DNA from: Candidatus Saccharimonadota bacterium
GTDB taxonomy: Bacteria; Patescibacteriota; Saccharimonadia; Saccharimonadales; UBA4665
Assembly: GCA_029288485.1 (NCBI GenBank)
Contig: JARIHC010000008.1
Coordinates: 1-63,793 of the forward strand
DNA: 63,793 bases
Direction: 5' to 3'
Shown piece after piece: positions 1 through 63,793 of this stretch. Numbering within the stretch: position 1 is the first letter of the stretch; every line of letters begins with the position of its first letter. The notes beneath the pieces were generated by a model, which searched no databases, was not told the origin of the DNA, and worked only from the letters and a program-made list of their open reading frames with translations. Made by a program: the position numbers and the translations under genes.

Positions 1-256
1 CCCACAGGCTGCTGGAAACGATGATCGGTATATTCTTGATTGCCAGTCCATAAGCCAGCCAAATGGCAGCCGCGAACGCGAAGAACGCCCAAGTGGCAAT
101 TGAGACGCCGGCAGTCTCGTGCTGGATCCACACGTCATATAATTGCGGAAGTGTCATAAGCGGCTCAATGATTGCCATGGCCATAACGAGCTGGTTCAGG
201 GTATTAAGTTGACTTTTCTTTTTTATGGCCAGCTTACGATGGGCAGGATGTGGCAT
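1..256 (-). CDS. SemiSWEET/PQ-loop family membrane protein, 3' end outside window
   Basis: The reading frame from an ATG at 256 to the window edge gives about 85 residues and has no stop, so the gene is cut by the window. After a basic N-terminus (HRKLAIKKK) come hydrophobic segments and a PQ-loop signature, PLMTLPQLYDVW, followed by TAGVSIATWAFFAFAAAIWLAYG, the usual pattern of SemiSWEET/MtN3-type small transporters. Such proteins normally have three membrane segments in 85-100 residues, so most of the protein is present. Known members move sugars or related small solutes; the substrate here cannot be told. The start is supported by TATTAT exactly 6 nt upstream of the ATG. Confidence 0.72.
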   Translation of the reverse strand, partial: MPHPAHRKLAIKKKSQLNTLNQLVMAMAIIEPLMTLPQLYDVWIQHETAGVSIATWAFFAFAAAIWLAYGLAIKNIPIIVSSSLW

Positions 257-262
257 AGAAGG

Positions 263-268
263 ATAATA
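263..268 (-). promoter_or_regulatory. -10 box TATTAT of leaderless semiSWEET gene
   Basis: On the minus strand TGC-TATTAT (extended -10 form) is followed by 6 nt and the ATG at 256, so transcription should start on the start codon. Confidence 0.55.
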
Positions 269-300
269 GCATAAGCGAATTTGCTCATGTTACTACCATA

Positions 301-325
301 AATAAAAACCGACCGCGAAGGTCGG
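301..325 (-). terminator. Intrinsic terminator after tRNA-Lys(CTT)
   Basis: Six-base-pair stem CCGACC/GGTCGG (309-314 with 320-325) with a 5-nt loop. On the minus strand it is followed by a TTTTTATT tract. Confidence 0.75.
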
Positions 326-334
326 CACATTATA

Positions 335-411
335 TGGAGGGCCATCAGGGACTCGAACCCTGGACACCCTGCTTAAGAGGCAGGTGCTCTAACCAGCTGA
401 GCTAATGGCCC
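335..411 (-). tRNA. tRNA-Lys(CTT)
   Basis: The 77-nt cloverleaf has acceptor GGGCCAT/ATGGCCC, anticodon stem CCTGC/GCAGG and loop CTCTTAA, giving anticodon CTT. The 3' CCA is encoded. The discriminator base is U73, unusual for lysine tRNAs and shared with the other tRNA-Lys in this window. Confidence 0.95.
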
Positions 412-427
412 GTGTTTAACTCACAAA

Positions 428-456
428 ACTTTAGCAAATTACCCCTGTTTTGGCAA
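428..456 (-). promoter_or_regulatory. Promoter of tRNA-Lys(CTT)
   Basis: On the minus strand TTGCCA (451-456), a 17-nt spacer and TAAAGT (428-433, preceded by TGC) lie just upstream of the tRNA 5' end at 411. Confidence 0.6.
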
Positions 457-481
457 GTATAATCAGAGTAGCAGAAAAGAT

Positions 482-1003
482 TTATATATTAATTGCGTCA
501 AAAATAACTTTACCGTCTATCGCTACCCGTCCGTATTGGGCTGCTAAGTTGTACCAACTGTCAGAAGCTGGTACTTCAAATTGAGTTATTTCTCCAACTT
601 CTTCAGGAAAGTAATACGAAAAAGTGCCGCCTGGAGCGACACAGTTCCTAAGGTTTTGAGAATTAGGTTTGCCCGCTAAGTCAGCACGGTGCATTCCCAA
701 AATAATTCTACGGTCTTTAAGGGCTGGTTGGTGGGTGGCGTCTGTTACCAATAATACTGCTTGGCGCTGGTCCACTAAGCGTCCTTCAATGAGTTGATCT
801 GGCTCTACGGCTATATCGCCAATTTTTTCACCGGTGAGTTCTATAGTAACGGTTCGGTCTCTTCCGTATTTGTGAAATGTGTAAAATTCGCGGCGGCTTC
901 TATGTTCCGGGCGACGCTGGTGCTGGTTAACTATCCTGTCAAGTTGGTCTTCTAATTCACCCACGTGCGTTATTATCTCAGATTTGTAACTATACGCAAG
1001 CAT
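482..1003 (-). CDS. Hypothetical protein, 173 aa
   Basis: I do not recognise this protein. It is soluble in appearance, with no signal peptide or membrane segment. It has a charged N-terminal helix (GELEDQLDRIVNQHQ) and an Arg-rich stretch. After that comes a beta-rich body with LIEGRLVDQRQAVLLVTDATHQPAL and a C-terminal part containing GTFSYYFPEEVGEITQFEVP. The ATG at 1003 is preceded by GGAG five bases upstream, a weak Shine-Dalgarno site. The gene is divergent from the GNAT gene at 1065 and is followed by tRNA-Lys on the same strand. Function unknown. Confidence 0.6.
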   Translation of the reverse strand: MLAYSYKSEIITHVGELEDQLDRIVNQHQRRPEHRSRREFYTFHKYGRDRTVTIELTGEKIGDIAVEPDQLIEGRLVDQRQAVLLVTDATHQPALKDRRIILGMHRADLAGKPNSQNLRNCVAPGGTFSYYFPEEVGEITQFEVPASDSWYNLAAQYGRVAIDGKVIFDAINI

Positions 1004-1064
1004 GAATACTCCGGGTAGACTGCAAGCACTTGCTTTAGCTTGACGGTCCTATACACTTTAGAGT

Positions 1065-1499
1065 ATGGCAGACGATTTCAACATAGTAGTTGCCAGTCCG
1101 AGGCATTTAAGTCTTGTTGAAACTTGGGCAGGGCGCAACGAAGCTACCCACACTCTTTTAAAAACTCCTAGAGATCCGTCGCACGGCACCTCGAGCGGCC
1201 AATATTGGGCTGCCCTTAACGGCCAAGAGGTAGTAGCAATAGCCAGTATCGAGCTAAATAGTGAACATGTCGGCTACGTTAACTGCGTAGTTAAACCTGG
1301 CTATCTTCGCCAGGGTATTGGCTCACGGATGATTGAGTATGTTTTGTCCCAGCCATCAGTTAAAAACCTGGCACATTTGCATGCTGTGGTTGACCCAACC
1401 AACATAGCAGCCCAGAAAATTTTAAATAAAGACGGCTTTTCTCGAGTTGGTAACGACGAAAATGGCAACCTTGAATTTGCCCGCCACGCCCAGAAGTAG
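1065..1499 (+). CDS. GNAT-family N-acetyltransferase
   Basis: The 144-residue protein has the single-domain GNAT layout. The central strand VGYVNCVVKPGYLRQGIGSRMI carries the acetyl-CoA pyrophosphate-binding R/Q-x-x-G-x-G/A signature (RQGIGS, about residues 84-89). It is followed by the helix-strand-helix ending VVDPTNIAAQKILNKDGF typical of motif B. The acceptor (amino acid, protein N-terminus or small amine) cannot be predicted. A TATACA element lies 9 nt before the ATG, so any 5' leader is very short. tRNA-Arg(TCG) follows 29 bp downstream. Confidence 0.85.
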   Translation: MADDFNIVVASPRHLSLVETWAGRNEATHTLLKTPRDPSHGTSSGQYWAALNGQEVVAIASIELNSEHVGYVNCVVKPGYLRQGIGSRMIEYVLSQPSVKNLAHLHAVVDPTNIAAQKILNKDGFSRVGNDENGNLEFARHAQK

Positions 1500-1528
1500 C
1501 AATTTCTCTGTTAAAATTAATGCAATGT

Positions 1529-1605
1529 GCGCCCGTAGCTCAGCGGATCAGAGCGCCTGGCTTCGGACCAGGAGGTCGGGGGTTCGAATCCCTCCGGGCG
1601 TACCA
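1529..1605 (+). tRNA. tRNA-Arg(TCG)
   Basis: 77-nt cloverleaf with acceptor GCGCCCG/CGGGCGT (terminal G-U), anticodon stem CCTGG/CCAGG, loop CTTCGGA, anticodon TCG, A73 and encoded CCA. Confidence 0.95.
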
Positions 1606-1625
1606 ATCTGTTATACTATCTGTAA

Positions 1626-1988
1626 ATGAGTATCAAGAAACAAGTTAAGGCTACTAACAATGAGTTAGTGGACATAGACGCACGTTTTTTACTAGCCAAC
1701 GAACGGACATTTTTGGCTTGGGTTCGCACAGCCTTGGCAGTATTGATTGGCGGCATAGCTTTGACCCAGCTTGGTCGTGATTCAACAGCACAAAATATAG
1801 TCGGCATGATCGTGATCGTATTAGGCGGATTCATGGCAATGGCTGGGTATCTAAGGTTTCACGCCGCCGACCATGCCATAAGACGCGGAGATCTACCGGA
1901 AGTCGGTCGCGAACCGCTGGCCCAAACTACTGGCATCTTATTCGTCTCTTTGGCGCTCGTTATTACTCGTATTTTGGGCGTCTGGTAA
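1626..1988 (+). CDS. DUF202 (YidH-like) small membrane protein
   Basis: The 120-residue protein matches DUF202: a conserved acidic/polar N-terminus FLANERTFLAWVRTALAV (about residues 22-39) runs into three hydrophobic helices. The NERTFLAWVRTAL block is the family hallmark. DUF202 proteins lie in the cytoplasmic membrane and have no settled function; they are also found fused to VTC-type domains. A TATACT element 8 nt before the ATG suggests a near-leaderless mRNA. The gene sits between two tRNA-Arg genes on the same strand. Confidence 0.85.
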   Translation: MSIKKQVKATNNELVDIDARFLLANERTFLAWVRTALAVLIGGIALTQLGRDSTAQNIVGMIVIVLGGFMAMAGYLRFHAADHAIRRGDLPEVGREPLAQTTGILFVSLALVITRILGVW

Positions 1989-2007
1989 ACTATACTTCGT
2001 ACAATAA

Positions 2008-2084
2008 GCGCGCGTAGCTCAGCTGGATAGAGCGTTGGTTTCCGGTACCAAAGGTCGGGGGTTCGAATCCCTTCGCGCGTACCA
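2008..2084 (+). tRNA. tRNA-Arg(CCG)
   Basis: 77-nt cloverleaf with acceptor GCGCGCG/CGCGCGT, anticodon stem TTGGT/ACCAA, loop TTCCGGT, anticodon CCG, A73 and encoded CCA. It is followed by a T tract but no clear hairpin. Confidence 0.95.
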
Positions 2085-2105
2085 TTTTTTAATTGCTATT
2101 TATGA

Positions 2106-2633
2106 TTACTTGCCCGGCGGTAGAAACTTACTACCCGTGCCGTATTGAGATTTAAGCAGAGCTTGTTGGATGGTATACACAACTGCTTTGGCCTGTTCGG
2201 CGCTCATGCCTACCCGCGCTACCGGAGTTTTTTGAGATTTACCTGATGCTTGAGTGAAAGTTAATGTTACGCCAGCTTGATCTACATCTGCTTGTACGCC
2301 GTCACTATATATAGTGCGCATGTCCATAGCCAGCAACATGACAACTTTCTGTCCGGCGGAGGTGTCAGTCTCTATCTTAAGCTGCTCGGGCGCGCTAGCG
2401 TCGTACTCTGCCAATTCCCAAAGTTGCAAAGCCTGCTGCTCCTCCACGCCGTAGTGGCTTATTAAAAGTAACAGAATATCCTCGGCAGGACGCTCCTGCC
2501 CCGATTCGATCTTCTCTAAAGTTTGCTCATCTATCTCAACTGCCCCCGAAACTTCTGCTACACTTTGATGAAGTTGTTCGCGAACATACTTAAGATGTCT
2601 CCCTAAAGTAATAAACGGTGTTCTCTCTCCCAT
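2106..2633 (-). CDS. XRE-type HTH protein with DUF3467-like C-terminal domain
   Basis: 175 residues in two parts. Residues about 8-65 form a Cro/C1-type HTH (LGRHLKYVREQLHQSVAEVSGAVEI ... LEKIESGQERP), ending in the usual I-x-x-x-E-x-G-x-x-x-P pattern. Residues about 85-165 resemble the small DUF3467 fold, with beta strands then PVARVGMSAEQAKAVVYTIQQAL, close to the family's ..PVARIVMSPEHAKRL.. core. DUF3467 function is unknown. The protein is probably cytoplasmic and DNA-binding. TAGTAT lies 8 nt before the ATG. It is divergently transcribed from murB with only 55 bp between the starts, so it may regulate murB or itself (inference). Confidence 0.75.
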   Translation of the reverse strand: MGERTPFITLGRHLKYVREQLHQSVAEVSGAVEIDEQTLEKIESGQERPAEDILLLLISHYGVEEQQALQLWELAEYDASAPEQLKIETDTSAGQKVVMLLAMDMRTIYSDGVQADVDQAGVTLTFTQASGKSQKTPVARVGMSAEQAKAVVYTIQQALLKSQYGTGSKFLPPGK

Positions 2634-2676
2634 ATTTTTCTATACTACGCCTTAGAGCGGTTTATGTGCAAGCCTG

Positions 2677-2682
2677 TATAAT
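2677..2682 (+). promoter_or_regulatory. -10 box TATAAT of leaderless murB
   Basis: A perfect TATAAT ends 6 nt before GTG at 2689. This favours the GTG over the ATG immediately following it. Confidence 0.6.
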
Positions 2683-2688
2683 TGAACA

Positions 2689-3723
2689 GTGATGAAACCT
2701 CAGCAAAATGTCAGTTTGGCTACCTATTCTACTATGGGGCTGGGAGGCGCAGCGGCTTACCTGCTCGAGGTACGCGACCGAATGGTAGTGGCGGAAGCGT
2801 TCCAATGGGCCCGCTCGCGCTCTTTGCCCATTATGATGATAGGCGGTGGCAGCAATATAGTTTGGCGAGACGAAGGTTTCGCTGGTCTGGTTTTGGTCAA
2901 CAAAATAAAGGGGTTTGAGCAGTACGCCGAGGACGAAAGTAACGTTTACGTTACCATAGGTGCCGGCGAAAACTGGGATGCTTGCGTTGAGCGCACCGTG
3001 CAGGCTGGCTTAACCGGTATCGAGGCACTCAGCTTAATCCCGGGCACAGCCGGTGGAACACCCGTCCAAAATGTTGGTGCGTATGGTCAGGAAATTTCTG
3101 ATACTTTGGTTTCAGTTGAGGCCTTTGACACAAAGAGTGGTAGTTTTATGACTCTGCCCGCTGCTGATTGCAATTTCGGATACAGGACCAGCCGCTTTAA
3201 GACATCCGACCATGGACGCTTTTTTATAATCTCTTTGACTCTTCATTTGATCAAGGACAACCCAATGCCGCCTTTTTATGCGTCTGTGCAGACTTATTTT
3301 GACCAGCATAATATTAAGGAATATTCGCCGGTTAATTTGCGCCAGGCAGTGGTGGATATCCGAACGGCCAAGTTGCCAGATCCAGCTGTTACTCCTAATA
3401 CCGGCTCCTTCTTTTCTAACCCAGTTATAGATGAATCAGCGCTAAGGCGGCTTCAAGACACTTATACCAGCGTTCCCTATTGGGAAACTAAGCGGGAAGG
3501 CAAAGTAAAAGTCAGCGGCGCTTGGCTCATTGAACAAGGCGGGCTAAAAGATGTGCACGACGAAATGACAGGAATGGCTACCTGGCCTACCCAGCCATTA
3601 GTTTTAGTAAATGAGCATGCTAAAACCACAGCGGATTTATTAGCATTCAAACAAAAAATAGTTGATACTGTGAAAACCAAATTCGACATTACGCTAGAAC
3701 AAGAACCAGAACTGTTACCCTAA
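2689..3723 (+). CDS. murB: UDP-N-acetylenolpyruvoylglucosamine reductase (MurB)
   Basis: MurB reduces the enolpyruvyl product of MurA to UDP-MurNAc using NADPH and FAD, the second committed cytoplasmic step of peptidoglycan synthesis. The N-terminal FAD domain shows TMGLGGAAAYLLEV (about residues 16-29) and IGGGSNIVW (about 46-54). LSLIPGTAGGTPVQNVGAYGQEI (about 111-133) is the classic central MurB signature. FGYRTSRFK follows, and the C-terminal domain has TPNTGSFFSNPVI, containing the catalytic serine, and GAWLIEQGGLKD. At 344 residues it is a full-length type I enzyme. The GTG start follows TATAAT by 6 nt. The XRE-MurA fusion lies 2.2 kb away on the same strand. Confidence 0.97.
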   Translation: MMKPQQNVSLATYSTMGLGGAAAYLLEVRDRMVVAEAFQWARSRSLPIMMIGGGSNIVWRDEGFAGLVLVNKIKGFEQYAEDESNVYVTIGAGENWDACVERTVQAGLTGIEALSLIPGTAGGTPVQNVGAYGQEISDTLVSVEAFDTKSGSFMTLPAADCNFGYRTSRFKTSDHGRFFIISLTLHLIKDNPMPPFYASVQTYFDQHNIKEYSPVNLRQAVVDIRTAKLPDPAVTPNTGSFFSNPVIDESALRRLQDTYTSVPYWETKREGKVKVSGAWLIEQGGLKDVHDEMTGMATWPTQPLVLVNEHAKTTADLLAFKQKIVDTVKTKFDITLEQEPELLP

Positions 3724-3736
3724 CTGCATATAAGCA

Positions 3737-3765
3737 TTGACTTGTTGGTAAATCAAAACTATTAT
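3737..3765 (+). promoter_or_regulatory. Promoter TTGACT-N17-TATTAT
   Basis: TTGACT (3737-3742), a 17-nt spacer and TATTAT (3760-3765). Transcription should start about 3 nt before the ATG at 3775. Confidence 0.55.
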
Positions 3766-3774
3766 TCAAATATT

Positions 3775-4494
3775 ATGGAGATTATAGGAAACGACGAGCT
3801 GGACGTTCCAGAAGACCCTGACCACGATCAATATATTGCTGCGATCAAAGAGTTTGATGCGTGCCAGGACAGGTTTTTTGACACGACCACAAATTGGACT
3901 GCCAAGCCATTTGATACCAAGCACACATCTCAATTTAACAATAGCACTGCGGCATTAGCTAACGCGCTTACTAACGTCGCCGAGGTAATAGTTCATGATA
4001 GTCAGCTAACGCCAGATGAGAAGGGCCACACCCTTGCAGCAATACTTCTAAAGGCCGACTCCGACCGGTCAGAATTTCTTTCGGAGCTGGCTCCGACGGC
4101 CAACATAATAAAGCCACGCTACTCACAGAGTGGGTTAGCGGCAGAAATAGCTGAAGAACTAGAGGCTGCAACTGCTGGGCTAGAACTAGAAGATTTGGAT
4201 GCTGATGGAACAGTTGAAATAGAAGGCGAAATACCGGAAGACATCGAAGACTTAGAAGAGAGCGAGGAGCTAACAGAAATTGTTACGAGGTTAGCCACTT
4301 CGTACGCTCTGAACTTCAATACCGACATTACGATGTTTACCCAGACAGTTAAAGCTGAAAACAGCGACAGCAATTTTCGTAAACAATTACTTAAAAATAT
4401 TGGCGGAAGAATACTAAAAGCCGGTGAAATTTCTATAGCTGTAGCAGTGGGTGTCATTACAGCCCACCAGCTTGCTAAAAAGTCTTCTGATTAA
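3775..4494 (+). CDS. Hypothetical acidic protein with C-terminal hydrophobic segment, 239 aa
   Basis: Not recognised. The N-terminal part is polar and helical. The middle (about residues 130-175) is very acidic, a run of Glu/Asp/Leu such as LELEDLDADGTVEIEGEIPEDIEDLEE. The C-terminal end has a hydrophobic stretch (ISIAVAVGVITAHQLA) that could be a tail anchor or an amphipathic helix. I place the start at ATG 3775 because the promoter TTGACT-N17-TATTAT lies across the upstream in-frame codons. The gene converges with glyA, with 7 bp between the stop codons. Confidence 0.55.
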   Translation: MEIIGNDELDVPEDPDHDQYIAAIKEFDACQDRFFDTTTNWTAKPFDTKHTSQFNNSTAALANALTNVAEVIVHDSQLTPDEKGHTLAAILLKADSDRSEFLSELAPTANIIKPRYSQSGLAAEIAEELEAATAGLELEDLDADGTVEIEGEIPEDIEDLEESEELTEIVTRLATSYALNFNTDITMFTQTVKAENSDSNFRKQLLKNIGGRILKAGEISIAVAVGVITAHQLAKKSSD

Positions 4495-4501
4495 CATTCC
4501 G

Positions 4502-5779
4502 TCACTTATCGCTTGGCAACGGGAACTGGAGCGCAAACTGTTTTACTTCCTTACTTAACTTGTTAAGTATTTTCTCGTCTGCTCTATTATCTATTGCTTG
4601 CTTCATCCATTCGGCTACTGTTTCCATGTCAGCTTCACCAAGCCCACGGGTTGTTATGGCCGGTGTGCCTAGGCGAACGCCACTGGGACGGAATGGCGGC
4701 AATGGGTCATCGGCGATAGCATTCTTGTTCAGGGTCAGGTTTATTTTGTCCAGCGTTTCTTCTACGACGCTGCCATCAAGTCCAAAGCTACCATGGACAT
4801 CGGCCAAAATTAAATGGTTGCTGGTACCGCCGGTAACAAGTTTGAAATCGCGTTTTTGCAAGGCGTCGGCCAGTGCTTTAGCGTTTCTAACGACCTGTTC
4901 AGCGTAAGTTTTAAACCCAGGCTTAAGCGCCTCGCCAAGCGCAACTGCTTTTGCCGCTATGATATGTTCATGCGGTCCGCCTTGCATACCCGGGAACACG
5001 GCCCGATCAATCAAAGTTGGTAGGTTTTCTAGAGTTTTTTCAGGTGCTTTGAGCGGGTTACCGGCAACACCCCTGGTTAGAATGAGGCCGCCTCGCGGTC
5101 CGCGCAGTGTTTTATGCGTAGTAGTTGTAATGACATGGAATCCGTCATCAAACGGGTTTCTAGATATCCCGGCAGCTATAAGGCCGGCTATGTGAGCCAT
5201 ATCTGCCATTAAAAGCGCCCCGACCTCGTTGCCAGCTTCGGCGAATTTAGCGTAGTCAAGTTCGCGCGGGTAGCCGCTAAAACCGGCCAGAATGATTTTA
5301 GGTTTGTGCTGGCGAGCCAATTTACGCAGTTCTTCGTAATCAATTTCACCAGTCGCAGGGTCCTTCATTTTATAGCGAATAAAGTTGTACAGTTTAGCCG
5401 AACGAGTTACTGGCGCTCCATGCGTAAGGTGGCCGCCGTGGCCCAAGTCCATAGCCAGCACTGTGTCGCCTGGCTCCAGCCAAGCCGAGTAAACTGCTTC
5501 ATTAGCAGGCGCTCCACTGTGTGGCTGGACATTAGCATGATCGGCTTTAAATAGTTTTTTAGCACGATCAATAGCTAATTGCTCAACTTGATCGGTATTT
5601 TGCTGTCCCCCGTAATAACGTTTGCCGGGATAGCCTTCAGAGTATTTGTTAGTAAAAACGCTTCCCATAGCGTCCAATACATCGCGGCTTACGTAGTTCT
5701 CAGATGGAATTAACTCAAGCCCTTCGCGCTGCCGTTGTTCTTCAGCGGCAATAAGCTGAGCTACTGTCTTATCAATCAT
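4502..5779 (-). CDS. glyA: Serine hydroxymethyltransferase
   Basis: SHMT interconverts serine and glycine with tetrahydrofolate and 5,10-methylene-THF, supplying one-carbon units in the cytoplasm. The 425-residue protein is full length. Visible signatures are LIPSENYVS at the N-terminus, YPGKRYYGGQQNTD (about residues 50-63), the PLP region VITTTTHKTLRGPRGG with Lys223 as Schiff-base lysine, and GVRLGTPAITTRG near the C-terminus. The ATG has a good Shine-Dalgarno site (AGAGGGG, 6 nt spacing) and a TATACT box further upstream, so this mRNA has a true leader. It is divergent from the XRE-MurA gene. Confidence 0.97.
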   Translation of the reverse strand: MIDKTVAQLIAAEEQRQREGLELIPSENYVSRDVLDAMGSVFTNKYSEGYPGKRYYGGQQNTDQVEQLAIDRAKKLFKADHANVQPHSGAPANEAVYSAWLEPGDTVLAMDLGHGGHLTHGAPVTRSAKLYNFIRYKMKDPATGEIDYEELRKLARQHKPKIILAGFSGYPRELDYAKFAEAGNEVGALLMADMAHIAGLIAAGISRNPFDDGFHVITTTTHKTLRGPRGGLILTRGVAGNPLKAPEKTLENLPTLIDRAVFPGMQGGPHEHIIAAKAVALGEALKPGFKTYAEQVVRNAKALADALQKRDFKLVTGGTSNHLILADVHGSFGLDGSVVEETLDKINLTLNKNAIADDPLPPFRPSGVRLGTPAITTRGLGEADMETVAEWMKQAIDNRADEKILNKLSKEVKQFALQFPLPSDK

Positions 5780-5804
5780 TAAATTCCCCTCTCATTTGGT
5801 GTTT

Positions 5805-5810
5805 AGTATA
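5805..5810 (-). promoter_or_regulatory. -10 box TATACT of glyA
   Basis: TATACT on the minus strand implies a leader of about 20 nt carrying AGAGGGG (5786-5792) before the glyA ATG. Confidence 0.5.
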
Positions 5811-5889
5811 TGTTAATGCCGAGGAGAATACTATGTCATAAAATTTATTATAGCAGGCTCACAAGATTAGGAATCTGCTTGCATAAAAA

Positions 5890-5905
5890 ATATCATATAT
5901 GATAT
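5890..5905. promoter_or_regulatory. Perfect 16-bp palindrome, candidate operator of the XRE-MurA gene
   Basis: ATATCATATATGATAT is its own reverse complement. It overlaps the likely -10 element TATGCT (5903-5908) of the downstream gene, whose product carries an XRE-type HTH. Autoregulation is inference. Confidence 0.5.
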
Positions 5906-5917
5906 GCTCTTTGCACG

Positions 5918-7441
5918 ATGGCGACATCTAATGAAAAGATAGGTCAGTTAATTACTCATTTGCGACAAGAAAGAGGCCTCACACAGGCTGAATTCGCGCG
6001 CCGCTTAAACACATCTCAGTCCGCTGTTAACCGTATGGAGCACGGACGTCAAAATCTGAGCTTAGAAACCTTAGGGCGCATTAGCGACGTGCTTAACAAA
6101 CAGATTATTAGTCTAAATGAGGGCGCCGTCAACTTGCATATTGAAGGAGGCCACGAACTGCGTGGCGAGATCACACTGAAAACAAGCAAAAACGCAACCG
6201 TTGCCCTACTCTGCGCCAGTTTGCTGAACAGAGGCACCACTAGGCTGAAGAATGTGGCGAAGATCGAAGAAGTCAATCGGTTAATTGAAGTGCTGGGCAG
6301 TATTGGCGTTAATATCAAATGGATTGGGGAAAACGACCTGGAACTCAGACCTCCAGAAAAGCTAGATCTCACCAACATGAATAAGTCAGCAGCTCGTAAA
6401 ACCCGAAGCGTGATAATGTTTATCGGGCCGCTTTTGCATCATTTCAAGGAATTTAGCATCCCCTATGCTGGCGGCTGTGAGTTAGGCCGACGAACTGTAC
6501 TGCCACATCTTTACGCTTTGGAGGAATTTGGCGCCGAGATAGAAACAAAATCAGGTCATTACGAGGTTATCTCTAAGCCGCATAAGCCATCACGCAGCGT
6601 AGTCTTGTACGAGTCTGGCGACACCACTACGGAAAACGCTTTAATGGCAGCTGCGCTAGCTCCCGGAGAGACCGTTATTAAAATGGCGAGCGCCAATTAT
6701 ATGGTGCAAGACTTATGCTTTTTCTTGCAACACCTTGGTGTCCAAATCGATGGTATCGGCAGCAGCACGCTGCGTGTTCACGGCGTAAAAAGCATTCGTA
6801 AAAACGTCTCTTATGCGCCGGCAGAGGATCCGGTAGAGGCCATGACTTTTGTCGCCGCCGCCATAGCTACAGACTCCTCAATAACTATCAAGCGCGTACC
6901 TATCGAATTCTTAGAACTAGAACTACTCAAACTAGAAAAGATGGGTCTGAAATATGAAAGTAGTAAAATTTATAAAGCAGATAACGGCAAAACAGATCTG
7001 GTAGACCTTAAAATCTATAAACACCACAGTAAATTAAAAGCGCCTATAGATAAGATTCATCCTAATATATTTCCCGGGCTTAACATCGACCATTTGCCAT
7101 ATTTTGTACCAATCGCAGCAGTCGCTCAAGGCCGGACCATGATCCATGACTGGGTTTATGAAGACCGAGCGCTCATGTATACCGAGATGAAAAAGATTGG
7201 CGTTAACTTGGAGTTAGCTGATCCTCACCGTGTCTTTGTAACTGGCCCAACGCGTTTTAAAGCCGCGGATCTAGTCGCCCCAAGCGGCATTCGTCCAGCC
7301 GTTATTCTCCTTATTGGTATGCTGGCAGCCCCCGGCAACTCTGTACTGCGTAATGTTTATACTATTAATCGCGGCTATGAAAGTCTGGCCAATCGATTAA
7401 ATAGTCTCGGCGCCAAAATTACCGTACTTCACGAAATATAA
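5918..7441 (+). CDS. XRE HTH-MurA fusion: UDP-GlcNAc 1-carboxyvinyltransferase
   Basis: 507 residues. Residues about 8-65 are a clear Cro/C1-type HTH (LITHLRQERGLTQAEFARRL, then TSQSAVNRMEHGRQNLSLETL). From about residue 70 an EPSP-synthase/MurA fold begins. Catalytic features of MurA are present: SKNA at about 90-93 (substrate lysine), Cys187 in AGGCELGRR (the phosphoenolpyruvate and fosfomycin cysteine) and NRGYESL near the C-terminus. MurA transfers enolpyruvate to UDP-GlcNAc, the first committed step of peptidoglycan synthesis. Ordinary MurA is about 420 residues without a DNA-binding domain. The fusion could couple wall precursor synthesis to transcription (inference). Confidence 0.85.
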   Translation: MATSNEKIGQLITHLRQERGLTQAEFARRLNTSQSAVNRMEHGRQNLSLETLGRISDVLNKQIISLNEGAVNLHIEGGHELRGEITLKTSKNATVALLCASLLNRGTTRLKNVAKIEEVNRLIEVLGSIGVNIKWIGENDLELRPPEKLDLTNMNKSAARKTRSVIMFIGPLLHHFKEFSIPYAGGCELGRRTVLPHLYALEEFGAEIETKSGHYEVISKPHKPSRSVVLYESGDTTTENALMAAALAPGETVIKMASANYMVQDLCFFLQHLGVQIDGIGSSTLRVHGVKSIRKNVSYAPAEDPVEAMTFVAAAIATDSSITIKRVPIEFLELELLKLEKMGLKYESSKIYKADNGKTDLVDLKIYKHHSKLKAPIDKIHPNIFPGLNIDHLPYFVPIAAVAQGRTMIHDWVYEDRALMYTEMKKIGVNLELADPHRVFVTGPTRFKAADLVAPSGIRPAVILLIGMLAAPGNSVLRNVYTINRGYESLANRLNSLGAKITVLHEI

Positions 7442-7465
7442 TACTAATTTAAATCAGCGATTTTA

Positions 7466-7960
7466 TTAATTACGCTTAATAACAGATTTCTTTTGGCTCG
7501 ATAAAGTCAGATAAACTCTATAAATTAACCAGGCTATAATTAAACCTGTTGTATTGGCAGTGAGATCACGCCAAGTGTCGTGACTATCCCAACTAAACGC
7601 CCCCACTCCAATTATAAATTCACCGGCATACTCGGCTAACTCATTCATAACACCTAAGGCAGAGACAAAACAATAAAGCAGCACTAGCTCAACTCGCCAA
7701 CTATATTGCAGACTGTATGTTTCTATTAAATAAATGTATAGCAACGTGGCTGTCGCGCCTCCGCCGATAGCGTGGTATAAAAAGTTGCCGATAACCCGGT
7801 CAGAAACCACTACAGAAATTACGCCTGCAATTGCTTGGACAATAATTGCCGCAACGAACCATTTCCAGTGCTTCTTCAGCGAAACTTTCTTGCGAGTTTC
7901 TTTTTGCAGCCACCACAGCAAGACCGCCATAAACGAAATTGTAAGCAGGAGTCGAGCCAT
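7466..7960 (-). CDS. VanZ/DUF2238-like integral membrane protein
   Basis: 164 residues with about five hydrophobic helices. The pattern ELAEYAGEFI ... DTWRDLTANTTGLIIAWLIY (about residues 108-148) resembles the D-x-x-x-N-x-x-G helix of VanZ-like and YjdF/DUF2238 membrane proteins. Members of these families have no firmly established activity. TATACT exactly 6 nt before the ATG at 7960 supports this start and a leaderless mRNA. It is followed by no same-strand gene before murA, with which it converges. Confidence 0.6.
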   Translation of the reverse strand: MARLLLTISFMAVLLWWLQKETRKKVSLKKHWKWFVAAIIVQAIAGVISVVVSDRVIGNFLYHAIGGGATATLLYIYLIETYSLQYSWRVELVLLYCFVSALGVMNELAEYAGEFIIGVGAFSWDSHDTWRDLTANTTGLIIAWLIYRVYLTLSSQKKSVIKRN

Positions 7961-7966
7961 CGTTCT

Positions 7967-7972
7967 AGTATA
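7967..7972 (-). promoter_or_regulatory. -10 box TATACT, leaderless start at 7960
   Basis: TATACT-N6-ATG on the minus strand. Confidence 0.6.
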
Positions 7973-7999
7973 TCAATAATACAAAGCTATCGACCGCCC

Positions 8000-8362
8000 T
8001 CAATCTAGTAACTTAGAGCGGAACACATAGAAGTATAGGGCTATGAACATCGGAATAATCGGTATGAGAGTAGAAAATCCATCAATTGTACTGGAGGCAG
8101 GCGCTGCTCCATATTTTTGATCCAGTATAAAGCTATACGCAACTTGATAAGTCAGGCTGGCAATAATAATGAAAGTCCAAAAAGCTTTTGACGCTAGTCT
8201 GCGCTTGTAGGCATAACCATATACCCCTACTAGCCCTGTGATCATAAAGGCTAGGTTAAACAAGTCTACTAAGTGCAGTCTCCAATTTACATCAGGTCCT
8301 GTTACTAAGACAGCGGCTAATATAAGTATTACCATTAGCCAAAAGTAAACTTTCCAGAGCAT
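8000..8362 (-). CDS. Hypothetical four-helix membrane protein, 120 aa
   Basis: Not recognised. About four hydrophobic helices with short polar loops, for example VYFWLMVILILAAVLV near the start and TLIPIIPMFIALYFYVF near the end. An ATG nine codons further upstream is also possible. I prefer 8362 because TGC-TATGCT lies exactly 6 nt before it, the same arrangement as in neighbouring genes. Function unknown. Confidence 0.6.
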   Translation of the reverse strand: MLWKVYFWLMVILILAAVLVTGPDVNWRLHLVDLFNLAFMITGLVGVYGYAYKRRLASKAFWTFIIIASLTYQVAYSFILDQKYGAAPASSTIDGFSTLIPIIPMFIALYFYVFRSKLLD

Positions 8363-8368
8363 ACAAAG

Positions 8369-8374
8369 AGCATA
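8369..8374 (-). promoter_or_regulatory. -10 box TATGCT, leaderless start at 8362
   Basis: TGC-TATGCT-N6-ATG on the minus strand, inside what would otherwise be the first codons of a longer frame. Confidence 0.5.
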
Positions 8375-8433
8375 GCACAACGAGTTCATGCCAAAGTTTT
8401 ATATAAGTTGTTATGGAAATTGAGAAGATCCTG

Positions 8434-8697
8434 CTAGTTGCCGCGTCTTCTATTTATCCATTCTTTCTTAAGTAAATTTATGGTGAACGTCGAAAGCATA
8501 AACCCAATTGCTGGCACTAAAGCATTAATCCACGGGTCAATGTGTACAACAAACCTTAAGTAAAATGCGACAATAATGTAAGTCAGCAAAAAAATGCTTA
8601 TACGCCTAGTCCAGCTTATTTCCCAAGCTTTATCATCTTCAACACGCTTATTGCGTGCCTCTATTTTTGCTACACGATCTTCAATAGATGTACTCAT
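8434..8697 (-). CDS. Small two-helix membrane protein with charged N-terminal helix, 87 aa
   Basis: Residues 1-30 form a charged helix (SIEDRVAKIEARNKRVEDDK) that could make a short coiled coil. Two membrane helices follow (ISIFLLTYIIVAFYLRFVV and INALVPAIGFMLSTFTINLL) and a basic tail. The family is unknown to me. The start lies 14 bp after tRNA-Arg(TCT) on the same strand and I see no own -10 box, so it is probably transcribed together with tRNA-Gly and tRNA-Arg (inference). Confidence 0.6.
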   Translation of the reverse strand: MSTSIEDRVAKIEARNKRVEDDKAWEISWTRRISIFLLTYIIVAFYLRFVVHIDPWINALVPAIGFMLSTFTINLLKKEWINRRRGN

Positions 8698-8710
8698 AAT
8701 GCTTAAGTTT

Positions 8711-8787
8711 TGGCACCCCGGGTAGGATTCGAACCTACGACCTATGGGTTAGAACTCCATTGCTCTATCCAGCTGAGCTACCGGGGC
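8711..8787 (-). tRNA. tRNA-Arg(TCT)
   Basis: 77-nt cloverleaf with acceptor GCCCCGG/CCGGGGT, T stem GTAGG/CCTAC, anticodon loop GTTCTAA with anticodon TCT, G73 and encoded CCA. The last anticodon-stem pair is an A-C mismatch. Confidence 0.92.
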
Positions 8788-8794
8788 CTGGGTT

Positions 8795-8869
8795 TGGTGC
8801 GGGATGGCGGAATCGAACCGCCAGCTCTAGCTTGGAAGGCTAGCGTATTAGCCGTTATACAAATCCCGC
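8795..8869 (-). tRNA. tRNA-Gly(TCC)
   Basis: 75-nt cloverleaf with acceptor GCGGGAT/ATCCCGC, anticodon loop CTTCCAA with anticodon TCC, discriminator A73 and encoded CCA. It lies 7 bp upstream of tRNA-Arg(TCT) in the same transcription direction. Confidence 0.94.
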
Positions 8870-8886
8870 TAACAGAGGTGATTATA
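8870..8886 (-). promoter_or_regulatory. tRNA-type promoter with TATAAT and CACCTCTGT block
   Basis: On the minus strand TGG-TATAAT is directly followed by CACCTCTGT, ending next to the tRNA-Gly 5' end. The same block follows the -10 box of tRNA-His and, with one extra A, of both tRNA-Pro genes. Confidence 0.65.
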
Positions 8887-8897
8887 CCACAAGGTGC

Positions 8898-8903
8898 TAT
8901 AAT
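8898..8903 (+). promoter_or_regulatory. -10 box TATAAT, leaderless start at 8910
   Basis: TGC-TATAAT-N6-ATG on the plus strand, back to back with the tRNA-Gly promoter. Confidence 0.65.
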
Positions 8904-8909
8904 TACGGC

Positions 8910-9134
8910 ATGTTAAATATTTTCGCATTCGCAGGTCTTGGTTTCACTTTAAGTATTATTGTTATTTTGATTCTTCTGCTGATCTTAGCTTTTGAGATTT
9001 GGATGCTTATTAGCGCCATAACCAACAAACAAATAACTGATACTGTTAAAATCTTGTGGATTGTCGGCATGGTCTTGATACATCCTATTGCTGCAATCGT
9101 CTACTACTTTACCGATTATCAGAAAACACGTTAG
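8910..9134 (+). CDS. PLDc_N-type small membrane protein, 74 aa
   Basis: Two hydrophobic helices: residues about 8-35, LSIIVILILLLILAFEIWML, and about 50-68, LWIVGMVLIHPIAAIVYYF. The second matches the W-x-x-x-x-x-x-x-P-x-x-G/A-x-x-x-Y-x-x pattern of PLDc_N domains (phospholipase D nuclease N-terminal membrane module, also found alone). No catalytic domain follows. The standalone form has no known activity. The start is fixed by TATAAT 6 nt upstream. Confidence 0.7.
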   Translation: MLNIFAFAGLGFTLSIIVILILLLILAFEIWMLISAITNKQITDTVKILWIVGMVLIHPIAAIVYYFTDYQKTR

Positions 9135-9158
9135 TTAAAGCGTATAATATCTATTGAT

Positions 9159-10070
9159 ATGGGCGGCTTTCGGTGCGTTATTCATGGTAGTTTTTCTAAG
9201 TATTTTGCTGAAATCAGGCGAGCAGCTGAGATATTTACTGCTGCTGGTATTGAGGTCTTAGCGCCACAGCAAAATGAGTTAGCGGCTCAGCAAGATGGCT
9301 TTGCTTTGTTTGAAAACGAGATAGGTCAAGATCCACGCTTTATAGAACTGCTCTACTTAAATAACTTAAAATATTTGGGAGAAAATGGCTTCAGTTATTT
9401 TGTTAATCCAGGCGGCTATTTAGGAAAGAGTGCGTCTTACGAGCTTGGGATTGCTCAAATTACTAATACGCGCTGTTTTTTCAGTCATAAATTATTGGAC
9501 CATCCAGCCTATGTACACAGCAAGTCCATTTTATCGCCCGAGGCGCTTGCTGAATATATTACTGTTCGGGGCGAACTGCCCCCACCCAGTGTTAAACAAA
9601 ATGAACGCTACATACATAAACTTTGGGAAGATTTAATGGTGCCTGGATCTGTCATTGCCGCCGGCGCTATTATTGAGCATCAGCCCTCCAAAAGCAGAGC
9701 CGAAAAAGAAGTTCTGTTGGTTAAAACCCATAAATGGGGTGGCAGGTATTCGATTGTAGGCGGCAAGGTGCGACGGGGCGAAAAACTTCGCGACGCCCTG
9801 CTTCGTGAAGTCAAAGAAGAGACACGATTAACTGGCGAGGTCGGCGCCCACTTATGTACTTTTGATCAGATCAAGAATTCCGGCTATTACCAGAAAGGCA
9901 TTCAGCACGTATTTGTAGATAATGTGGTTAAAGTAAAAAGTAAGAGAGTTGTTTTAAACGAAGAAGCACAAGATTATATATGGGCTCTGCCTTCCGAAGC
10001 CCTAACGCATGTAGATATAGAACCCAACGCACGCACTACACTAGAACTTTACAGCCAGCTAAAACCTTGA
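9159..10070 (+). CDS. Fusion of 2-deoxyribosyltransferase-like domain and Nudix hydrolase, 303 aa
   Basis: Residues about 1-140 resemble the nucleoside 2-deoxyribosyltransferase/DUF4406 fold: an initial strand with GSFSKYFAEIRRAAEIF, then FVNPGGYLGKSASYELGIAQ, where the Glu of SYELG sits at the usual catalytic position. Residues about 150-300 are a Nudix domain with a full Nudix box (GGKVRRGEKLRDALLREVKE, followed by ET), i.e. G-x5-E-x7-R-E-x2-E-E. Such enzymes hydrolyse nucleoside diphosphate derivatives. A two-domain nucleotide-sanitising or salvage role is inference. TATAAT lies 10 nt before the ATG. Confidence 0.72.
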   Translation: MGGFRCVIHGSFSKYFAEIRRAAEIFTAAGIEVLAPQQNELAAQQDGFALFENEIGQDPRFIELLYLNNLKYLGENGFSYFVNPGGYLGKSASYELGIAQITNTRCFFSHKLLDHPAYVHSKSILSPEALAEYITVRGELPPPSVKQNERYIHKLWEDLMVPGSVIAAGAIIEHQPSKSRAEKEVLLVKTHKWGGRYSIVGGKVRRGEKLRDALLREVKEETRLTGEVGAHLCTFDQIKNSGYYQKGIQHVFVDNVVKVKSKRVVLNEEAQDYIWALPSEALTHVDIEPNARTTLELYSQLKP

Positions 10071-10136
10071 TCTGTGCCATTGTTTATATAAAAGGTGTGC
10101 TATATGCTAAGACCATAAGTAAGCATAAGGATTATT

Positions 10137-10673
10137 ATGGCAAAAGCACAAAGAAAAGTTATTGATAAAGTTTTTATAATGCTGGGTGTTTGCGCTACCG
10201 CTGTACTGTTGGTAGTTGGCGGGTTGGCGTGGTATGGATATTCTTTTGCTCATAAACAAGTACACGATGAACTTGTTTCGCAAAGGATTTACTTCCCGCC
10301 TAAAGGTAGCCCAGCGCTTGATTCCTCAGAATTCCCTGATCTTCAGAAATACGCAGGACAAATAGTTGATAGCGGCCAAAAAGCCAAGGCCTACGCCAAC
10401 GGCTTCATTGGTCGGCATATAGAAAAGGTAGCCAACGGACAGACCTACGCACAAGTCAGCTCGGCCGCGCTGGCAGATCCGTCTAACGCAGCTCTACAAC
10501 AAGAAAAAACTACATTATTCCAGGGTGAAACTTTGCGTGGTTTACTATTGAACGCCTATGCGTTTGATACTCTTGGAATGATTTCATATTACGTGTCAAT
10601 CACAGCCTTTATTGGCGCTGCTGTCTTTGCTTTGCTGGTTCTGGCCGGCTTGGGTCATTTGAAGCGTCTATAA
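10137..10673 (+). CDS. Hypothetical membrane protein with two terminal helices, 178 aa
   Basis: An N-terminal membrane helix (FIMLGVCATAVLLVVGGLAWYGY, about residues 13-35) and a C-terminal one (ITAFIGAAVFALLVLAGLGHL, about 155-175) enclose a loop of about 115 residues that would lie outside the cell. This loop has YFPPKGSPAL, DLQKYAGQIVDSGQKAKAYANGFIG and a predicted helical part. I recall similar proteins in Saccharibacteria and Actinobacteria but know no function. The ATG is preceded by AAGGA with 8 nt spacing and by a TGC-TATATG element further upstream. The ABC exporter genes follow. Confidence 0.6.
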   Translation: MAKAQRKVIDKVFIMLGVCATAVLLVVGGLAWYGYSFAHKQVHDELVSQRIYFPPKGSPALDSSEFPDLQKYAGQIVDSGQKAKAYANGFIGRHIEKVANGQTYAQVSSAALADPSNAALQQEKTTLFQGETLRGLLLNAYAFDTLGMISYYVSITAFIGAAVFALLVLAGLGHLKRL

Positions 10674-10712
10674 TGAACCTGTTTAGGGTAGCGTGATAAC
10701 ACCGAGCCAACT

Positions 10713-11426
10713 ATGCAGTCCGCGATAAACATCAAAAACCTGTCCGTAATATTAGGCAAAGGCTTTACGGCGCTCAAGAATGTTAGCGTCGAGCTGCCAC
10801 AAGGCCAAGTTATAGGTTTTATAGGTCCTAGCGGAGCCGGAAAAACCACATTAATCCGCAGCATAGTTGGCCGGCAGTCTATTAGCCAAGGCTCTATAGA
10901 AGTTCTAGGCATGCCAGCTGGCGCAACCAAATTAAGATCCAAGATAGGCTATATGCCTCAATCACCCGCAGCTTACTTGGACTTAACGATACGACAAAAC
11001 TTACACTACTTCGCTAAAATGAGAGGTCTAGACAAAACCGATGTCGAAACTGTAATAAAAGAAACTCATCTAAGCAAACAAGCCGGCCAGTTAGTGTCAT
11101 CGCTGTCGGGCGGTCAGAAGTCTCGGGTTTCGTTAGCCATCGCCTTACTAGGCAGACCAGAGTTGCTTGTTCTGGACGAACCTACGGTTGGAGTAGATCC
11201 CGTGTTAAGGCGTCAGCTGTGGCAGCTTTTTCGCGAACTAGCCGACAAAGGATCAACTCTTATAGTTAGCAGCCACGTGATGGATGAGGCCGGACGATGC
11301 GATAGCTTGCTCTTAATTCGAGATGGTGAGCTTATAGCGCATGGCACGCCGGCAGAACTTAAGCAGCAGACCGACACAAAATCTGTCGAAGATAGTTTTT
11401 TGGTGCTAGTGGAGAAATCAAAATGA
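10713..11426 (+). CDS. ABC-2 type exporter, ATP-binding protein
   Basis: 237 residues form one nucleotide-binding domain. Visible motifs are Walker A GPSGAGKTT (about residues 38-46), the Q-loop (MPQSP), signature LSGGQ (about 130-134), Walker B LLVLDEPTVGVDP and the switch histidine in VSSHVMDE. The sequence is of the DrrA/CcmA-like class that drives ABC-2 permeases. It overlaps the permease start by 4 bp (ATGA), so the two are translationally coupled. A TATAAT at 10669-10674, across the end of the previous gene, is a candidate promoter. The substrate is unknown (drug, lipid or polysaccharide). Confidence 0.92.
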   Translation: MQSAINIKNLSVILGKGFTALKNVSVELPQGQVIGFIGPSGAGKTTLIRSIVGRQSISQGSIEVLGMPAGATKLRSKIGYMPQSPAAYLDLTIRQNLHYFAKMRGLDKTDVETVIKETHLSKQAGQLVSSLSGGQKSRVSLAIALLGRPELLVLDEPTVGVDPVLRRQLWQLFRELADKGSTLIVSSHVMDEAGRCDSLLLIRDGELIAHGTPAELKQQTDTKSVEDSFLVLVEKSK

Positions 11427-12157
11427 GTCCTGTTAAAACTATTTCGACTGCTGCAAGAGTAATCCGGCAGCTAACACACGATCCGAGATCTTTAGCCTTA
11501 CTTTTTATAGTTCCGCCAACGTTAATAACTATTCTTAAATACGTATTTCAGGATGCCACAATGACGTTTGACCATATAGCGCCAATGCTACTTGGCATCT
11601 TCCCGCTAGTAATGATGTTTCTAATAACCTCTATAGCGACTTTGCGCGAGCGCACTAGCGGCACGTTAGATCGTCTGATGGTTTCACCTATGTCAAAGAT
11701 TGACTTCATATTTGGCTACGCTATAGCGTTCTTGCTAGTAGCACTAATTCAGGCTTCGATAACAAGCTTCGTGATGCTTGGCTTGCTGCAAGTAACTGTT
11801 CTGGGCGGCACGCTGCCCGCTTTAGTGAGTGCTGTTTTGGCAGCGTTTTTGGGTACTGCTATAGGTTTATTTATGAGCGCGTTTGCTAATAGCGAATTCC
11901 AGGCAATACAATTTATGCCGGCCTTCATATTCCCGCAGCTATTGGTTTGCGGGTTATTTGTAGCCCGCGAGCAAATGGCTAAACCGTTGCAATGGTTCTC
12001 TGACGTAATGCCTCTTACTTATAGTGTCGATGCTATGAAACAAGTTACTTTTCACAGCACTTGGTCTGGGACGTTGACGCGCGACCTTGCTGTGGTACTA
12101 AGTTTTGCTATAGCGGCACTTGTTCTAGGCGCGCTTACTATCCGCCGGCAAGAATAA
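11423..12157 (+). CDS. ABC-2 type exporter, permease
   Basis: 244 residues with six predicted membrane helices and the ABC-2 consensus around SIATLRERTSGTLDRLMVSPMSK (about residues 69-91) and the late segment FPQLLVCGLFVAREQMAKPLQWFSDVMPLTY. It resembles DrrB-type permeases and works with the ATPase encoded immediately upstream. The stop is followed by the tRNA-His promoter. The exported compound cannot be predicted. Confidence 0.9.
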   Translation: MSPVKTISTAARVIRQLTHDPRSLALLFIVPPTLITILKYVFQDATMTFDHIAPMLLGIFPLVMMFLITSIATLRERTSGTLDRLMVSPMSKIDFIFGYAIAFLLVALIQASITSFVMLGLLQVTVLGGTLPALVSAVLAAFLGTAIGLFMSAFANSEFQAIQFMPAFIFPQLLVCGLFVAREQMAKPLQWFSDVMPLTYSVDAMKQVTFHSTWSGTLTRDLAVVLSFAIAALVLGALTIRRQE

Positions 12158-12169
12158 GTTCGTTTGACA

Positions 12170-12207
12170 TTGTTAAATGCTTGCATTTCAGGTATAATCA
12201 CCTCTGT
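12170..12207 (+). promoter_or_regulatory. Promoter of tRNA-His with CACCTCTGT block
   Basis: TTGTTA (12170-12175), a 17-nt spacer and TATAAT (12193-12198), then CACCTCTGT directly after the -10 box. The same block follows the tRNA-Gly -10 box. Confidence 0.7.
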
Positions 12208-12211
12208 TTAC

Positions 12212-12289
12212 GGTGGCTGTAGCTCAGTTGGTTAGAGCGCCAGGTTGTGGTCCTGGAGGCCGTGGGTTCAAGTCCCATCAGCCACCCCA
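12212..12289 (+). tRNA. tRNA-His(GTG)
   Basis: Acceptor GTGGCTG/CAGCCAC with the extra encoded G-1 facing C73, which is the HisRS identity pair. Anticodon stem CCAGG/CCTGG, loop TTGTGGT, anticodon GTG, encoded CCA. Confidence 0.96.
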
Positions 12290-12292
12290 AAT

Positions 12293-12739
12293 TTATGAAT
12301 GAGACTCGTGGACAATCGCGTGGCCTTTGCCGCGGGCAATAAGATAGCGATTAACAGGCGTAGCAAAAACGAAAGCAACTGCTAAAGCGGCAGCTAAACT
12401 CAACCAGAACAACAACGTACCCGGTCCGGCCGCTAACACACCGGGAATTAGTAAGATAACAGCTGTGTCGGTAATTTCCATAGTTACTATTGATAAAGTA
12501 TCCGAAGCTAGGGCTATTCGGCCGGCTTTTTTAACCGCCAAGCCATTTTTGAGCAACGGCCGCATGGTCATGGAATAGCCAAATATAAAAGCTAAAGGGA
12601 TAGTTAGGCACTCGGTAGCTAAATTATTCCAGTTAAAACCAGAGCCGACTACGGATCCTAAAACCTCCCCAATAGCACAACCGCTTAGGCAGTGCAGAGT
12701 AGCAGCTATGGCTAATTTTGTGAGAGCTTTGTTGTTCAT
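12293..12739 (-). CDS. DUF4396 family membrane protein, 148 aa
   Basis: The family signature is clear: an N-terminal ATLHCLSGCAIGEVLGSVVG with conserved His-Cys-x3-Cys, four hydrophobic helices, and the C-terminal PVNRYLIARGKGHAIVH. The conserved Cys/His residues suggest metal or redox chemistry, but DUF4396 has no established function. It is divergent from a heavy-metal P-type ATPase with 43 bp between the starts. Each gene has its own -10 box, consistent with shared metal physiology (inference). TATACT is exactly 6 nt before this ATG. Confidence 0.8.
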   Translation of the reverse strand: MNNKALTKLAIAATLHCLSGCAIGEVLGSVVGSGFNWNNLATECLTIPLAFIFGYSMTMRPLLKNGLAVKKAGRIALASDTLSIVTMEITDTAVILLIPGVLAAGPGTLLFWLSLAAALAVAFVFATPVNRYLIARGKGHAIVHESHS

Positions 12740-12745
12740 ACTTAC

Positions 12746-12751
12746 AGTATA
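12746..12751 (-). promoter_or_regulatory. -10 box TATACT, leaderless start of DUF4396 gene
   Basis: TATACT-N6-ATG on the minus strand. Confidence 0.6.
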
Positions 12752-12766
12752 TCGATTAGGAATTGC

Positions 12767-12772
12767 TATACT
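12767..12772 (+). promoter_or_regulatory. -10 box TATACT of the P1B ATPase gene
   Basis: TGC-TATACT, 10 nt before the ATG at 12783. Confidence 0.55.
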
Positions 12773-12782
12773 AAGATAACCT

Positions 12783-14621
12783 ATGTTTAAACGCTTTTTG
12801 CAGTTTTTGCGTCATTATAAATTATTTAGTCTGGCAGTAATAATTATTGTTGCCGGATTAGCGCTGCAGATCGGCGGTATGACAAAAGCGGCTCACTGGC
12901 TACTGGGGATTGTTTCTATAATAGAGGTGTTGCCGCTTGCTTGGGATATGTGGCAGGATATTCGCTCTGGTCGTTATGGCATTGATGTCTTAGCGGCTAC
13001 TGCTATTATAGCTTCTGTCATTCTGGGTCAGTATTGGGCGGGAATAGTAGTGGTGCTTATGCTAACCGGCGGTGAGGCGTTAGAGGATTTTGCGCATCAC
13101 CGAGCTCAGTCAGAATTAGACGATTTACTGGCGCATGCGCCGCAAAGGGCTCGCACAGTCCGTAAGGGCAAGACCCTGGAGATACCTGTTGACGAGTTGC
13201 GCGTCGGCGACAAAATTATTATTAATGCTGGTGATTTGGTACCGGCCGACGCCATAGTATTAGAAGGCGCAGCCAACTTTGACGAATCCTCGCTTACGGG
13301 CGAAAGTCTGCCACAATCTAAACAGGTCCAGGACTCTTTATTAAGCGGTGCAATTAACCTTGACGGCTCTATTACAGCTAAAGTTACAGCCGCCGCACGA
13401 GACAGCCAATATCAACAAATTATTAGACTAGTTCAGAGTGCCGCAGCCAGCCAAGCACCGTTTGTGCGTTTAGCTGACCGTTACAGTATTCCGTTTACAT
13501 TAGTAGCCTACGCTATTGCTGGCGGTGTATGGGCTTATAGCGGCCAGCCAATACGTTTTTTGGAAGTTATAGTGGTAGCAACCCCCTGCCCTTTATTATT
13601 GGCTGCGCCAATAGCACTCATCAGCGGCATGGCTCGGGCAAGTAAATACGGAATCATCGTTAAGACCGGGTCGGCCTTAGAACGATTAGCCGAAGCCAAA
13701 ACAATAGCTTTTGATAAAACCGGTACCCTCACGCGCGGTAAGTTAGTCGTGGATAGCATAAATGGCTACGGCGATTTTTCTCAGAATGATGTCATAAGTC
13801 TGGCGGCCAGCTTGGAGCAAGGCTCTAATCATGTTGTTGCTCACGCCATAACCGATAACACCAAATCTAAAAAAATTAAAACTAAGAAAGTTAAGCAGGT
13901 ACGGGAAGTTTCCGGACGCGGTTTGATGGCCAGCGTAAAAGGCCAAGAGGTGCTGGTAGGCCGTTTGAGTTTCCTAGAAGAAAATCAGGTTAAGATGCCG
14001 GCTCAATTTAAACGCGGAAGTCTCAAACAAAGCGTGGTATATGTGTCGCGAGACGGGGAGTTAGCCGGCACTATTACTCTAAAAGACGAGTTGCGGCCAG
14101 AAGCGGCCAAGACCCTGAAAGAGCTAAATCAATTAGGTATAGACGAAACTCTAATGGTGACCGGTGACAATAAGGCAACAGCAGAAGCCATCGCTAAACA
14201 ACTAGGCATCAGCCACGTCCATGCCGAAGCTCTGCCGGCTGAAAAACTACACGTACTAGATGAAGTAAAAGCTCGACCAATGGCATTTGTTGGTGACGGC
14301 GTAAATGACGCGCCCATTCTGACCGCAGCAGATATTGGTATTGCGCTTGGAGCGAGAGGCTCGACCGCTGCCAGCGAGTCGGCCGATATGGTCATTATGT
14401 TAGACGACGTAAGCCGAGTTGCTACAGCTGTAGCCGTAGCCAAGCACACATTTCAAATAGCCAGACAAAGTATTTTAATTGGTATAGGTCTGAGTGTCGT
14501 CTTGATGTTAGTTTTCGCAACTGGCGCCTTTTCGCCGCTTACCGGTGCCATCGCCCAAGAGGGTGTAGACGTATTTGTTATCTTCAATGCCCTAAGAGCT
14601 CATATTATAAATGTCAGTTAG
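12783..14621 (+). CDS. P1B-type heavy-metal-translocating ATPase with TPC motif
   Basis: 612 residues, cytoplasmic membrane. Present are the actuator TGES (SSLTGESLPQ), the membrane metal motif ATPCPLLLAAP (about residue 266), the phosphorylation site DKTGTLT (Asp at about 311), TGDN and GDGVNDAP. There is no N-terminal metal-binding domain. The transmembrane motif is TPC rather than CPC or SPC. The usual HP dipeptide of the nucleotide domain reads NH (SNHVVAHA). TPC is a recognised but poorly characterised P1B subclass, so the transported ion cannot be named. The C-terminal helix pair ends GAIAQEGVDVFVIFNALR. Confidence 0.9.
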   Translation: MFKRFLQFLRHYKLFSLAVIIIVAGLALQIGGMTKAAHWLLGIVSIIEVLPLAWDMWQDIRSGRYGIDVLAATAIIASVILGQYWAGIVVVLMLTGGEALEDFAHHRAQSELDDLLAHAPQRARTVRKGKTLEIPVDELRVGDKIIINAGDLVPADAIVLEGAANFDESSLTGESLPQSKQVQDSLLSGAINLDGSITAKVTAAARDSQYQQIIRLVQSAAASQAPFVRLADRYSIPFTLVAYAIAGGVWAYSGQPIRFLEVIVVATPCPLLLAAPIALISGMARASKYGIIVKTGSALERLAEAKTIAFDKTGTLTRGKLVVDSINGYGDFSQNDVISLAASLEQGSNHVVAHAITDNTKSKKIKTKKVKQVREVSGRGLMASVKGQEVLVGRLSFLEENQVKMPAQFKRGSLKQSVVYVSRDGELAGTITLKDELRPEAAKTLKELNQLGIDETLMVTGDNKATAEAIAKQLGISHVHAEALPAEKLHVLDEVKARPMAFVGDGVNDAPILTAADIGIALGARGSTAASESADMVIMLDDVSRVATAVAVAKHTFQIARQSILIGIGLSVVLMLVFATGAFSPLTGAIAQEGVDVFVIFNALRAHIINVS

Positions 14622-14622
14622 C

Positions 14623-15252
14623 TTAAGTTAAGAATCTTAGAGCACCTGCTACCACTAACGGAACTAGCAAATTATCTAATCCGGCAACTCCAAGGTTTTC
14701 TATCATGCTAGCGATAATAGATAGATCAAATATGAACGTGGCTGTTAAATGCTGTCCGCTACTATGTGAAAAGCCAGCCAATATAACGACTGAGACCATA
14801 AAGAAAGTCAGGGTCCCCAAAACGCTTTTAGCGTGTCCAAAAACAATGTATCGAAAACGTTGCCCCCAGTGTGTACCAACCACAGCCGCAAAGCCGTCAG
14901 CTAAACTCATTTGCAGAAGAGCTGCCGCGTAAACCCATTTATTGTGAGTCATAAAAGTTATGCCACCCACGGCCAAAGCAAAAAATAACTCCCCCCAGGT
15001 GGGCCGCTGCACAGTGTGTATAGCTCTAAATACTTTTAGATATTTAGACACGCCGACAACTATCAAAAAAGCAACACTTAATAATTGTATTTCGCGCCAG
15101 CTAAGAAAAAAAGGCCAGAAGGCTACGAACGTTCCTACCGTTATATGCACAAATTTACGGGTAAATTCGGTATTGAGTTTTTGCTTGCGCCACCACAACT
15201 CGCCTATTACAAGTAGCAAAAAAACTACAGCTATAGTGCCAAGGATTCTCAT
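14623..15252 (-). CDS. Phytol/dolichol kinase-like CTP-dependent membrane kinase
   Basis: 209 residues with six or seven membrane helices. The motif TRKFVHITVGT near residue 31, the helix containing LLQMSLADGFAAVVGTHWGQRF (about residues 112-133) and HAKSVLGTLTFF are typical of the dolichol kinase/VTE5/CDP-diacylglycerol synthase-like superfamily. These proteins use CTP to phosphorylate or activate prenols or lipids. The exact substrate is unknown. TACAAT 6 nt before the ATG fixes the start. It converges with the P1B ATPase with 1 bp between them. Confidence 0.75.
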   Translation of the reverse strand: MRILGTIAVVFLLLVIGELWWRKQKLNTEFTRKFVHITVGTFVAFWPFFLSWREIQLLSVAFLIVVGVSKYLKVFRAIHTVQRPTWGELFFALAVGGITFMTHNKWVYAAALLQMSLADGFAAVVGTHWGQRFRYIVFGHAKSVLGTLTFFMVSVVILAGFSHSSGQHLTATFIFDLSIIASMIENLGVAGLDNLLVPLVVAGALRFLT

Positions 15253-15258
15253 GCTTTG

Positions 15259-15264
15259 ATTGTA
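15259..15264 (-). promoter_or_regulatory. -10 box TACAAT, leaderless start at 15252
   Basis: TACAAT-N6-ATG on the minus strand. Confidence 0.55.
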
Positions 15265-15292
15265 CAGTAATTATTAAAAAGTAATTATAAAG

Positions 15293-15369
15293 TGGTCGGG
15301 GCGACTGGATTTGAACCAGCGACCTCATCGTCCCGAACGATGCGCGCTACCGAGCTGCGCCACGCCCCG
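15293..15369 (-). tRNA. tRNA-Pro(CGG)
   Basis: 77-nt cloverleaf with acceptor CGGGGCG/CGCCCCG, anticodon stem CATCG/CGATG, loop TTCGGGA, anticodon CGG, A73 and encoded CCA. Confidence 0.95.
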
Positions 15370-15382
15370 TAATTACCCCATG

Positions 15383-15404
15383 ATTACAGAGGTTGATTAT
15401 AGCA
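15383..15404 (-). promoter_or_regulatory. tRNA-Pro(CGG) promoter with TATAAT and CAACCTCTGTA block
   Basis: TGC-TATAAT (15396-15401 on the minus strand), then CAACCTCTGTA. The same 17-nt core recurs upstream of tRNA-Pro(TGG). Confidence 0.6.
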
Positions 15405-15447
15405 GAGATTGGGAGCGTACACCTAGTAAAGCCGTATTTAGTTATGC

Positions 15448-15480
15448 ATACTTGCTTTACTCGTAAGCTTATGCAAGTAT
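15448..15480. repeat. 8-bp inverted repeat upstream of the DUF4234 gene
   Basis: ATACTTGC (15448-15455) and GCAAGTAT (15473-15480) with a 17-nt spacer that holds the palindrome TAAGCTTA. It may be an operator or an RNA hairpin. Function unknown. Confidence 0.4.
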
Positions 15481-15512
15481 TAAAGACGTAGGTTAAGATT
15501 AGCGACACAAAA

Positions 15513-16667
15513 ATGAAAAAAAGAAGTCCCCTATCCGTAGTCCTTCTTAGTATCGTAACTTTCGGCATTTATGATCTTTATTGGCTAGTAGTTACTAAGA
15601 AGGTTCTTAATGAAAAAACTAAACAGCATACACCCACAATCTGGTTGTTGGTTGTACCTTATATAATATTAATAGCTGGTTATAGTATGCTTTTTGTCGG
15701 GTCTATAATTGACGCAGCTCATAGCTCTACACACTCCAAGCCAGGGCCAGCTTACACCGCAATCAGTTCCGGGGAACAGCTTAATAAGCGGGGCGAGCGG
15801 CGGCCCCCACAATACCTTCACGTATGCGAAGCGGCTGACGGCAAGCGGTATATATCGCAAGGCACACCGAAATGCCTGGGAGCAGACACCTTCAAGAATG
15901 ATTATGACTCCTCTGTATCGGGCACTGTGTATAGCAGTCCTTGTAAAACGATAAATGGAGAGCTGCGATATGTGTACGTAGCTAACAGCGAGCCCTGTCC
16001 GGCAGGTACTCAGCTTGTCTTCACCAACTATGTAGGTGATAATAATCTGCTATTAGGCAGTAGCTCTTCAACATCCACGACTGCTGACTCCAACACTCAG
16101 TTATCCCACAGTTCTTTATATTGGTGGTCGCTCGGACTTATATTTGTAGGCTACATCAGTACATTTGTAACAAGTATTTTTTGGTTCTTCCAGTTTTCAA
16201 AAGCGATCAATGAGTACACTAGGGGTAAAATGAACACCGCTGTGACATTCCTGATCTTGTGGTTGATCCACTTGATTGGCGTAGCACTTATACAAGATAC
16301 ATTTAACGAGATGGATCAGCCCGGCTCCCTAGCTACGCCAACAGCAGGACCAGTATCACCCACAGGGTCAATAGCAAATACTCTCCAGACGCCAGGACCA
16401 GCTGCGCCACAGCCTCCACAGCCCGATATTCAGCAGCAGCCTTTTCTGCCTGTGCCTCCTACAGCCTCACTGTCAGGTATGCAGCAGCCGCAGCCTCATA
16501 CACCAGATCCTGCACCAATACCTCCTCCCGCGTCACCAGCAACCCCCAGTGAACCGAGACCGAGACATCCGCTACCGCATACTGGTCACGAGTCGCGCCA
16601 CGCGGGCAAGCCTCATGGCCACGGAACTCAAGCCCCAAGTCACGATGATAATATTCAAACTATATAG
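15513..16667 (+). CDS. DUF4234-like membrane protein split by an extracytoplasmic cysteine domain, with Pro-rich tail
   Basis: 384 residues. The N-terminus (SPLSVVLLSIVTFGIYDLYWLV, about residues 5-26) is the DUF4234 opening, followed by a second helix (IWLLVVPYIILIAGYSML). Then comes a region of about 120 residues with four cysteines (VCEAADGKRY, PKCLG, SPCKT, EPCPAG) that should face outside. Two more helices follow (LGLIFVGYISTFVTSIFWFFQFS and FLILWLIHLIGVALI), and a Pro/Gln/His-rich tail of about 110 residues. Ordinary DUF4234 proteins lack the insert. TAAGAT lies 13 nt before the ATG. Function unknown. Confidence 0.65.
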   Translation: MKKRSPLSVVLLSIVTFGIYDLYWLVVTKKVLNEKTKQHTPTIWLLVVPYIILIAGYSMLFVGSIIDAAHSSTHSKPGPAYTAISSGEQLNKRGERRPPQYLHVCEAADGKRYISQGTPKCLGADTFKNDYDSSVSGTVYSSPCKTINGELRYVYVANSEPCPAGTQLVFTNYVGDNNLLLGSSSSTSTTADSNTQLSHSSLYWWSLGLIFVGYISTFVTSIFWFFQFSKAINEYTRGKMNTAVTFLILWLIHLIGVALIQDTFNEMDQPGSLATPTAGPVSPTGSIANTLQTPGPAAPQPPQPDIQQQPFLPVPPTASLSGMQQPQPHTPDPAPIPPPASPATPSEPRPRHPLPHTGHESRHAGKPHGHGTQAPSHDDNIQTI

Positions 16668-16679
16668 ACAATTCGTTCA

Positions 16680-16756
16680 TGGTCGGGGAGACAGGATTTG
16701 AACCTGCGACCCCGCGCTCCCAAAGCGCGTGCGCTACCGGACTGCGCCACTCCCCG
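16680..16756 (-). tRNA. tRNA-Pro(TGG)
   Basis: 77-nt cloverleaf with acceptor CGGGGAG/CTCCCCG, anticodon stem CGCGC/GCGCG, loop TTTGGGA, anticodon TGG, A73 and encoded CCA. Confidence 0.95.
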
Positions 16757-16760
16757 ACAT

Positions 16761-16781
16761 CTACAGAGGTTGATTATATCA
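16761..16781 (-). promoter_or_regulatory. tRNA-Pro(TGG) promoter with TATAAT and CAACCTCTGTA block
   Basis: TGA-TATAAT (16773-16778, minus strand) followed by CAACCTCTGTA. It lies at the very end of the upstream ymdB gene. Confidence 0.6.
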
Positions 16782-17561
16782 GAAAATTTGCCGGATCTGC
16801 TCAATTGAATCAGCCAGACCGTCTTCGTTAGTCTGCACTAATACAGAATTAAACTGTTTACGTCCCTTGGTTTCCAGCACGTTGCGAGTTTGTTTACCAT
16901 CGCGCCACCTCGGAATAACGCTGTCAAAAGTAATACCTAAGCTGGCGTCCAAAGCACCGCACATCCCAACATCCGTTATATGCCCAGTGCCGCTTGGTAG
17001 TATCCGCGCGTCGGCGGTAGAAACGTGCCAGTGATCCCCTACTACGAGTGTCACCCGGCCATCCAGATAATGACCGATAACTACTTTTTCACTGGAAAAA
17101 TCGCCGTGAAGGTTCACTATTACAGCCTTTTTTTCTCTACCCTTTTGCTCCTTTAAAATTTGGTCAATAGTTTGCAAAGGATTATTCGTTGGCTTGTCCG
17201 CATCTTTACCAACTATTTGCCCTAGCAAGCTTATTACCAACACGTCGTTTACGTATTTATAACCTAGGCCAGGTGTGCCATGCGGATAGTTAGCTGGGCG
17301 GACAATAGGTTGATTTGGGTCGCTCATAGCAGGAATTATATCTTCCCGGTACAAACTCCAGTTACCGCCCGTGCAAAAATCTACCCCGGCTTTTTGCAAC
17401 CGCTGAAAATCCGCTAAAGTAATTCCTTTGCCTTCACTTACATTTTCAGCCTGCGCAATAACCAGGTCAATCTTTTTTTTATTGCGCAGTTTTGGCAAAA
17501 CTTTAGCAATCGTCTCTATGCCCATTTCGCCCATCACATCGCCAATATATAAAATTGTCAT
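16779..17561 (-). CDS. YmdB-family calcineurin-like phosphoesterase
   Basis: 260 residues, the standard length. The metallophosphoesterase motifs are GDVMGEMG (about residues 7-14), [12 protein letters not shown] (about 37-48, N-E/N motif), FCTGGNWS (about 64-71), [22 protein letters not shown] and [10 protein letters not shown]. YmdB hydrolyses 2',3'-cyclic nucleotides in Bacillus and affects RNase Y-dependent RNA turnover. Here it lies 38 bp downstream of rny on the same strand, the arrangement also seen in Firmicutes. GATAAT lies 9 nt before the ATG. Confidence 0.92.
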
Positions 17562-17599
17562 CGTATTCGCATTATCGTCTTAAAACCATTGTTCTACTT

Positions 17600-19108
17600 C
17601 TATTTGGCGAATTCGACAGCGCGAGTTTCACGGATGACATTGACCTTTATGGTACCGGGGTATTGCATAGTCGATTCAATCTTAGTCGCAATGTCGCGGG
17701 CCAATTTGATAGCGCTTAAGTCGTCGATTGACTGAGGCTTAACAAACACGCGCACTTCGCGGCCAGCGCTAATGGCATACGACTTTTCAATACCCTTAAA
17801 GCTGTTGGCTACGTTTTCCAGGTCCTTCATACGCTCAGCAAAATTCTCTGCCGAGATATTGCGGGCGCCAGGTCGGGCAGCACTAATTGCATCTACTGTA
17901 CGGACCACCAGAGCTTCAACGGTCGTAGCTTCAACATCATCATGGTGTTGCTCGGCAGCAAGTGCAACTTCTTCTGGAGCACCGTATTTACGGAGTATCT
18001 CGCCAGATATATGGTGATGCTTACCCTCCATTTTATGGGTCAGTGCTTTACCGATGTCATGCACCAAAGCTGAGTATTTAGCGGTTTTTACATCAGCTCC
18101 AACCTCTTCAGCAATTACTGCTGCGATATGCGCCATTTCGGTCGAGTGCTTAAGAACATTCTGTCCATAACTAGTGCGGTATTTTAATTCGCCCAGTAAC
18201 TGCAGGATTTCTTTTGGAATACCCACGATACCGACTTCGCGTGCAGCGTCCTCGCCAGCACGTATAACGTCTTTTTCTACGGCTTTTTGCGCCTTTGCAA
18301 CCACTTCTTCAATGCGTCCCGGATGAATGCGGCCGTCTTTCATCAGCATTTCCATAGACCTACGGGCAACTTCGCGCCGCACAGGATCAAAGCTGCTTAA
18401 AACAACGTAGCCCGGAGTATCGTCAACCATAATGTCAACGCCAGTAGCTCGCTGCAAAGCTTGAATATTACGGCCCTCTTTACCGATTATCCGGCCTTTC
18501 ATCTCGTCATCTTCTAGTTTGATGCTGGTGACAGTACGCTCGGCGGTCACTTCGCTGGCCATACGCTCCATCGCGGTCGTCAAGATTACCGCGGCTTTTT
18601 CTTCCGCGTTATCGCGGGCTTCGTTCTGTAACTTTTCAATCAAACCCATCAAATCATGCTTCACGTCTCGTTCTGTCATTTGCATTAATTTATCTGTTGC
18701 ATCAGCCTTACTGAGCTTGGCGATCTTTTCTAGTTTGTCCTGTTGTTTTTTGCGGATTTCACGGATTTCATTTTTTAGTTGGTCGACCTCTTCCTCGTTC
18801 TTGCGCAACTTTTCGCCCCGCTTATCCAGTTCGTCTAGTTTTTTATCTAAGGCTTCTTCGCGCGTTATTAAACGCTTTTCTAAATCTTTTAGTTCGCGGC
18901 GGCGCGATTGTTCTTCTTTTCTGGTTTCATCTACCGCTTTGTTGGCATCTTCACGAGCCTGTTCAATCATTTTGTCGGCTTCTTTTTTGGCCTTAGCAAG
19001 TTCTTTTTTGGCTTTTTCTTCAGCTGAACCAACGCGCTGCTTATTGATAGCCATGTTGGCACCAAAACCAGCAGCCAGCCCAACTATAGCGAGCACTACT
19101 GCTAACAT
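17600..19108 (-). CDS. rny: Ribonuclease Y
   Basis: RNase Y is the membrane-anchored endonuclease that starts mRNA decay in many bacteria. The 502-residue protein has an N-terminal membrane helix (MLAVVLAIVGLAAGFGANM) and a long charged coiled coil (about residues 25-170). It also has a KH domain with GRIIGKEGRNIQ (about residues 205-216) and an HD domain with HSTEMAHIAAV and ALVHDIGKAL holding the metal-binding HD pair. AAAGGA seven bases before the ATG is a good ribosome-binding site. The 167-bp upstream region (19109-19275) holds its leader, and I see nothing else there. Confidence 0.97.
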   Translation of the reverse strand: MLAVVLAIVGLAAGFGANMAINKQRVGSAEEKAKKELAKAKKEADKMIEQAREDANKAVDETRKEEQSRRRELKDLEKRLITREEALDKKLDELDKRGEKLRKNEEEVDQLKNEIREIRKKQQDKLEKIAKLSKADATDKLMQMTERDVKHDLMGLIEKLQNEARDNAEEKAAVILTTAMERMASEVTAERTVTSIKLEDDEMKGRIIGKEGRNIQALQRATGVDIMVDDTPGYVVLSSFDPVRREVARRSMEMLMKDGRIHPGRIEEVVAKAQKAVEKDVIRAGEDAAREVGIVGIPKEILQLLGELKYRTSYGQNVLKHSTEMAHIAAVIAEEVGADVKTAKYSALVHDIGKALTHKMEGKHHHISGEILRKYGAPEEVALAAEQHHDDVEATTVEALVVRTVDAISAARPGARNISAENFAERMKDLENVANSFKGIEKSYAISAGREVRVFVKPQSIDDLSAIKLARDIATKIESTMQYPGTIKVNVIRETRAVEFAK

Positions 19109-19275
19109 ATCTATGTCCTTTCTATCTGCAGATAATCTGGCTAGACAATCGCTATCACGTCTCTATTCCAGCAAGACTAATCTGTAAGTCCGAATTAATT
19201 TAGAATTTGTGAGGATCTGCAACTCTCAAACGTGGCAATTCCTGTCTTTAATATACGCTCGGTTAGTCGGCCCGG

Positions 19276-19668
19276 TCAATGCTTTGGTTTGGTGGTTCGC
19301 GGCGGCGCACCATAGCTTGGCGCAATTATATTTTCGTCATCGCCGCTGCAGAGTTTTTTTATTGCCTGCTGTTGCCATTTATCTGTATCGCCGGAAGCTA
19401 TTGGAATAGCTAAGCTGTCGGCCAAAGTATTAGCTACGTTAATACCAATGCGCAAACCCGTAAAGCTTCCAGGTCCGCGAAAAACAGCTATGCCGTCTAG
19501 ATCTTTTAGAGACAAGTCGCGTGATTTTAGAGTATTTTTGATTTTCGCGTGAATAGTTTCGGCTAATTGTCGATTGGCTTGCCAAGTTTCATAGGTCAGC
19601 TTATTGCCGTCATCAAATAAACCAATTTCGGCTTCTGGCTTATCTGTTCGGATGGTTAATATCAACAT
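19276..19668 (-). CDS. tsaB: TsaB-like protein, N-terminal domain only
   Basis: TsaB works with TsaD and TsaE in making N6-threonylcarbamoyladenosine (t6A) at position 37 of ANN-decoding tRNAs. The 130 residues show the ASKHA core of TsaB: LTIRTD at the start and AVFRGPGSFTGLRIGINVANTLADSL (about residues 61-86). The rest, about 100 residues in E. coli TsaB, is absent, and the chain ends in a basic, Pro-rich tail. The frame ends at a normal stop with no sign of a frameshift, so a reduced TsaB is more likely than a pseudogene. It follows tsaE by 12 bp. Confidence 0.82.
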   Translation of the reverse strand: MLILTIRTDKPEAEIGLFDDGNKLTYETWQANRQLAETIHAKIKNTLKSRDLSLKDLDGIAVFRGPGSFTGLRIGINVANTLADSLAIPIASGDTDKWQQQAIKKLCSGDDENIIAPSYGAPPRTTKPKH

Positions 19669-19680
19669 ATTCTTAATTTG

Positions 19681-20151
19681 TTAGATGTTTTCTAAAAGAT
19701 AAGTTAGTTGCTGTGGATATTTGAATTCCATTTTTCGCTGATTCTCGACAGTCCCAGTCGATTTTATATGTACCCTTAGACGTTTTTGAGGCAATACATC
19801 TTCGACTATATCGCCCCATTCTACTACCACGACAGCCATTGGATCACTTAGCGCTTCCGCTAGCTCATCTCTCATGATACCCGGCTCGCTTAAACGGTAA
19901 AAATCAAAATGGTACATGGTAACCGTCTTTGATCTATATTCGTTACTCAGGGTAAAACTAGGGCTTCGAACTTGATCATTGCTGCCCATGCCGCGCGCCA
20001 AACCTCGAACGAAAGTAGTTTTTCCAGCCCCTAAGTCGCTTACTAACTCTAGTGTTTCACCGCCACGCAGCCTAGCGCCGATTTTTTCTGCCAACCGTAA
20101 AGTAGCTTCGGAGCTTTCCGAGATGGTTGACCATGTCTGCTCTGTACTCAT
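19681..20151 (-). CDS. tsaE: tRNA threonylcarbamoyladenosine biosynthesis ATPase TsaE
   Basis: 156 residues with Walker A LGAGKTTFVRGLARGMG (about residues 40-56), VRSPSFTLSNEY (about 62-73), HFDFYRL and a C-terminal VVVEWGDI, all typical of TsaE. It supplies the ATPase function of the t6A complex. I start it at ATG 20151 because TATACG lies 6 nt upstream and the protein then begins right before the conserved core. It overlaps the upstream lamin-tail gene by 80 bp in another frame and is followed by tsaB. Confidence 0.92.
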   Translation of the reverse strand: MSTEQTWSTISESSEATLRLAEKIGARLRGGETLELVSDLGAGKTTFVRGLARGMGSNDQVRSPSFTLSNEYRSKTVTMYHFDFYRLSEPGIMRDELAEALSDPMAVVVVEWGDIVEDVLPQKRLRVHIKSTGTVENQRKMEFKYPQQLTYLLENI

Positions 20152-21490
20152 ATGCACCGTATAGTAGCGCGAGGCTAGCCACGATAGCAAGCGTCCACGG
20201 ATGGATTGGTGTTAAGTTTCCGGCGACTGTGTTTCCATCTGCCGATCCGCTAGAGCTCGTTGATTTTACTCGCTTAATGTCGCTAGCACTTTTTACCTTA
20301 GATGAATTTTTGCCGCTAGTCTTTTTAGCCGGCGGCTGTTTAATCACATTTGCTTTATTGGGTGTAGGCTGAGTAGTCCAATACCACTTACCCTTGGCTA
20401 GCGCCCAAGCTGTTCCATCCTTGGCTGTGTCATATATACCGCTAGCAGAAATACTATTGCCAAACGGGTCAAGTAATTTAGTTTCGCCGCCGGTATTACT
20501 CATACTTAATTTAGTATCTGAGGAGTAAAAGGCCTTGAAACCATTTGCTGGCAAACTTGTACCAGACGGAAACTTATAGACATGAACGGAAGTAGTTCCC
20601 ACTTGCAGACTAAAACCGCTTAGGTCAAAAACGCGCGCATTCGAATTATAAAGCTCTATAAATTCGTCTGTTTTATCATTACCCGTCCCAGCAGGATTTG
20701 GCAGTAGCTCATTAACAGATGGGGACTTTAAGCCAATGTCAGCTGCAGGCATTGATGGTGTTAGCTGACCGGTAGACGTATCTGCAGCTAGTATGGTGGA
20801 TGGTGCTTCGCTGCCAGGCAGCAAGCCTCCGATACTAGCGGGAGTGCCGACTAAACTGCCGTCAGACGCAATCATGTTACAGGCATTATTAGGATCTGGT
20901 CTTACTGTTTGCCAGCTACCTGCGCCAGGCAGCGACACAGAAGGATTATTGTCCACGTCGATAGGTTGCCGCCGCAAGGAAGCTTCTGAGTCCGCCGGGA
21001 GTGTTTGCGCACCGGCCGCGTCTTTTTTAGACCATCCAACGTAATCTTCTAAAGTTGGCTCGATAGCGTTGCCAGGTCCGTTTTGAGATGATGATATGAT
21101 TTCAACAAAGCCGGCTATACTGGAGAAGTCCAAAGAAACTGAGTCAACTGTTAATCGATAACATAACAATAAAGCATCGTCATTAACCATAAAATATCCA
21201 TGCGGCGGAATTGTGCCGGAAAGTGCGATCAGCCGACTACTGGTAGCATTGTTCAAGTCGTAGTTGTTGAAGTACTCTAGTTGGTAGTTGCTCATATCCA
21301 GTTCAGCATCGGTGGTGTTGTAGAGCGTAACAAATTGTCCATTGCTGCTGGTTACTTTAAGCTGGCTAATGACAAGGGAGGGGCCACTAGCCGCTTCAGC
21401 TCGACCTGTGTTTGGAGCGCATATGGTCAGACTACCGACCAATAAGGCTACCGCTGCGCTGATTTGTAATAGGCATTTTATCCGCCGCAT
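20072..21490 (-). CDS. Surface protein with two lamin-tail (LTD) domains
   Basis: 472 residues. A signal peptide (KCLLQISAAVALLVGSL ... AEA) leads into a first LTD-like domain (about residues 38-190: LVISQLKVTSSNGQFVTLYN, NYQLEYFNNYD, GYFMVND). A second, more typical one follows (about residues 255-380: VNELLPNPAGTGNDKTDEFI, ELYN, LSGFSLQVG, GFKAFYSSDTKLSMSN, TPNKAN). Then come a Ser/Lys-rich linker, a membrane helix (WTLAIVASLALLYGAYEY) and a basic tail. This suggests a protein anchored at its C-terminus and displayed outside. The LTD role in bacteria is not well defined; nuclease association or surface adhesion have been proposed for relatives. TACAAT lies 10 nt before the chosen ATG. Confidence 0.75.
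   Translation of the reverse strand: MRRIKCLLQISAAVALLVGSLTICAPNTGRAEAASGPSLVISQLKVTSSNGQFVTLYNTTDAELDMSNYQLEYFNNYDLNNATSSRLIALSGTIPPHGYFMVNDDALLLCYRLTVDSVSLDFSSIAGFVEIISSSQNGPGNAIEPTLEDYVGWSKKDAAGAQTLPADSEASLRRQPIDVDNNPSVSLPGAGSWQTVRPDPNNACNMIASDGSLVGTPASIGGLLPGSEAPSTILAADTSTGQLTPSMPAADIGLKSPSVNELLPNPAGTGNDKTDEFIELYNSNARVFDLSGFSLQVGTTSVHVYKFPSGTSLPANGFKAFYSSDTKLSMSNTGGETKLLDPFGNSISASGIYDTAKDGTAWALAKGKWYWTTQPTPNKANVIKQPPAKKTSGKNSSKVKSASDIKRVKSTSSSGSADGNTVAGNLTPIHPWTLAIVASLALLYGAYEYRADMVNHLGKLRSYFTVGRKNRR
20158..20163 (-). promoter_or_regulatory. -10 box TATACG of tsaE, inside the upstream gene
   Basis: TATACG-N6-ATG on the minus strand. TACTAT two bases further up is an alternative hexamer. 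Confidence 0.4.
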
Positions 21491-21500
21491 AGTAGAGAGG

Positions 21501-21506
21501 ATTGTA
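21501..21506 (-). promoter_or_regulatory. -10 box TACAAT of the lamin-tail gene
   Basis: TACAAT on the minus strand, 10 nt before the ATG at 21490. Confidence 0.45.
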
Positions 21507-21610
21507 ATTACCGGCTGCAAAAAGTAGCAAGCACAAGCGTTTTATTTACGCCTAAAACATTAAAATAAGTTAATAAGCCTTCTGAAAAACCCTTTCCGCG
21601 GGGTGAATCC

Positions 21611-21640
21611 TGGACTCGACGCTTGATGTATTCGTATACT
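21611..21640 (+). promoter_or_regulatory. Promoter TGGACT-N18-TATACT, leaderless start at 21647
   Basis: TATACT (21635-21640) is exactly 6 nt before the ATG. TGGACT (21611-21616) is a plausible -35. Confidence 0.6.
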
Positions 21641-21646
21641 ATAAGC

Positions 21647-22165
21647 ATGTTGCAGTTAAGCGCCAGTTTACTTAACAAGGCCGTGCTATCACTCCGCACG
21701 GGTACTCCGGTAGCAGTTATAGAGGGTCCTGTTATTAATCCTAATAATCTAAAAATAGAGGGTTTTTACTGCCAAGACAGTTACAATAAGAAACGCCTTG
21801 TATTGCTCTATCAGGACATTCGCGACATTTTGCCAGACGGCTATGTGGTGAACGATCATGACGTGTTGGCGGAGCCAGGCGAGCTAGTTCGCCTAAAAGA
21901 AATTTTAAACATGAAGTTTGAAGTAATAGGAAAAACGGTGGTCACGTCAGATAAACAAAAAGTTGGGAAAGTAGCCGACTACGCCACCGACACGAGCACT
22001 ATGTTTATTCAAAAAATATACGTTAGCCAGTCAATACTAAAAAACTTTACTGGCGGGTCGCTAAGTATTGATCGATCGCAAATTCAGGAAATCACACCCC
22101 ATCGAATTATCATTAACGAACTCATGGAAAAGTCTCCGGCCGCAGCTGCTGCGCCGGCTGCTTAA
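21647..22165 (+). CDS. PRC-barrel domain protein, 172 aa
   Basis: Two PRC-barrel-like repeats. The first is about residues 15-85, with RTGTPVAVIEGPVINPNNLKIEGFYCQ. The second is about 88-155, with MKFEVIGKTVVTSDKQKVGKVADYATD, the usual 'G-x-x-V-x-d-x-x-x-x-x-G-x-v' pattern. An Ala/Pro-rich tail follows. PRC barrels occur in RimM and in photosynthetic and membrane-associated proteins; standalone ones have no general function. The start is corrected to the ATG 6 nt after TATACT. It converges with recX with a 4-bp overlap of the ends. Confidence 0.75.
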   Translation: MLQLSASLLNKAVLSLRTGTPVAVIEGPVINPNNLKIEGFYCQDSYNKKRLVLLYQDIRDILPDGYVVNDHDVLAEPGELVRLKEILNMKFEVIGKTVVTSDKQKVGKVADYATDTSTMFIQKIYVSQSILKNFTGGSLSIDRSQIQEITPHRIIINELMEKSPAAAAAPAA

Positions 22166-22764
22166 CTTTGTTTTTTTAGTGCAAGTTTGATGTCGCCGTA
22201 ACTAAAACCTTGACGAGCCAGGTACTGCATTAACTTTTCATCATCTTGGTATTTAGCCTGACGGCGCTTTCGTTCAACTATATCTCGTAGAGCAGTCTGC
22301 TCACTGCCCGGGTTCTCGTTAACGACTTGTTCTATAATCTCACTTGATATGCGCTTCTTTCGCAGCTCGGCAATTAGTTTACGCTTGGAAGTTGGTTTTA
22401 GCAACCGTCGGTCGGCCACAAAGGCCTGTGTAAACTTTTCATCATCGAGCATTCCAGCATTACTTAACTTGTTAAGTATTCTTTCTGCGAGATCAGGAGA
22501 AGCTTTTTTTCTCTCTAAATAGAATTCCATTTCCCACCTGCTTCTTAACCTGAGCAAAGCGTAACGCAAGGTTTGGTTATAAAGTTTGTCGTCCTCTGAC
22601 AGTTTTTTAAATTCTTTTAGTTGTGCGGCCGTAAGTTCATCGCCCGAAGCCAGTTTGCTTTCTAGTAATGCGTCTTCGCTTAACGAAAAAGCATATTTTT
22701 CGTCAACAAACACTGAATATCGCCCTTTTCGTTTTATTTGCTGCTTTATAGAAGTGATTTTCAT
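22162..22764 (-). CDS. recX: Regulatory protein RecX
   Basis: RecX binds RecA filaments and limits or modulates their activity. The 200-residue protein carries the RecX three-helix repeats: ALRYALLRLRSRWEMEFYLERK (about residues 65-87), LNKLSNAGMLDDEKFTQAFVADR (about 96-118), KRKLIAELRKKRIS and a final RQGFSYGDIKLAL. It lies two genes downstream of recA on the same strand, with a small hypothetical gene between. TGC-TATAAG lies 9 nt before the ATG, so it likely has its own promoter. Confidence 0.92.
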   Translation of the reverse strand: MKITSIKQQIKRKGRYSVFVDEKYAFSLSEDALLESKLASGDELTAAQLKEFKKLSEDDKLYNQTLRYALLRLRSRWEMEFYLERKKASPDLAERILNKLSNAGMLDDEKFTQAFVADRRLLKPTSKRKLIAELRKKRISSEIIEQVVNENPGSEQTALRDIVERKRRQAKYQDDEKLMQYLARQGFSYGDIKLALKKQS

Positions 22765-22793
22765 AAAACAGCGCTTATAGCAATATTAAATAT

Positions 22794-23150
22794 TTAGTTT
22801 GTATCTATATCTTTAACATTTATAGGTAGTCTGGTTTCATGATCGACAAATTGCCCCATTGCTAGAGGGAATAAGAAGCCCGTAAACTGTTGCCTTCGAA
22901 ACTCATCTAAAGCATCCAAACAATCGGTATCTTCAGTGGCAGTCAATCTCTCCTTGATCGTGTTCATATTTATGCTGACTACATCGGAAGTTCCTTCAGG
23001 CTCTCGGACCATTACCTGATGAGCTTCTATCGGGAAGCTGCGTCCTACAAAAATATTTAGATATGGGGCCCCCGCTTTATCACCACTGATTGGCGTTGTA
23101 ACTTCAAAGTCAATTTGAGAATCTTGCGATGACCCTAATACTTCTGTCAT
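22794..23150 (-). CDS. Hypothetical protein between recX and recA, 118 aa
   Basis: Not recognised. A small soluble-looking protein rich in beta segments (IDFEVTTPISGDKAGAPYLNIFVG, SDVVSINMNTIKERL) with a single His-poor polar C-terminus. It has a strong ribosome-binding site (GGGAGGAAAAGG just before the ATG) and a candidate TAGAAT -10 box upstream, so it is a real gene. A terminator-like hairpin separates it from recA. Any link to recombination rests on position only. Confidence 0.6.
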   Translation of the reverse strand: MTEVLGSSQDSQIDFEVTTPISGDKAGAPYLNIFVGRSFPIEAHQVMVREPEGTSDVVSINMNTIKERLTATEDTDCLDALDEFRRQQFTGFLFPLAMGQFVDHETRLPINVKDIDTN

Positions 23151-23194
23151 ACCTTTTCCTCCCTACCTGTACTTATATTCTACCATTTAGGACA

Positions 23195-23221
23195 AACGAG
23201 CACATATAACATGTGCTCGTT
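23195..23221 (-). terminator. Probable recA terminator
   Basis: Perfect 11-bp stem (AACGAGCACAT with ATGTGCTCGTT) and a 5-nt loop directly after the recA stop. The T tract on the minus strand is short (GTTTGTC). Confidence 0.65.
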
Positions 23222-23231
23222 AACCGACCTA

Positions 23232-24266
23232 CTACTCCTTGGCGGCGGCGCTGGTACGAACTTTCTTGGCAAGTTCATCTAACACTTTGGGATGCTCTTC
23301 GAGATACTTTTTAGTAGCTTCCCGGCCTTGACCGATTTTTTCGCCGCCGTAAGCATACCAAGCGCCGGATTTTTCGACTATTTCGTCTGCAGCAGCTAGA
23401 TCTAGCACGTCTCCTGACTTGCTGATGCCCTGATTGTACATGATATCGAATTCAGCTTGGCGAAAAGGTGGGGCAATCTTGTTCTTAACGACTTTTACTC
23501 TGGTGCGGTTACCAATTACGTCCTCGCCCTGTTTGATCTGGCCAATGCGCCTGATATCCATACGCACGCTGGAGTAAAACTTAAGCGCGTTGCCGCCTGT
23601 GGTAGTTTCAGGATTGCCAAACATCACACCTATTTTCATGCGAATTTGATTAATGAAAACGACAGTGGCTTTGCTGCGGTTTATAACACCGGTTAGCTTG
23701 CGCAGCGCCTGGCTCATTAAACGAGCCTGTAAGCCCGGCAGACTATCGCCCATGTCGCCTTCAATTTCAGACCGCGGGACCAGAGCAGCTACCGAGTCGA
23801 CAACTATCAGGTCAACCGCATTACTGCGTACAAGAGTTTCGGTAATTTCTAGGGCTTGCTCGCCGTTATCTGGCTGAGACAACAATAAATTATCGGTATC
23901 CACACCTATACGTTTGGCGTAAGCAGGGTCTAGAGCATGTTCGGCATCTATAAAAGCGGCTGTGCCTCCGGACTTTTGAACTTCGGCGATCGCGTGCAGA
24001 GTTAAGGTAGTTTTACCAGAGCTTTCCGGACCGTAAATTTCTATCACGCGGCCTTTTGGTATACCGCCGCCAAGTGCTAGGTCCAAACTTAGAGCACCAG
24101 TCGGAATGGTTTCAACCGCAGTTGAGTGAGCTTCGCCTAATTTCATTATCGCGCCCTTACCAAACTGCTTTTCTATGGTTTCAACAGCCAGACCCAGAGC
24201 TTTACTCTTGCCTTCATTGCTTGTTTTAGTATCTTTTGCTTCTTTGGTAGTTTTGCTGTCTGCCAT
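23232..24266 (-). CDS. recA: Recombinase RecA
   Basis: RecA forms the ATP-dependent filament on single-stranded DNA for homologous recombination and repair. The 344-residue protein has Walker A GPESSGKT (residues 79-86), Walker [14 protein letters not shown], the L1/L2 loop regions ([39 protein letters not shown]) and the C-terminal domain, ending rich in Lys/Ala. AGGAGGG lies 4 bases before the ATG. Together with ComEC and the type IV pilus genes it would process DNA taken up by transformation (inference). Confidence 0.98.
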
Positions 24267-24307
24267 GAACCCTCCTGGCTATTTATAATTGCCTTTTCTT
24301 TAGTAAT

Positions 24308-24336
24308 ATTTTAGCACTATAACGCCAAGCTGTCGC
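24308..24336 (-). promoter_or_regulatory. Probable recA promoter
   Basis: GCGACA (24331-24336), a 17-nt spacer and TGC-TAAAAT (24308-24313) on the minus strand. I see no obvious LexA-type box. Confidence 0.45.
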
Positions 24337-24423
24337 TCTCGTAAATTTCTAACGCTTAGTTTTGTCTTAAGTTTTAATAATTTTTTAATATAAGCCTGGC
24401 TGGAGTAAGCTAAGCGTAACTGG

Positions 24424-24429
24424 TATGAT
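24424..24429 (+). promoter_or_regulatory. -10 box TATGAT of the pilB-pilC unit
   Basis: TATGAT implies a leader of about 32 nt that contains GGTGGG (24454-24459), 8 nt before the pilB ATG. Confidence 0.4.
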
Positions 24430-24467
24430 AACTGTAGTATGAAAACCAAAAATGGTGGGGCCGGCAT

Positions 24468-26273
24468 ATGCGAGTAGACGATTCATTGCTAGAAAAGTTC
24501 CTAATTAATGGTAAAAAAACTACTAAAGATAAGTTAACAGAGTTACGTAAGCAGGCCAAAGACGACAAAAAGTCGCTACAAGAGTTGGCGATCCAGACTA
24601 ACTTGATTAGCGAAAAAGACCTAACCAAGTTGTATGCCGATGAAATTGAAGTACCTTTTGTTGAGTTAAGCCCGCAAGAAATTAAGCACGATACTCTTCA
24701 GCTATTACCCGAGAGAATTGCTAGACAGTACGGCGCGATAGTCTTCGACATAGACAAAAAAGGCATTAAGCAAGTCGCTATGGATGATCCAGACGACATT
24801 CAAGCATTGAACTTTCTGCATAAAGAATTAGGCAGCAATATAAAGATCCATATAGCCACTTCCAGCCAGCTGCAAGCTGCACTGGATCAATACCGCGACA
24901 ATATCAGCAGCGAACTAACTAAAGTGATAGCCGATGAAACAGGTGTAGAAGATGCCGGCGAGGTAGACGAAAAAGACCTAGCCGAAGACTCTCCGATCGC
25001 CCAAACGGTTAATATAATTATTGAGTACGGCATAAAGGCGGGCGCTAGCGATATTCATATTGAGCCGCGCGAAAACGATGTAGTAGTCCGTTACCGAATA
25101 GATGGTTTACTGCGCGAAGCAAATAAGTTGCCGCGCAAACTTCTGGGCGCGCTAATAAGCCGCATAAAAATTTTAAGCAAGCTAAAAATCGACGAGCACC
25201 GAGCACCCCAAGATGGCCGCTTTAAAGTCAACGTCAACGGTCAAGTTTACGCTTTGCGCGTATCCACGTTGCCGATATTAGACGGCGAAAAAGTAGCCAT
25301 TCGTTTGCTTAATGAATCCAGCAAACCATCGTCCTTTACAGAGCTGGGGTTCTGGGGAAATGCTCTAGACGACCTGCAACATGCTATTGTCCAGCCACAC
25401 GGAATGGTGCTAGTAACCGGCCCTACCGGCTCCGGTAAATCCACTACTCTGTTTAGTGTGCTCAGTTCGCTAAACACGCCAAACGTTAACATTTCTACTA
25501 TTGAAGATCCTATCGAATACCATGTCGTTGGTGCCAACCAAACTCAGGTCAACACTTTAGCCGGCATGACGTTTGGTAGCGGTCTACGAGCACTACTTCG
25601 TCAAGATCCTAACATTATTATGGTTGGTGAGATCCGCGACAAAGAAACGGCCGATCTCGGAGTGCAAGCAGCATTGACCGGCCATTTAGTGTTTAGCACA
25701 CTGCACACCAACAATGCCGCTACTTGTCTGCCGCGCCTTCTAGACATGGGGGTCGAGCCATTCTTAATTGCCAGCACAGTACGGGTTGTTATTGCTCAGC
25801 GTTTGGTGCGGCGTTTATGCAGCGAGTGCCGAGAATCTTTTGCGCCAGACAGCACATCACTTAAACAATTAGAAAAATCATTTAACTTAGCAGCTAATGG
25901 TGGTTTTAAGAGAATTCACCAACTAGAAACGGCTGCATTAGAAGGCGGCATTGGGCTAGCTGGCGAATCCGCCAAGAATGCAGCTTCTAAGTTGAGTAGC
26001 ACCGATAGTACTATTGCACAGTTATGGCGACCGCATGACGGCGGCTGCGAAAATTGTAACCATAGCGGCTACAAAGGGCGAATTGGTATATATGAGATTC
26101 TAAATAACTCAGCCACAGTCCAGAAAATGATAGTTGGCAATAACACCAGCGAAGACATACAAAAAGCTGCCATTAGCGAAGGTATGATCACTATGCATTT
26201 GGATGGTTTAGTGAAGGCTTTACGCGGTGAAACCAGCGTAGAAGAAGTGCTGCGAGTGACATCCGAGGAGTAG
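24468..26273 (+). CDS. pilB: Type IV pilus assembly ATPase PilB
   Basis: PilB is the hexameric ATPase that powers pilus extension from the cytoplasmic face of the membrane. 601 residues: an N-terminal MshEN/GSPII_E N domain (about 1-150), then the ATPase core with Walker A GPTGSGKSTT (about residues 322-331), Asp box EDPIEY, Walker B region IIMVGEIRDKETADL and His box LTGHLVFSTLHTNNA. A Zn-binding region carries CSECRESF and CENCNHSGYKGRIGIYEI. The insert between the two Cys pairs is longer than usual (about 70 residues). pilC follows after 1 bp. Confidence 0.96.
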   Translation: MRVDDSLLEKFLINGKKTTKDKLTELRKQAKDDKKSLQELAIQTNLISEKDLTKLYADEIEVPFVELSPQEIKHDTLQLLPERIARQYGAIVFDIDKKGIKQVAMDDPDDIQALNFLHKELGSNIKIHIATSSQLQAALDQYRDNISSELTKVIADETGVEDAGEVDEKDLAEDSPIAQTVNIIIEYGIKAGASDIHIEPRENDVVVRYRIDGLLREANKLPRKLLGALISRIKILSKLKIDEHRAPQDGRFKVNVNGQVYALRVSTLPILDGEKVAIRLLNESSKPSSFTELGFWGNALDDLQHAIVQPHGMVLVTGPTGSGKSTTLFSVLSSLNTPNVNISTIEDPIEYHVVGANQTQVNTLAGMTFGSGLRALLRQDPNIIMVGEIRDKETADLGVQAALTGHLVFSTLHTNNAATCLPRLLDMGVEPFLIASTVRVVIAQRLVRRLCSECRESFAPDSTSLKQLEKSFNLAANGGFKRIHQLETAALEGGIGLAGESAKNAASKLSSTDSTIAQLWRPHDGGCENCNHSGYKGRIGIYEILNNSATVQKMIVGNNTSEDIQKAAISEGMITMHLDGLVKALRGETSVEEVLRVTSEE

Positions 26274-26274
26274 C

Positions 26275-27543
26275 ATGCAGTTTACCTATAAAGCACTTAA
26301 TAAAGAGGGTAAAACAATTACCGGTACCGCCGAAGCCAGCTCTAAGCAAGCCCTAATCACCTTATTGCGGCGGCAAGACGTCCACCCTATGATCATTGAG
26401 TCCAAAAGAGAAAAAAACTGGATGCGCAGCCTGTTTGGTCCGTCCAAAAAAGTAAAATCGTCGGATTTGGTTATTTTCACACGGCAGTTATCAACCATGA
26501 TTTCAGCCGGCGTACCGTTATCCCGATCCCTCTCAGCCTTACAAAGCGACGCAACTACTCCTTATATGCGCCAGGTACTAGCTGGAATTACGAAAGATGT
26601 CGAAAGCGGCTTGCCGCTAGGCGAAGCTTTTGCCAAACATCCAGATGTATTCTCAGATGTTTACGTAAACATGGTCAAGGCCGGCGAAGAAGGCGGTATT
26701 TTAGATAAGATTTTAAAGCGTATGGCCTTGCAAGTAGAGCTAGATGCTAGTATGCGCAAGAAAATAAAGAGCGCTATGATGTATCCGGTTGTTATCCTCA
26801 CTATCACCGTTGTAGCATTTTTCGGCATCATGTTGTTTATAGTGCCTAAACTAGGCAAGCTGCTTACGAGCTTGGGCGGCCCGCATGCAAAGTTGCCTAT
26901 ATATACGCAGGTGTTGCTAGATATAAGTAATTTTTGTTCTAAGCCAACTATTTTAGGAGTTACCCATATACCTATAATATCCAAGATTCCTAACTTGATA
27001 CTGCTTGTTGTGCTGGGTGCGATTGGCACTGCTTATTTGCTGCGCTATATTAAAACACCTGCTGGCAAGTATCGCTTCCATGCCCTTCTTTTAAGATTAC
27101 CCGTGGTAAAGGTTATCGTACTCAAAACAGCTATTGCACGGTTTTCAAGAACTTTCGCGGCATTAATGAGCGCAGGTGTTAGCGTGCTAGATGCGCTAGA
27201 TATTACGGGCGCAGCAGTTGGCAACAAAGTTATTGAAGCAGAGTTAAAAGCGGCAGCTAAAGAAGTGCAAAGTGGCAAGCAATTGAGCGAACCACTCGGC
27301 CGCAGCAAGCACTTTCCGCCCATCGTGGCACAAATGCTGATCGTCGGCGAAGAGACTGGCCAAATGGACACCGTATTAGTTAAAATTGCCGACTTTTATG
27401 AAGAAGAAGTCACTGTACTGATAGATGGTCTGGCAGCAATTATTGAACCAGTTATGATCATATTTTTGGGAGCAGGAGTTGGCTTAATTGCGGCCTCTGT
27501 AATGGGACCGATCGCCAACCTTAGCAAAAACATCGGCAATTAG
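26275..27543 (+). CDS. pilC: Type IV pilus inner-membrane platform protein PilC
   Basis: PilC is the polytopic platform on which PilB acts. The 422-residue protein shows two T2SSF repeats: FTRQLSTMISAGVPLSRSLSAL (about residues 63-84) with MVKAGEEGG, and FSRTFAALMSAGVSVLDALDI (about 288-308) with MLIVGEETGQMD. Membrane helices lie at about 165-190, 240-255 and 375-405. The N-terminal YKALNKEGKTITGTAEA domain is complete. It is translationally adjacent to pilB. Confidence 0.96.
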   Translation: MQFTYKALNKEGKTITGTAEASSKQALITLLRRQDVHPMIIESKREKNWMRSLFGPSKKVKSSDLVIFTRQLSTMISAGVPLSRSLSALQSDATTPYMRQVLAGITKDVESGLPLGEAFAKHPDVFSDVYVNMVKAGEEGGILDKILKRMALQVELDASMRKKIKSAMMYPVVILTITVVAFFGIMLFIVPKLGKLLTSLGGPHAKLPIYTQVLLDISNFCSKPTILGVTHIPIISKIPNLILLVVLGAIGTAYLLRYIKTPAGKYRFHALLLRLPVVKVIVLKTAIARFSRTFAALMSAGVSVLDALDITGAAVGNKVIEAELKAAAKEVQSGKQLSEPLGRSKHFPPIVAQMLIVGEETGQMDTVLVKIADFYEEEVTVLIDGLAAIIEPVMIIFLGAGVGLIAASVMGPIANLSKNIGN

Positions 27544-27579
27544 CCATCTAAGTCTTTTTATGTTTTTCCACAAAAACAG

Positions 27580-27608
27580 TTGACTCGGGTACCGCTTATG
27601 GTTAATAA
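27580..27608 (+). promoter_or_regulatory. Candidate promoter of the major pilin
   Basis: TTGACT (27580-27585), a 17-nt spacer and TAATAA (27603-27608). It gives a leader of about 80 nt before the pilin ATG at 27697, longer than for any other gene here. Confidence 0.4.
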
Positions 27609-27696
27609 TCATAGCCAGATAGTTGAGATTACCCCTGATAAGGTGATCCCAAAGATCAATAATCAAAATAATATGCATCAAGAAGGGTGGGTCCCA

Positions 27697-28179
27697 ATGA
27701 TCTCTCTCAAAAAACGTGAACGCGGTTTCACTATCGTGGAACTCTTAATTGTTATCGTAGTTATCGGTATTTTGGCGCTGCTCGTCATTACGACCTATAG
27801 CGGCATTCAAGCCAAAGCTCGTAATAGTAAGCGACAAACAGATATTCAGTCTGTTCAGACTCAGCTCGAAGCATTCTTTAGCCAAAACGGTTACTATCCA
27901 AGCCTGACTGACATGAACAGTTCCAGCTGGCTGGATACCAACATGAAGAGCTTGGACAAAAACGCATTGGTAGATCCGTCTAACTCTAGCAGTAGCGCAA
28001 CTCTAGCTTCTTCACCAACCGCTAAGCAATACTCATACCAGGTTGGTAACGGCCAGGGTAGCGGCGTCGGCGCCAGTTGCGAAAGCGACGACACCACTTG
28101 CGCTAAGTACACTTTGACTGCTGAATACGAAGGCACAGTTAACGGCCAAACGCAGTACCAGAAGTCTAACCTAGACTAG
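27697..28179 (+). CDS. Major type IV pilin (PilA/GspG-like)
   Basis: 160 residues. The prepilin peptide KKRERG ends before F-T-I-V-E-L-L-I, a class III signal with the essential Glu at position 5 of the mature protein. It is followed by a hydrophobic alpha1 helix (IVIVVIGILALLVITTYSGIQ) and a globular domain with QTQLEAFFSQNGYYPS, typical of GspG/pseudopilin-type major subunits. Two Cys near the C-terminus (GASCESDDTTCAK) could form a disulphide. The start is chosen at ATG 27697, 5 nt after GGTGGG. The short prepeptide makes longer starts unlikely. An intrinsic terminator follows the gene, allowing high, separate expression. Confidence 0.92.
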   Translation: MISLKKRERGFTIVELLIVIVVIGILALLVITTYSGIQAKARNSKRQTDIQSVQTQLEAFFSQNGYYPSLTDMNSSSWLDTNMKSLDKNALVDPSNSSSSATLASSPTAKQYSYQVGNGQGSGVGASCESDDTTCAKYTLTAEYEGTVNGQTQYQKSNLD

Positions 28180-28200
28180 GCTAACGGCTACTCAGAGCCA

Positions 28201-28232
28201 TATAAAACCTCCGGCAACTCGGAGGTTTTATA
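28201..28232 (+). terminator. Intrinsic terminator after the pilin gene
   Basis: A 12-bp stem (TATAAAACCTCC with GGAGGTTTTATA), 8-nt loop, then a T/A-rich tail. The tail also contains the TATAATATAAT promoter of the next gene. Confidence 0.85.
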
Positions 28233-28241
28233 TAATATAAT
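28231..28241 (+). promoter_or_regulatory. Double -10 box TATAATATAAT of the minor prepilin unit
   Basis: Two overlapping TATAAT hexamers end 10 and 5 nt before the ATG at 28247, so the leader is at most a few nucleotides. Confidence 0.55.
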
Positions 28242-28246
28242 GAATC

Positions 28247-28645
28247 ATGAGCATGATTAAAGAGACCGCTGGTTTTACGATAGTTGAACTTTTAGTGACC
28301 ATAGCTATTATTGGTATCACGACTGCATCGTTAACCAGTTTGTTCATAGGTATTCACAATATTCAAAACCAGACAGTTTATACCGATACGGCTACTCGCG
28401 CAGCCCAGCGCGAAGTAGAGACTCTGCGCAACGACAACTATGCATCACTGACTCCGGGTCAAACAATTGATTTCACCAGTCAGCTGCCCGACAGCCTGCC
28501 TCGGGGCAGCAGCGGCTCCGTGCAAGTCAGCCAGCCAGCGGCAGATTTGCGCCGAGTTGATGTAACCGTTACTTACACCGCTAACGGTCAACAGCATAAA
28601 ATCGAGTTAAGCTCTTTTATAGGCGTAATAGGTATAGCACAATGA
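28247..28645 (+). CDS. Minor prepilin (PilV/GspI/H-like), 132 aa
   Basis: The N-terminus MIKETAG|FTIVELLVTIAIIGITTASL is a class III prepilin signal with Gly(-1), Phe(+1) and Glu(+5). A short periplasmic/extracellular domain follows with AAQREVETLRNDNYASLTPG, a pattern seen in PilV/GspI-type minor subunits. It overlaps the next gene by 4 bp (ATGA). Minor pilins prime pilus assembly and may bind DNA. Which minor type this is cannot be settled by eye. Confidence 0.88.
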   Translation: MSMIKETAGFTIVELLVTIAIIGITTASLTSLFIGIHNIQNQTVYTDTATRAAQREVETLRNDNYASLTPGQTIDFTSQLPDSLPRGSSGSVQVSQPAADLRRVDVTVTYTANGQQHKIELSSFIGVIGIAQ

Positions 28646-29313
28646 GTTCTTCTGTGCATAGTTCCGGCTTTACGCTTGTAGAAGCACTTATATCGTTAGT
28701 TGTTACCACGGCAATTGTATTGGTTTTAACAAATTACATGCTTGTTAATATTGAGCAATCGACACTGGCTAGCAACCGGGACACTCTTACTAAAGAAACT
28801 GAACAAAGCTTAGACCTGGCTGCCAACGATGTTAGGTTGAGCGCCAACGCCGATCAAAATAACCGGTGGCCGGACGCTAATAGTCCAGGTGGATCATCTA
28901 ACCAGTTTGGTTGGCAATCAAACAGCACAACGCTAGTGTTAGCAACTGCCGCAAAAAACCACTCAGGAAGCATAATTTTTGCCGACCCAGAGACTTATAT
29001 AACAGAGAAGAATAATGTAATTTATTTTGTACAAAACGGGACTTTATATAAACGCATTATCGCGGCTCCAGACAGCAATAATGGGGCAACTACTACTTGC
29101 CCGGCTGCCCAGGCCGATAGCTCCTGCCCCGCTGACAAAGAATTACTACATAACGTTAGCGCATTCACAGTTACATATTTAAACGGCCAAAACCAGTCAG
29201 TATCACCAGCCGATGCCCGTTCTGTGGAACTGCATGTGGCCGTTAATAAAAATGTTTTTGGGCAAAAAGTAAGTGCTGATTACACGACAAGGATGGTGTT
29301 CCGCAATGATTAA
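28642..29313 (+). CDS. Minor prepilin (PilW/GspJ-like), 223 aa
   Basis: The prepilin signal SSG|FTLVEALISLVVTTAIVLVLTNYML is clear, followed by an extracellular domain of about 190 residues with EQSLDLAANDVRLSANADQ and YFVQNGTLYKRII, typical of PilW/GspJ proteins. Two Cys (TTCPAAQADSSC) are close together. It overlaps the next gene by 8 bp. Confidence 0.88.
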   Translation: MSSSVHSSGFTLVEALISLVVTTAIVLVLTNYMLVNIEQSTLASNRDTLTKETEQSLDLAANDVRLSANADQNNRWPDANSPGGSSNQFGWQSNSTTLVLATAAKNHSGSIIFADPETYITEKNNVIYFVQNGTLYKRIIAAPDSNNGATTTCPAAQADSSCPADKELLHNVSAFTVTYLNGQNQSVSPADARSVELHVAVNKNVFGQKVSADYTTRMVFRND

Positions 29314-30739
29314 TAAATTATATATACGATCTCATAAGTCTAGCAAAAGTCAGCAGCAGGGACTGATATTAATAAGTGTCATTATAGCTATTAGTGCCTT
29401 AATTATTGTTGGTTTTGCTTTAGCTAGTGCAACGTCCAGTCAGTTTCTGCTGACTAGCACAGATACGTATTCTGCTAATGCTCTATTAACTGCCGAGGCT
29501 GGAGTTGAGCAATCACTCCAACAACTTAACAGCAACGACAACTTTAGCGGCTATTCGTCCAACCAACAGTTTTTCAATAACACGACTCAGGGACTAGGCG
29601 TTTTTACTACCTCAATCACTAGCGATCCCGGCAATGCTAACGCTCGAGTCATTACCTCAACCGGTAAAGTGTATCGATATCATAACACCTCTAAAGCAGC
29701 TAGCACCAAGGTGGTTCGAGTAACAGCCGTTGGCACTAGTTCGCAAGGTTACTCAGTTTATTCCGGGCCAGGCGGTTTGATACTTGGCGGCAGCGCAGCA
29801 ATCACAAATTCATCAGTTTTTGTAGGAGGCACAATAACGATGAGCGGGGCTTCCAAAATTGGCACAGCCAGCCAACCTTTAACAGTTGATGTTGCTAACA
29901 TAGCTTGTCCTAGCGGCAACAACCCGGGTTCAACTTACCCAACTCTCTGTACTGCCAGCCAACCTATTAGTTTAGCGCAGAGCACTAATATATATGGAAC
30001 AGTCTGTGCTACTGGGCAGACTAGTAACGGCCCCAATAACAACATTCAGGGTGGTCATGGAGGTAGCGGTCTGAAGCCTGGCTGCACGGCGCCATCAGCA
30101 AGCCCGCCAGCCTATGATCGTAATTCCCAGATCGCCGCCGTAACTACCACCGCTTCCGGCAGCGACAATAATTATGTCTGTAATTCCTGGCCCTTTAACC
30201 GCACGTGGCCTGCCAATCTCAAGCTAACTGGAAATGTAAACATTGCTAGTAGTTGTAACCTGGTTATAAAGGGCAATGTTTATATAACTGGCAATCTGAC
30301 TATAGGAGGAGCAGCAAGAATAACTGTCGATGGTAGCGTAGGTACAACAAGACCAGTAGTCATTGTTGACGGCACTATAGACGTTGGCGGTTCAGCCCAA
30401 TTAATAGCTAACTCGTCTGGTACTGGTATCGAGTTTATTAGCTTTAAGAGCACTGCTAGCTGTAATCCGAACTGTACCAGTTTGAGCGGAAATGACCTAA
30501 AAACATCGTCAGGAACGCAAACAGTCAGTATTGGTGGTGCGGCCAGTTTGCCCGGCATGGTGTTCGATTCTTACTGGGGCAAGATTAAGGTCGCCGGCAG
30601 CGGCAACGTCGGTTCTGCAATTGGCCAAACAGTAGACATGAGCGGCGCGGGGACAGTTACTTTTGGCACCACATTGTCTTCTGGTGCGCGAACTTGGACT
30701 ATTAGCAGTTACCAAGAGCTGTACCCCAGCCAACTTTGA
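29306..30739 (+). CDS. PilX-like pilus protein with large beta-helical domain, 477 aa
   Basis: I start it at ATG 29306, overlapping the previous stop (ATGATTAA). The N-terminus KSQQQGLILISVIIAISALIIVGFALASA resembles PilX-type subunits; the residue after Gly is Leu, and no Glu(+5) is present, as in several PilX/GspK-like proteins. The C-terminal 330 residues are Gly/Ser/Thr-rich with repeating GGTITMSGASKIG, IKGNVYITGNLTIGGAARIT and IDVGGSAQLIANSSG units. These suggest a bactofilin-like beta-helix. Seven or more Cys are present. Likely a tip-located minor pilin or adhesin (inference). Confidence 0.75.
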   Translation: MINKLYIRSHKSSKSQQQGLILISVIIAISALIIVGFALASATSSQFLLTSTDTYSANALLTAEAGVEQSLQQLNSNDNFSGYSSNQQFFNNTTQGLGVFTTSITSDPGNANARVITSTGKVYRYHNTSKAASTKVVRVTAVGTSSQGYSVYSGPGGLILGGSAAITNSSVFVGGTITMSGASKIGTASQPLTVDVANIACPSGNNPGSTYPTLCTASQPISLAQSTNIYGTVCATGQTSNGPNNNIQGGHGGSGLKPGCTAPSASPPAYDRNSQIAAVTTTASGSDNNYVCNSWPFNRTWPANLKLTGNVNIASSCNLVIKGNVYITGNLTIGGAARITVDGSVGTTRPVVIVDGTIDVGGSAQLIANSSGTGIEFISFKSTASCNPNCTSLSGNDLKTSSGTQTVSIGGAASLPGMVFDSYWGKIKVAGSGNVGSAIGQTVDMSGAGTVTFGTTLSSGARTWTISSYQELYPSQL

Positions 30740-30742
30740 CGC

Positions 30743-30748
30743 TATAAT
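30743..30748 (+). promoter_or_regulatory. -10 box TATAAT of the pilMNO unit
   Basis: TATAAT implies a leader of about 30 nt that contains GGTGGG (30773-30778), 8 nt before the pilM ATG. Confidence 0.5.
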
Positions 30749-30786
30749 TAAAATGAACTGAGGCTTGGCCTGGGTGGGTATTTGCC

Positions 30787-31881
30787 ATGAAAACAACCAA
30801 AACGCCGAACTTTTATCATGATAAGCCTTTGTTTGGCATGGAAATTGGCCATGGTTCTATGAAGGTTATGCAGGTTGCAGCGGATACTTTGAGTAGTTCC
30901 GTTAAACAGCGTAAGCCGCGTCTAATAGGTTACGGCTTCGCTGCTTTTGACACAGCATCGCAGAAGGATGGAGTAATTACGCAGCCAGAAATTGTAGCTA
31001 AAGCAGCTTTGGATCTTTTTCGGCAGAATTTAGTGGGCGATATAACTACCAAACGAGTAGCAATTGCCATACCGGCTTATCGCACCTTCACGCGTTCATT
31101 GCGTCTGCCTAACCTGAAGTCCAAGGAGTTGAATGAGGCAATTCAACTAGAAGCGGAACAGTATATACCGCTAGCACTCAACGAACTGTGTCTGGACTAT
31201 GAAATTATCCGTCAAACTAACGACTCGCTAGAACTTTTTATGGCCGCCACGCCGCGTAATATAGTTGATTCATACCTTGATTTAGCGCGGATAGTGGGGC
31301 TTGAGACAGTACTAATAGAGCCTACTCTTGGTGCTCTTGGCAGGTTATTTTCGTTAGATTCGCAAAGCGACGTACCGGCTATCATTATTAACCTCGGCTC
31401 GGTTTCATCAGATATAAGTATTTTTGACCGGCAGGTTTTAGTAACTGGAACTGTTCAGGGAGGGGGTGAGGATTTTACTCAATCGATTAAAGAAAAATTA
31501 GACGTGAGCTTGCGCGAGGCAGCACTAATTAAAACCCGTTATGGCCTACGTGTTAGTAAAAAGCAATCTGAAATTAAAGAGGCGTTAAGCCCTATCCTGC
31601 AGGAGATTGTTAAAGAAATTCGTCGAATGGTACGTTACTATGGAGAGCGCTATGGTGCAGATCGGGCGCTTGAACAGGTCATAACTATGGGCGGCGGCGC
31701 TAATATGCCAGGATTAGACGAGTATTTAACGGAGGCTTTGCACCTAGCTGTGCGACACAGTGACCCGTGGCAGTATATTGACACCAAAAGACTGCCTCCG
31801 CCAGACATGTCAGATCGACCAATGTACTCCAGCGCGGCCGGCTTAAGCCTAGTCAATCCAGGAGAGATTTTTAAACCATGA
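30787..31881 (+). CDS. pilM: Type IV pilus assembly protein PilM
   Basis: PilM is an actin-like cytoplasmic ATPase that links the pilus motor to PilN. The 364-residue protein shows the ASKHA phosphate loops: FGMEIGHGSMKVMQV (about residues 17-31) and IINLGSVSSDISIFDRQVLV (about 201-220), plus the adenosine motif ITMGGGANMPGLDEYL (about 299-314). RLPNLKSKELNEAIQLEAEQYIPL is characteristic of PilM. It overlaps pilN by 4 bp. Confidence 0.95.
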   Translation: MKTTKTPNFYHDKPLFGMEIGHGSMKVMQVAADTLSSSVKQRKPRLIGYGFAAFDTASQKDGVITQPEIVAKAALDLFRQNLVGDITTKRVAIAIPAYRTFTRSLRLPNLKSKELNEAIQLEAEQYIPLALNELCLDYEIIRQTNDSLELFMAATPRNIVDSYLDLARIVGLETVLIEPTLGALGRLFSLDSQSDVPAIIINLGSVSSDISIFDRQVLVTGTVQGGGEDFTQSIKEKLDVSLREAALIKTRYGLRVSKKQSEIKEALSPILQEIVKEIRRMVRYYGERYGADRALEQVITMGGGANMPGLDEYLTEALHLAVRHSDPWQYIDTKRLPPPDMSDRPMYSSAAGLSLVNPGEIFKP

Positions 31882-32471
31882 TTAACTTATTACCTCCTGA
31901 TGTTAAAGATGGTTATCGCTTCGCACGGCGCAATGTAGTATTGCGCAAATGGGTAATGTTGTTTGCGGCAGCACTTGTAGGGCTTGGCATAATTACCACC
32001 TATGCCCTTTTTACATTACAACAATCGACTAATAATTATGATCGTCAAATTGCCGTAACTCAGGCTTTATTTAAAAAAGAAGATTTTAACGGCACTCAAC
32101 AACAAGTCCAAGATATTAGCAACAGCTTTAAGTTAGTCGTAAAGGTATTAAGTAAAGAAGTATTGTTTTCTCAGTTAATTAAGCAGATTGGTGCCAGCAT
32201 GCCGGATAACGCTGTTTTAACTGGGCTGAATATAAATCAAACTCAAGGCGGCATAGATATTACAGCTGAAGCTACAGATTATAAGACCGCAACTCAGGTT
32301 CAAGTTAACTTGTCAGATCCTGCTAACAAAATATTTAGCCGAGCTGATATAGAGAATATTAAATGCGAAGGCATAAACGACCCGCCTTATCATTGCCAGA
32401 TAACTATGAGAGCCCTGTTTACTAACAATAATCCTTTCCTGTTTATAAACAGCAAGGCGGCGAAACCATGA
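31878..32471 (+). CDS. pilN: Type IV pilus alignment protein PilN
   Basis: 197 residues. The N-terminal MINLLPPDVKDGYRFARRN is the cytoplasmic PilN motif (INLLP) that docks into PilM. One membrane helix follows (about 26-50), then a periplasmic/extracytoplasmic coiled and beta region with AVLTGLNINQTQGGIDITAEATD. It overlaps pilO by 4 bp. Confidence 0.92.
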   Translation: MINLLPPDVKDGYRFARRNVVLRKWVMLFAAALVGLGIITTYALFTLQQSTNNYDRQIAVTQALFKKEDFNGTQQQVQDISNSFKLVVKVLSKEVLFSQLIKQIGASMPDNAVLTGLNINQTQGGIDITAEATDYKTATQVQVNLSDPANKIFSRADIENIKCEGINDPPYHCQITMRALFTNNNPFLFINSKAAKP

Positions 32472-33130
32472 GTAGCAAAAGTGTACACCGTGCGCTACTA
32501 GCACTTATTGGTTTGTTATTTATTGCGCTTCTGGCCAGCACCTACGGTATTAACAGCTTGTTAGTTGCGCGCGCTAATAAACTGACTGATCTAAAAACCA
32601 AAGAGCAGGCTTTTGATCAAGAGCAAGAGCGGTTTGAATTAGCGCAAAAAGATATTAAAAAGTACGCGGATTTGGAACAAATCGCCAAAAAAGTTGTGCC
32701 GCAAGACAAAAGCCAAGCGGAAGCTGTTAGAGAGATCGTGAACATTGCGGCCGCGAACGGTATTTCGCTTGGATCTGTTACCTTCCCGCCTTCTACGCTT
32801 GGTGGAGCTGGCCAAGTAAGCCCCAGCTCTTCCAGCGCCTCAACCTCAGGAGCTGCACCATCACAGGCTGCTAACAGTGCTAGCAATGCCAAAAATAAGC
32901 TGTCGCAGCTAACTCCGGTGGTGGGCATACCTGGTGTGTATCAGCTAAATATTACTGTGGCCAGCAATACTACCAATCCAATCACCTACAGCCAATTAAT
33001 TAATTTCTTGAACGATCTTGAACATGATAGACGCACAGCTCAGGTAACCGCTATAAGCATTGAGCCGGATACAAAAAATCGTAACTCGCTTGCCTTTATT
33101 ATCACTTTAAACGAGTATATAAAACCATGA
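32468..33130 (+). CDS. pilO: Type IV pilus alignment protein PilO
   Basis: 220 residues: an N-terminal membrane helix (LLALIGLLFIALLASTYGI), a coiled coil rich in Lys/Glu/Gln (about 35-95), a Ser/Ala-rich linker and a small alpha/beta domain ending TYSQLINFLNDLEHDRRTAQVTAISI. This layout and the position after pilN identify it as PilO. It overlaps the following gene by 4 bp. Confidence 0.9.
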   Translation: MSSKSVHRALLALIGLLFIALLASTYGINSLLVARANKLTDLKTKEQAFDQEQERFELAQKDIKKYADLEQIAKKVVPQDKSQAEAVREIVNIAAANGISLGSVTFPPSTLGGAGQVSPSSSSASTSGAAPSQAANSASNAKNKLSQLTPVVGIPGVYQLNITVASNTTNPITYSQLINFLNDLEHDRRTAQVTAISIEPDTKNRNSLAFIITLNEYIKP

Positions 33131-33441
33131 GCGACAATAAGCTTGATAGCGAACTACACAAACTAGCTGGAGAATCATCGGCATTTATACACAGACTACA
33201 GCGATACGGGTTAGTCATGTTTTTGGTGCTGGTAGCTTGTTTATATGGCTTTGTGCTATGGAGGGTTAACGTACTAAACGCTATGCAACCAACACCGGAC
33301 GCCGTCACTAGCCAGGTTAAAGCCGCCCGTTTGCCGCATATCGACCAGTCGGTCGTAAACCAGCTAGAAACATTACGCGATAACAGCGTCAACGTGCAGG
33401 CATTGTTTGACCAAGAAAGAAATAATCCTTTTCAACAATAA
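33127..33441 (+). CDS. Small membrane protein at the PilP position, 104 aa
   Basis: One membrane helix (YGLVMFLVLVACLYGFVLW, about residues 27-45) with a short cytoplasmic N-terminus and an external part ending LRDNSVNVQALFDQERNNPF. The L-x-D-N-S-V-N-V-x-x-L-F-x-x-x-R-x-N-P-F ending recalls proteins that close pilMNO operons in CPR bacteria. It may replace PilP. Sequence identity to PilP is not visible. The stop is only 5 bp from the convergent stop at 33447, and I see no terminator between them. Confidence 0.7.
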   Translation: MSDNKLDSELHKLAGESSAFIHRLQRYGLVMFLVLVACLYGFVLWRVNVLNAMQPTPDAVTSQVKAARLPHIDQSVVNQLETLRDNSVNVQALFDQERNNPFQQ

Positions 33442-33446
33442 CCTGC

Positions 33447-34232
33447 TTACTTCGGAGGTTGGGGTGGCTCGTAGGGGTAGTTGGTGGATTCGGCAGTAGG
33501 CGCTGGCGGTTCGTTGGGGAAAATTGGTGCTTGTTGGGGCGGTTGTTGGGGCGGTTGATAAACCTGTTGGGATGGCTGGGGCGGCAGATCGTACTCGTTG
33601 GGCTGTTGGATGGTTTGTGGTTGATAAGCACCTTCTGAGCGGTAAAGGCGCTGCTCGCCACCACGCTCAGCACGCCGCTGCTGTTCAAAATTTTCCCGGG
33701 CAGCTAGCACTTTCTTGGCGTAATAGTTGGGGTTGGGACAATAGGAAAAAATGAACTTGCTTCGTTCGCCGGCAGTTTCTGCTCGGAGCAATCCATAATT
33801 AAACATTTGCGGGAAAAAGCCGCGCTGTTCGGCGGTTACATCTTCTAAGTTGCCCAAAGATAGCTGCGAGGATTGCTTGCTAAATAAGCTGGTTTGAACA
33901 ATTTGAGTAATGCTGTCTGTGGTAACCACCCAGCTATTACCCCAATACACCTTATTTATTATGTAAACAAATGCAACTAGCAGACTGGTTACCAAAAGAA
34001 ATAAAATACTACTGATCGCCAAGGCCTGGCCATGGTTACCGCTAAATACTGCGGGTCCAGCTATGAAAGCTAATACGGCCATCGCCAGAATGAGCGCTCC
34101 TGAGATAAAATAAACACCAAAGATACCAATCGGATGGCGTTTAATCTCGCAAATTATCTGCTCGCCGGGCTGCATAACCTCTAAAGGATTATGGATCGTC
34201 GGATCTGATGTTGGTGAGTCTGAAGGATTCAT
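33447..34232 (-). CDS. Membrane protein with bacterial PH-like domain and Pro/Gln-rich tail
   Basis: 261 residues. Two membrane helices (about 34-57, VYFISGALILAMAVLAFIAG, and 70-93, ISSILFLLVTSLLVAFVYII) precede a bPH2/YdbT-like domain: NKVYWGNSWVVTTDSITQIVQTSLFSKQSSQLSLGNLEDVTAEQRGF. Such domains occur in small membrane proteins of unknown function. The last 80 residues are rich in Pro and Gln. TGC-TATAAT lies 9 nt before the ATG, inside the 3' end of the ruvB region. Confidence 0.75.
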   Translation of the reverse strand: MNPSDSPTSDPTIHNPLEVMQPGEQIICEIKRHPIGIFGVYFISGALILAMAVLAFIAGPAVFSGNHGQALAISSILFLLVTSLLVAFVYIINKVYWGNSWVVTTDSITQIVQTSLFSKQSSQLSLGNLEDVTAEQRGFFPQMFNYGLLRAETAGERSKFIFSYCPNPNYYAKKVLAARENFEQQRRAERGGEQRLYRSEGAYQPQTIQQPNEYDLPPQPSQQVYQPPQQPPQQAPIFPNEPPAPTAESTNYPYEPPQPPK

Positions 34233-34242
34233 GCTGGACTTA

Positions 34243-35274
34243 TTATAGCAATCTAGATTGTTTGTTGCCGCTAGGAGATTTTTTATTTAAATGTTTGTAT
34301 GTTTTGGGTGTGGCTTTGCGACCGCGCGGAGTTCGCTCTATTAAACCGATTTGCATTAAATACGGTTCGTAAAAATCTTCTATTGTCCCCTTTTCTTCGG
34401 AAGTCAGGGCCGCCAGCGTTTCCAGGCCAACTGGCCCTCCATCATAGTTCTCAATAATGGCGCCTAAAAGCATACGGTCGGCAGCGTCTAAGCCAAGTTC
34501 GTCAATGTCTAGCAAATCTAAGGCTTTGGAGTTAATTTGAGTGTCTATAATACCGTCACCGTTGACGTCTGCGTAGTCGCGCACACGTTTAAGCATACGG
34601 TTAGCAATACGAGGCGTTAATCTTGATCTTTTAGAAAGTTCGGCAGCAGCATTTTGATCAATTTTTACATTGAGGATTTTAGCAGCCCGTTCGATAATTT
34701 TCTGAATCTCTTCCGGCGTATAAAACTCTAGCCGGTGAATCATACCAAACCGGTCGCGCAGCGGAGCAGCTAAAGCACCCGTTTTTGTTGTAGCGCCAAT
34801 GATCGTAAATTTTGGCAAGTCCAGCCGCAAACTGCGCGCACTGGGGCCTTTGCCCAGCATAATGTCCAACTTGAAGTCCTCCATGGCGCTATATAATACC
34901 TCTTCAACATTGCGGTTTAGGCGATGGATTTCGTCTATAAACAAAATGTCGCCGTCTTGTAAATTAGTCAGAAGACTGGCTAAGTCGCCGGCTCGCTCTA
35001 TAGCTGGTCCGGAAGTCACTCGTATCTGCGCGCCCATTTCGGTTGCGATTACATTAGCTAGAGTAGTCTTACCGAGTCCTGGCGGACCATGCAATAGCAC
35101 ATGATCGATCGGTTCTTCTCTTTTTTTAGCTGCCTCGATAGATAGTTTAAGGTTTTTTTTGATTCGCTCTTGACCGATATAGTTAGTAAAGTCTTTAGGT
35201 CGAAGCGTAATCTCAATTTTTTGCTCCTGCTCTTCATCGGGAGCAGTACCAGCATTCACTATGCGGTCAATCAT
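34243..35274 (-). CDS. ruvB: Holliday junction branch migration ATPase RuvB
   Basis: RuvB is the AAA+ motor that drives branch migration with RuvA. The 343-residue protein has Walker [17 protein letters not shown] (about residues 64-79), Walker [12 protein letters not shown] (about 110-120), sensor 1 IIGATTKTG, the arginine finger region APLRDRFG and a C-terminal winged helix ([33 protein letters not shown]). It overlaps the upstream SDR gene by 4 bp. Confidence 0.97.
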
Positions 35275-35897
35275 TTTATGTCTTTCATGTTGATTACGAC
35301 TTCAGAAATTTCCATATTTTTTGGCAGATCAATAGTCTGTTTGATAAAACGCGCTATGTCTTTAACATTCATACCGTCTTCTGGTTCGACGCCAAATGCA
35401 GCTGGACACAAAGTAATAACGCGCGACGACGTTTCTTTGAGAGCCAGCCTGAGATCTGCACTGAAACTTCGAAGCGCTGACTTTGAGGCGCTATAAGCGG
35501 GAGAGCCGGTCGATGGATTGATAGCAGCTATAGAAGAAATGTTAACTATATCCGTCCCGTCATCTTTAATCTTGTCAATAAGGTTAGATATTAGGATAAT
35601 CGGCGCTTCAGCGTGAACAGCCATATTGTTTTTTACGCCTTCGCTAGTAATCTCACCAAGAGCTTGCGCTTTATAAAAGCCTGCAGCGTTAATAATGACC
35701 TCGACGCTACCGTCAATTGATTTTATTTTTTCTGCTGCCTCTACTACTTCGTTACTTTCAGCCAGATTGCATAAAATGTTTTGATCAGCATCAGGATTGT
35801 CATGCCGTGCAACACTAATGACAGTTTGACCGGCTGCTTTGTACAGCTTTACTAATTCTCGCCCGAGTCTGCCAGTTCCGCCAGTAATCGCTATCAT
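35271..35897 (-). CDS. Short-chain dehydrogenase/reductase embedded between ruvA and ruvB
   Basis: 208 residues with the SDR nucleotide loop GGTGRLGRE (about residues 6-14), NAAGF (N-A-A, about 70-74), the catalytic Ser in NISSIAA and the Y-x-x-x-K in [10 protein letters not shown] (about 136-145). It is shorter than the usual 250 residues but complete through the catalytic core. The substrate is unknown. It overlaps both ruvA and ruvB by 4 bp, so the three are translationally coupled. Nothing known links SDRs to recombination. Confidence 0.9.
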
Positions 35898-36481
35898 TTC
35901 GGTGTTCCTTTCAGCGCTTGCTTAACACGGTCTTCAACCGGTAATTTAGAGTCGACTTTTTGAAGAGCCGCTGCAGCATCAGCAGTTGTATAGCCCAAGG
36001 AAACCAGCGCTTCGACAGCTTCGTCTTTTAGTAATTTTTCGTCCGACTGAAGCATGCCGGCTGAGTTTAAGTCTATGCTAGCTAGACCGACTTTATCCTT
36101 TAGGTCTACAACTACGCGTTCTGCTACCTTTTTACCAACGCCGTTAGCACTCTGAATAAATTTTACGTCGCCAGAGGCTATGGCCTGCCGAACGTCTGTT
36201 GGCGAGCCAATACTTAACATGTTAAGCGCCATTTTAGGGCCTATTCCGTTAACTCCAAGCAGTTGCTCAAACAGGTTCTTAGTGTCTATAGACAGAAAGC
36301 CAAAGAGGTCATGGGACTGCTCTCGAATATGTTCGTATATATAGGTTTTGGCTTTACGGCCAACGCTAAGTTTGCCGTGATCTTCGGCTGTCACATAGAT
36401 GCCATAGCCAACTCCATGAGCTTCTACCACAATAACTTCAGCTAGTTTTTCTTGGACTACACCAGAAAGTGTCGCGATCAT
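35894..36481 (-). CDS. ruvA: Holliday junction DNA helicase subunit RuvA
   Basis: 195 residues with domain I (MIATLSGVVQEKLAEVIVVEAHGVGYGIYVT), two helix-hairpin-helix motifs in domain II (LLGVNGIGPKMALNMLS; SANGVGKKVAERVVVDLKDK) and the C-terminal domain III (EAVEALVSLGYTTADAAAAL). RuvA binds four-way junctions and recruits RuvB. GATAAT lies 7 nt before the ATG, so it probably starts the ruvA-SDR-ruvB unit with almost no leader. Confidence 0.96.
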   Translation of the reverse strand: MIATLSGVVQEKLAEVIVVEAHGVGYGIYVTAEDHGKLSVGRKAKTYIYEHIREQSHDLFGFLSIDTKNLFEQLLGVNGIGPKMALNMLSIGSPTDVRQAIASGDVKFIQSANGVGKKVAERVVVDLKDKVGLASIDLNSAGMLQSDEKLLKDEAVEALVSLGYTTADAAAALQKVDSKLPVEDRVKQALKGTPK

Positions 36482-36524
36482 TATCTATATTATCTCATAA
36501 GGTAAAGCTTAAGACTATTTGCGA

Positions 36525-36560
36525 AGAAAACCGCCAGCAGCAGTAAACGCGCTGGCGGTT
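36525..36560 (-). terminator. Intrinsic terminator after the Pro/Asp-repeat peptide gene
   Basis: A 10-bp stem (AACCGCCAGC with GCTGGCGGTT) with a 12-nt loop. On the minus strand it is followed by TTTTCTT. Confidence 0.7.
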
Positions 36561-36580
36561 AGTCGATCGGTAAAACCCTT

Positions 36581-36790
36581 TTAAACGGGTGGAGCTGCAG
36601 GTGGTTCTGCAGGTGGCTCCGATGCGCCGGGATCGGGGTCCGGTGCCGGGCTTGAACCCGGATCTGGTGATGGATCAGGGCCGGGAGTCGGGTCCGGGCC
36701 TGGAGCCGGTACTGAGCCGGGGTCTGGTGCCGGCGGCGGTGTTGTGCCAGGATCGTTAGAATCTGGTACTGGGTTATCTGCTGGTGGCAT
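36581..36790 (-). CDS. Pro/Asp/Gly-repeat peptide, 69 aa
   Basis: The peptide is low complexity: tandem PDPG-, PGPDP- and PAPDP-like units over nearly its whole length, with no hydrophobic segment. It is nevertheless likely to be expressed. The ATG has a strong Shine-Dalgarno site (AGGAGAG, 6 nt spacing), the stop is followed by an intrinsic terminator, and it stands alone between ruvC and ruvA. An overlapping frame gives a longer Arg/His-rich frame that lacks these signals. Function unknown; a disordered cytoplasmic or surface peptide is possible. Confidence 0.6.
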   Translation of the reverse strand: MPPADNPVPDSNDPGTTPPPAPDPGSVPAPGPDPTPGPDPSPDPGSSPAPDPDPGASEPPAEPPAAPPV

Positions 36791-36848
36791 AGGATGCTCT
36801 CCTCATTTTTATTGTTTAATAACTTCTTCACTGTAACACAGAAAAGCG

Positions 36849-37325
36849 TTAGCGCAAATGCTTTGTCATATTATGCGTTATGGCCGCAGCAAGAGCGTCG
36901 GCACAGTCATCTGGCTTAGGTATTGTTTTAAGTTTTAGAATTACTCTGACCATCTCTTGAATTTGTTTTTTTTCGGCCCGGCCATAGCCCGTTAAGGCTT
37001 GTTTGATCTGCAGCGGTGTGTATTCGAAAATCTCTAAACCCGCTTGCTTACCTGACAACAATACTACGCCGCGGGCTTGGGATACCGTCATAGCCGTTGT
37101 TACATTTTTAGCGAAATACAGTTTCTCAATAGCCATAACTTTGGGTTTAGCTTGGGCTATAACATCGGATATTTCCTCAAAGATAGTTTGCAAACGAACA
37201 GCATCGTCCTCCTTAGCTGGCGTCCTAATTACTCCTGCATCCACTAGCTGTATTTTGTTTTTATCGACTTCTATCACCCCGAACCCGAGTATTCCTGTTC
37301 CAGGATCAATACCTAGGATTCTCAC
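36849..37325 (-). CDS. ruvC: Holliday junction resolvase RuvC
   Basis: RuvC cuts Holliday junctions symmetrically. The 158-residue protein keeps the four catalytic acids: Asp7 (GIDPGTG), Glu67 (AIEKLYF), Asp140 and Asp143 (KPDDCADALAAAITH). QARGVVLL and GYGRAEKKQIQEMV are standard motifs. It overlaps the upstream IMPase gene by 4 bp and lies near ruvA/ruvB on the same strand. Confidence 0.97.
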   Translation of the reverse strand: MRILGIDPGTGILGFGVIEVDKNKIQLVDAGVIRTPAKEDDAVRLQTIFEEISDVIAQAKPKVMAIEKLYFAKNVTTAMTVSQARGVVLLSGKQAGLEIFEYTPLQIKQALTGYGRAEKKQIQEMVRVILKLKTIPKPDDCADALAAAITHNMTKHLR

Positions 37326-38122
37326 GACCTGGCAGCCTGAACAGCTTTTAGCAAATCATTGTGAATATTTTTATTGGCAGCAATCACAAGGCCCTTGGTG
37401 GGTTGATCGTATCGCTGATTATTGCCATTATAATCACTGGATATCCCCCCGGCTTCTTGAACAATAAGATTAGCTGTGACGAGGTCCCATGTCGAAGCAA
37501 AATCCACTACTGCACCTATCAACTCACCGCTTGCAACTTTACATCCGAAGTAGATAAACGCTGCAACAGAAACTATCTTACCGCCTTGATCGCGTATATG
37601 CTGAAAAAGTGCTTCTTCTCTTAATACTTTGTCCTTCCCTTTCATCACTGCTCCAGCAAAAATAAATCCTTGTGACAGATTATCTTTAGATGAAGTTTTA
37701 AGTTTTATGTCATTCAGATAAGCGCCTTGGCCTTTTCTGGCTTCATATAAGTGATCAAGGTAAGGATCATAGACTACAGCGAGTACAGGCTGCCCACTTT
37801 CTCGATTAACTAAAGCTATTGAGAAAGTGCTGATTGGAACACCCATTGCGAAAGGAGCTGTTCCGTCTATAGGATCGACAACCCATATAAAATTACGAGA
37901 AATCTCGAAACTTTCTTCTTCTCCTAATACGCCGTGGTGAGGAAATATTTTTTTAACGCGATCAATGACTAATTTATTTATGGTTGTGTCTGCCACAGTT
38001 AAAGGCGAGTTATCTTCTTTCCATTGAATGTCAATATCTTCGGCGCGGAAGTATCGGCGCATAATTTTGCCCGCATCGTAGGCGAGTTCTTTTGCAAATT
38101 CAAATTCCCTGTCGTAGCTCAC
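37322..38122 (-). CDS. Inositol monophosphatase-family phosphatase
   Basis: 266 residues with the IMPase metal site motifs: GEEE (about residues 70-73), WVVDPIDGTAPFAMG (about 83-97; the usual DGT-x-N reads DGTAPF) and STWDLVTANLIVQEAGG (about 210-226). Family members dephosphorylate inositol phosphates, PAP or sugar bisphosphates. The substrate is uncertain. It overlaps yebC and ruvC by 4 bp each and so is co-translated with them. Confidence 0.9.
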   Translation of the reverse strand: MSYDREFEFAKELAYDAGKIMRRYFRAEDIDIQWKEDNSPLTVADTTINKLVIDRVKKIFPHHGVLGEEESFEISRNFIWVVDPIDGTAPFAMGVPISTFSIALVNRESGQPVLAVVYDPYLDHLYEARKGQGAYLNDIKLKTSSKDNLSQGFIFAGAVMKGKDKVLREEALFQHIRDQGGKIVSVAAFIYFGCKVASGELIGAVVDFASTWDLVTANLIVQEAGGISSDYNGNNQRYDQPTKGLVIAANKNIHNDLLKAVQAARS

Positions 38123-38844
38123 TTTATTAATTCCTCAGGGATATCGAAGTTAACATGTGTATTAGTAACTTCATCTATCTCTTCCAGAGCATCCATCAGG
38201 CGTATAAGTTTGCCAGCTGTGGCAGCGTCGCTTACTGATACCGTGTTTTTAGGTACATACGCAAGCTCCGCCGACTCAATCGTTAGACTGCTTGAAGACA
38301 GCGCTTCACGTACTTTCATAAGCGCTTTGGGGTCGGTATAAACGATTGTTTCACCGTCTTCTTCCTGAACGTCTTCAGCGCCAGCTTCCAGCGCTTGCAT
38401 CAATACGTCGTCGCCAGTCTCTTTCACTCGAATCATACCCTTATGATCAAACTTAAAAGCTACGGCACCCTTCTCAGCCATATTACCGCCGTGCTTAGAG
38501 AAAGCTAGGCGAACCTCCGGATACGTTCGGTTGATATTATCCGTAGCTACTTCTACGATAATAGCTACGCCGCCTGGGCCGTAACCTTCGTATAGTGCTT
38601 CTTGAACTTGCGCAGCATTTTTGTCTTTTACTCGGTCTATGGATCGCTGGATATTTGCCGCCGGCATGTTGGCGGCTTTAGCATTATCGACTGCTATACG
38701 CAGCGCAAAGTTACTTTCTGGGTCGGTGCCGCCTCTAGCTGCTACGGCAATAGCGTTTCCCAGCTTGGTAAATACAGCGCCCCGAGCAGCATCTTTAGCT
38801 GCTTTCTGACGTTTGATAGTTGACCACTTGCTGTGACCCGACAT
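38119..38844 (-). CDS. yebC: YebC/PmpR-family regulatory protein
   Basis: 241 residues beginning MSGHSKWSTIKRQKAAKDAARG, the invariant YebC start, with GPGGVAIIVEVATDNINRT in the middle. YebC-family proteins were annotated as transcription regulators, and some are reported to help ribosomes through proline-rich stretches. The latter would be of interest next to the Pro/Asp-repeat peptide (inference). GGAGG lies 4 bases before the ATG. Its start lies inside the last 50 bp of comEC, in another frame. Confidence 0.95.
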   Translation of the reverse strand: MSGHSKWSTIKRQKAAKDAARGAVFTKLGNAIAVAARGGTDPESNFALRIAVDNAKAANMPAANIQRSIDRVKDKNAAQVQEALYEGYGPGGVAIIVEVATDNINRTYPEVRLAFSKHGGNMAEKGAVAFKFDHKGMIRVKETGDDVLMQALEAGAEDVQEEDGETIVYTDPKALMKVREALSSSSLTIESAELAYVPKNTVSVSDAATAGKLIRLMDALEEIDEVTNTHVNFDIPEELIK

Positions 38845-40300
38845 CTAGCCTCCGGTTGATTATCTCATCTGTTATTTTAGCATTTTTTGGCTTGGTTTTA
38901 AACTGCAAAGCTAGGCTTAAGCCAACGACAACAATGTATACTGCTAGCATCTGCCTGACGCTAAAAGAAATGTTTTCTATAAAAATATGCGGCACGCGGC
39001 TGAGCATATGCGCTATATCTAGCATGTAGGTGAGCAACAAGCGCGCCGGCCAGCTAACCCAACCAGCAAACGGACCAATAAACATGCCAGCCAAACCAGC
39101 TATAGTCCCAAGCAGCATAGCCAGTGGTATTAAAGCTACAACCAATACGTTAGCTGGCAAACCTATGAATGACATTTGTCCAAACGTATGAAGAACGTAA
39201 GGTAGCGTCATCATTTCGGCTGCGATACTTTCTAGGCCAACTAGCACTACAACCGGCAATTCACCGTTGGGTTTTAGACGCAAGGCTAGGGCTGGCGCTA
39301 CCGACATAACACCGTAAAACGCTAGAAAACTCAGATACCAGCTAGCATCACTCCATACGTAAAAAGGATTTGCCCAGGCTGTAATAGCTGCTGCTAACAA
39401 TATAAGGTTCAGCGGCCTGAAGGTGCGTCCGTAGTAGCTGGCAGCAATACTTAACACGCTAACTATTGCTGCTCTAATAATGCTGGCGCTGGATCCAGCC
39501 AGCAAAAGGAATATTCCTATCAAAGCCAATGCTAGGAAAGTTGCTATTCTTTTAGAGCTTTTAGCAAATAAACCTTTGCTGGCCTGCAAAATAATTGTCA
39601 GGTTATAACCTGAGACCGCAATAATATGTGTTAGTCCGACCATCAGTAAATCTTGTTTGATATCGCTTGGCAGTGTTGCCCGCTGCCCAATTAACAGACC
39701 CATCGCGAAAGGCGCCAATGGTTCCGGTAGCGCTGACTGCATGCCGGCCGCAAAGCGCCGCCGAATCTCTGCCACAAGCGATGGGTGATGCCCGACCAAT
39801 ATCATTTGCGCGTAGCTAATGCTGCCTTGGTATGCGCCATAACCTTCACGCAGTTTGCCAATAATTTGTATCTCGTCGCCTTGGTAAATAGCATTTATGC
39901 CGAAGCCGCTAACTGATATTTTGCCAGCCAGAAGTGTGCCGTCGTCTAGTCTTATATCATCAGCGATGAAGGTAATCTGAGAGTTTCGTCCGTAAACAGC
40001 ATCCTCCGTGGATCTTACCGTCAGGATAATTTTTTGCCCATACAATGGCTCATATTCAGCCAGCTTATCCATAAATAGCACGCCCCGACAGACCCCAAGG
40101 CCCAGCGCCAGAACAATCACTAGCGCTAGGGTAGCTAAATTACGGCGGCGAAATACTAACAGCAGAGCTCCGCTTAGCCATAACCAAATATATGGAACCT
40201 GATGGCCAGCATGAGCTAGTGCAACGCCATTCACAAAAGCACCGTATACAAAAGTAAGCAAGGTCGTCCGTCGAAACCGACGCCCGAATAATCGTCTCAT
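38795..40300 (-). CDS. comEC: ComEC/Rec2-like DNA uptake channel, without C-terminal nuclease-like domain
   Basis: 501 residues with about ten membrane helices. There is an N-terminal soluble OB-like region (about residues 75-165: VRSTEDAVYGRNSQITFIADD, GDEIQIIGKLREGYGAYQGSI). It precedes the competence domain, whose core GLTHIIAVSGYNLTIILQA (about residues 228-246) matches the ComEC H-L-x-A-I-S-G-x-x-x-x signature. The C-terminal metallo-beta-lactamase-like domain of Bacillus ComEC is missing. ComEC passes single-stranded DNA across the cytoplasmic membrane. TAGAAT lies 8 nt before the ATG. Confidence 0.9.
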   Translation of the reverse strand: MRRLFGRRFRRTTLLTFVYGAFVNGVALAHAGHQVPYIWLWLSGALLLVFRRRNLATLALVIVLALGLGVCRGVLFMDKLAEYEPLYGQKIILTVRSTEDAVYGRNSQITFIADDIRLDDGTLLAGKISVSGFGINAIYQGDEIQIIGKLREGYGAYQGSISYAQMILVGHHPSLVAEIRRRFAAGMQSALPEPLAPFAMGLLIGQRATLPSDIKQDLLMVGLTHIIAVSGYNLTIILQASKGLFAKSSKRIATFLALALIGIFLLLAGSSASIIRAAIVSVLSIAASYYGRTFRPLNLILLAAAITAWANPFYVWSDASWYLSFLAFYGVMSVAPALALRLKPNGELPVVVLVGLESIAAEMMTLPYVLHTFGQMSFIGLPANVLVVALIPLAMLLGTIAGLAGMFIGPFAGWVSWPARLLLTYMLDIAHMLSRVPHIFIENISFSVRQMLAVYIVVVGLSLALQFKTKPKNAKITDEIINRRLDVGSQQVVNYQTSESS

Positions 40301-40365
40301 GACATGGCATTCTACGAATAAAACCTGGTTACGATAACAAAAGTTCAGCAGATTTTAATGAAACT

Positions 40366-40968
40366 CTACTTTTTTGTGTTTGCAAACGCTGCCAGGGCCA
40401 CTAATAGTGCCAGACCAGCGATAATATAAGGTCCAGACTGGTTATTAGATTTTAAAATATCATTATTAGAAGAGTGAGCCAGATCGTCTTTCACGCTTGT
40501 AACAGAATACGGTCCTGTGTCACCAACGGAATCATCACCACCAGCTGGTTTTTGATCCCAATTCACAACCGTACCATCCGCGTAAGTTTGATAGGCTTTC
40601 CAGTCCAGCTCAGTGGCCTGTCCTGGCGCTTGTGCGCCAAAACTGAAATCCTGGCGCTGTCCGGCTGGGATGCTGCCCGACCAGGTAATACTGGTTACTT
40701 CAGAATCTTTATCACTGCTGGTAGTAATTGCCCAGCCGGTCTTGGTTGTCGGAGTAACGTCAGTTATTCCGGAGGGTATCAGAAGCTTGATACTGCTAAC
40801 TGGAACCTGCCGTTCGTTAGGAACACTAACATTAAATACCAGGTCTTGAGCTATTCTGGCTTGGCTCGGTGTTACGATCACATGGGCGTAAGCAGTACCG
40901 GGCAAGAAGACGGTCAGGCCCAACACAATGCCCACAAAAACTTTTTTAAGTATTCTTTTTATTGCCAC
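40366..40968 (-). CDS. YcnI-like DUF1775 copper-associated envelope protein
   Basis: I choose the GTG at 40968, 7 nt after TATAAT; it gives a clean signal peptide (AIKRILKKVFVGIVLGLTVFL ... AYA). The mature protein starts with His (HVIVTPSQARIAQDLVFNVSVPNE), the hallmark of DUF1775/YcnI, whose N-terminal His takes part in copper binding. The beta-sandwich has WSGSIPAGQRQDFSFGAQAPG and ELDWKAYQTYADGTVVNWD. A C-terminal membrane helix (PYIIAGLALLVALAAFA) anchors it outside the cell. It is the third gene of a unit with a haem-type membrane protein. Confidence 0.82.
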   Translation of the reverse strand: MAIKRILKKVFVGIVLGLTVFLPGTAYAHVIVTPSQARIAQDLVFNVSVPNERQVPVSSIKLLIPSGITDVTPTTKTGWAITTSSDKDSEVTSITWSGSIPAGQRQDFSFGAQAPGQATELDWKAYQTYADGTVVNWDQKPAGGDDSVGDTGPYSVTSVKDDLAHSSNNDILKSNNQSGPYIIAGLALLVALAAFANTKK

Positions 40969-41488
40969 GCCTCTTATTATAATCATAGTTTTGTTTGTAT
41001 GCTCCAAGCAATATTAGACATATGCCTAACCCAAGGCCAATACCTAAAATCGGCGGAAAAGTTTGGGTGGTGATACTGTTTTGGCGCGACGCAACTCTCT
41101 CCAAATAAATTATTTCAAAGGGCTGAAAGGCGTCAGATTTTTTCGGCTTTCCTTGAATTGTCAGGATATAAGCACCTGGTTTGGGAAAGGTAAATGTATT
41201 ATTGCTTTGTAACCGGCTGGTGTCTCGAAGAGAATGTGCGGCAACTGTTTGGCTGCCATTTTTTACAGTCACTGTGCAGTTGCATTCTGACAACGAAAAA
41301 CGACCTGTATCGTCGTTGAAATAGAGGGCATACGCAGTGGGAGTACCGCTTATGGGGTTGTCGTCAGGATTAATGTGCAACACTGCGCTGATATTACCAT
41401 CAACCTTAAGCACGTGGGCGCTAGCAGTACCGCTAAGAGCTAACGAGGCGGTTGTTATTGCAATCACCAGGACGGCAAATTGCCTCAT
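40946..41488 (-). CDS. Membrane-anchored envelope protein with N-terminal His, 180 aa
   Basis: A signal peptide (FAVLVIAITTASLALSGTASA) is followed by a mature N-terminus HVLKVDGNISAVLHINPDDNP, then a beta-sandwich domain with SLSECNCTVTVKNGS (a Cys-x-Cys) and FTFPKPGAYILTIQG. A C-terminal membrane helix (PPILGIGLGLGICLILLG) and a basic tail close it. The exposed N-terminal His, early acidic residues and C-x-C suggest metal, perhaps copper, binding (inference). The family is not named with confidence. It overlaps both neighbours. Confidence 0.7.
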   Translation of the reverse strand: MRQFAVLVIAITTASLALSGTASAHVLKVDGNISAVLHINPDDNPISGTPTAYALYFNDDTGRFSLSECNCTVTVKNGSQTVAAHSLRDTSRLQSNNTFTFPKPGAYILTIQGKPKKSDAFQPFEIIYLERVASRQNSITTQTFPPILGIGLGLGICLILLGAYKQNYDYNKRRGNKKNT

Positions 41489-42141
41489 GATTTTCTTTGT
41501 TTACGTTTGATGTTCCGAAGGATCCGTACTGCCTCCAACCAGAGTAGTGCCACAACACCAACGGATGTTAGGGTGCTCAAAAAACCTAAGCCAGAGTAAT
41601 GCGGACCAATTAATATTATATGTATCAAAATTGCCAATCCAGCTAAATAAACCAATCTGTGAAGTAGTTTCCAATTCTTAAAGCCAAGTGTGTCAACCGC
41701 CCAATCCAAGGACGTAACAGCCATAATAAATAATACGGCCAGCGCAAAAATTCCCAGCCATAATGAAAAAGCGAAGCGTCTATTTAAATGTGCAACGCCG
41801 CTAAAACCGCCAAGCTGACCAAAAAAACTTATATAAACGTGCAGGAATGCATAATAAAACGTTAAAACGCCAATTGCTCGGCGCGCATGCAAATATACGT
41901 CTTTAAACGGCAGCTGCGGATAGACTTTGGTGAGCGGCGACGCTAGTAATGCTGCATACAATAAAACCAGTGAAATAAAGCCGCAAAACTGCTCAATGCG
42001 AATGGTTTGCAGCGAGCCAGGCGGCACTAACAGCTGTACTGATCCGACTATAATAAAAGACAGTACTACGCCCGATACCAATATCCAAAACCGACTATTA
42101 TCCAGTAATCGGTGAAGTCGCAGTAAAAAAATGTCCTTCAT
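41485..42141 (-). CDS. Ferric reductase-like haem membrane protein
   Basis: 218 residues with six membrane helices. Paired histidines lie in HARRAIGVLTFYYAFLHVYI (about residues 85-104) and in LLHRLVYLAGLAILIHIIL (about 157-175), the spacing of haem-b ligands in the ferric reductase-like transmembrane domain family (YedZ/MsrQ, NOX, FRE). No FAD/NAD domain follows. The protein may pass electrons to the two envelope proteins encoded downstream (inference). TATGCT is exactly 6 nt before the ATG. Confidence 0.82.
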   Translation of the reverse strand: MKDIFLLRLHRLLDNSRFWILVSGVVLSFIIVGSVQLLVPPGSLQTIRIEQFCGFISLVLLYAALLASPLTKVYPQLPFKDVYLHARRAIGVLTFYYAFLHVYISFFGQLGGFSGVAHLNRRFAFSLWLGIFALAVLFIMAVTSLDWAVDTLGFKNWKLLHRLVYLAGLAILIHIILIGPHYSGLGFLSTLTSVGVVALLWLEAVRILRNIKRKQRKS

Positions 42142-42147
42142 CTTATC

Positions 42148-42153
42148 AGCATA
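42148..42153 (-). promoter_or_regulatory. -10 box TATGCT, leaderless start at 42141
   Basis: TATGCT-N6-ATG on the minus strand, heading the three-gene haem/copper-like unit. Confidence 0.55.
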
Positions 42154-42169
42154 TCAAAAGTGATAGTTC

Positions 42170-43339
42170 TTATGCGCTTGCTGTACGCGGCGTTCGAATC
42201 AATCGTACTGCGTAACCAGCCGGAATACCTATAATCAAGCCTATGGCTAGCACCACCCTAACCGATGTCACTTCGCTTAGCAAAGCCAGCAAGCCAAAAG
42301 TTAGCACATCTCCTACTACGCAAGCCATCATCATTGCGTAAACATACGGTATTAAAGGCTCGTGTTCAGCGTTTGAGTAATAGCGCGAATAGTAGGGCGT
42401 CACCACCAGTGCCTGCCCTAACCCATTAAAGAAATTGATACCAGCAATTTGTCCCGCTGACTGCCCAATCAGCCGGACGGCATTAGTAAGCCCAATGACC
42501 CCAGCCCCGTTTCTTAGATAACTGGTTATTTCTTTAGGTTTACGTCGGCCAGCATAAAACGCGATTACAATGCTGGCAATAACGGCAATTGAACTCAAGA
42601 CGCCTACGCCCACATAGCTCGGAATAATCAAAAATATGAATAGCGGCCAAACATTTGCCGCAATGCCGGCATCTACTTCAGATCCCATATTGGCAACTAA
42701 ATCTCGCCAGATTTTTCGCCAAGCAATTTCTCGTAAGTTATAGCTTTCTTTTTTAATAAGTTGTCCGCCAGCAAATAATGGTCCGGCGGCGGCTGCGAAA
42801 CACAACATTGCCACAATATATAACGTAATTATGCCAAACCAGCTGGCGATAACACCGCCGATGGCCGGCGCTATACCTAAAGCCAGCATTAAAAGAGCCG
42901 ATGATATGCCCACTGCCGGCGCAACTTTACGGTGCAGCAGACTTTTTACAAAACTTGCTCTAAACTGTGGCCAATAAAGCGATATAGCTATACCCCATAC
43001 CAGCGCAATTAACCATAGGGGCCAATGATATACGCTTATTGTAGCGAACATCAGTATTTGCAATCCTTCGCCAATTAGCCCTAGCGCCATAGCCCGGTTA
43101 AAACCAATTTTATTGGACCAGCGTAATATTGGACCTTGAGTAATGCCCCAAAACACTGAAGCAAGCATAAAATAAATCATGATGGACCGAATACTATAGT
43201 GCAATTTATAAAGATAAATCGGCACGAAAATGGTCACCATGTTTGAAGCTAGACCTCTAACGGTGTGCGCCCAGTACAATTGACGCAATTCTTTGAGCCT
43301 AAGAGAGTGGTATAAAGTGTGATGTGGACGATGCGCCAT
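42170..43339 (-). CDS. Major facilitator superfamily transporter
   Basis: 389 residues with 11-12 predicted membrane helices in two halves of six. Polar loops carry RWSNKIGFNRAMALGLIGE after helix 2, a degenerate MFS loop motif. It resembles efflux-type MFS proteins, but no substrate can be inferred. TATAAT lies 10 nt before the ATG. It is divergent from the DMT transporter gene at 43402. Confidence 0.85.
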   Translation of the reverse strand: MAHRPHHTLYHSLRLKELRQLYWAHTVRGLASNMVTIFVPIYLYKLHYSIRSIMIYFMLASVFWGITQGPILRWSNKIGFNRAMALGLIGEGLQILMFATISVYHWPLWLIALVWGIAISLYWPQFRASFVKSLLHRKVAPAVGISSALLMLALGIAPAIGGVIASWFGIITLYIVAMLCFAAAAGPLFAGGQLIKKESYNLREIAWRKIWRDLVANMGSEVDAGIAANVWPLFIFLIIPSYVGVGVLSSIAVIASIVIAFYAGRRKPKEITSYLRNGAGVIGLTNAVRLIGQSAGQIAGINFFNGLGQALVVTPYYSRYYSNAEHEPLIPYVYAMMMACVVGDVLTFGLLALLSEVTSVRVVLAIGLIIGIPAGYAVRLIRTPRTASA

Positions 43340-43349
43340 AGACAGTCAG

Positions 43350-43355
43350 ATTATA
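43350..43355 (-). promoter_or_regulatory. -10 box TATAAT of the MFS gene
   Basis: TATAAT on the minus strand, 10 nt before the ATG at 43339. Confidence 0.5.
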
Positions 43356-43401
43356 ACAAACTGTTAACATTTCTAGCGTGCTAAGATGTAGTGGTAAATC
43401 T

Positions 43402-44304
43402 ATGAGAAAACAAAAAGTCATTCTGCCCATAGCCGCGTTAACTTTATCTAGCGTTTTAATGGGAGCGGATACGGTATTTATCAAAATGGGCGTCGCATCG
43501 ATACCGGTATCGCTTTTTATGACTATGCGGTTTCTGGGAGCCTCTTTATTCTTGTCGCCACCTGCCATCCGCAATTGGAAACCGGTTAATTTAAAGGTTT
43601 TTCTATTAGCAAGTTTGGCCTCTATATTTTATGTAACCCTTAGTTCTTTAGCGCTTTACATTGGACTAACTAAAACAACTGCTAGTAATTCTGCAATAAT
43701 TTATTTGCTTGGGCCGATTATACTATTGATATTATCTGCATCATTTCTAAAAGAACGTCTTAGCCTCCGAACATTTGTAGGAATTTGTATCGCGCTTGCC
43801 GGATCACTAATCATTATTGGCAAACCGTGGCAAAATAGCGGAAATGGTACCGAATTAGTTGGTAATTTACTAATGGTTGTTGCGGTTTTCTGCGTAACGA
43901 TTAGTGTGGTTATTTGCAAACCTTTAGTTAAACAAACGAGTATGCAGCAGCTAACATTTTTGTATATGTTCCTGGGCACAATTCCTATAGCTATATACTC
44001 ATTGAATCAATTCCGTACTTGGGATGCTGCCTCTGTAACTACTTCGGGCTGGATTGGCTTGGCTGGTAGCACCTTGGCGGTAGTATTAGGCAAGCCTCTT
44101 TTCTTTTTTGCTCTTCGACATAAGAAAGCTATGGACACTGGTGTGTATCAGTATATTGAATCAGTCTCCACCATAATCATAGCTTGGATTTTACTGGCTG
44201 AGACACCGTCGCCAGTTTTCATCTTGGGCGCATCTCTTGTATTTGTTGGCGTGTGCTTCACCGAGTTACCTAGCGTTACCAAGAAAAGGATTGGTTTTAG
44301 CTAA
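43402..44304 (+). CDS. EamA/DMT-family transporter
   Basis: 300 residues with ten membrane helices arranged as two EamA repeats. The first repeat includes YVTLSSLALYIGLTKTTASNSAIIYLLGPI and LKERLSLRTFVGICIALAGSLIII, typical of DMT proteins. I start at ATG 43402; an upstream GTG start would take in the extended -10 element TGC-TAAGAT. Substrates of this family range from metabolites to nucleotide sugars and cannot be deduced. The next gene begins 1 bp after the stop. Confidence 0.9.
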   Translation: MRKQKVILPIAALTLSSVLMGADTVFIKMGVASIPVSLFMTMRFLGASLFLSPPAIRNWKPVNLKVFLLASLASIFYVTLSSLALYIGLTKTTASNSAIIYLLGPIILLILSASFLKERLSLRTFVGICIALAGSLIIIGKPWQNSGNGTELVGNLLMVVAVFCVTISVVICKPLVKQTSMQQLTFLYMFLGTIPIAIYSLNQFRTWDAASVTTSGWIGLAGSTLAVVLGKPLFFFALRHKKAMDTGVYQYIESVSTIIIAWILLAETPSPVFILGASLVFVGVCFTELPSVTKKRIGFS

Positions 44305-44305
44305 A

Positions 44306-44905
44306 ATGGTTTGGTTTGTTGGCGGTCCGGCACGTTGCGGTAAATCAACTCTGAAACGACGCGCTCAATCGTTCGCAAGCGGCCAGATTTTATCACTGGA
44401 CAATTTAAAGCCGGCTCTGCATTCTATAGTATCGGGGAACGATCGAGACAACCTATTAGCAAAGATCGAGGATACCAAAACTACACGTCAAGAGTGGATA
44501 GAACTTTTACGCCGACGTGATCGGATGCTCTGGAAAGTCACTAAAGTTTTTGCAGAAACGTTGGCGAACGATAGCGAGGTTTCTATTATAGAAGGTAACG
44601 TCTGGCCCGACTTTATGGCTGAGCTTTCTCCAGAACTACAATACCGCGCAGTGTTTTTAGTAGATACTTCGCCGGCACACGCCGAAAGAATTATTGGCAT
44701 TGCCCGCGGCGGCGCAAACGATAACAATTGGATGCGGGAATGGACCGACGAGCATTTACGGCACTGGGCCGATTACAATATTGCCCGTAGTCAAGAAATT
44801 ATCAGACTTGGCAAAGAGTATAATCAGGCTGTTTTCGACATAGCTGACGGCGGCCTGGACGCCGCTCAAGATAATGCCCTAAATTATTTAAGAGCGCTGA
44901 GCTGA
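44306..44905 (+). CDS. P-loop small-molecule kinase-like protein
   Basis: 199 residues starting MVWFVGGPARCGKSTLKRR, a Walker A loop (G-x4-G-K-S-T) right at the N-terminus. There is a probable second acidic motif SIIEGNVWPDF, and an Arg-rich lid region IGIARGGANDNNWMREW. The layout resembles nucleoside/antibiotic phosphotransferase-like or adenylate-kinase-like P-loop enzymes. The substrate is unknown. ATG 44306 directly after the upstream stop suggests translational coupling. The end overlaps the convergent GDPD gene by 18 bp. Confidence 0.72.
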   Translation: MVWFVGGPARCGKSTLKRRAQSFASGQILSLDNLKPALHSIVSGNDRDNLLAKIEDTKTTRQEWIELLRRRDRMLWKVTKVFAETLANDSEVSIIEGNVWPDFMAELSPELQYRAVFLVDTSPAHAERIIGIARGGANDNNWMREWTDEHLRHWADYNIARSQEIIRLGKEYNQAVFDIADGGLDAAQDNALNYLRALS

Positions 44906-45670
44906 AATTAAAGTTTTAGGATCTGTAGCATACTGCAAATGATCGGTAAATCCTAGGAAAACCTCTGGTCTGTTTTGTGGCGAGGTATAGTCAAACCTAA
45001 TAAGCGGGAGTATTTTGTGCTCAATGAGCTTGTTGGCAAAATCTAAGGGAGTTTCTTTATCTGGCGGCATAGACATGCTGATAGCCAGCACTCCCTGACT
45101 AGCGACATCAATTACTTGTTTTAAGACCTCCTCTTCCTCAGACTTAAGACGCTTTTGAGTGATACCGTGGCATGACAGGGCCAAAGGCACACCAGTTGCC
45201 GCACGCAGCTCTAGCAACTCACCTAAAGGTAGTTCCTCCTCTTTCCAGCACGGACCGGCTTCGGCTTTTACTTTTTCCGGCCACGGCTCAAAAGATAATT
45301 CTTTGCAGAATGCATGGACTAAGCAATTCTCAGCTCCATAGTTTTCAATGATCTCACGGGCTTTAGATATCACTTTGACGTTCTTAAGGTCTAGCACAAG
45401 GAAAAGCTCGGCAGCCTTAGCCTTCTTGATAACATCATCAAGCGGTAAGTTATTAGGCGGCGGCAAATTACGCGCCTCGTAGCTTCTTAGCGGATGCCCA
45501 ACATATATTGACCCATCATCTGTAATGGCAATATCAACTTCAAGGCTTTTGCCACTTTCTATAGCCGCGCCCATAACACCGCGGTCGATAACATGCGTGT
45601 GAAAAATATTGAAAGGTTTGCTAATTAGTAAAGCACGTGCGGCGGGGTTAGTGTAAGCGGCAGCTGGCAT
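44888..45670 (-). CDS. Glycerophosphodiester phosphodiesterase-like protein
   Basis: 260 residues with a GDPD-like TIM barrel start: AAIESGKSLEVDIAITDDGSIYVGHP (about residues 34-59) gives the E-x-D and D-G-x-x-x-x-x-H signature. FLVLDLKN (about 89-96) matches the L-x-x-E/D-x-K strand. The His near the N-terminus (FHTHVIDRG) is at the usual H-R-G place but reads H-x6-G, so catalytic competence is uncertain. It starts 6 bp after the small membrane gene upstream. Confidence 0.72.
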   Translation of the reverse strand: MPAAAYTNPAARALLISKPFNIFHTHVIDRGVMGAAIESGKSLEVDIAITDDGSIYVGHPLRSYEARNLPPPNNLPLDDVIKKAKAAELFLVLDLKNVKVISKAREIIENYGAENCLVHAFCKELSFEPWPEKVKAEAGPCWKEEELPLGELLELRAATGVPLALSCHGITQKRLKSEEEEVLKQVIDVASQGVLAISMSMPPDKETPLDFANKLIEHKILPLIRFDYTSPQNRPEVFLGFTDHLQYATDPKTLISAQRS

Positions 45671-45676
45671 GCAGTT

Positions 45677-45925
45677 TTAGAATCTTCTTAGACGGGCAAT
45701 GATCGCCCATATAATTCCAATAACAATTAGTATTGGTCCACCATAAAACATTATGCCGACTACATAGGTAAGAGATTGCAGCAGGAAACCCGGTCTGTAA
45801 AACATATTGGCCTCGCCTTTTCCCAGCTGGTCAAATGCGAGCGGTATGCCAATAACAATACCCAAAATTAAAAAAACTGCTCCCACCATAATTATTTTTT
45901 TTGGTGTTATTAGTTTTTTGGTCAT
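45677..45925 (-). CDS. Small two-helix membrane protein, 82 aa
   Basis: Two hydrophobic helices (IIMVGAVFLILGIVIGIPLAF and LTYVVGIMFYGGPILIVIGIIWAII) joined by a short loop, with a basic N-terminus MTKKLITPKK and tail RLRRF. An in-frame ATG six codons upstream would span the TATACT box that lies exactly 6 nt before 45925, so the shorter start is preferred. Unknown family. Probably co-transcribed with the GDPD-like gene. Confidence 0.6.
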   Translation of the reverse strand: MTKKLITPKKIIMVGAVFLILGIVIGIPLAFDQLGKGEANMFYRPGFLLQSLTYVVGIMFYGGPILIVIGIIWAIIARLRRF

Positions 45926-45931
45926 GACCGA

Positions 45932-45937
45932 AGTATA
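45932..45937 (-). promoter_or_regulatory. -10 box TATACT, leaderless start at 45925
   Basis: TATACT-N6-ATG on the minus strand. It decides between two in-frame ATGs. Confidence 0.6.
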
Positions 45938-46065
45938 ACGCATTACTTATTTGAAGTATATTTGTCATCTTGAACATACTCAATCCATATGCCATCTAGA
46001 GAAAAATTACAGGGTGCGATTATCTGACATACAAACAGGGGAAGTATTACGACTACCGTTTGTGA

Positions 46066-46680
46066 TCAAGCGGCTTCAAGGCTTATAACCTGTCCGTATT
46101 CAGCAACTATTTCAGGGTTCTCAGCAAATTGTCTAACACTTCTCCAGTAAGGCCGCCGCCTCATATCTACTATCTCTGCTACAGCCCCTATAGCAAAACC
46201 TGCCACACCGCCAATTATAGCCCCGTCGCCTCCCATAGCCTCCGCTCCTGCAGCGGCACCCACGGCAGCTGGGCCTAAAACTATCCCTCGACGAAGGAAT
46301 CTTCGATCATGATCAGCTTGCTGCGAGGCCGCCAGCTCACCATTTAGATCACCAGCCCACTGGCGAGTTGTACTTAAGAGCATTCTGTTGGCTTGGCCAA
46401 TGTCATCAGTGATCCTCAAGTCTATGGTCTTTGTAGCGGCCGAATAATTGCCTTTTGGATAATATCTATCGTAATCTCGCGCCAGTTCAACCGCAAATTT
46501 TCGCGCTTTAGACACGCCCCATATAGGCGCAGTATCTATCCTAATTAGGGGCAGCTCATCTAGGAATGTTGCGTGAATTAGATCATGCAGCAATCTGTTG
46601 TAACGATTTTCATCAAAGGCCAATTCGACTCCGTGATTTGCAAACGCTCTTGAGTTTACTTGAAGTTCAATATTTGCCAT
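46066..46680 (-). CDS. Hypothetical protein with glycine-zipper segment, 204 aa
   Basis: Not recognised. Residues 1-125 are soluble in character, with LHDLIHATFLDELPLIRIDTAPIW and ARDYDRYYPKGNYS. Residues about 135-170 form a Gly/Ala-rich hydrophobic stretch (AAVGAAAGAEAMGGDG and IIGGVAGFAIGAVAEIVD), like the glycine zippers that insert into membranes. A basic segment DMRRRPYWRSVRQFA follows. It may be a membrane-active or membrane-associated protein. TATTCT lies exactly 6 nt before the ATG. Confidence 0.55.
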   Translation of the reverse strand: MANIELQVNSRAFANHGVELAFDENRYNRLLHDLIHATFLDELPLIRIDTAPIWGVSKARKFAVELARDYDRYYPKGNYSAATKTIDLRITDDIGQANRMLLSTTRQWAGDLNGELAASQQADHDRRFLRRGIVLGPAAVGAAAGAEAMGGDGAIIGGVAGFAIGAVAEIVDMRRRPYWRSVRQFAENPEIVAEYGQVISLEAA

Positions 46681-46686
46681 AAGTTC

Positions 46687-46692
46687 AGAATA
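46687..46692 (-). promoter_or_regulatory. -10 box TATTCT, leaderless start at 46680
   Basis: TATTCT-N6-ATG on the minus strand, immediately upstream of the 3' flank of tRNA-Lys(TTT). Confidence 0.45.
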
Positions 46693-46726
46693 CGCACATT
46701 AATAAAAAGCGCAAGCATGAGGATTT

Positions 46727-46803
46727 TGGAGGGCCCAGTGGGACTCGAACCCACGACACCCTGCTTAAAAGGCAGGTGCTCTAACCAGCTGAGCTATGGG
46801 CCC
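46727..46803 (-). tRNA. tRNA-Lys(TTT)
   Basis: 77-nt cloverleaf with acceptor GGGCCCA/TGGGCCC, anticodon stem CCTGC/GCAGG, loop CTTTTAA, anticodon TTT, discriminator U73 and encoded CCA. It is nearly identical in body to tRNA-Lys(CTT). Confidence 0.95.
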
Positions 46804-46839
46804 GCATTTTAGCGGGTGGCCGGCAAATTAACTCCTTAC

Positions 46840-46867
46840 ATTATCTGTAATTTAGCCAAAAAGTCAA
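46840..46867 (-). promoter_or_regulatory. Candidate promoter of tRNA-Lys(TTT)
   Basis: TTGACT (46862-46867), a 16-nt spacer and GATAAT (46840-46845) on the minus strand, about 36 nt before the tRNA 5' end. Confidence 0.45.
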
Positions 46868-46885
46868 TCCATCTGGCCGGAGATT

Positions 46886-47656
46886 TTATCTATTCGTTTC
46901 AGGGAGAGTTAAATCCAGGTCTACTATGGCTTGGCCGCTACTGGTAGCTTGCTCGCTGCCATACTGGCCGCTATTGCAATATAAAGCTACTGAGGTCTGC
47001 CGGTTGATGGTAATTGATAGTTTTTTATCGCCGTTGTTACCTTTTAAGTAATTCGACATTGGGTTAAACTTTTCGTTACCATACGACTGAAAAGTATCAC
47101 CGTTTTTATCCGGCAGACCTTTAAGTTGGTTAATTGCAGCTTGGTCAGTATTAAGAGTGTAGCCGTTCTCTGATGCTATGTTTTTGATGCGGTCTGTAAG
47201 TCCGGAACTATCCGGAACTTTGTAGTAAACCTGATACCATGGCGTAGTGTTGTCTATGCCATAGCCGCTGTCGCCGTTGCTACATATTTTCTTGCCGCCA
47301 ATTTGTTCAATTTGCACCGTGATTGGTTTGCTGGCGCTCTCTGCGCCGTTGCCATGAAAACCGCCGAAAGCAGCAATTAGCCATATCATGAAGCCCAGGA
47401 ACGCAGCAGATATTGCAGTAAATATACCACCTATGATTACGCCGGCAAGCGCAAAGCCCTCCCCCGGCAAAGATTCTTTGGTAGTCTTTTTACGTGCAAT
47501 TATAGAAACTATTAATCCAGCCAAAGGTAGCAAAAAAGCTAGGGCAAAACCCACATATACAATTCCCGGCGTAGATGCACTATTTATAGGTTGGGGTGCT
47601 GGTCCCTCCGGCACGATCGGTGGCGGAACAGGTTGGGGGTTTTGATCTGGATTCAT
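46886..47656 (-). CDS. DUF4190-like membrane protein with extracytoplasmic domain
   Basis: 256 residues. A Pro-rich cytoplasmic N-terminus (about 1-30) leads to two helices with the DUF4190 pattern (GFALAFLLPLAGLIVSIIARKK; GEGFALAGVIIGGIFTAISAAFLGFMIWLI). A domain of about 145 residues follows, with two Cys (KKICSNGDSG, ALYCNSGQYG) and YQVYYKVPDSSGLTDRIKNIA. Function unknown. It starts 1 bp after the stop of the upstream gene, so the two form a pair. Confidence 0.7.
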   Translation of the reverse strand: MNPDQNPQPVPPPIVPEGPAPQPINSASTPGIVYVGFALAFLLPLAGLIVSIIARKKTTKESLPGEGFALAGVIIGGIFTAISAAFLGFMIWLIAAFGGFHGNGAESASKPITVQIEQIGGKKICSNGDSGYGIDNTTPWYQVYYKVPDSSGLTDRIKNIASENGYTLNTDQAAINQLKGLPDKNGDTFQSYGNEKFNPMSNYLKGNNGDKKLSITINRQTSVALYCNSGQYGSEQATSSGQAIVDLDLTLPETNR

Positions 47657-47657
47657 T

Positions 47658-48173
47658 TTAATTCTTGTGTTTTTTGTGAAGCCTGGAGCCGCCGGTTTTC
47701 GGGCGCTGCATCCAGAGCACTAACAGACAAACTAACGCACTAAGCGCGATAATAACATTTTGCGCTTGCTGAGCTTGCCACCATAGATTAGAAGCAATGA
47801 TGTTATGGGATAAATCTGGCGACAGCAACGGCACCACCAAGAGGCCGCCCAGCAGCCCAACCCCAGCGGCTGGTAGCAGATTAAGCGCCAATCTTACATT
47901 ATCGCTTACTGTACGGATCATAAAGACGGCTGTTAGAAGCGCTGGCAGCAACAGCAGAACGATTTTAACGTTGCTGTTAGTAGTCGTTACAACAGTGGTA
48001 GTGTGGGAAGATGAAAAAGTTGTCAGCCAAGTGCTGGCGTCGCTGGCCACAAACTGTACTAGTATATTGCCAAGACATAAGCTCAAAAATACTAACGCCG
48101 CATTTATGCGCAAAACCATCAACAGTACTGCGGGGACGAGGACTATAGCGGCAAGTGTTAATTCGGGAGACAT
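47658..48173 (-). CDS. Hypothetical four-helix membrane protein, 171 aa
   Basis: About five hydrophobic segments, beginning ELTLAAIVLVPAVLLMVL and ending IIALSALVCLLVLWM, then a basic tail (RPKTGGSRLHKKHKN). The loop between helices 2 and 3 is Ser/Thr-rich (STWLTTFSSSHTTTVVTTTNS) and probably outside. No family is recognised. TATAGT exactly 6 nt before the ATG fixes the start. Confidence 0.6.
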   Translation of the reverse strand: MSPELTLAAIVLVPAVLLMVLRINAALVFLSLCLGNILVQFVASDASTWLTTFSSSHTTTVVTTTNSNVKIVLLLLPALLTAVFMIRTVSDNVRLALNLLPAAGVGLLGGLLVVPLLSPDLSHNIIASNLWWQAQQAQNVIIALSALVCLLVLWMQRPKTGGSRLHKKHKN

Positions 48174-48179
48174 GACTAA

Positions 48180-48185
48180 ACTATA
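48180..48185 (-). promoter_or_regulatory. -10 box TATAGT, leaderless start at 48173
   Basis: TATAGT-N6-ATG on the minus strand. Confidence 0.55.
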
Positions 48186-48208
48186 CCATGAGCTTTATGA
48201 GCAGCCTT

Positions 48209-48328
48209 CTATTGATGGGCGTGCATCACCCGGGTGTAAGCCAGATAAACTACAGCGGCAACAATGATCAGTATGACTACTAGCAAAGGTATAAAACCTC
48301 TCTGGCCTAGTGAGGTTTGCTGTTTCAT
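48209..48328 (-). CDS. 39-residue single-helix membrane peptide
   Basis: A frame too short for usual gene callers. It encodes a polar N-terminus (MKQQTSLGQRG), one strong membrane helix starting FIPLLVVILIIVAAVVYLAY and an ending TRVMHAHQ. The block GFIPLLVVxLxIVxAVxYLAYTRV recalls small peptides I associate with Saccharibacteria, which argues that it is a real gene. It lies between dnaJ and the membrane protein at 48173, on their strand. I see no clear Shine-Dalgarno site. Function unknown. Confidence 0.55.
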   Translation of the reverse strand: MKQQTSLGQRGFIPLLVVILIIVAAVVYLAYTRVMHAHQ

Positions 48329-48400
48329 GGTAAACATAATTATTAACGAAATATTACACAAGCACAAGCGTAATTCCGCTATGTAGCTCTCTTTATGTCG

Positions 48401-49483
48401 TTAACCTTGCTCGTAGCGCAAGTCTTCTAGCAGTTTCTTCTCACGTTTGCTGAGCTTGCCGGGTATGTCCACCAATATTGTAACGATCTGAGCACCGCGA
48501 CTGTTGCCTCTTATGTGCGGGACTCCATGGCCGCTTAGCTTAAAATCTGATCCGGGCTGAGTGCCAGCCGGAACTTTCATACGAACCGGACCGTCCACAG
48601 TTTGTACGTCTATTTCGGTGCCGAGTGCGGCGTCCACCATACTAATATGCTCTTCACTTAGTATTAGATCGCCTTCCCTCGTAAAGTGTTTATCTGGCTT
48701 AACGCGAATGTTGACGTACAGGTCGCCTTTTGGCCCATTAGCTATAGCTTCACCGTGTTCGCGGAGCCGTATAGTAGCGCCATCATCAATTCCTGCCGGA
48801 ACTTTTAGCTGTACAGCCTGTTTTTTAGCCTTTACGCCCCTGCCCTTACACACGCTGCAGGCCTTTTCCGGGACTTTACCGCTGCCACGACATTTGGGAC
48901 AGACAGCCGCTTGCTGAATGTTACCGAAAATAGTGCGCGACACGGTCACTACTTGACCAGAGCCCTTACACTGATCGCAAGTTTTAAGTTCGTGTCCCGG
49001 CTCTACTGTAGTGCCTTTGCAGTGTTCACACATGTCATCAAGATTTAGAGTTAAGTCTGCTTCGGTGCCAAACACGGCATCGGTAAAGCCAATTTCTATA
49101 TTAGCCTCTACATCTCTGCCGCGAGTTTGGCGTTGCTGGCCCTGCGGTTGACCACCACCAAAAAAGCTGCTGAATATATCGCCCAGTCCCAGGTCGCCAA
49201 AGTCAAAGTTTATATTCTGGCCGCCGGCTCCGCCAAAGCCGCCGCCAAAAGGATTGCCGCCAGCTGCTCCTCCAACACCAGCATGACCAAACTGGTCGTA
49301 GCGTTTACGTTTCTCGGTATCTTTCAGGACTTCGTAAGCTTCGTTAACTTCTTTGAACTTTTCTTCATTGCCGCCTCGATCCGGGTGATGTTCGACAGCT
49401 GCCCGGCGGAACGCTTTTTTTATTTCGTCCGCTGAGGAATCTTTTTTGACTCCCAGTACTTCGTAGTAATCACGTTTAGCCAT
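48401..49483 (-). CDS. dnaJ: Chaperone DnaJ
   Basis: 360 residues. The J domain begins MAKRDYYEVLGVKKDSSADEI and has the HPD motif (HHPDRGG, about residues 32-38). A Gly/Phe region follows (about 70-105). Then come the four Cys-x-x-Cys-x-G-x-G-like zinc repeats (CEHCKGTT, CDQCKGSG, CPKCRGSG, CSVCKGRG; about 140-210) and the C-terminal peptide-binding domains. It stimulates DnaK ATPase. The start at 49483 has GAGGGA just upstream and overlaps the preceding gene by 8 bp. Confidence 0.97.
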   Translation of the reverse strand: MAKRDYYEVLGVKKDSSADEIKKAFRRAAVEHHPDRGGNEEKFKEVNEAYEVLKDTEKRKRYDQFGHAGVGGAAGGNPFGGGFGGAGGQNINFDFGDLGLGDIFSSFFGGGQPQGQQRQTRGRDVEANIEIGFTDAVFGTEADLTLNLDDMCEHCKGTTVEPGHELKTCDQCKGSGQVVTVSRTIFGNIQQAAVCPKCRGSGKVPEKACSVCKGRGVKAKKQAVQLKVPAGIDDGATIRLREHGEAIANGPKGDLYVNIRVKPDKHFTREGDLILSEEHISMVDAALGTEIDVQTVDGPVRMKVPAGTQPGSDFKLSGHGVPHIRGNSRGAQIVTILVDIPGKLSKREKKLLEDLRYEQG

Positions 49484-49763
49484 TTTCCCTCGTTCCTTCA
49501 CGAGCTAACGCTTCAGCCGCAGAAAATACCTTGTGGCTATGCTCAGGCAAGATGCCGTAATCATGCTCTAGCATGCCTTCTAAGCCGTCTTTTACTAACT
49601 CTACTGTGGAGCTATTCATGTCGTGCTCAATCAATATGCTAAATATTGCCTGTATCTTGGGGTCATTAGCAGCTTGGTGTACGGCCCATTCTTCACGCGC
49701 CTCTATAGGAATTTTTTCCCAAATATCGTCCATGCTAGTGATGATTTCCGGCCCTGTACTCAT
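49476..49763 (-). CDS. Hypothetical protein between dnaK and dnaJ, 95 aa
   Basis: Not recognised. A small acidic, largely helical protein (MDDIWEKIPIEAREEWAVHQ, IQAIFSILIEHDMNSSTVELV) without membrane segments. It overlaps dnaJ by 8 bp (ATGGCTAA) and lies 50 bp after dnaK, so it is part of the heat-shock unit controlled by CIRCE. A chaperone-related role is guilt by association only. Confidence 0.6.
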   Translation of the reverse strand: MSTGPEIITSMDDIWEKIPIEAREEWAVHQAANDPKIQAIFSILIEHDMNSSTVELVKDGLEGMLEHDYGILPEHSHKVFSAAEALAREGTRENG

Positions 49764-49813
49764 ATCTTTTATTCTACCAACTTCCCCGCTAAGACCAGCG
49801 CATTAGCATAATT

Positions 49814-51748
49814 TTAGTCTTTCTTGGTGTCTTTGCCATCGACGACTTCACCCTCGACAGCTTCGTCTTTTTTGTCAGTTTTTTTATCGTCTTCAGTTTT
49901 TTCGGAAGTTTCGTCGTCAGACTTTGACTCGGCGGCCTGTGCCTGTTCGTACATCTTGCTGCCAATCGGCATCAATTTGTCGTTCAGTTCTTTTGCGGCG
50001 TTTTCGAGTGTTTCTTTGTTGGCTTTATCGTCAGCGATGACTTTTTTGGCAGCCGTAACGGCTTCATCCAGAGTTTTCTTATCGTCGTCGCTTAGCTTAT
50101 CGTCGTTATCTTTCTTGAGCTTTTCGGCTTGGTAAACCGCACTGTCTAGCAAGTTGCGCGCTTCTACTTGCTCCTTCTTGGCTTTGTCTTCATCGGCATG
50201 AGCTTCCGCTTCTTTGGCCATTTTCTCTACTTCTGATTTATCTAAATTACCAGAGCCAGAGATAGTAATACTTTGCTCCTTGCCGGTACCCTTGTCTTTA
50301 GCGGTAACGTTTAGAATGCCGTTGGCGTCAATATTGAAGGTAACTTCAATTTGCGGTACGCCGCGCGGTGCTGGTGGAATGCCATCCAGAATGAATCGGC
50401 CTAACGACTTATTGCCCTCTATCATATCGCGTTCGCCTTGGCCTACATGGACCTCAACTTGCGGCTGGTTGTCGGCCGCAGTGGAGAAAACTTCAGACTT
50501 GCTAGTAGGTATAGTGGTGTTGCGCTCAATCAGTTTAGTCATCACGCCGCCCATGGTCTCAATACCCAAGGATAGAGGCGTAACGTCTAGCAGCAACACG
50601 TCTTTGACGTCGCCTTGCAGCACGCCGCCTTGGATAGCCGCGCCGATGGCAACGACTTCATCCGGGTTAACACCTTTCATAGGATCTTTGCCAAAGATTT
50701 TCTTGACCTTTTCCTGTACGGCCGGCATACGCGTCATGCCGCCAACAAGTACTACAGCGTCGATCTCGCTAGCTTTTATGCCGGCGTCTTTTAGAGCTTT
50801 TTCACAAGGCGTAGCCGTCTTGTCGATTAATTCGGCTACTAGACTTTCTAACTTAGCTCGGGTTAGTTTGTGCTCAAAGTGTTTCGGGCCGTCAGCATCA
50901 GCAGTTAAGAACGGTAGATTGATATCGACTTCTTGTGCAGTGGAAAGCTCAATTTTGGCCTTTTCGGCTTCGTCGCGCAGTCGCTGCATGGCAGCTTTGT
51001 CTTCACTCACATCTATGCCGTGCTCTTTTTTGAACTCATCTGCAAAATAGTTAATGACTACGCGGTCGAAGTCGGCGCCGCCAAGATGTGTATCGCCATT
51101 GGTAGATTTAACCTCAAACACACCATCGCCCAATTCTAGAATTGAGATATCGAAAGTGCCGCCGCCAAGGTCGTAAACGGCAATTTTTTCGTCGGCCTTT
51201 TCTTTGTCCAGACCATAGGCCAGAGCAGCAGCAGTAGGCTCATTAATAATGCGCTTCACTTCCAGACCGGCAATCTTGCCGGCATCTTTGGTGGCCTGGC
51301 GCTGAGAATCGTCAAAGTAAGCTGGTACCGTAATGACAGCTTCTGTAACTTTATCGCTCAGGAAAGCCTCGGCGTCACTCTTGAGCTTGCCAAGTATCAT
51401 AGCGCTAACTTCTTCGGGGCTATACTCTTTATCCCCCATTTTAACCTTTGTGCTATTGCCACTTTTAACGATTTCATAGCCCATGAGCTTAAGGTCGCGC
51501 TGGACTTCCTTGTCGCTAAACTTACGACCAATCAGCCGCTTAACTTCATAAATAGTGTTTTTAGGGTTAGTAACTTGCTGGCGGCGAGCCACTTGGCCAA
51601 CCAAACGTTCGCCGTCTTTTTTTACGGCTACAACCGAAGGCGTTGTGCGATTTCCCTCGCTATTAGCAATAATCTCTGGTTTGCCGCTTTGCATAACAGC
51701 CATTGCCGAGTTAGTGGTTCCTAAATCAATTCCGATAATTTTGCTCAT
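49814..51748 (-). CDS. dnaK: Chaperone DnaK (Hsp70)
   Basis: 644 residues. The N-terminal ATPase opens [15 protein letters not shown] and has [32 protein letters not shown] and [14 protein letters not shown]. The substrate domain has [16 protein letters not shown] and [16 protein letters not shown]. The tail is Lys/Asp-rich instead of ending EEV. AGGAGG lies 8 nt before the ATG. The start overlaps the upstream 118-residue gene by 4 bp. The unit is preceded by a perfect CIRCE operator. Confidence 0.98.
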
Positions 51749-52101
51749 TCGTAAGCCTCCTCTTTTAATTCGCTTTGCATCAATTCTCGTTGCAGGGTAA
51801 GGACATCTCCGATCGCTTTTACTACTTCGCGCTTAACTTCAGGGAAGTCTGGGCTATCTAGGTCCTCAGCTTCCGAGACGCGCATCACTAAACCGGACAT
51901 TCCAATATCGTTAACACGATTTCGGAGAGAGGAGTACTTAAAATACGGCGTCATGCCGAAAAGTACCAAAGTAGTCCCTAGATATTGAGCCCAAGTAATG
52001 CCTTCTTGCTCCTTTTTTCGATCAATAGCCGCGATATCTCGCTGAAGGTTTGACTCTTCAATCGCAGCCCACGGATCGGCAGGCATCTCCTTATCAGGCA
52101 A
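51745..52101 (-). CDS. Hypothetical protein upstream of dnaK, 118 aa
   Basis: First gene of the dnaK unit. It probably starts at the TTG at 52101, because AGGAGG lies 7 nt before it; an ATG five codons later has no room for a ribosome site. The protein has a charged helical N-terminus ([24 protein letters not shown]), a short hydrophobic segment ([15 protein letters not shown]) and a helical C-terminus ([25 protein letters not shown]). Family unknown. Coupled to dnaK by a 4-bp overlap, so it should be heat-inducible. Confidence 0.6.
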
Positions 52102-52147
52102 TATCCATCCTCCTTGCGTTAACTAGCAGTCATTGCTGACTAATGCC

Positions 52148-52176
52148 AGTGTAGTAAATTAGCACTCTGCTGTCAA
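52148..52176 (-). promoter_or_regulatory. Promoter of the dnaK unit
   Basis: TTGACA (52171-52176), a 17-nt spacer and TACACT (52148-52153) on the minus strand. The -35 lies in the CIRCE spacer. Confidence 0.8.
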
Positions 52177-52185
52177 GAGTGCTAA
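52159..52185. promoter_or_regulatory. CIRCE operator (HrcA binding site) of the dnaK unit
   Basis: TTAGCACTC-N9-GAGTGCTAA, a perfect match to the CIRCE consensus, placed over the -35 and spacer of the promoter. Confidence 0.95.
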
Positions 52186-52203
52186 TTGTAGTTTTTTATA
52201 CAA

Positions 52204-52560
52204 TCACTGTTCTCCTCTAGCGAGAGAGATAGCTAGTTGTTGTTCGTCGGCGCTCAGACCTTCCATGGCCTCATTCTCACGCTGGTATAGCTCGCCAAGA
52301 TCAACTGCTAGATGAACACCTTCTTCTAAAACCTGGTGGACTTTATCTGTAGTAGCTATAGCGGTGGCGGCAGCGTTGATTCTGTCATCGCTAGAAAAAC
52401 GATTTTCATCGCCGGCCACTATTTCTGCGCCGCTTTGGCCACGTTGTTTGCCATAAGACATAACTGAGCCAAGCACTTTTTTAGCGCGGTGGTACTTTTC
52501 CGTTCTGTCGTCAGGCAAGCGGCAGCCATTTTGGAAATCAACCCGGATAACTTCGCCCAC
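52204..52560 (-). CDS. Hypothetical protein between grpE and the dnaK CIRCE, 118 aa
   Basis: Not recognised. Starts at GTG 52560, 3 bp after grpE. Soluble, with RTEKYHRAKKVLGSVMSYGKQ at the N-terminus and a helical C-terminal half (VLEEGVHLAVDLGELYQREN). It closes the hrcA-grpE unit, 19 bp before the next CIRCE, so it is presumably heat-regulated. The paired presence of one orphan protein in each half of the cluster is notable. Confidence 0.55.
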   Translation of the reverse strand: MGEVIRVDFQNGCRLPDDRTEKYHRAKKVLGSVMSYGKQRGQSGAEIVAGDENRFSSDDRINAAATAIATTDKVHQVLEEGVHLAVDLGELYQRENEAMEGLSADEQQLAISLARGEQ

Positions 52561-52563
52561 GCT

Positions 52564-53007
52564 CTAGCCCTTAACTTTTACCATAGCGTGGCGGATAACT
52601 TCGTCGCCCAGTTTATAACCGGCCTGTAGCTCTTCGCTTACCACTTCTTGCTGGCCGTCACCCTCTTCCGCCCCAACAGCTTCGTGAAAATGAGGGTTAA
52701 AATGTTCGCCAACTGTTTTGATACGTTCTACGCCCATATCAGCTAACGTCTTCTCGAACTGTTTAACTACCGCTTGGATGCCTTTTACGTAATCACTATC
52801 TTTAAGGTCGGTGGGAACATGCTTAAGCGCCCTTTCAAAATTGTCGATTACCGGCAAAAGATCAGTGATAATACTCGATTTAACGGCAGCCCGCAGACTG
52901 GCTATCTCGGCTTCATGACGACGGCGTAAATTAACGGCATCAGCCCGTTCACGCTTCAGAGCTTCGGTTAGTTCTTCTATCTGTTGTTTGGCGGTTCTCT
53001 TAGTCAT
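52564..53007 (-). CDS. grpE: Nucleotide exchange factor GrpE
   Basis: 147 residues. A long N-terminal helix (AKQQIEELTEALKRERADAVNLRRRHEAE, about 5-35) leads to LLPVIDNFERALKHVP (about 58-73) and the C-terminal beta domain (VERIKTVGEHFNPHFHEAVG ... EELQAGYKLGDEVIRHAMVKV). GrpE releases ADP from DnaK. The start is set at the ATG with GGAGG 9 nt upstream. The frame's earlier ATG lies directly on the GGAGG. It overlaps hrcA by 8 bp. Confidence 0.95.
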   Translation of the reverse strand: MTKRTAKQQIEELTEALKRERADAVNLRRRHEAEIASLRAAVKSSIITDLLPVIDNFERALKHVPTDLKDSDYVKGIQAVVKQFEKTLADMGVERIKTVGEHFNPHFHEAVGAEEGDGQQEVVSEELQAGYKLGDEVIRHAMVKVKG

Positions 53008-53707
53008 ACAGCACATCCTCCAACTCTTGTCCGGCCCGCGCCACTAAAGCCATAACGTCGCGGTAGCTCTGGCGAGTCGGGCCAAGTGTGCCTATGTAAC
53101 TACGGTCAGAAAATGGGCTGCGGAATCGGCTAATAACTAGGCTTGCGCCGGCGCTGCGACCGATTGGGTTTTCGTGGCCAATATAGACACTAAGCGGTTT
53201 ATTTGGCGCAGCTTCACGTAGCCATGGCTCCAAATTATCTAGCAGACTGGCTACTTGTTGAGCCTGAGAGCCGCTGATAAATTCCGGCTGGCCAAACAGA
53301 TTGGAAAGCCCGCTTATATACAGTTGGTTGCCAATGGTAGCAAGGCCCAAGTTATGAGTCAGCTCAACCAGAGTGTCGACGGCATTTCTGATCATACGTT
53401 CTGGTGCGCCTGCTTGTTGTACTCGAGCCGCTAGCGCCTTTTCAGCGCGACCTTCGGGCAGCGTTTTGTCTGACAATTCATTCAGGTTATTAACGTACAG
53501 ACGATAGCCTTTATCGGTCGGCACACGGCCAGCACTGGTATGCGGCTGACTAATATAGCCGTGTTTTTCCAGCTCGGACATCTCGGATCGGATAGTGGCC
53601 GAGCTAACGTTGAATAATTTAGCGAGCAGAGTCGAACCAACCGGACTGGCCACCTCGGCATACTGCTCGACTATAGCATTCAAAATAGCTTGCTGACGCG
53701 CTGTCAT
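53000..53707 (-). CDS. hrcA: Heat-inducible transcription repressor HrcA
   Basis: HrcA represses class I heat-shock genes by binding CIRCE. The 235-residue protein has the winged helix (RQQAILNAIVEQYAEVASPVGSTLLAKLFNVSSATIRSEMSELEKHGYISQPHTSAGRVPTDKGYRLYV; only parts quoted here as landmarks are TIRSEMSELEKHGYI and HTSAGRVPTDKGYR). A shortened GAF-like domain and a C-terminal end (GPTRQSYRDVMALVARAGQEL) follow. It is about 100 residues shorter than the Bacillus protein. A CIRCE lies upstream, so it is autoregulated. Confidence 0.95.
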   Translation of the reverse strand: MTARQQAILNAIVEQYAEVASPVGSTLLAKLFNVSSATIRSEMSELEKHGYISQPHTSAGRVPTDKGYRLYVNNLNELSDKTLPEGRAEKALAARVQQAGAPERMIRNAVDTLVELTHNLGLATIGNQLYISGLSNLFGQPEFISGSQAQQVASLLDNLEPWLREAAPNKPLSVYIGHENPIGRSAGASLVISRFRSPFSDRSYIGTLGPTRQSYRDVMALVARAGQELEDVLYD

Positions 53708-53717
53708 AATACTATGT

Positions 53718-53746
53718 ATCTTATAATTTTAGCACTCGGACGTCAA
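53718..53746 (-). promoter_or_regulatory. Promoter of the hrcA-grpE unit
   Basis: TTGACG (53741-53746), a 17-nt spacer and TAAGAT (53718-53723) on the minus strand. The -35 lies in the CIRCE spacer, as at the dnaK promoter. Confidence 0.8.
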
Positions 53747-53755
53747 GAGTGCTAA
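53729..53755. promoter_or_regulatory. CIRCE operator of the hrcA-grpE unit
   Basis: TTAGCACTC-N9-GAGTGCTAA, perfect match to CIRCE, ending 1 bp from the guanylate kinase stop. Confidence 0.95.
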
Positions 53756-53756
53756 A

Positions 53757-54473
53757 TTAGCTTAGTTTGGAGAGTAGATCCTGAGCCAAAGCGCGAGCTG
53801 TTTCGGATTCTTGGCCGGCTGGAGCACCGTGAGCGATAGCATCGGCTACTTCTACTGCCTGATCCAGGTCGTCATTAATAACGAAACGGAAGTATTTTTT
53901 GTGTAGCGCTTCTTCTAACTCGTGTTTAGCTGTTTGCATCCGACGTTTAATGTCTTCTGGGTCCGCGTCGCCGTCGTATCGCTGTTTGAGTCGCTGTTGC
54001 CAAACCTCATAACTGGGCGGCAAAATAAAAAGTGCGATGACATTGGAGCTGATTGATTCGTATTCAGCCACACCCTGTACCTCCATGTCGGTAAGAGCAA
54101 TTTTATGGTGGTCGTGTGCTTTCTGGATTTCGGCGACGCTGGTACCATAAACGTTGCCGCTGTACATCTTGGCTTCTACAAACTCGCCATTATCAAGTTT
54201 TTTCTCGGCTTCAACAAGATTTGTGAAATGGTACTCCCTGCCATCTTGTTCCAATACGCCTTGGTTTTCACGCGGTTTTCTTGTAGTGTGCGAGACTATA
54301 TGATGGTATTTGCCTGTCTCTAGCAATCGGTGCTTAATACTATCTTTGCCGGCGCCAGACACCCCGACTAATAGTAAAATCGACGTATCCTCAACTAAAG
54401 CAATAGTGGCGGCTGATGGTTGATAATTCTCAAGTTTTTGTTTGAGTCCCGCCGCCTGCGCGGAATCATCCAT
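53757..54473 (-). CDS. gmk: Guanylate kinase with N-terminal extension
   Basis: Guanylate kinase makes GDP from GMP and ATP. After about 30 extra residues comes ILLLVGVSGAGKDSIKHRLL (P-loop, about residues 32-51). Then follow SHTTRKPRENQG (GMP binding), REYHFTNLVEAEKKLDNGEFVE, YGTSVAEI and LFILPPSYEVWQQRL (lid). The 238 residues exceed the usual 200 because of both ends. TATAAT exactly 6 nt before the ATG supports the start. Confidence 0.9.
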   Translation of the reverse strand: MDDSAQAAGLKQKLENYQPSAATIALVEDTSILLLVGVSGAGKDSIKHRLLETGKYHHIVSHTTRKPRENQGVLEQDGREYHFTNLVEAEKKLDNGEFVEAKMYSGNVYGTSVAEIQKAHDHHKIALTDMEVQGVAEYESISSNVIALFILPPSYEVWQQRLKQRYDGDADPEDIKRRMQTAKHELEEALHKKYFRFVINDDLDQAVEVADAIAHGAPAGQESETARALAQDLLSKLS

Positions 54474-54479
54474 TGCCTT

Positions 54480-54485
54480 ATTATA
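54480..54485 (-). promoter_or_regulatory. -10 box TATAAT, leaderless start of gmk
   Basis: TATAAT-N6-ATG on the minus strand. Confidence 0.65.
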
Positions 54486-54528
54486 AACCTTACAATGGTT
54501 TTAGAGCAAGTGCAAATCGCATTACCAA

Positions 54529-56307
54529 TTAATCACGCTTGAGCATAACGGTGAAGGCTTCGGACGGAATATCGACTTTGCCGAATTTTTTGAGGCGCTT
54601 TTTGCCTTTGGCTTGTTTGGCCAGCACCTTTTTCTTGCGCGATACGTCGCCGCCATATAGACCGCTAGTTACGTCTTTGCGGTAAGCGCTAATATCTTCG
54701 CGAGCTATGAACTTGCCGCCAATCGCCGCCTGAAGTGCAACTTTAAAATTCTGACGAGGAATGACATCTTTGAGTTTTTCAACTGTTTGTCGCCCCAGCG
54801 CCTGCGCCTCAGCGCGGTGAGTCATAATACTGAGTGCTCCTATCATTTCACCAGCCACATAAAAATCTAGACGCACTAAGTCTTCGGCTCGATAATCAGC
54901 CAATTCGTAGTTGAACGAACCGTAACCACTTGTTATGCTCTTTAATTGGTCGTAGAAGTCCGTCAGTAAGTTAGCCAGCGGCGCCTCAAAACTAACAACA
55001 GCTCGCCTGTCTACGTAGCTTACGTTTTTCTGCTGGCCCCGCTTACTACTAATTAATTGGATCACCGAGCCAACGTATTCCTGGGGCACAATGATTTCGC
55101 CATTAATCCATGGCTCGCGAATTTCTTGTATTTTGGCTGGGTCTGGCAAATCGGCTGCGCTCTTTATGTCCAATTCTTCACCGCTTACCATTACTACATG
55201 ATAGTCAGTGGACGGATTAGTAATTACTAGTTCTAGATCGTATTCACGCTCTAACCTCTCCCTGACAATATCCATATGCAGTAAACCCAAAAAACCAACC
55301 CGTACGCCAAAACCCAACACGGGCGAATTTTCTGGCGCAAACTGCAGTGCCGAGTCGCTTAAAGATAGTTTCTCGACTGCGTCTTTTAAGAGCTGGTAGT
55401 TTTCGTTGCTATCGGGGAAAAAGCCGGCGTACACAAAAGGCTGAACGTTTTTATAGCCCGGCAATGGTTTATGGGCTGGTTTGCTTGCTAATGTGATGGT
55501 ATCGCCGACTTTGGCTTCGCGCGTCGATTTAAGATTAGTTACTATGTAGCCAATCTCGCCGGTTGCCAGGCTTTTTTCGCTGATCATTTCCGGTGTCAAC
55601 GCACCGACGTCTAACGACAGGCCGTCGGCACCAGTAGCCATCATTTTAATTTGTGCATTTTTGTTAATGGCGCCATCAAATACTCGGACATACAAAATTA
55701 CACCTCTATAATCATCATAATAGGAGTCAAATATTAACGCCCGTGTTTCAGAGTTTTCTGACTGTTTGGGCGGCGGTATGTCGCTGATAACAGCGCGCAA
55801 AACGGAGTCTACATTCTGTCCAGTTTTAGCAGAAATTTCTATGATGTCTTGGCGCTTACATCCTAGCAGACTGATAATCTCGGCACTTACACGCTCTATG
55901 TCAGCTGCGGGCAGGTCAATTTTATTAAGCACTGGGATGATTTTTAGGTCGGCGTCCATTGCTAAATACACATTGGCTAAGGTCTGCGCTTGAATACCCT
56001 GCGTAGCGTCCACTACCAGCAGCGCACCTTCACAGGCTTGGAGGCTACGCGACACTTCGTAGCTAAAGTCTACGTGGCCAGGCGTATCAATTAAGTTTAG
56101 CTCGTAGCTCTCGTGCCGCATACGAACAGGTGCTAATTTAATAGTAATCCCTTTTTCGCGCTCCAGCTCCATTTTGTCGAGCAGCTGGGCTTTCATATCA
56201 CGTTTTTGCACAGTGCCCGTCAACTCCAGCAAACGGTCCGCCAGCGTGGACTTGCCGTGGTCAATGTGCGCAATAATACAAAAATTACGAATATGGTCTT
56301 GAGTCAT
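54529..56307 (-). CDS. lepA: Elongation factor 4 (LepA)
   Basis: 592 residues; a GTPase that back-translocates or remodels ribosomes. GTPase motifs: AHIDHGKSTLADRLL (G1), the DTPGHVDF loop (G3) and NKIDLP (G4). EF4-specific C-terminal domain: IGALSIMTHRAEAQALGRQTVEKLKDVIPRQ and KAKGKKRLKKFGKVDIPSEAF. The frame is open 14 codons further upstream, but TATAAT lies 10 nt before the ATG at 56307 and within that extension, so the shorter start is right. Confidence 0.97.
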   Translation of the reverse strand: MTQDHIRNFCIIAHIDHGKSTLADRLLELTGTVQKRDMKAQLLDKMELEREKGITIKLAPVRMRHESYELNLIDTPGHVDFSYEVSRSLQACEGALLVVDATQGIQAQTLANVYLAMDADLKIIPVLNKIDLPAADIERVSAEIISLLGCKRQDIIEISAKTGQNVDSVLRAVISDIPPPKQSENSETRALIFDSYYDDYRGVILYVRVFDGAINKNAQIKMMATGADGLSLDVGALTPEMISEKSLATGEIGYIVTNLKSTREAKVGDTITLASKPAHKPLPGYKNVQPFVYAGFFPDSNENYQLLKDAVEKLSLSDSALQFAPENSPVLGFGVRVGFLGLLHMDIVRERLEREYDLELVITNPSTDYHVVMVSGEELDIKSAADLPDPAKIQEIREPWINGEIIVPQEYVGSVIQLISSKRGQQKNVSYVDRRAVVSFEAPLANLLTDFYDQLKSITSGYGSFNYELADYRAEDLVRLDFYVAGEMIGALSIMTHRAEAQALGRQTVEKLKDVIPRQNFKVALQAAIGGKFIAREDISAYRKDVTSGLYGGDVSRKKKVLAKQAKGKKRLKKFGKVDIPSEAFTVMLKRD

Positions 56308-56332
56308 ATGAAACTCTATTATAACAGAGGTA

Positions 56333-57100
56333 TTATGGGTTATTGGCAAGCATTTCTAGGATACTGACATACTGGCCGGGTGTAATTACCAAGTGATCTA
56401 GCAACTCAATGCCAAGCACTTTGCCTGCCGCTATAAGCTGTTCGGTAATGTGAATGTCTGGCGTAGTAGGTTCAAGCTGGCCCGACGGATGGTTATGCGC
56501 CAAAATAACCGCTATAGCGCCGCGTTCAATAGCCGGCTGGAAAACCTCGCGAGGGTGAACCACGTTGGAAGTCAGGCTGCCAATAGAGATAACTTCGTCG
56601 TGCACTATCCGGTAGCGGCTATTAAGATACAGGCCCCTTAGCTGCTCTTTGTTGCTATTTGAGATATCTTTTAAGTATTGATAGGCTTGCTTAGCATTGC
56701 GGATATGTACCGGCCGGCCCGATGACTGACGCGCGTAGAAGCGGCGGCCCAGTTCCAGACTAGCAACTATTTGGCAGGCTTTGCCCAGTGGGATGTCAGC
56801 CGTTTGACTAAGCTGCTTGGGGTTAAGTTCGCTAGCAATAGCCTTTTCGCCGTATTCGCGGAGGGTCCGTCGGGCCATAGCCAAAACGTCTTCTTTGCGG
56901 TTGCCGACTCCCCACAAAATAGCAATAAGCTCGGGTATTGATAAATTAGCAGCGCCCGTCTTAAGCAGGCGTTCACGCGGACGCTCGTCTTCGGGTAAAT
57001 CTTTGACGCGTAAAACATATTGGTTTTCAGATTCTGTGAATATAAGATCGTGATCCGTAACACCATAGTCTGCTGCTGTGCTCAAAACTGCTTGTGACAT
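56333..57100 (-). CDS. radC: RadC-family JAB1/MPN domain protein
   Basis: 255 residues. The N-terminal helix-hairpin-helix region (RERLLKTGAANLSIPELIAILWG ... LNPKQLSQTADIPLGKACQIVASLELGRR) precedes a JAMM metalloprotease-like domain. That domain has HNHPSG (about residues 202-207) and D-x-x-x-x-x-x-L spaced as in RadC (PDIHITEQLIAAGKVLGIELLDHLVI). Its true biochemical function is still unclear, despite the old DNA repair label. TATAAT is exactly 6 nt before the ATG. Confidence 0.92.
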   Translation of the reverse strand: MSQAVLSTAADYGVTDHDLIFTESENQYVLRVKDLPEDERPRERLLKTGAANLSIPELIAILWGVGNRKEDVLAMARRTLREYGEKAIASELNPKQLSQTADIPLGKACQIVASLELGRRFYARQSSGRPVHIRNAKQAYQYLKDISNSNKEQLRGLYLNSRYRIVHDEVISIGSLTSNVVHPREVFQPAIERGAIAVILAHNHPSGQLEPTTPDIHITEQLIAAGKVLGIELLDHLVITPGQYVSILEMLANNP

Positions 57101-57106
57101 AGCCCA

Positions 57107-57112
57107 ATTATA
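57107..57112 (-). promoter_or_regulatory. -10 box TATAAT, leaderless start of radC
   Basis: TATAAT-N6-ATG on the minus strand. Confidence 0.65.
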
Positions 57113-57160
57113 CCTCTACTCGGTCTAAATAATATTAAATATTTGTTAAATAAGACGAAA

Positions 57161-58774
57161 TTACAATTCTAAGCGAATAGGCTTAAGAATGATTTTTCGT
57201 AAACGATCAAATATCGGCCGGACTTCTTCCAGACCAAATAGTGCTGATAAACTAATGTGCACCGTGAAGGTCACCGACGCAATCAATAGCAGTTTGGAGC
57301 CCAACTCAAAAATACCTTTGTCGTTAATGCCCAGCGGATACAGAGAAATCATTATAAAGGCAGCGACCACACTAAAGCCAGTAACCGAAGCGATGCGCCA
57401 TACACCTCCCCAGAAGTTAGCGTCAAAGAGCTTGGGGTCGCGGATTAACATGACTATTGAGAGAATAAAGACCTCTACGGCAGCCACGATTGATTGTGCC
57501 AGACCCAAACCAGCCACACCGTAGGCGCTGGGCTTAGCTAATGTGTATGCTAGAAATACATTAAGAGCGATAACAAACACCGAAACCAGCAGCGGCGTCC
57601 GGGTATCCTTTTGAGCATAGAACCAACGGGAAATTATGGCGTAAACTATCCGGAAAAATATTGCCAAAGTTAGAAAACCAAATACCGTAGCAATCTGCTG
57701 GTTACCATGCGTGTAAATCAAACGCGCCAGGTAGCCGCGCGCAAAATAGCAGACTGTGACCATGGGCGCGCTAATCCATATCATAGCTCTTAGAACCGTT
57801 AAGAAGTCTTTGCGGAAAAGGTCCGGCCGATGCTGGCTAAGACGGGCGTTAAGGCGCGGAAAGGCAGCTGTGGAAATTGCTGTACCAATTAAAAGTATCG
57901 GAGCTGTGCTTAGGATGTAAGCGTTGCTCCAATAAGTTATGCTGCCAGACTTTATACTGCTGGCAATGTGTGTTTCTACAATGTTTTCTACCTGGTCCAT
58001 GCCCTGGTCCAAAGACCGTGGCGGCAAGTTACGTAACACCATGTGAAACTCGGGGTTTTTCCATTGAATTTTGGGCCGCCAATTGAAACCAGTCCGCCAA
58101 AGACCAAACATAACCACTATCAATTGCAAGATCGCTCCAATAAACGCCCCGAGACCTAGGCCTATCAGCCCAATATTGTCTTTAAAAATATAAATGCTTA
58201 AAATAATTGAGAGATTGTAGAATAACGGCGCTATTGCGTAGAAAAAGAAACGTCCCATAGTCTGCTGAACGCTTGTTAGAATACCTGAAATGGTAAATAG
58301 TAATGGATTTAGCGCTAGAAAGCGCATAATTGTTGCCGCTGTATGCAGCTGCTCTGGCGAAAGGCCGGGCGCTACTATGTGGCGTATCAGCGGTTCGGCA
58401 AATATCAGTATAATTACAGCGACTACGGCCATAATAATTGCTAGGAAATTCATTAGCCAATCAGCCAGTTCCCAGGCGCTTTTACGACCTATTCGATGAA
58501 GCCTATCCGAAACCACCGGCATAAAAGCAACACCCAGCGCTCCGGCAGCTAGTGTAAAAAAGAAAAAATCTGGAATAGTAAAAGCAGCGAAGTAGGCGTC
58601 GGTGCTGTGCGGACCGGTGGTCGGAAAGTTGGCATTTACTAATTTGGTACGCAGAAACCCTAGCAGCTGGCCGACAAAAGATGTAGCCATCAGCAAAAAA
58701 GCTATATTGCCTATATTTATGCGGCTCTTCTTCTTTGCCTTGGCGGCAGATGTAGCAGGCGAGCTGGGATTCAT
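57161..58774 (-). CDS. murJ: Lipid II flippase MurJ
   Basis: MurJ moves lipid II across the membrane for peptidoglycan assembly. 537 residues with 14 helices. MATSFVGQLLGFLRTKLVNANF (about residues 33-54) is the MOP/MurJ start. DAYFAAFTIPDFFFFTLAAGALGVAFMPV follows, then RNLPPRSLDQGMDQVENIVET with the conserved charges of helix 7-8, and the central ISTAAFPRLNARLSQ motif. A Lys-rich cytoplasmic N-terminus precedes helix 1. I see no clear -10 or Shine-Dalgarno at the start. It completes the wall set with murA and murB. Confidence 0.93.
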   Translation of the reverse strand: MNPSSPATSAAKAKKKSRINIGNIAFLLMATSFVGQLLGFLRTKLVNANFPTTGPHSTDAYFAAFTIPDFFFFTLAAGALGVAFMPVVSDRLHRIGRKSAWELADWLMNFLAIIMAVVAVIILIFAEPLIRHIVAPGLSPEQLHTAATIMRFLALNPLLFTISGILTSVQQTMGRFFFYAIAPLFYNLSIILSIYIFKDNIGLIGLGLGAFIGAILQLIVVMFGLWRTGFNWRPKIQWKNPEFHMVLRNLPPRSLDQGMDQVENIVETHIASSIKSGSITYWSNAYILSTAPILLIGTAISTAAFPRLNARLSQHRPDLFRKDFLTVLRAMIWISAPMVTVCYFARGYLARLIYTHGNQQIATVFGFLTLAIFFRIVYAIISRWFYAQKDTRTPLLVSVFVIALNVFLAYTLAKPSAYGVAGLGLAQSIVAAVEVFILSIVMLIRDPKLFDANFWGGVWRIASVTGFSVVAAFIMISLYPLGINDKGIFELGSKLLLIASVTFTVHISLSALFGLEEVRPIFDRLRKIILKPIRLEL

Positions 58775-58868
58775 GTGAGACCAGTAACTTTACAGTTCAA
58801 GGTTTTCAATTCAACACTTAGTATAAAACAGCTTCTTATCCTATAACAGGGCAAACTTATAATAATGC

Positions 58869-59234
58869 TCATTCACCGGTTGATTGGGAATATCCGGCTT
58901 TGGCTCCCCACTCGAGAGTAATCTCTCGTACAGCCTGTAATCTACCGCTTGCTTCCGGAGGATAGTGTATAACCGGCTTGCCCTGAGAATGCAGAATAGT
59001 ATTAATTGCTTGGATGCGCCACCACGGACAACGCATATCTTCGCCATCTTTAAACTCTGCCAGGCCACCTAATATTAAAGGTATAGCCTGTTCGCCCATT
59101 TCCACAATTTTGGGAAAGCCTTCGTGCCGTTCAAAACCACCCGACCAAAACTCGGTCTCTTCGTCAACGGTAGCAGCAAGCTCCTCAAAGCGAGACTTAA
59201 CGTTATCGTCGGTGTTTAACGTTTCGCCAGGCAT
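58869..59234 (-). CDS. Hypothetical protein with HEAT-like core, 121 aa
   Basis: Small soluble protein with the pattern FPKIVEMGEQAIPLILGGL (about residues 39-57), W-x-x-x-A-I-x-x-I (WWRIQAINTIL) and a C-terminal W (ITLEWGAKAGY). It resembles a family of small uncharacterised proteins with an 'h-x-x-I-x-x-x-G-x-x-x-x-P-L-I-L' helix pair found sporadically in bacteria, sometimes beside toxin-antitoxin genes. No partner gene is seen here. TATGGT lies 6 nt before the ATG. The 94 bp between it and murJ holds nothing visible. Confidence 0.55.
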   Translation of the reverse strand: MPGETLNTDDNVKSRFEELAATVDEETEFWSGGFERHEGFPKIVEMGEQAIPLILGGLAEFKDGEDMRCPWWRIQAINTILHSQGKPVIHYPPEASGRLQAVREITLEWGAKAGYSQSTGE

Positions 59235-59256
59235 AAATACACCATAAATTTAGTTC

Positions 59257-61125
59257 TCAGTTCAGCGTGGCGGCAGCAGGCATTTTGGCACCCTTGAGGA
59301 CTTCGGCAACTTCTTCGGCATTGACGGTCTCTTTTTCTAGCAGCTTGTCCTTCAGTTTTTCCAGATAAGACATGTTGGCTTTGATGACCGTACGAGCCCG
59401 GACGCCAGCTTCGTTGATTAAGCTCTCTACTTCGTCGTCAATCAGCTTGGCCGTTTCGTCAGAGTAATCGCGTTCGTGGACCAGCTTGTCGATCATCATT
59501 CCATCGTCAGTGTGGAATACTTGGTTGCGTAGTTTTCTGCCCATGCCTTGATTAACAATCATGTCGCGGGCCATGTCAGCGGCGGCTGGCAAGTCGCTGC
59601 CAGCACCGGTAGTTATGCGGTCGTAACCTAAAACAATTTCCTCCGCTACTCGGCCGCCAAGAGCCCGGGCCAACGCATCTTTAAATTGGACAAGCGACGT
59701 AAACATGCGGTCTTCTGGCGGAATAGACCAAGTAACACCGCCTGCCTGGCCGCGCGGAATAATAGTGACTTTATGAACCGGGTCGGCATCGGGCAGCACA
59801 TGGCCAACCAAAGCGTGGCCAGCTTCGTGATACGCAGTCACTTCTTTGTCTTTTTCGGTCATTACTTTGCTTTTGCGCTCCGGACCGATAGCCACGCGCT
59901 CAAACGCTTCAGTTACATCATGCTCGGTAATTTCATTGTGCGAATTGCGAGCAGCGATAATTGCTGACTCGTTAGCAATGTTAGCTAGGTCAGCACCAGC
60001 CGAACCAGCAGCCTTAGCTGACAATGCATCTAGATCCACTTTTTTACTCATTGGCTTTTCTTTAAAGTGAACTTTTAGAATGGCTTCCCTGTCTTTGCGG
60101 TCTGGAAGACCAATATTAACCCGACGGTCAAAGCGTCCTGGCCTGAGCAATGCCGGATCTAGTACGTCGACCCGGTTGGTCGCGGCCAGCACAATAACGT
60201 TCTGGCCTTGTTCAAAACCGTCCATTTCAACTAGTATCTGGTTCAGCGTTTGTTCGCGTTCATCATGCCCGCCACCCATACCAGAACCACGACGACGGCC
60301 AACAGCGTCAATTTCATCTACGAATATAATGCACGGTGCGTTCTTTTTTGCTTTAGCAAATAAATCACGGACACGGCTGGCACCAACACCGACAAACATT
60401 TCTACGAACTCGGAACCGCTAATGCTAAAGAACGGAACATTGGCCTCTCCAGCGGCTGCTCGAGCCAGCATGGTCTTGCCAGTACCTGGAGGTCCCACCA
60501 ACAACACGCCTTTTGGAATCTTTGCTCCCATACCAGCAAACTTCTTTGGAAACTTTAGGAATTCTACAACCTCTTCCAGGTCTTGCTTGGCCTCAGCGCT
60601 GCCTGCAATATCTTTGAAAGTAATTTTGTCTTTTTCGTTACCGTATAGTCGAGCACGGCTTTTGCCAAAACTAAGCGCCTGATTACCTTGGCCTTGGGCG
60701 CTGCGCAACATGAAATATAAAATGCCGGCTATCAACAGTACAGGCACTATGGACTCTGCAAGACTAATCCATGTAGAACTGCCGTTGTTGGCTGGTTTGT
60801 ATGAAACGGAAACTTTGGACGTATTAAAACCCTGTTCTTTTAAGCTTGAGTTTGCATCTACGTAAGTTTTGAGTGTAGCCCGGTCTTGGCCTTTAGGAGT
60901 TATATCGAGTTCGTTATTATTGACGACAATCTTACTGTATTTGCCGGCGTTGGTGTCTGCGATTGCCTGGCTAGCAGAAATGGTTTTCAACGAGCTAGGT
61001 TGATTAACGGCTGCTAAAACAATTAACCCAAACAAAATTAATAAAGCTACAAAACCGGCATTCTTCATACCGCGGTTATTGCCTTTTGACGATTTACGAC
61101 CGGGCCTCAAGGGTTTTTTATCCAT
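59257..61125 (-). CDS. ftsH: ATP-dependent zinc metalloprotease FtsH
   Basis: Membrane-bound AAA+ protease that degrades membrane and regulatory proteins. 622 residues. Two membrane helices (about 24-38 and 125-140) enclose a small external domain. The AAA module has Walker A GPPGTGKT (residues 211-218), Walker [34 protein letters not shown] and pore loop [14 protein letters not shown]. The zinc site is HEAGH (433-437). TATAAT lies 7 nt before the ATG, so the mRNA is leaderless or nearly so. Being adjacent to tilS is a common bacterial arrangement. Confidence 0.98.
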
Positions 61126-61132
61126 GGGTACG

Positions 61133-61138
61133 ATTATA
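61133..61138 (-). promoter_or_regulatory. -10 box TATAAT of ftsH
   Basis: TATAAT on the minus strand, 7 nt before the ATG at 61125. Confidence 0.6.
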
Positions 61139-61158
61139 CCTGGGTTAGGAAAATTTGC

Positions 61159-62046
61159 CTAGCGCTCTGGTGCTTGGAGTGCCAAATTAGTCTTCCCAAC
61201 TCGCATTGTAACACCTTTCAATACATCAAACTTTTGACCGGGACGAGCCATCTTTGCAGCCACTACCAGTCGATCAAGCGTGCGGCTATCAAAATCCCGG
61301 ATGTTTTGCTCTCGCAACCATGCAGCCATAACTTCGAGCGCGATTCCATGGGGCAACTCTTTAAACCAGCTCTTATTTAAGTTGCCATTTTCAGAATACT
61401 GGCGCAGTTCGTTATACAGCAAGTTATCTAGCTCCTTGTTATTTATTTTGGCGCTATCAATGATATTTAAAAGCTGATGTTTATCTTGCTCACTAAACCG
61501 CGGCAACAGCTGCCGCCGGATATAATTACGCAGATATACCTCTTCTTGATTAGTTGTGTCCTCGCGCCACTTAAGACTGTGATCTCTAGCGTATTTAATA
61601 ATGTCTTGCTTTGAAATCTGTAGCAGCGGACGTTTTATTGTACTGCTGCTAGCTAAAGCACTTAAGCCCTTGCGGCCGGTGCCGCGCAGTAAATTAATAA
61701 CAGCTGTTTCCAGTGCGTCGTCTTCATGGTGAGCGGTAACAATTGCGCGGGCCTGGTGCTTTTTAAGTATTTTGTTCAGAAAATTATAACGGGTTTCGCG
61801 AGCTTTAGCTTCGCTAGCGTCTGAACCTAACCTGCCTTCAGCATATTCAAATAGTAGACTGTAGTCTTTAGCTAGCGTTTGAACGAAACGACAGTCCTCA
61901 GGTGACTCAGCGCGGATGCCGTGGTCAAAATGCGCGACTACTAATTCCATGTCTGCTTTCTTACTTAACAAGTCAAGCAAGACGACCGAGTCTACACCGC
62001 CCGAAACAGCTACTACATACTTACCTGGCTCCAGATCAATATCCAT
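61159..62046 (-). CDS. tilS: tRNA(Ile)-lysidine synthase TilS
   Basis: TilS converts C34 of the CAU-anticodon tRNA-Ile to lysidine with ATP and lysine, so that AUA is read as Ile. 295 residues: PP-loop AVSGGVDSVVLL (about residues 13-24), VVAHFDHGIRAES, AIVTAHHEDDALETAVINLLRGTG and REDTTNQEEVYLRNYIRRQLLP (landmark EDTTNQEEVYLRNYIR). The C-terminal domain found in E. coli TilS is missing, as in several short TilS proteins. Start at ATG 62046, 8 nt after TATAAT; a GTG one codon earlier is possible. Confidence 0.93.
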   Translation of the reverse strand: MDIDLEPGKYVVAVSGGVDSVVLLDLLSKKADMELVVAHFDHGIRAESPEDCRFVQTLAKDYSLLFEYAEGRLGSDASEAKARETRYNFLNKILKKHQARAIVTAHHEDDALETAVINLLRGTGRKGLSALASSSTIKRPLLQISKQDIIKYARDHSLKWREDTTNQEEVYLRNYIRRQLLPRFSEQDKHQLLNIIDSAKINNKELDNLLYNELRQYSENGNLNKSWFKELPHGIALEVMAAWLREQNIRDFDSRTLDRLVVAAKMARPGQKFDVLKGVTMRVGKTNLALQAPER

Positions 62047-62050
62047 CACG

Positions 62051-62060
62051 TATAATTATA
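62051..62060. promoter_or_regulatory. Palindromic bidirectional -10 element TATAATTATA
   Basis: The decamer is its own reverse complement and reads as TATAAT in both directions. On the plus strand it lies 6 nt before the GTG at 62063. On the minus strand it lies 8 nt before the tilS ATG. Confidence 0.65.
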
Positions 62061-62062
62061 GT

Positions 62063-62605
62063 GTGAAACGGCTTTACTTTATACGGCATGGCGAGAGCAC
62101 GTTTAATGCTAACCATACCTGGAATGGTTCTTCTGACATGCCGCTGACAATTAAAGGCCGTTCGCAGGCTAAACAAGCAGGCCGGCAAGCCAGCGACAAA
62201 GGCTTGGCCTTTGATGTGATTATAAGTTCTCCTCTTGCGCGTGCTTTCGATACAGCTAAGATTGTGGCTTCGGAACTTGGTTATCCTAGCAATAAGATTA
62301 TTTTGAACGACCGGTTTGTAGAGCGTGATTTTGGTAAGCTCGAAGGTCGCCGAGACCTGGTTGCAGGCACTAAATATTTCATTGATGAATCAGCCATTGA
62401 CCCTTACGACGGCGTTGAGAAGTTAGTTGATCTCCAAAAACGTATGGATGATTTTTTGGCTTATTTGCATTCTATCCCCCATGACACCGTACTTGTCGTC
62501 GGTCATGGAGGCGCTGGCCGAGCCCTGAGACGTGCCATCGAAAGAGAACCGCTCAGCAAACGAGGTAAGGCTCTCGGTAACGCTGAGCTCGTGAGGTTTA
62601 TATGA
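62063..62605 (+). CDS. Histidine phosphatase (phosphoglycerate mutase-like) superfamily protein
   Basis: 180 residues beginning VKRLYFIRHGESTFNANHTWNG, with the catalytic R-H-G motif (His9 accepts the phosphate), SPLARAFDTAKIV, the acid region VERDFGKLEGR and the second His in VVGHGGAGRAL. It could be a phosphatase for small phosphates or a mutase; the length and sequence favour a broad phosphatase. The frame is open 49 codons upstream over tilS, but a GTG exactly 6 nt after TATAAT and right before the family core is the start. It overlaps the Nudix gene by 4 bp. Confidence 0.88.
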   Translation: MKRLYFIRHGESTFNANHTWNGSSDMPLTIKGRSQAKQAGRQASDKGLAFDVIISSPLARAFDTAKIVASELGYPSNKIILNDRFVERDFGKLEGRRDLVAGTKYFIDESAIDPYDGVEKLVDLQKRMDDFLAYLHSIPHDTVLVVGHGGAGRALRRAIEREPLSKRGKALGNAELVRFI

Positions 62606-63009
62606 GCCGGCCTCAGGTTGGTCTAGGCGTGTTCGTTTGGAAAAACGGCAAGTTTTTAATGGGTAAGCGAGTTAGTTCGCATGGATACGGCACCTGGAGT
62701 ATCCCCGGCGGGCATCTAGAGTTCGGCGAAGCTTGGGAAGAAGGCGCCAGGCGCGAAGTGCTCGAAGAAACCGGTCTAGCAATTACCAACATTCGCTTTC
62801 TGGCCGCCACCAATGATGTATTTGAGAGCGAGGGAAAGCACTCCGTAACTATATGGGTTTTTTCGGATTACGAAAGTGGTAAGCCTGAAATCCTTGAACC
62901 GGACAAATTCATAGATCACCAGTGGCGAACCTTCCAAACACTGCCTTCGCCGCTGCTTGAGCCTTGTTGGAAAAACTTGCGAAAAGCCAAACCAGAACTC
63001 TTTACTTAG
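62602..63009 (+). CDS. Nudix hydrolase (MutT-like), 135 aa
   Basis: The Nudix box GGHLEFGEAWEEGARREVLE-ETGL (about residues 33-56) is complete. The opening VGLGVFVWKNGKFLMGKR and the following WSIPGG are typical of cytosolic MutT-like pyrophosphatases acting on nucleotide derivatives. It is translated together with the histidine phosphatase (4-bp ATGA overlap), so a Nudix hydrolase plus phosphatase pair could convert an NTP-type compound to its nucleoside in two steps (inference). Confidence 0.92.
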   Translation: MSRPQVGLGVFVWKNGKFLMGKRVSSHGYGTWSIPGGHLEFGEAWEEGARREVLEETGLAITNIRFLAATNDVFESEGKHSVTIWVFSDYESGKPEILEPDKFIDHQWRTFQTLPSPLLEPCWKNLRKAKPELFT

Positions 63010-63011
63010 GC

Positions 63012-63040
63012 TGGTCAACAGATGTGAATCGTGGTATATT
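63012..63040 (+). promoter_or_regulatory. Candidate promoter of the CAU tRNA
   Basis: TGGTCA (63012-63017), a 17-nt spacer and TGG-TATATT (63035-63040). Confidence 0.45.
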
Positions 63041-63060
63041 TTAACCCTGTTAAGCCTTAA

Positions 63061-63137
63061 GGCGGCGTAGCTCAGTTGGTTAGAGCACAGGACTCATAAG
63101 CCTGCGGTCGCGAGTTCGAATCTCGCCCCTGGTACCA
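63061..63137 (+). tRNA. tRNA-Met or tRNA-Ile2 (CAT) with defective acceptor stem
   Basis: The 77-nt sequence keeps D arm, T arm (GCGAG/CTCGC), loop CTCATAA with anticodon CAT, A73 and encoded CCA. The acceptor halves GGCGGCG and CCCTGGT do not pair properly: G2-G71 and C6-C67 are mismatches, 1-72 and 4-69 are G-U, and A31-G39 is a further mismatch. It may be a pseudo-tRNA, a recombinant or a sequence error. If functional it may be an elongator Met or a TilS substrate; pairing at 1-72 is not that of an initiator with certainty. Confidence 0.75.
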
Positions 63138-63168
63138 AAAAACCGGTAAATTGCCGGTTATTTTTTAT
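63135..63168. terminator. Bidirectional intrinsic terminator
   Basis: Stem AACCGG/CCGGTT (63141-63146 with 63154-63159) and a 7-nt loop. It is flanked by AAAAAA on the left and ATTTTTT on the right, so it can serve the tRNA on the plus strand and the ABC gene on the minus strand. Confidence 0.8.
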
Positions 63169-63793
63169 CCCGGTCAGCCGATATCTGTCTTCGCCAAAGA
63201 GAAAAATAACGGCCTTTTTGTTTAAGCAATTGCTGGTGTGTTCCCTGTTCTACTATTTCGCCCTCGTGCATAACTATAATCCGGTCTAGTCCGGCCACCG
63301 TGCTAAGACGATGGGCCACTATGATAGCGGTTTGTTTGCCTAGGATTTCGGGCAGAGCTCGCTGAATAATCTGTTCACTTTCGCTGTCGAGCGCACTGGT
63401 GGCCTCGTCGAAAAGCATGATCGGCGCTCTCTTTAGCACAGCTCGCGCAATAGCAACCCTCTGTTTTTGGCCACCGCTCAATTTTATGCCTCTCTCGCCA
63501 ACGATCGTGTCGTAGCCATCTGGTAATTTTTGGATAAATTTATGGGCGTGCGCTGCTTTGGCGGCATTAACTACTTGGGCGATACTGGCATTTTCTTTGT
63601 AATAAGCGATGTTCTCACGAATACTCCGATGGAACAATAGCGGCTCTTGCGGCACATAGGCGATCTTTTGACGCAGTTCGCTCTGGCTAACATTCCTGAT
63701 GTCAACTCCGTCTATTTCAATCGAACCGCTATCTACATCATCAAACCGAAGCAGAAGATTAGCTAGGGTGCTTTTACCGGCGCCGCTTAAGCC
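63158..63793 (-). CDS. ABC exporter (MsbA/LmrA-type), C-terminal ATPase domain; 5' part outside window
   Basis: The frame stays open to the window edge: 211 residues from the stop at 63158. It starts inside Walker A (GLSGAGKST) and continues with the Q-loop PQEPLLFHRSIRENIAY, signature KLSGGQKQRVAIARA, Walker B APIMLFDEATSALD, the D-loop and switch His in VAHRLSTV, ending at a Lys/Arg-rich tail. This is the nucleotide-binding domain of a type IV (multidrug/lipid-like) exporter half-transporter. The membrane domain lies beyond the window. Confidence 0.93.
   Translation of the reverse strand, partial: GLSGAGKSTLANLLLRFDDVDSGSIEIDGVDIRNVSQSELRQKIAYVPQEPLLFHRSIRENIAYYKENASIAQVVNAAKAAHAHKFIQKLPDGYDTIVGERGIKLSGGQKQRVAIARAVLKRAPIMLFDEATSALDSESEQIIQRALPEILGKQTAIIVAHRLSTVAGLDRIIVMHEGEIVEQGTHQQLLKQKGRYFSLWRRQISADRDKK

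Follow-up and report, generated by a model that had tools for sequence, protein, structure and literature searches.

Fosfomycin acts on MurA, the enzyme of the first step in peptidoglycan synthesis. In a Candidatus Saccharimonadota bacterium, the murA gene lies within a 63,793-nucleotide stretch of contig JARIHC010000008.1 (the window) and encodes a MurA joined at its N terminus to an XRE helix–turn–helix (HTH) domain, raising the question of what a wall enzyme does with a DNA-binding domain. The initial annotation had proposed that the enzyme acts as its own repressor. Comparison of orthologues supports a DNA-binding autoregulator well, and the repressing action is deduced from the overlap between its putative operator and the −10 element. 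Judged from these sequences, it is highly probable that the protein, here HTH-MurA, has two functions, as MurA and as repressor of its own promoter.

The domain content of HTH-MurA follows the first description closely. Residues 15–62 match the Pfam family HTH_3 (E 6.9e-14; 52.1 bits vs a cut-off of 23) and the AlphaFold model (whole-protein pLDDT 89) places helices at residues 4–18, 23–29, 34–41 and 49–59, bearing out the clear Cro/C1-type HTH recognized at the N terminus. Residues 76–493 match EPSP_synthase (PF00275; E 1.7e-43; 149 bits vs a cut-off of 22.8), the protein scores above the cut-off of the NCBIfam MurA subfamily PRK09369 (330 vs 297 bits) and under that of the stricter equivalog TIGR01072 (311 vs 392.7 bits), and Foldseek matches classical MurA structures over the catalytic part. 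The catalytic Cys187 and SKN lysine previously picked out in the MurA part proved invariant: C187, K91 (the SKN lysine), N92, R163, R192, H197, D391, R417, R459 and R485 are all unchanged across 38 orthologues, the E. coli MurA counterparts of all but H197 presumably being, in the same order, Cys115, Lys22, Asn23, Arg91, Arg120, Asp305, Arg331, Arg371 and Arg397. Linker residues 64–68 fall below pLDDT 50 in the model, and the Cys187 loop (186–190) is of low confidence too. The nearest named relatives are Candidatus Saccharibacteria. An EPSP_synthase search of the whole 912,562-base genome (97.5% complete) returned this gene as its single match; HTH-MurA is therefore the cell's MurA, with no spare, and we could discard the idea of a second MurA with a divergent job.

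Table 1 Features of the HTH-murA locus (window coordinates)
Feature	Position	Strand	Remarks
glyA (serine hydroxymethyltransferase), divergent from HTH-murA across a common intergenic region	4502..5779	-	Pfam SHMT 1.3e-157
Possible -35 element TTGCAT, 18-bp spacer to -10	5879..5884	+	Read from sequence; weak, missed by consensus scan
Putative operator, perfect 16-bp palindrome ATATCATATATGATAT	5890..5905	.	Unique in window; same start-codon distance in fused orthologues
Likely -10 element TATGCT	5903..5908	+	Overlaps right arm of operator; position TATAAT-like in relatives
HTH-MurA fusion gene	5918..7441	+	507 aa; Pfam, NCBIfam; sole MurA of genome
XRE/Cro-C1 helix-turn-helix domain, residues 8-62	5939..6103	+	Pfam HTH_3, AlphaFold helices
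Recognition helix TSQSAVNRME	~residues 32-41		Within best conserved stretch, residues 31-46
Linker, residues 63-71	6104..6130	+	Variable, low model confidence
MurA domain, residues 72-503	6131..7426	+	Catalytic residues all present; Cys187 = 6476-6478

The palindrome ATATCATATATGATAT upstream of HTH-murA is exactly self-complementary, as originally reported, and occurs once in the window at up to two mismatches (0.01 expected); the whole genome contains its 14-bp core TATCATNNATGATA exactly once, within this same palindrome. Its last 3 bp overlap TATGCT, so the claimed overlap with a −10 element holds, and relatives are TATAAT-like at this position, but a sigma-70 consensus scan calls no promoter at the −35/−10 of the window's HTH-murA. 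Counting against an operator, AT-rich promoters easily yield palindromes, and part of a −10 lies within the right arm. A chance palindrome was ruled out, since the element recurs in orthologues and is unique in the genome. The gene on the other side of the intergenic region, glyA, is divergent from HTH-murA in 91/104 saccharibacterial loci, and the common promoter region could couple the two genes. A 250-aa open reading frame between murB and glyA (3742–4494) has no Pfam match.

When 380 genomes were drawn evenly from the phylum, about 52 of them matched HTH-MurA nearly full length with the HTH included, comprising the sampled members of the window's order and scattered other CPR families; about 20 further close homologues in the same draw (44–58% identical) match only from residue ~49–74 on and are without the HTH. 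A denser draw of the order, Saccharimonadales, contains the protein in 376/393 genomes, and among the roughly 150 best matches listed all start within query residues 1–6, bar one contig-edge fragment. In this sampling the fusion is near-universal across Saccharimonadales, and the MurA tree indicates loss of the HTH in several CPR lineages. CPR family f20 (L051, L053 and L054) presents an apparent decay series running from a degenerate HTH to none, with the operator absent in all. Where the HTH is kept, its DNA-contacting face is conserved in the family, a point on which the initial annotation had made its reading depend: Q34, S35, A36, R39, Q45 and N46, the DNA-contact positions of the recognition helix, are at least 90% conserved in alignments A1 and A2. 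The recognition helix and turn (residues 31–46, TSQSAxxRxE) form the best-conserved stretch of the HTH, with a mean pairwise identity of 0.69 and 0.79 in two alignments. Residues 8–30 reach 0.48 and 0.58 in the same alignments, the MurA domain 0.59 and 0.62, and the linker 0.29 and 0.35.

The palindrome recurs with the fusion. Most fused genes, some of them from other CPR classes, have a palindrome of consensus TATATCATATATGATATA centred ~17–21 bp before the ATG. Between −46 and −12, TATCATNNATGATA is found at up to two mismatches in 67/125 fused CPR genes (2.5% of dinucleotide shuffles) and at up to three in 100/125 (14.6% of shuffles). Upstream regions of non-fused close homologues yielded the operator in 0/18 cases, and none was found upstream of the decayed-HTH proteins L051 and L053. 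Across the tree sample the operator accompanies 41/57 genes with an intact HTH and 0/20 with an absent or decayed one; a good site is wanting in 16 of the 57 HTH-bearing rows, and the independent pairs in this sample (n = 4) nearly always agree in direction (4/4, p 0.125). Across classes, and even across phyla, the operator tracks the HTH, and it is missing from genes whose HTH has disappeared or decayed. Variants occur: the murA genes of two large genera, g8 and g16, have the right half-site TGATATA only, certain fused genes have the site in two copies or farther upstream, and several genomes contain 2–5 palindrome sites. Some g8 genomes (L145–L156) also carry this palindrome, flanked on one side or both by TATAAT, close to the starts of unrelated, often divergent genes. 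Covariation of the arms within CPR did not reach significance.

The promoter context is equally regular among relatives. The −10 position, under the right arm, is TATAAT-like (at least 4 of 6 bases) in 67/68 anchored sites, and the left arm, which lies outside the −10, is well conserved (A97 at −8, A91 at −6 and C100 at −4). In anchored relatives the ATG follows 6–12 nt after the −10, mostly 6–9, so murA transcripts probably have little or no leader. A putative operator placed over the −10 in this way is in the classic position of a repressor site.

Nor is the fusion a CPR-only oddity. An alignment-based scan of GTDB species genomes detected proteins 58–60% identical over nearly the full length, HTH included, in Streptomyces, Nocardioides, Janibacter, Brachybacterium, Piscicoccus and Intrasporangium. 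Their distribution in Actinomycetota is patchy, as about 6 of 149 genomes in an even draw carry the fusion. A classical MurA accompanies it in Streptomyces, Brachybacterium and Intrasporangium; in Nocardioides, Janibacter and Piscicoccus the fused MurA stands alone. Its sole-copy status in the window's genome, in Nocardioides and in Janibacter is an indirect sign that the fused protein works as an enzyme. Against TIGR01072 the actinobacterial copies score only ~300–317 (cut-off 392.7). One of them, L280 (genome G891), consists of two overlapping matches (query residues 9–390 and 379–512), apparently in different frames, and is apparently a pseudogene or a sequencing error. Upstream of the actinobacterial genes, at the same start-codon distance as the saccharibacterial site, lies the operator TATCTCATATNTGAGATA, which differs from its saccharibacterial counterpart by a symmetric change of one base per arm. 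TCTCATNNATGAGA is present at up to two mismatches in 32/34 actinobacterial fused genes (0.3% of shuffles); together with the 67/125 CPR genes at the same threshold, this gives the orthologous fusions the upstream palindrome that the initial annotation had anticipated. The arms covary between the phyla at pair 6, from A/T to C/G (0/1000 shuffles). None of 12 actinobacterial genomes of 2.5–9.9 Mb has more than one exact copy of the 14-mer TCTCATATNTGAGA; the 5 genomes that contain it (3.4–9.9 Mb) always have it just upstream of HTH-murA, and its reversed control has 0 occurrences in the same 12.

How the gene and its site came to be in two phyla was addressed with a tree built on the MurA domain alone, leaving out the HTH. 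The actinobacterial fusions form one clade nested among Saccharimonadales, and a topology that keeps Saccharimonadales together without the actinobacterial copies is rejected (AU p 5.8e-5). A topology that holds family f2, the nearest saccharibacterial family, together and separate from the actinobacterial fusions is not rejected (AU p 0.71), and the donor may therefore have been sister to f2 instead of a member of it. The simplest reading of these sequences is one transfer from a saccharibacterial lineage to Actinobacteria in which gene and operator would have moved together; the quick tree method and differences in composition call for caution, and the direction depends on the classical MurA outgroup. 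That the operator crossed phyla with the gene is the best argument that it belongs to HTH-MurA and to no other saccharibacterial regulator, because saccharibacterial trans-factors should be absent in another phylum. Saccharibacteria live on Actinobacteria, and the nested clade suggests that an essential, self-regulated wall gene went from an episymbiont lineage to the phylum of its hosts.

The initial annotation had also linked murB to the proposal because an XRE gene stands beside it. That neighbour is real: a gene for an XRE-DUF3467 protein (2106–2723 in the window) is divergent from murB in 20/20 loci of relatives, with a gap of 56–144 bp. The link to the MurA operator does not extend with it, as control searches found that operator at 1/30 murB promoters of relatives and not at the other 29, and a common operator was ruled out as the rule. 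In most relatives the gap instead has in common a motif resembling TGCAAGCGTAAGCG, located upstream of the −10 of murB and unlike the murA operator. Given this different motif and the 29/30 murB promoters lacking the operator, the XRE gene by murB looks like a separate regulator, and XRE-DUF3467 is probably a second wall-gene regulator. The exception is genome G168, in which the MurA palindrome TATATCATATATGGTATA lies directly upstream of murB (L157:1277–1294); here murB is a possible lineage-specific second target of HTH-MurA.

These comparisons make it very likely that HTH-MurA itself binds the palindrome. In the mechanism that we propose, the XRE domain at the N terminus, probably dimeric, would bind the palindrome over its own −10 and, once bound, would block murA transcription, so that the amount of free enzyme would set its own synthesis. 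We infer dimerization, and repression rather than activation, the latter from the site over the −10 element. A competing account holds that the palindrome is another regulator's site or merely a symmetric promoter element, with an HTH that serves protein contacts or is vestigial. The palindromes near unrelated genes in some g8 genomes, flanked by TATAAT on one or both sides, and the half-sites left at g8 and g16 murA speak for this account, but the site follows the HTH (41/57 vs 0/20), crossed phyla with it and is genome-unique in Actinobacteria, and the recognition helix is the best-conserved part of the domain (0.69–0.79 vs 0.48–0.58 for residues 8–30), all of which makes it very improbable. 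Control of a small wall regulon beyond the gene itself, taking in murB and others, would fit the palindrome upstream of murB in G168 and the genomes with 2–5 sites; with 29/30 murB promoters lacking the operator, and one exact site or none in the window's genome and the actinobacterial genomes, we regard it as unlikely.

Our estimates for these readings concern how the autorepressor is controlled, given that HTH-MurA is one. Plain dose feedback, in which repression is proportional to the amount of protein whatever the state of the active site and the fusion keeps regulator and enzyme equimolar, has in our judgement about an even chance of being correct. It agrees with an operator that is mostly single and at its own gene and with the flexible linker, and suffices for everything observed, but it leaves unexplained why a fusion persists rather than a separate regulator, and the loss of the HTH in several CPR lineages also weighs against it. 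MurA closes on UDP-GlcNAc, and control by UDP-GlcNAc or PEP would make HTH-MurA a true trigger enzyme, a metabolically gated autorepressor whose open and ligand-bound closed forms differ in DNA binding, so that scarcity or surplus of either metabolite would act directly on murA transcription. The HTH does stay fused to the catalytic domain throughout Saccharimonadales and in Actinobacteria, and the low model confidence of the Cys187 loop and linker may mark mobile parts; the linker, however, is short, variable and predicted to be flexible, and nothing points to a rigid route of coupling; we consider gating possible but somewhat doubtful. The data fit dose feedback and ligand gating alike. Only tentatively do we suggest a MurA autorepressor gated by substrate (UDP-GlcNAc, PEP or fosfomycin state) as a self-contained cassette that may have passed once from Saccharibacteria to Actinobacteria and replaced the native MurA in Nocardioides and Janibacter.

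The fusion has a likely representative in a well-known organism. The XRE domain is present in the Streptomyces orthologue L244, whose gene is divergent from aconitase. This arrangement agrees with S. coelicolor, in which SCO5998 (MurA2), the second of its two MurAs, adjoins aconitase SCO5999 (PMC12161575). From the L244 domain and this neighbourhood, MurA2 probably belongs to the HTH-MurA family. Passages of PMC12161575 and PMC8346170 present it just as a second MurA that depends on SigB (PMC8346170) or is a predicted DmdR1 target, and make no mention of an HTH or operator. An HTH-MurA autorepressor offers a function for Streptomyces MurA2, and because cultured Streptomyces and Nocardioides share the design with uncultured Saccharibacteria, it can be put to the test straight away. 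The literature searched, with subscription journals mostly outside it, contained no description of a MurA autorepressor, a MurA with an HTH or a MurA trigger enzyme, and direct transcriptional self-control by MurA appears undescribed there; new, too, is the fusion in Streptomyces, Nocardioides, Janibacter and others, apparently acquired from Saccharibacteria.

HTH-MurA has the fold of classical MurA (for example PDB 5u4h, 5ujs and 1uae) and its active-site residues, among them the Cys targeted by fosfomycin, but differs in its extra N-terminal XRE domain and belongs to a divergent clade, ~25–35% identical to classical MurA and under the TIGR01072 cut-off. With XRE/HipB/434-type repressors it shares an HTH with a Q-S-A recognition helix and a short AT-rich palindromic operator over the −10; where those have a toxin partner or an oligomerization domain, the effector part of HTH-MurA is an essential wall enzyme. 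PutA, BirA and NadR are trigger enzymes or bifunctional enzyme–repressors acting on proline, biotin and NAD genes. By analogy, HTH-MurA would likewise combine enzyme and DNA-binding domain in one chain with an operator at its own promoter, its putative target being its own wall gene rather than those of proline, biotin or NAD metabolism. HTH-MurA would join a known kind, the enzyme-linked autorepressors, here with MurA as the enzyme.

Follow-up and report, generated by a model that had tools for sequence, protein, structure and literature searches.

Three overlapping genes of a Candidatus Saccharimonadota genome, encoding a six-helix membrane protein of the Ferric_reduct family (FRD), a predicted histidine-first protein that matches no known family (mid) and a DUF1775 protein (YcnI), may constitute an extracytoplasmic copper-handling unit whose main client is the CuB centre of a bo3 quinol oxidase, a reading to which we give about an even chance. 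The trio lies in the window analysed here, a stretch of 63,793 nucleotides that is contig C7 of genome G000 (0.91 Mb, 97.5% complete). The initial annotation had ascribed these genes to a probable fermenter without a respiratory chain and had joined them with a P1B-type ATPase into a metal-defence set; the evidence assembled below partly supports that interpretation and redirects it, away from a defensive role in a fermenter and towards the handling of copper by an oxidase-bearing bacterium.

Organization of the gene trio

Read directly from the sequence, the three genes follow one another on the minus strand (Table 1), with an overlap of 4 nt between FRD and mid and an overlap of mid and YcnI that persists whichever YcnI start is used, its minimum being 41 nt with the ATG start. 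Ahead of FRD, the hexamer TATGCT is followed by GATAAG and the ATG at 42141 (the motif search returns TATGCTGATAAGATG), and this arrangement, judged from sequence, is a possible leaderless start of FRD. Both the overlapping three-gene unit and the TATGCT-N6-ATG start described in the initial annotation are thus present. A conserved leaderless promoter was rejected, the motif occurring at some homologous FRD starts only, and a promoter scan found the window no richer than shuffles. The MFS gene directly upstream is probably not part of the trio; as a conserved fourth member it was rejected, no homologue being clustered in the other module loci.

Table 1. Positions of the features of the window considered in this work
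Feature	Position	Strand	Description
FRD gene	41485..42141	minus	218 aa; six-helix Ferric_reduct protein
mid gene	40946..41488	minus	180 aa; signal peptide, beta-sandwich, C-terminal membrane anchor
DUF1775/YcnI gene	40366..41007	minus	213 aa from TTG; in-frame ATG at 40986
TATGCT, -10-like	42148..42153	minus	read directly; six bases before FRD ATG
MFS transporter gene	42170..43339	minus	directly upstream of FRD, 28-bp gap
P1B-type ATPase	12783..14621	plus	above the TIGR01512 (Cd family) cut-off, under that of TIGR01511 (Cu family)

A STEAP-like membrane protein

FRD matches PF01794 at E 5e-13 (49.5 bits against a gathering score of 28); this is its sole Pfam match, and its 218 residues contain no flavin/NAD(P)H domain of the kind found in STEAP2-4, FRE and NOX. 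Its histidines include His101, His161 and His174, the last two spaced 13 apart; in the alignment of homologues, His101 and His174 are invariant (21/21), and His161 and His181 are present in 19/21. The structural model (pLDDT 86.7) has a six-helix fold with haem-type histidines in helices 3 and 5, in agreement with the six-helix protein bearing paired haem-type histidines that had been proposed at the outset. In a Foldseek search of this model, STEAP2 is the sole match below E 0.001 (E 7.5e-4), with STEAP1 and STEAP4 next, while the VIA comparison lists STEAP1 at Z 14.9 and STEAP4 and STEAP2 at 14.6, the following row being a designed helical protein at 12.7. A profile of three FRD sequences also places STEAP2 first among solved structures (E 0.0018), a weak match in which the STEAP2 histidines are aligned.

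The charge distribution along the sequence suggests an N-in/C-in topology, which would orient both invariant histidines, His101 and His174, to the outer side of the membrane. Taken with the model, these features make FRD a probable extracytoplasmic metal (Cu2+/Fe3+) reductase of the haem-b type. A further hint of the Rosetta-stone kind comes from L113 and L115, where a domain carrying two HxHP motifs is joined to FRD in one protein. A CcoG-type iron-sulfur reductase was rejected, because FRD holds only one Cys in its 218 residues, as against the Cys motifs needed for two [4Fe-4S] clusters.

Among NCBIfam models, the best match of FRD is NF003831 (E 2.6e-12), and the His101-His161-His174 layout resembles what we take to be the ligand spacing of MsrQ, so that FRD might be an MsrQ-type electron donor to an extracytoplasmic methionine-sulfoxide reductase. 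Such a repair function is highly improbable and mostly excluded, since FRD reaches 46.7 bits against an NF003831 cut-off of 130 and the MsrP family PF00174 occurs in just one of the 30 mid genomes searched, being absent from the other 29 and from G000; moreover, the conserved partners of FRD are mid and YcnI.

Two putative histidine-first ectoproteins

The assignment of YcnI to DUF1775, made in the initial annotation, stands, the protein matching PF07987 at E 3e-19 (70.1 bits against a gathering score of 25). The mature N-terminal His also proposed there would arise from a putative cleavage between AYA and HVIVTPS; Ala-His occurs at a signal-peptidase-like site in all 19 aligned sequences, a set that leaves out the YcnI of G064. 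In the same alignment His42, Glu65 and Trp150 are conserved in 19/19 and correspond to the His/Glu/Trp copper site of Bacillus subtilis YcnI; profile alignment to the structure of that protein (7me6, E 2e-22) brings the N-terminal His and the ligand Trp into coincidence. The layout comprises a signal peptide, a mono-histidine-brace copper domain (by family) and a C-terminal membrane anchor.

Family searches placed mid in no group: comparison with Pfam and NCBIfam gave no significant family, the CopC, YtkA and FixH families of Pfam gave no match at E up to 1, and a sequence-based search of solved structures yielded weak matches only, filamin-like and others. A common origin of mid and YcnI was considered and rejected, as the profile comparison aligns the signal peptide and first residues only. 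A putative cleavage between ASA and HVLKVDG would give mid the mature N-terminal His that had been claimed for it, and both this residue (His25) and His38 are conserved in 29/29 homologues of an alignment that leaves out the mid proteins of G064 and G031. The second His falls at mature position 14 in 14 sequences and at 16 in 15, never at 15. In the model of mature mid (pLDDT 92.3), an eight-strand sandwich with a C-terminal helix, the first strands span residues 2-6 and 9-15, and the secondary structure implies that residue 1 would sit opposite residue 14 on the first hairpin. A two-residue step in the turn, as between spacings of 14 and 16, would keep both histidines in this register.

In the VIA fold comparison, mid is closest to CrdA (Z 12.3, rmsd 2.2, 99 residues aligned), with PmoD at 10.1, FetP, FtrA, HftA and P19 at 8.8-10.2 (FetP at 10.2) and CopC (5icu) at 8.8 (rmsd 3.0, 95 aligned), with numerous unrelated Ig-type rows listed alongside these copper proteins at Z 9-10. 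As CrdA is described as having no His at all (PMC9182242), the match speaks for the fold of mid and not for its site. YtkA and FixH are absent from the list, an absence that excludes neither. Overall, the invariant histidines and the model suggest that mid probably binds Cu(II), at a predicted two-His site on one hairpin.

Conservation of gene order

The spread of the module was surveyed in 392 genomes of the class, with DUF1775 detected by Pfam and mid by profile. DUF1775 is found in 20 genomes and mid in 31 (one match, in G031, being weak), and mid is present in all 20 DUF1775 genomes. A contiguous, one-strand FRD-mid-YcnI order occurs in 13 of these 20 (G000, G001, G002, G133, G144, G162, G163, G198, G232, G292, G299, G301 and G404); in single cases pgi is inserted between mid and YcnI (G360), YcnI lies 2.4 kb from FRD-mid in convergent orientation (G294), or mid and YcnI are on separate contigs (G067). 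The 11 mid genomes that lack DUF1775 comprise six with FRD-mid (G003, G040, G259, G274, G300, G336) and five with mid alone (G004, G009 at a contig end, G012, G031, G242). Beyond the class, among 17 named-genome loci collected with one pattern, FRD-mid-YcnI recurs in two MAGs, one of Doudnabacteria (L112) and one of Levyibacteriota (L113), and in the cyanobacterium L117 mid stands beside a DsbD_2-FRD fusion. The expectation that the three genes keep their order across relatives is therefore borne out, and the earlier reading, which depended on conserved histidines and on genes kept together, finds the histidines conserved well above chance level and the order retained. In favour of a copper role, G003 encodes a plastocyanin-type protein next to FRD-mid, and G009 encodes one next to mid. 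Downstream of YcnI, L113 carries genes recognized by eye as those of a Fur-type regulator and of a ZIP-like transporter.

The exceptions to this order bear on whether the three proteins form one system at all, or whether FRD is an independent reductase that is often encoded near a copper pair, mid and YcnI. That mid-YcnI occurs without adjacent FRD in 4/20 DUF1775 genomes (G016, G028, G064, G128) and FRD-mid without YcnI in 6/31 mid genomes agrees with such a separation, which nevertheless seems quite improbable given that FRD adjoins mid in 21/31 genomes and also in Doudnabacteria, Levyibacteriota and a cyanobacterium. Furthermore, the three proteins show correlated pairwise distances across the 15 genomes with all of them in the aligned sets (r 0.73, 0.47 and 0.58; 0/2000 permutations as high, with no species-tree control).

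Iron reduction is the main rival to the copper reading. According to this alternative, FRD would be a surface ferric reductase and mid would act like the copper-dependent iron-uptake proteins P19/FetP/FtrA, providing iron for haem or iron enzymes. It would explain the membership of FRD in the Ferric_reduct family, the reduction of Fe(III) by STEAPs, and the presence of FetP, FtrA, HftA and P19 in the mid fold list; the Fur-type and ZIP-like genes of L113, directly downstream of YcnI, count against copper in that they fit iron or zinc as well. We regard it as unlikely all the same, because a YcnI with all the B. subtilis copper ligands is the conserved partner in the 13 contiguous trios, CrdA ranks above the P19 group in the fold list, the module co-occurs with a haem-copper oxidase, and inspection of the loci by eye showed no FTR1-type permease next to the trio.

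A respiratory oxidase as candidate client

The description of the bacterium as a probable fermenter with no respiratory chain is not borne out once the whole genome is considered, since G000 encodes cyoABCDE, a bo3 quinol oxidase, on contig C2 (not the contig of the trio), adjoining a probable NDH-2 (assigned by eye and from weak family matches) and an FAD-linked dehydrogenase. CyoB scores 1049.7 against a cut-off of 1020.35 for TIGR02843 and CyoA 298.4 against 266.2 for TIGR01433; CyoB aligns with its Escherichia coli bo3 counterpart at E 1e-267 and conserves the residues that we take to be the CuB histidines and the quinol site of the E. coli subunit. Oxidases of the bo3 type in Saccharibacteria have already been published (PMC6031116, PMC8407418).

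Across the survey, COX1 is found in 138/392 genomes (136 over the cut-off), and it accompanies the module: it is present in 18/20 DUF1775 genomes against 120/372 others (Fisher p 3e-7) and in 28/31 mid genomes against 110/361 others (Fisher p 5e-11), both values being uncorrected for phylogeny. Physical linkage of cyo to the trio or to FRD-mid occurs in 2/31 mid genomes, namely G001, whose operon reads cyoABCDE-FRD-mid-YcnI with overlapping cyoE and FRD genes, and G274, with cyoABCDE-FRD-mid; in the other COX1-bearing mid genomes, cyo and the module are not adjacent in the loci read. The rarity of this linkage and its absence from G000 speak against an oxidase client, as do the following observations. 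Three module genomes (G292, G299 and G040, with the trio or FRD-mid) have no oxidase, giving no match to COX1, COX3, PF07731, PF00127 or PF13473; an assembly gap was rejected as the cause, because COX3 is absent too and completeness is given as 96-99% for these genomes. In addition, most oxidase genomes lack the module, 18/138 COX1 genomes having DUF1775 and 28/138 having mid.

Other copper proteins were examined as general clients. A multicopper oxidase (PF07731) was rejected, being found in 3/30 mid genomes and not in G000, as was a plastocyanin-type cupredoxin (PF00127; 11/31 mid genomes, not G000). Matches to PF13473 occur in 15/30 mid genomes, 13 of them over the cut-off; the single one in G000, on contig C4, is without the Cys that we assume to be required at a type-1 copper site.

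In the copper-handling reading, YcnI would bind Cu(II) through its mature N-terminal His together with Glu and Trp, and mid would hold Cu(II) between its N-terminal His and its second His across the hairpin. In FRD, His101 and His174 would hold a single haem b close to the outer face of the membrane. Through this haem FRD would reduce the bound Cu(II), the electrons probably coming from quinol that NDH-2 supplies, and the resulting Cu(I) would be delivered mainly to CuB of the bo3 oxidase, directly or via the cytosol. Such a unit would be important under copper scarcity and would not be an obligatory assembly factor. This account of capture, reduction and delivery is the best supported of those considered, because of the ligand conservation in YcnI and mid, the metalloreductase fold of FRD, the operon link to cyo, the FRD-HxHP fusions of L113 and L115, and precedents in B. 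subtilis and Bordetella. B. subtilis YcnJ is described as critical, and YcnI as secondary, for Qox under copper limitation, the authors stating that no associated reductase is known for YcnJ (PMC13344008); Bordetella CrpH is described as a haem-type membrane protein that supports haem-copper oxidases, its authors speculating that it reduces copper and singling out bo-Qox as a good candidate client (PMC13038864).

Copper defence and the P1B-type ATPase

A surface role in copper reduction or traffic, as the initial annotation suggested, is still the best reading of the trio, and what has weakened is its defensive purpose, supply or acquisition now appearing more likely. Under the defence hypothesis, mid and YcnI would sequester copper at the surface and, with the P1B-type ATPase, protect the cell. 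It draws on the copper-resistance determinant CrdA as the best fold match of mid and on G016, where mid-YcnI stands divergently beside an orthologue of the window ATPase (L051:11149-12984; 59% identity over 608 aa), on the side where the window has DUF4396; this orthologue keeps the same downstream neighbour (56%). The hint is real but single, the association of ATPase and trio being loose, with a link in only 1/20 DUF1775 genomes. The window ATPase, for its part, belongs to the Cd family by NCBIfam (TIGR01512, 488.1 bits against 313.5) and falls below the cut-off of the Cu family (TIGR01511, 379.8 against 397). Cu(I) is the more toxic form of copper, and a membrane Cu(II) reductase would raise it. 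Both the co-occurrence of the module with an oxidase and the action of B. subtilis YcnI and YcnJ under copper limitation (PMC13344008) also run counter to defence, which we consider decidedly unlikely.

Comparison with known systems and implications

The closest known arrangement is the YcnI-YcnJ-CtaK supply to Qox/Cta in B. subtilis, which resembles the trio in having a membrane-anchored DUF1775 protein with a His/Glu/Trp site (PMC13344008, PMC8424229). A second type of exofacial protein, in the trio a putative copper protein, and a quinol oxidase as likely client are shared as well. Unlike that system, however, the trio includes no visible CopC-CopD importer (YcnJ), has mid in place of a CopC/YtkA partner and adds a predicted haem-b reductase.

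Equally relevant are CcoG, linked to cbb3 oxidase, and CrpH, which like FRD are membrane redox proteins associated with haem-copper oxidases. Copper reduction has been shown for CcoG and proposed for CrpH, and the activity of FRD is predicted; CcoG uses two iron-sulfur clusters and CrpH is a PepSY_TM protein, whereas FRD is of the Ferric_reduct/STEAP six-helix type and co-operonic with candidate copper carriers. FRD shares its six-helix fold with STEAP1-4, the histidines of helices 3 and 5 being aligned, and STEAP1, like FRD, is without a cytosolic reductase domain of its own. It differs from these proteins in being bacterial, in its 218-residue length without an NADPH/FAD domain, and in being encoded with two putative His-first ectoproteins. 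The predicted beta-sandwich of mid resembles those of CopC, CrdA, PmoD and P19/FetP, from which mid differs by its want of a sequence family match, its C-terminal membrane anchor and its two-His first hairpin.

In the open-licence literature, no paper was found joining YcnI with a ferric reductase, DUF1775 with a metalloreductase, DUF1775 with Patescibacteria, or YcnI with Saccharibacteria. Copper supply to the oxidase remains a poorly understood step in bacteria, and for E. coli bo3 quinol oxidase the insertion of CuB is stated to be unknown (PMC10588857). Against this background the trio is a compact candidate, combining a predicted reductase and two proteins with putative copper sites, sometimes within an oxidase operon, in bacteria that are among the most reduced known. 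Its most specific formulation, a minimal copper-loading pathway for bo3 in CPR bacteria, built from a STEAP-like haem-b cupric reductase, a new two-His carrier family and YcnI and in some lineages forming one operon with cyoABCDE, is offered tentatively, as having somewhat less than an even chance. If true, it would fill a gap in the known YcnI pathways, which lack a dedicated step of extracytoplasmic Cu(II) reduction, add a haem-b route beside CcoG and CrpH and make mid a new copper-protein family, and it would mean that respiration in some CPR bacteria relies on a copper supply of their own.

Gene neighbourhoods of mid and the P1B-ATPase

Positions of the features compared
Feature	Position	Source or remark
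FRD fusion protein, 514 aa	L113:4460-6004	Levyibacteriota MAG
FRD fusion protein, 514 aa	L115:1927-3471	another Patescibacteria MAG
DsbD_2-FRD fusion and adjoining mid homologue	L117:4263-6531	cyanobacterium Chlorogloeopsis fritschii
P1B-ATPase region	window 12293-15252; L051:9816-13626	G000; G016
Response regulator/sensor-type gene pair near cyo	L048:4175-5887; L055:13092-14842; L056:3259-4961	by eye only
Membrane-anchored cupredoxin-like protein	L136:1192-1620	G000, contig C4 (genome of the window)
Gene cluster containing mid	L102:2470-7132	G012
Region with plastocyanin-type protein beside mid	L098:9854-12383; L100:1-1651	G003 and G009
Proline-rich, low-complexity open frame	window 36559-36831	contains PDPGSSPAPDPDPG...

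Between the source genome of the window (G000) and G016, the P1B-ATPase and its downstream neighbour retain their synteny, whereas the divergent neighbour is DUF4396 in the former and mid (the membrane-anchored beta-sandwich protein) with YcnI in the latter. Both genomes, together with G028, carry a gene pair of response regulator/sensor type, assigned by eye only, close to the cyo quinol oxidase operon, and this pair might regulate the oxidase. The cupredoxin-like protein of G000 keeps its His positions and lacks the type-1 copper site Cys. Within the window, the proline-rich open frame is flanked by ruvA-like and ruvC-like genes.

In G012, mid is clustered with a ferredoxin-reductase-like protein, a permease, a ZIP-like transporter, and a CsoR/RcnR-like regulator whose second Cys is, by eye, replaced by His. 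In G003 and G009, a second membrane protein, weakly Ferric_reduct-like, accompanies mid and the plastocyanin-type protein, possibly as a separate copper/haem cluster.

FRD fusions in other lineages

In the two 514-aa fusions, the six-helix FRD is joined to an extracytoplasmic region carrying two HxHP motifs, which looks metal-binding and matched no Pfam family above the cut-off. Because the C. fritschii mid homologue adjoins a DsbD_2-FRD fusion, the FRD-mid pairing is not limited to CPR bacteria.
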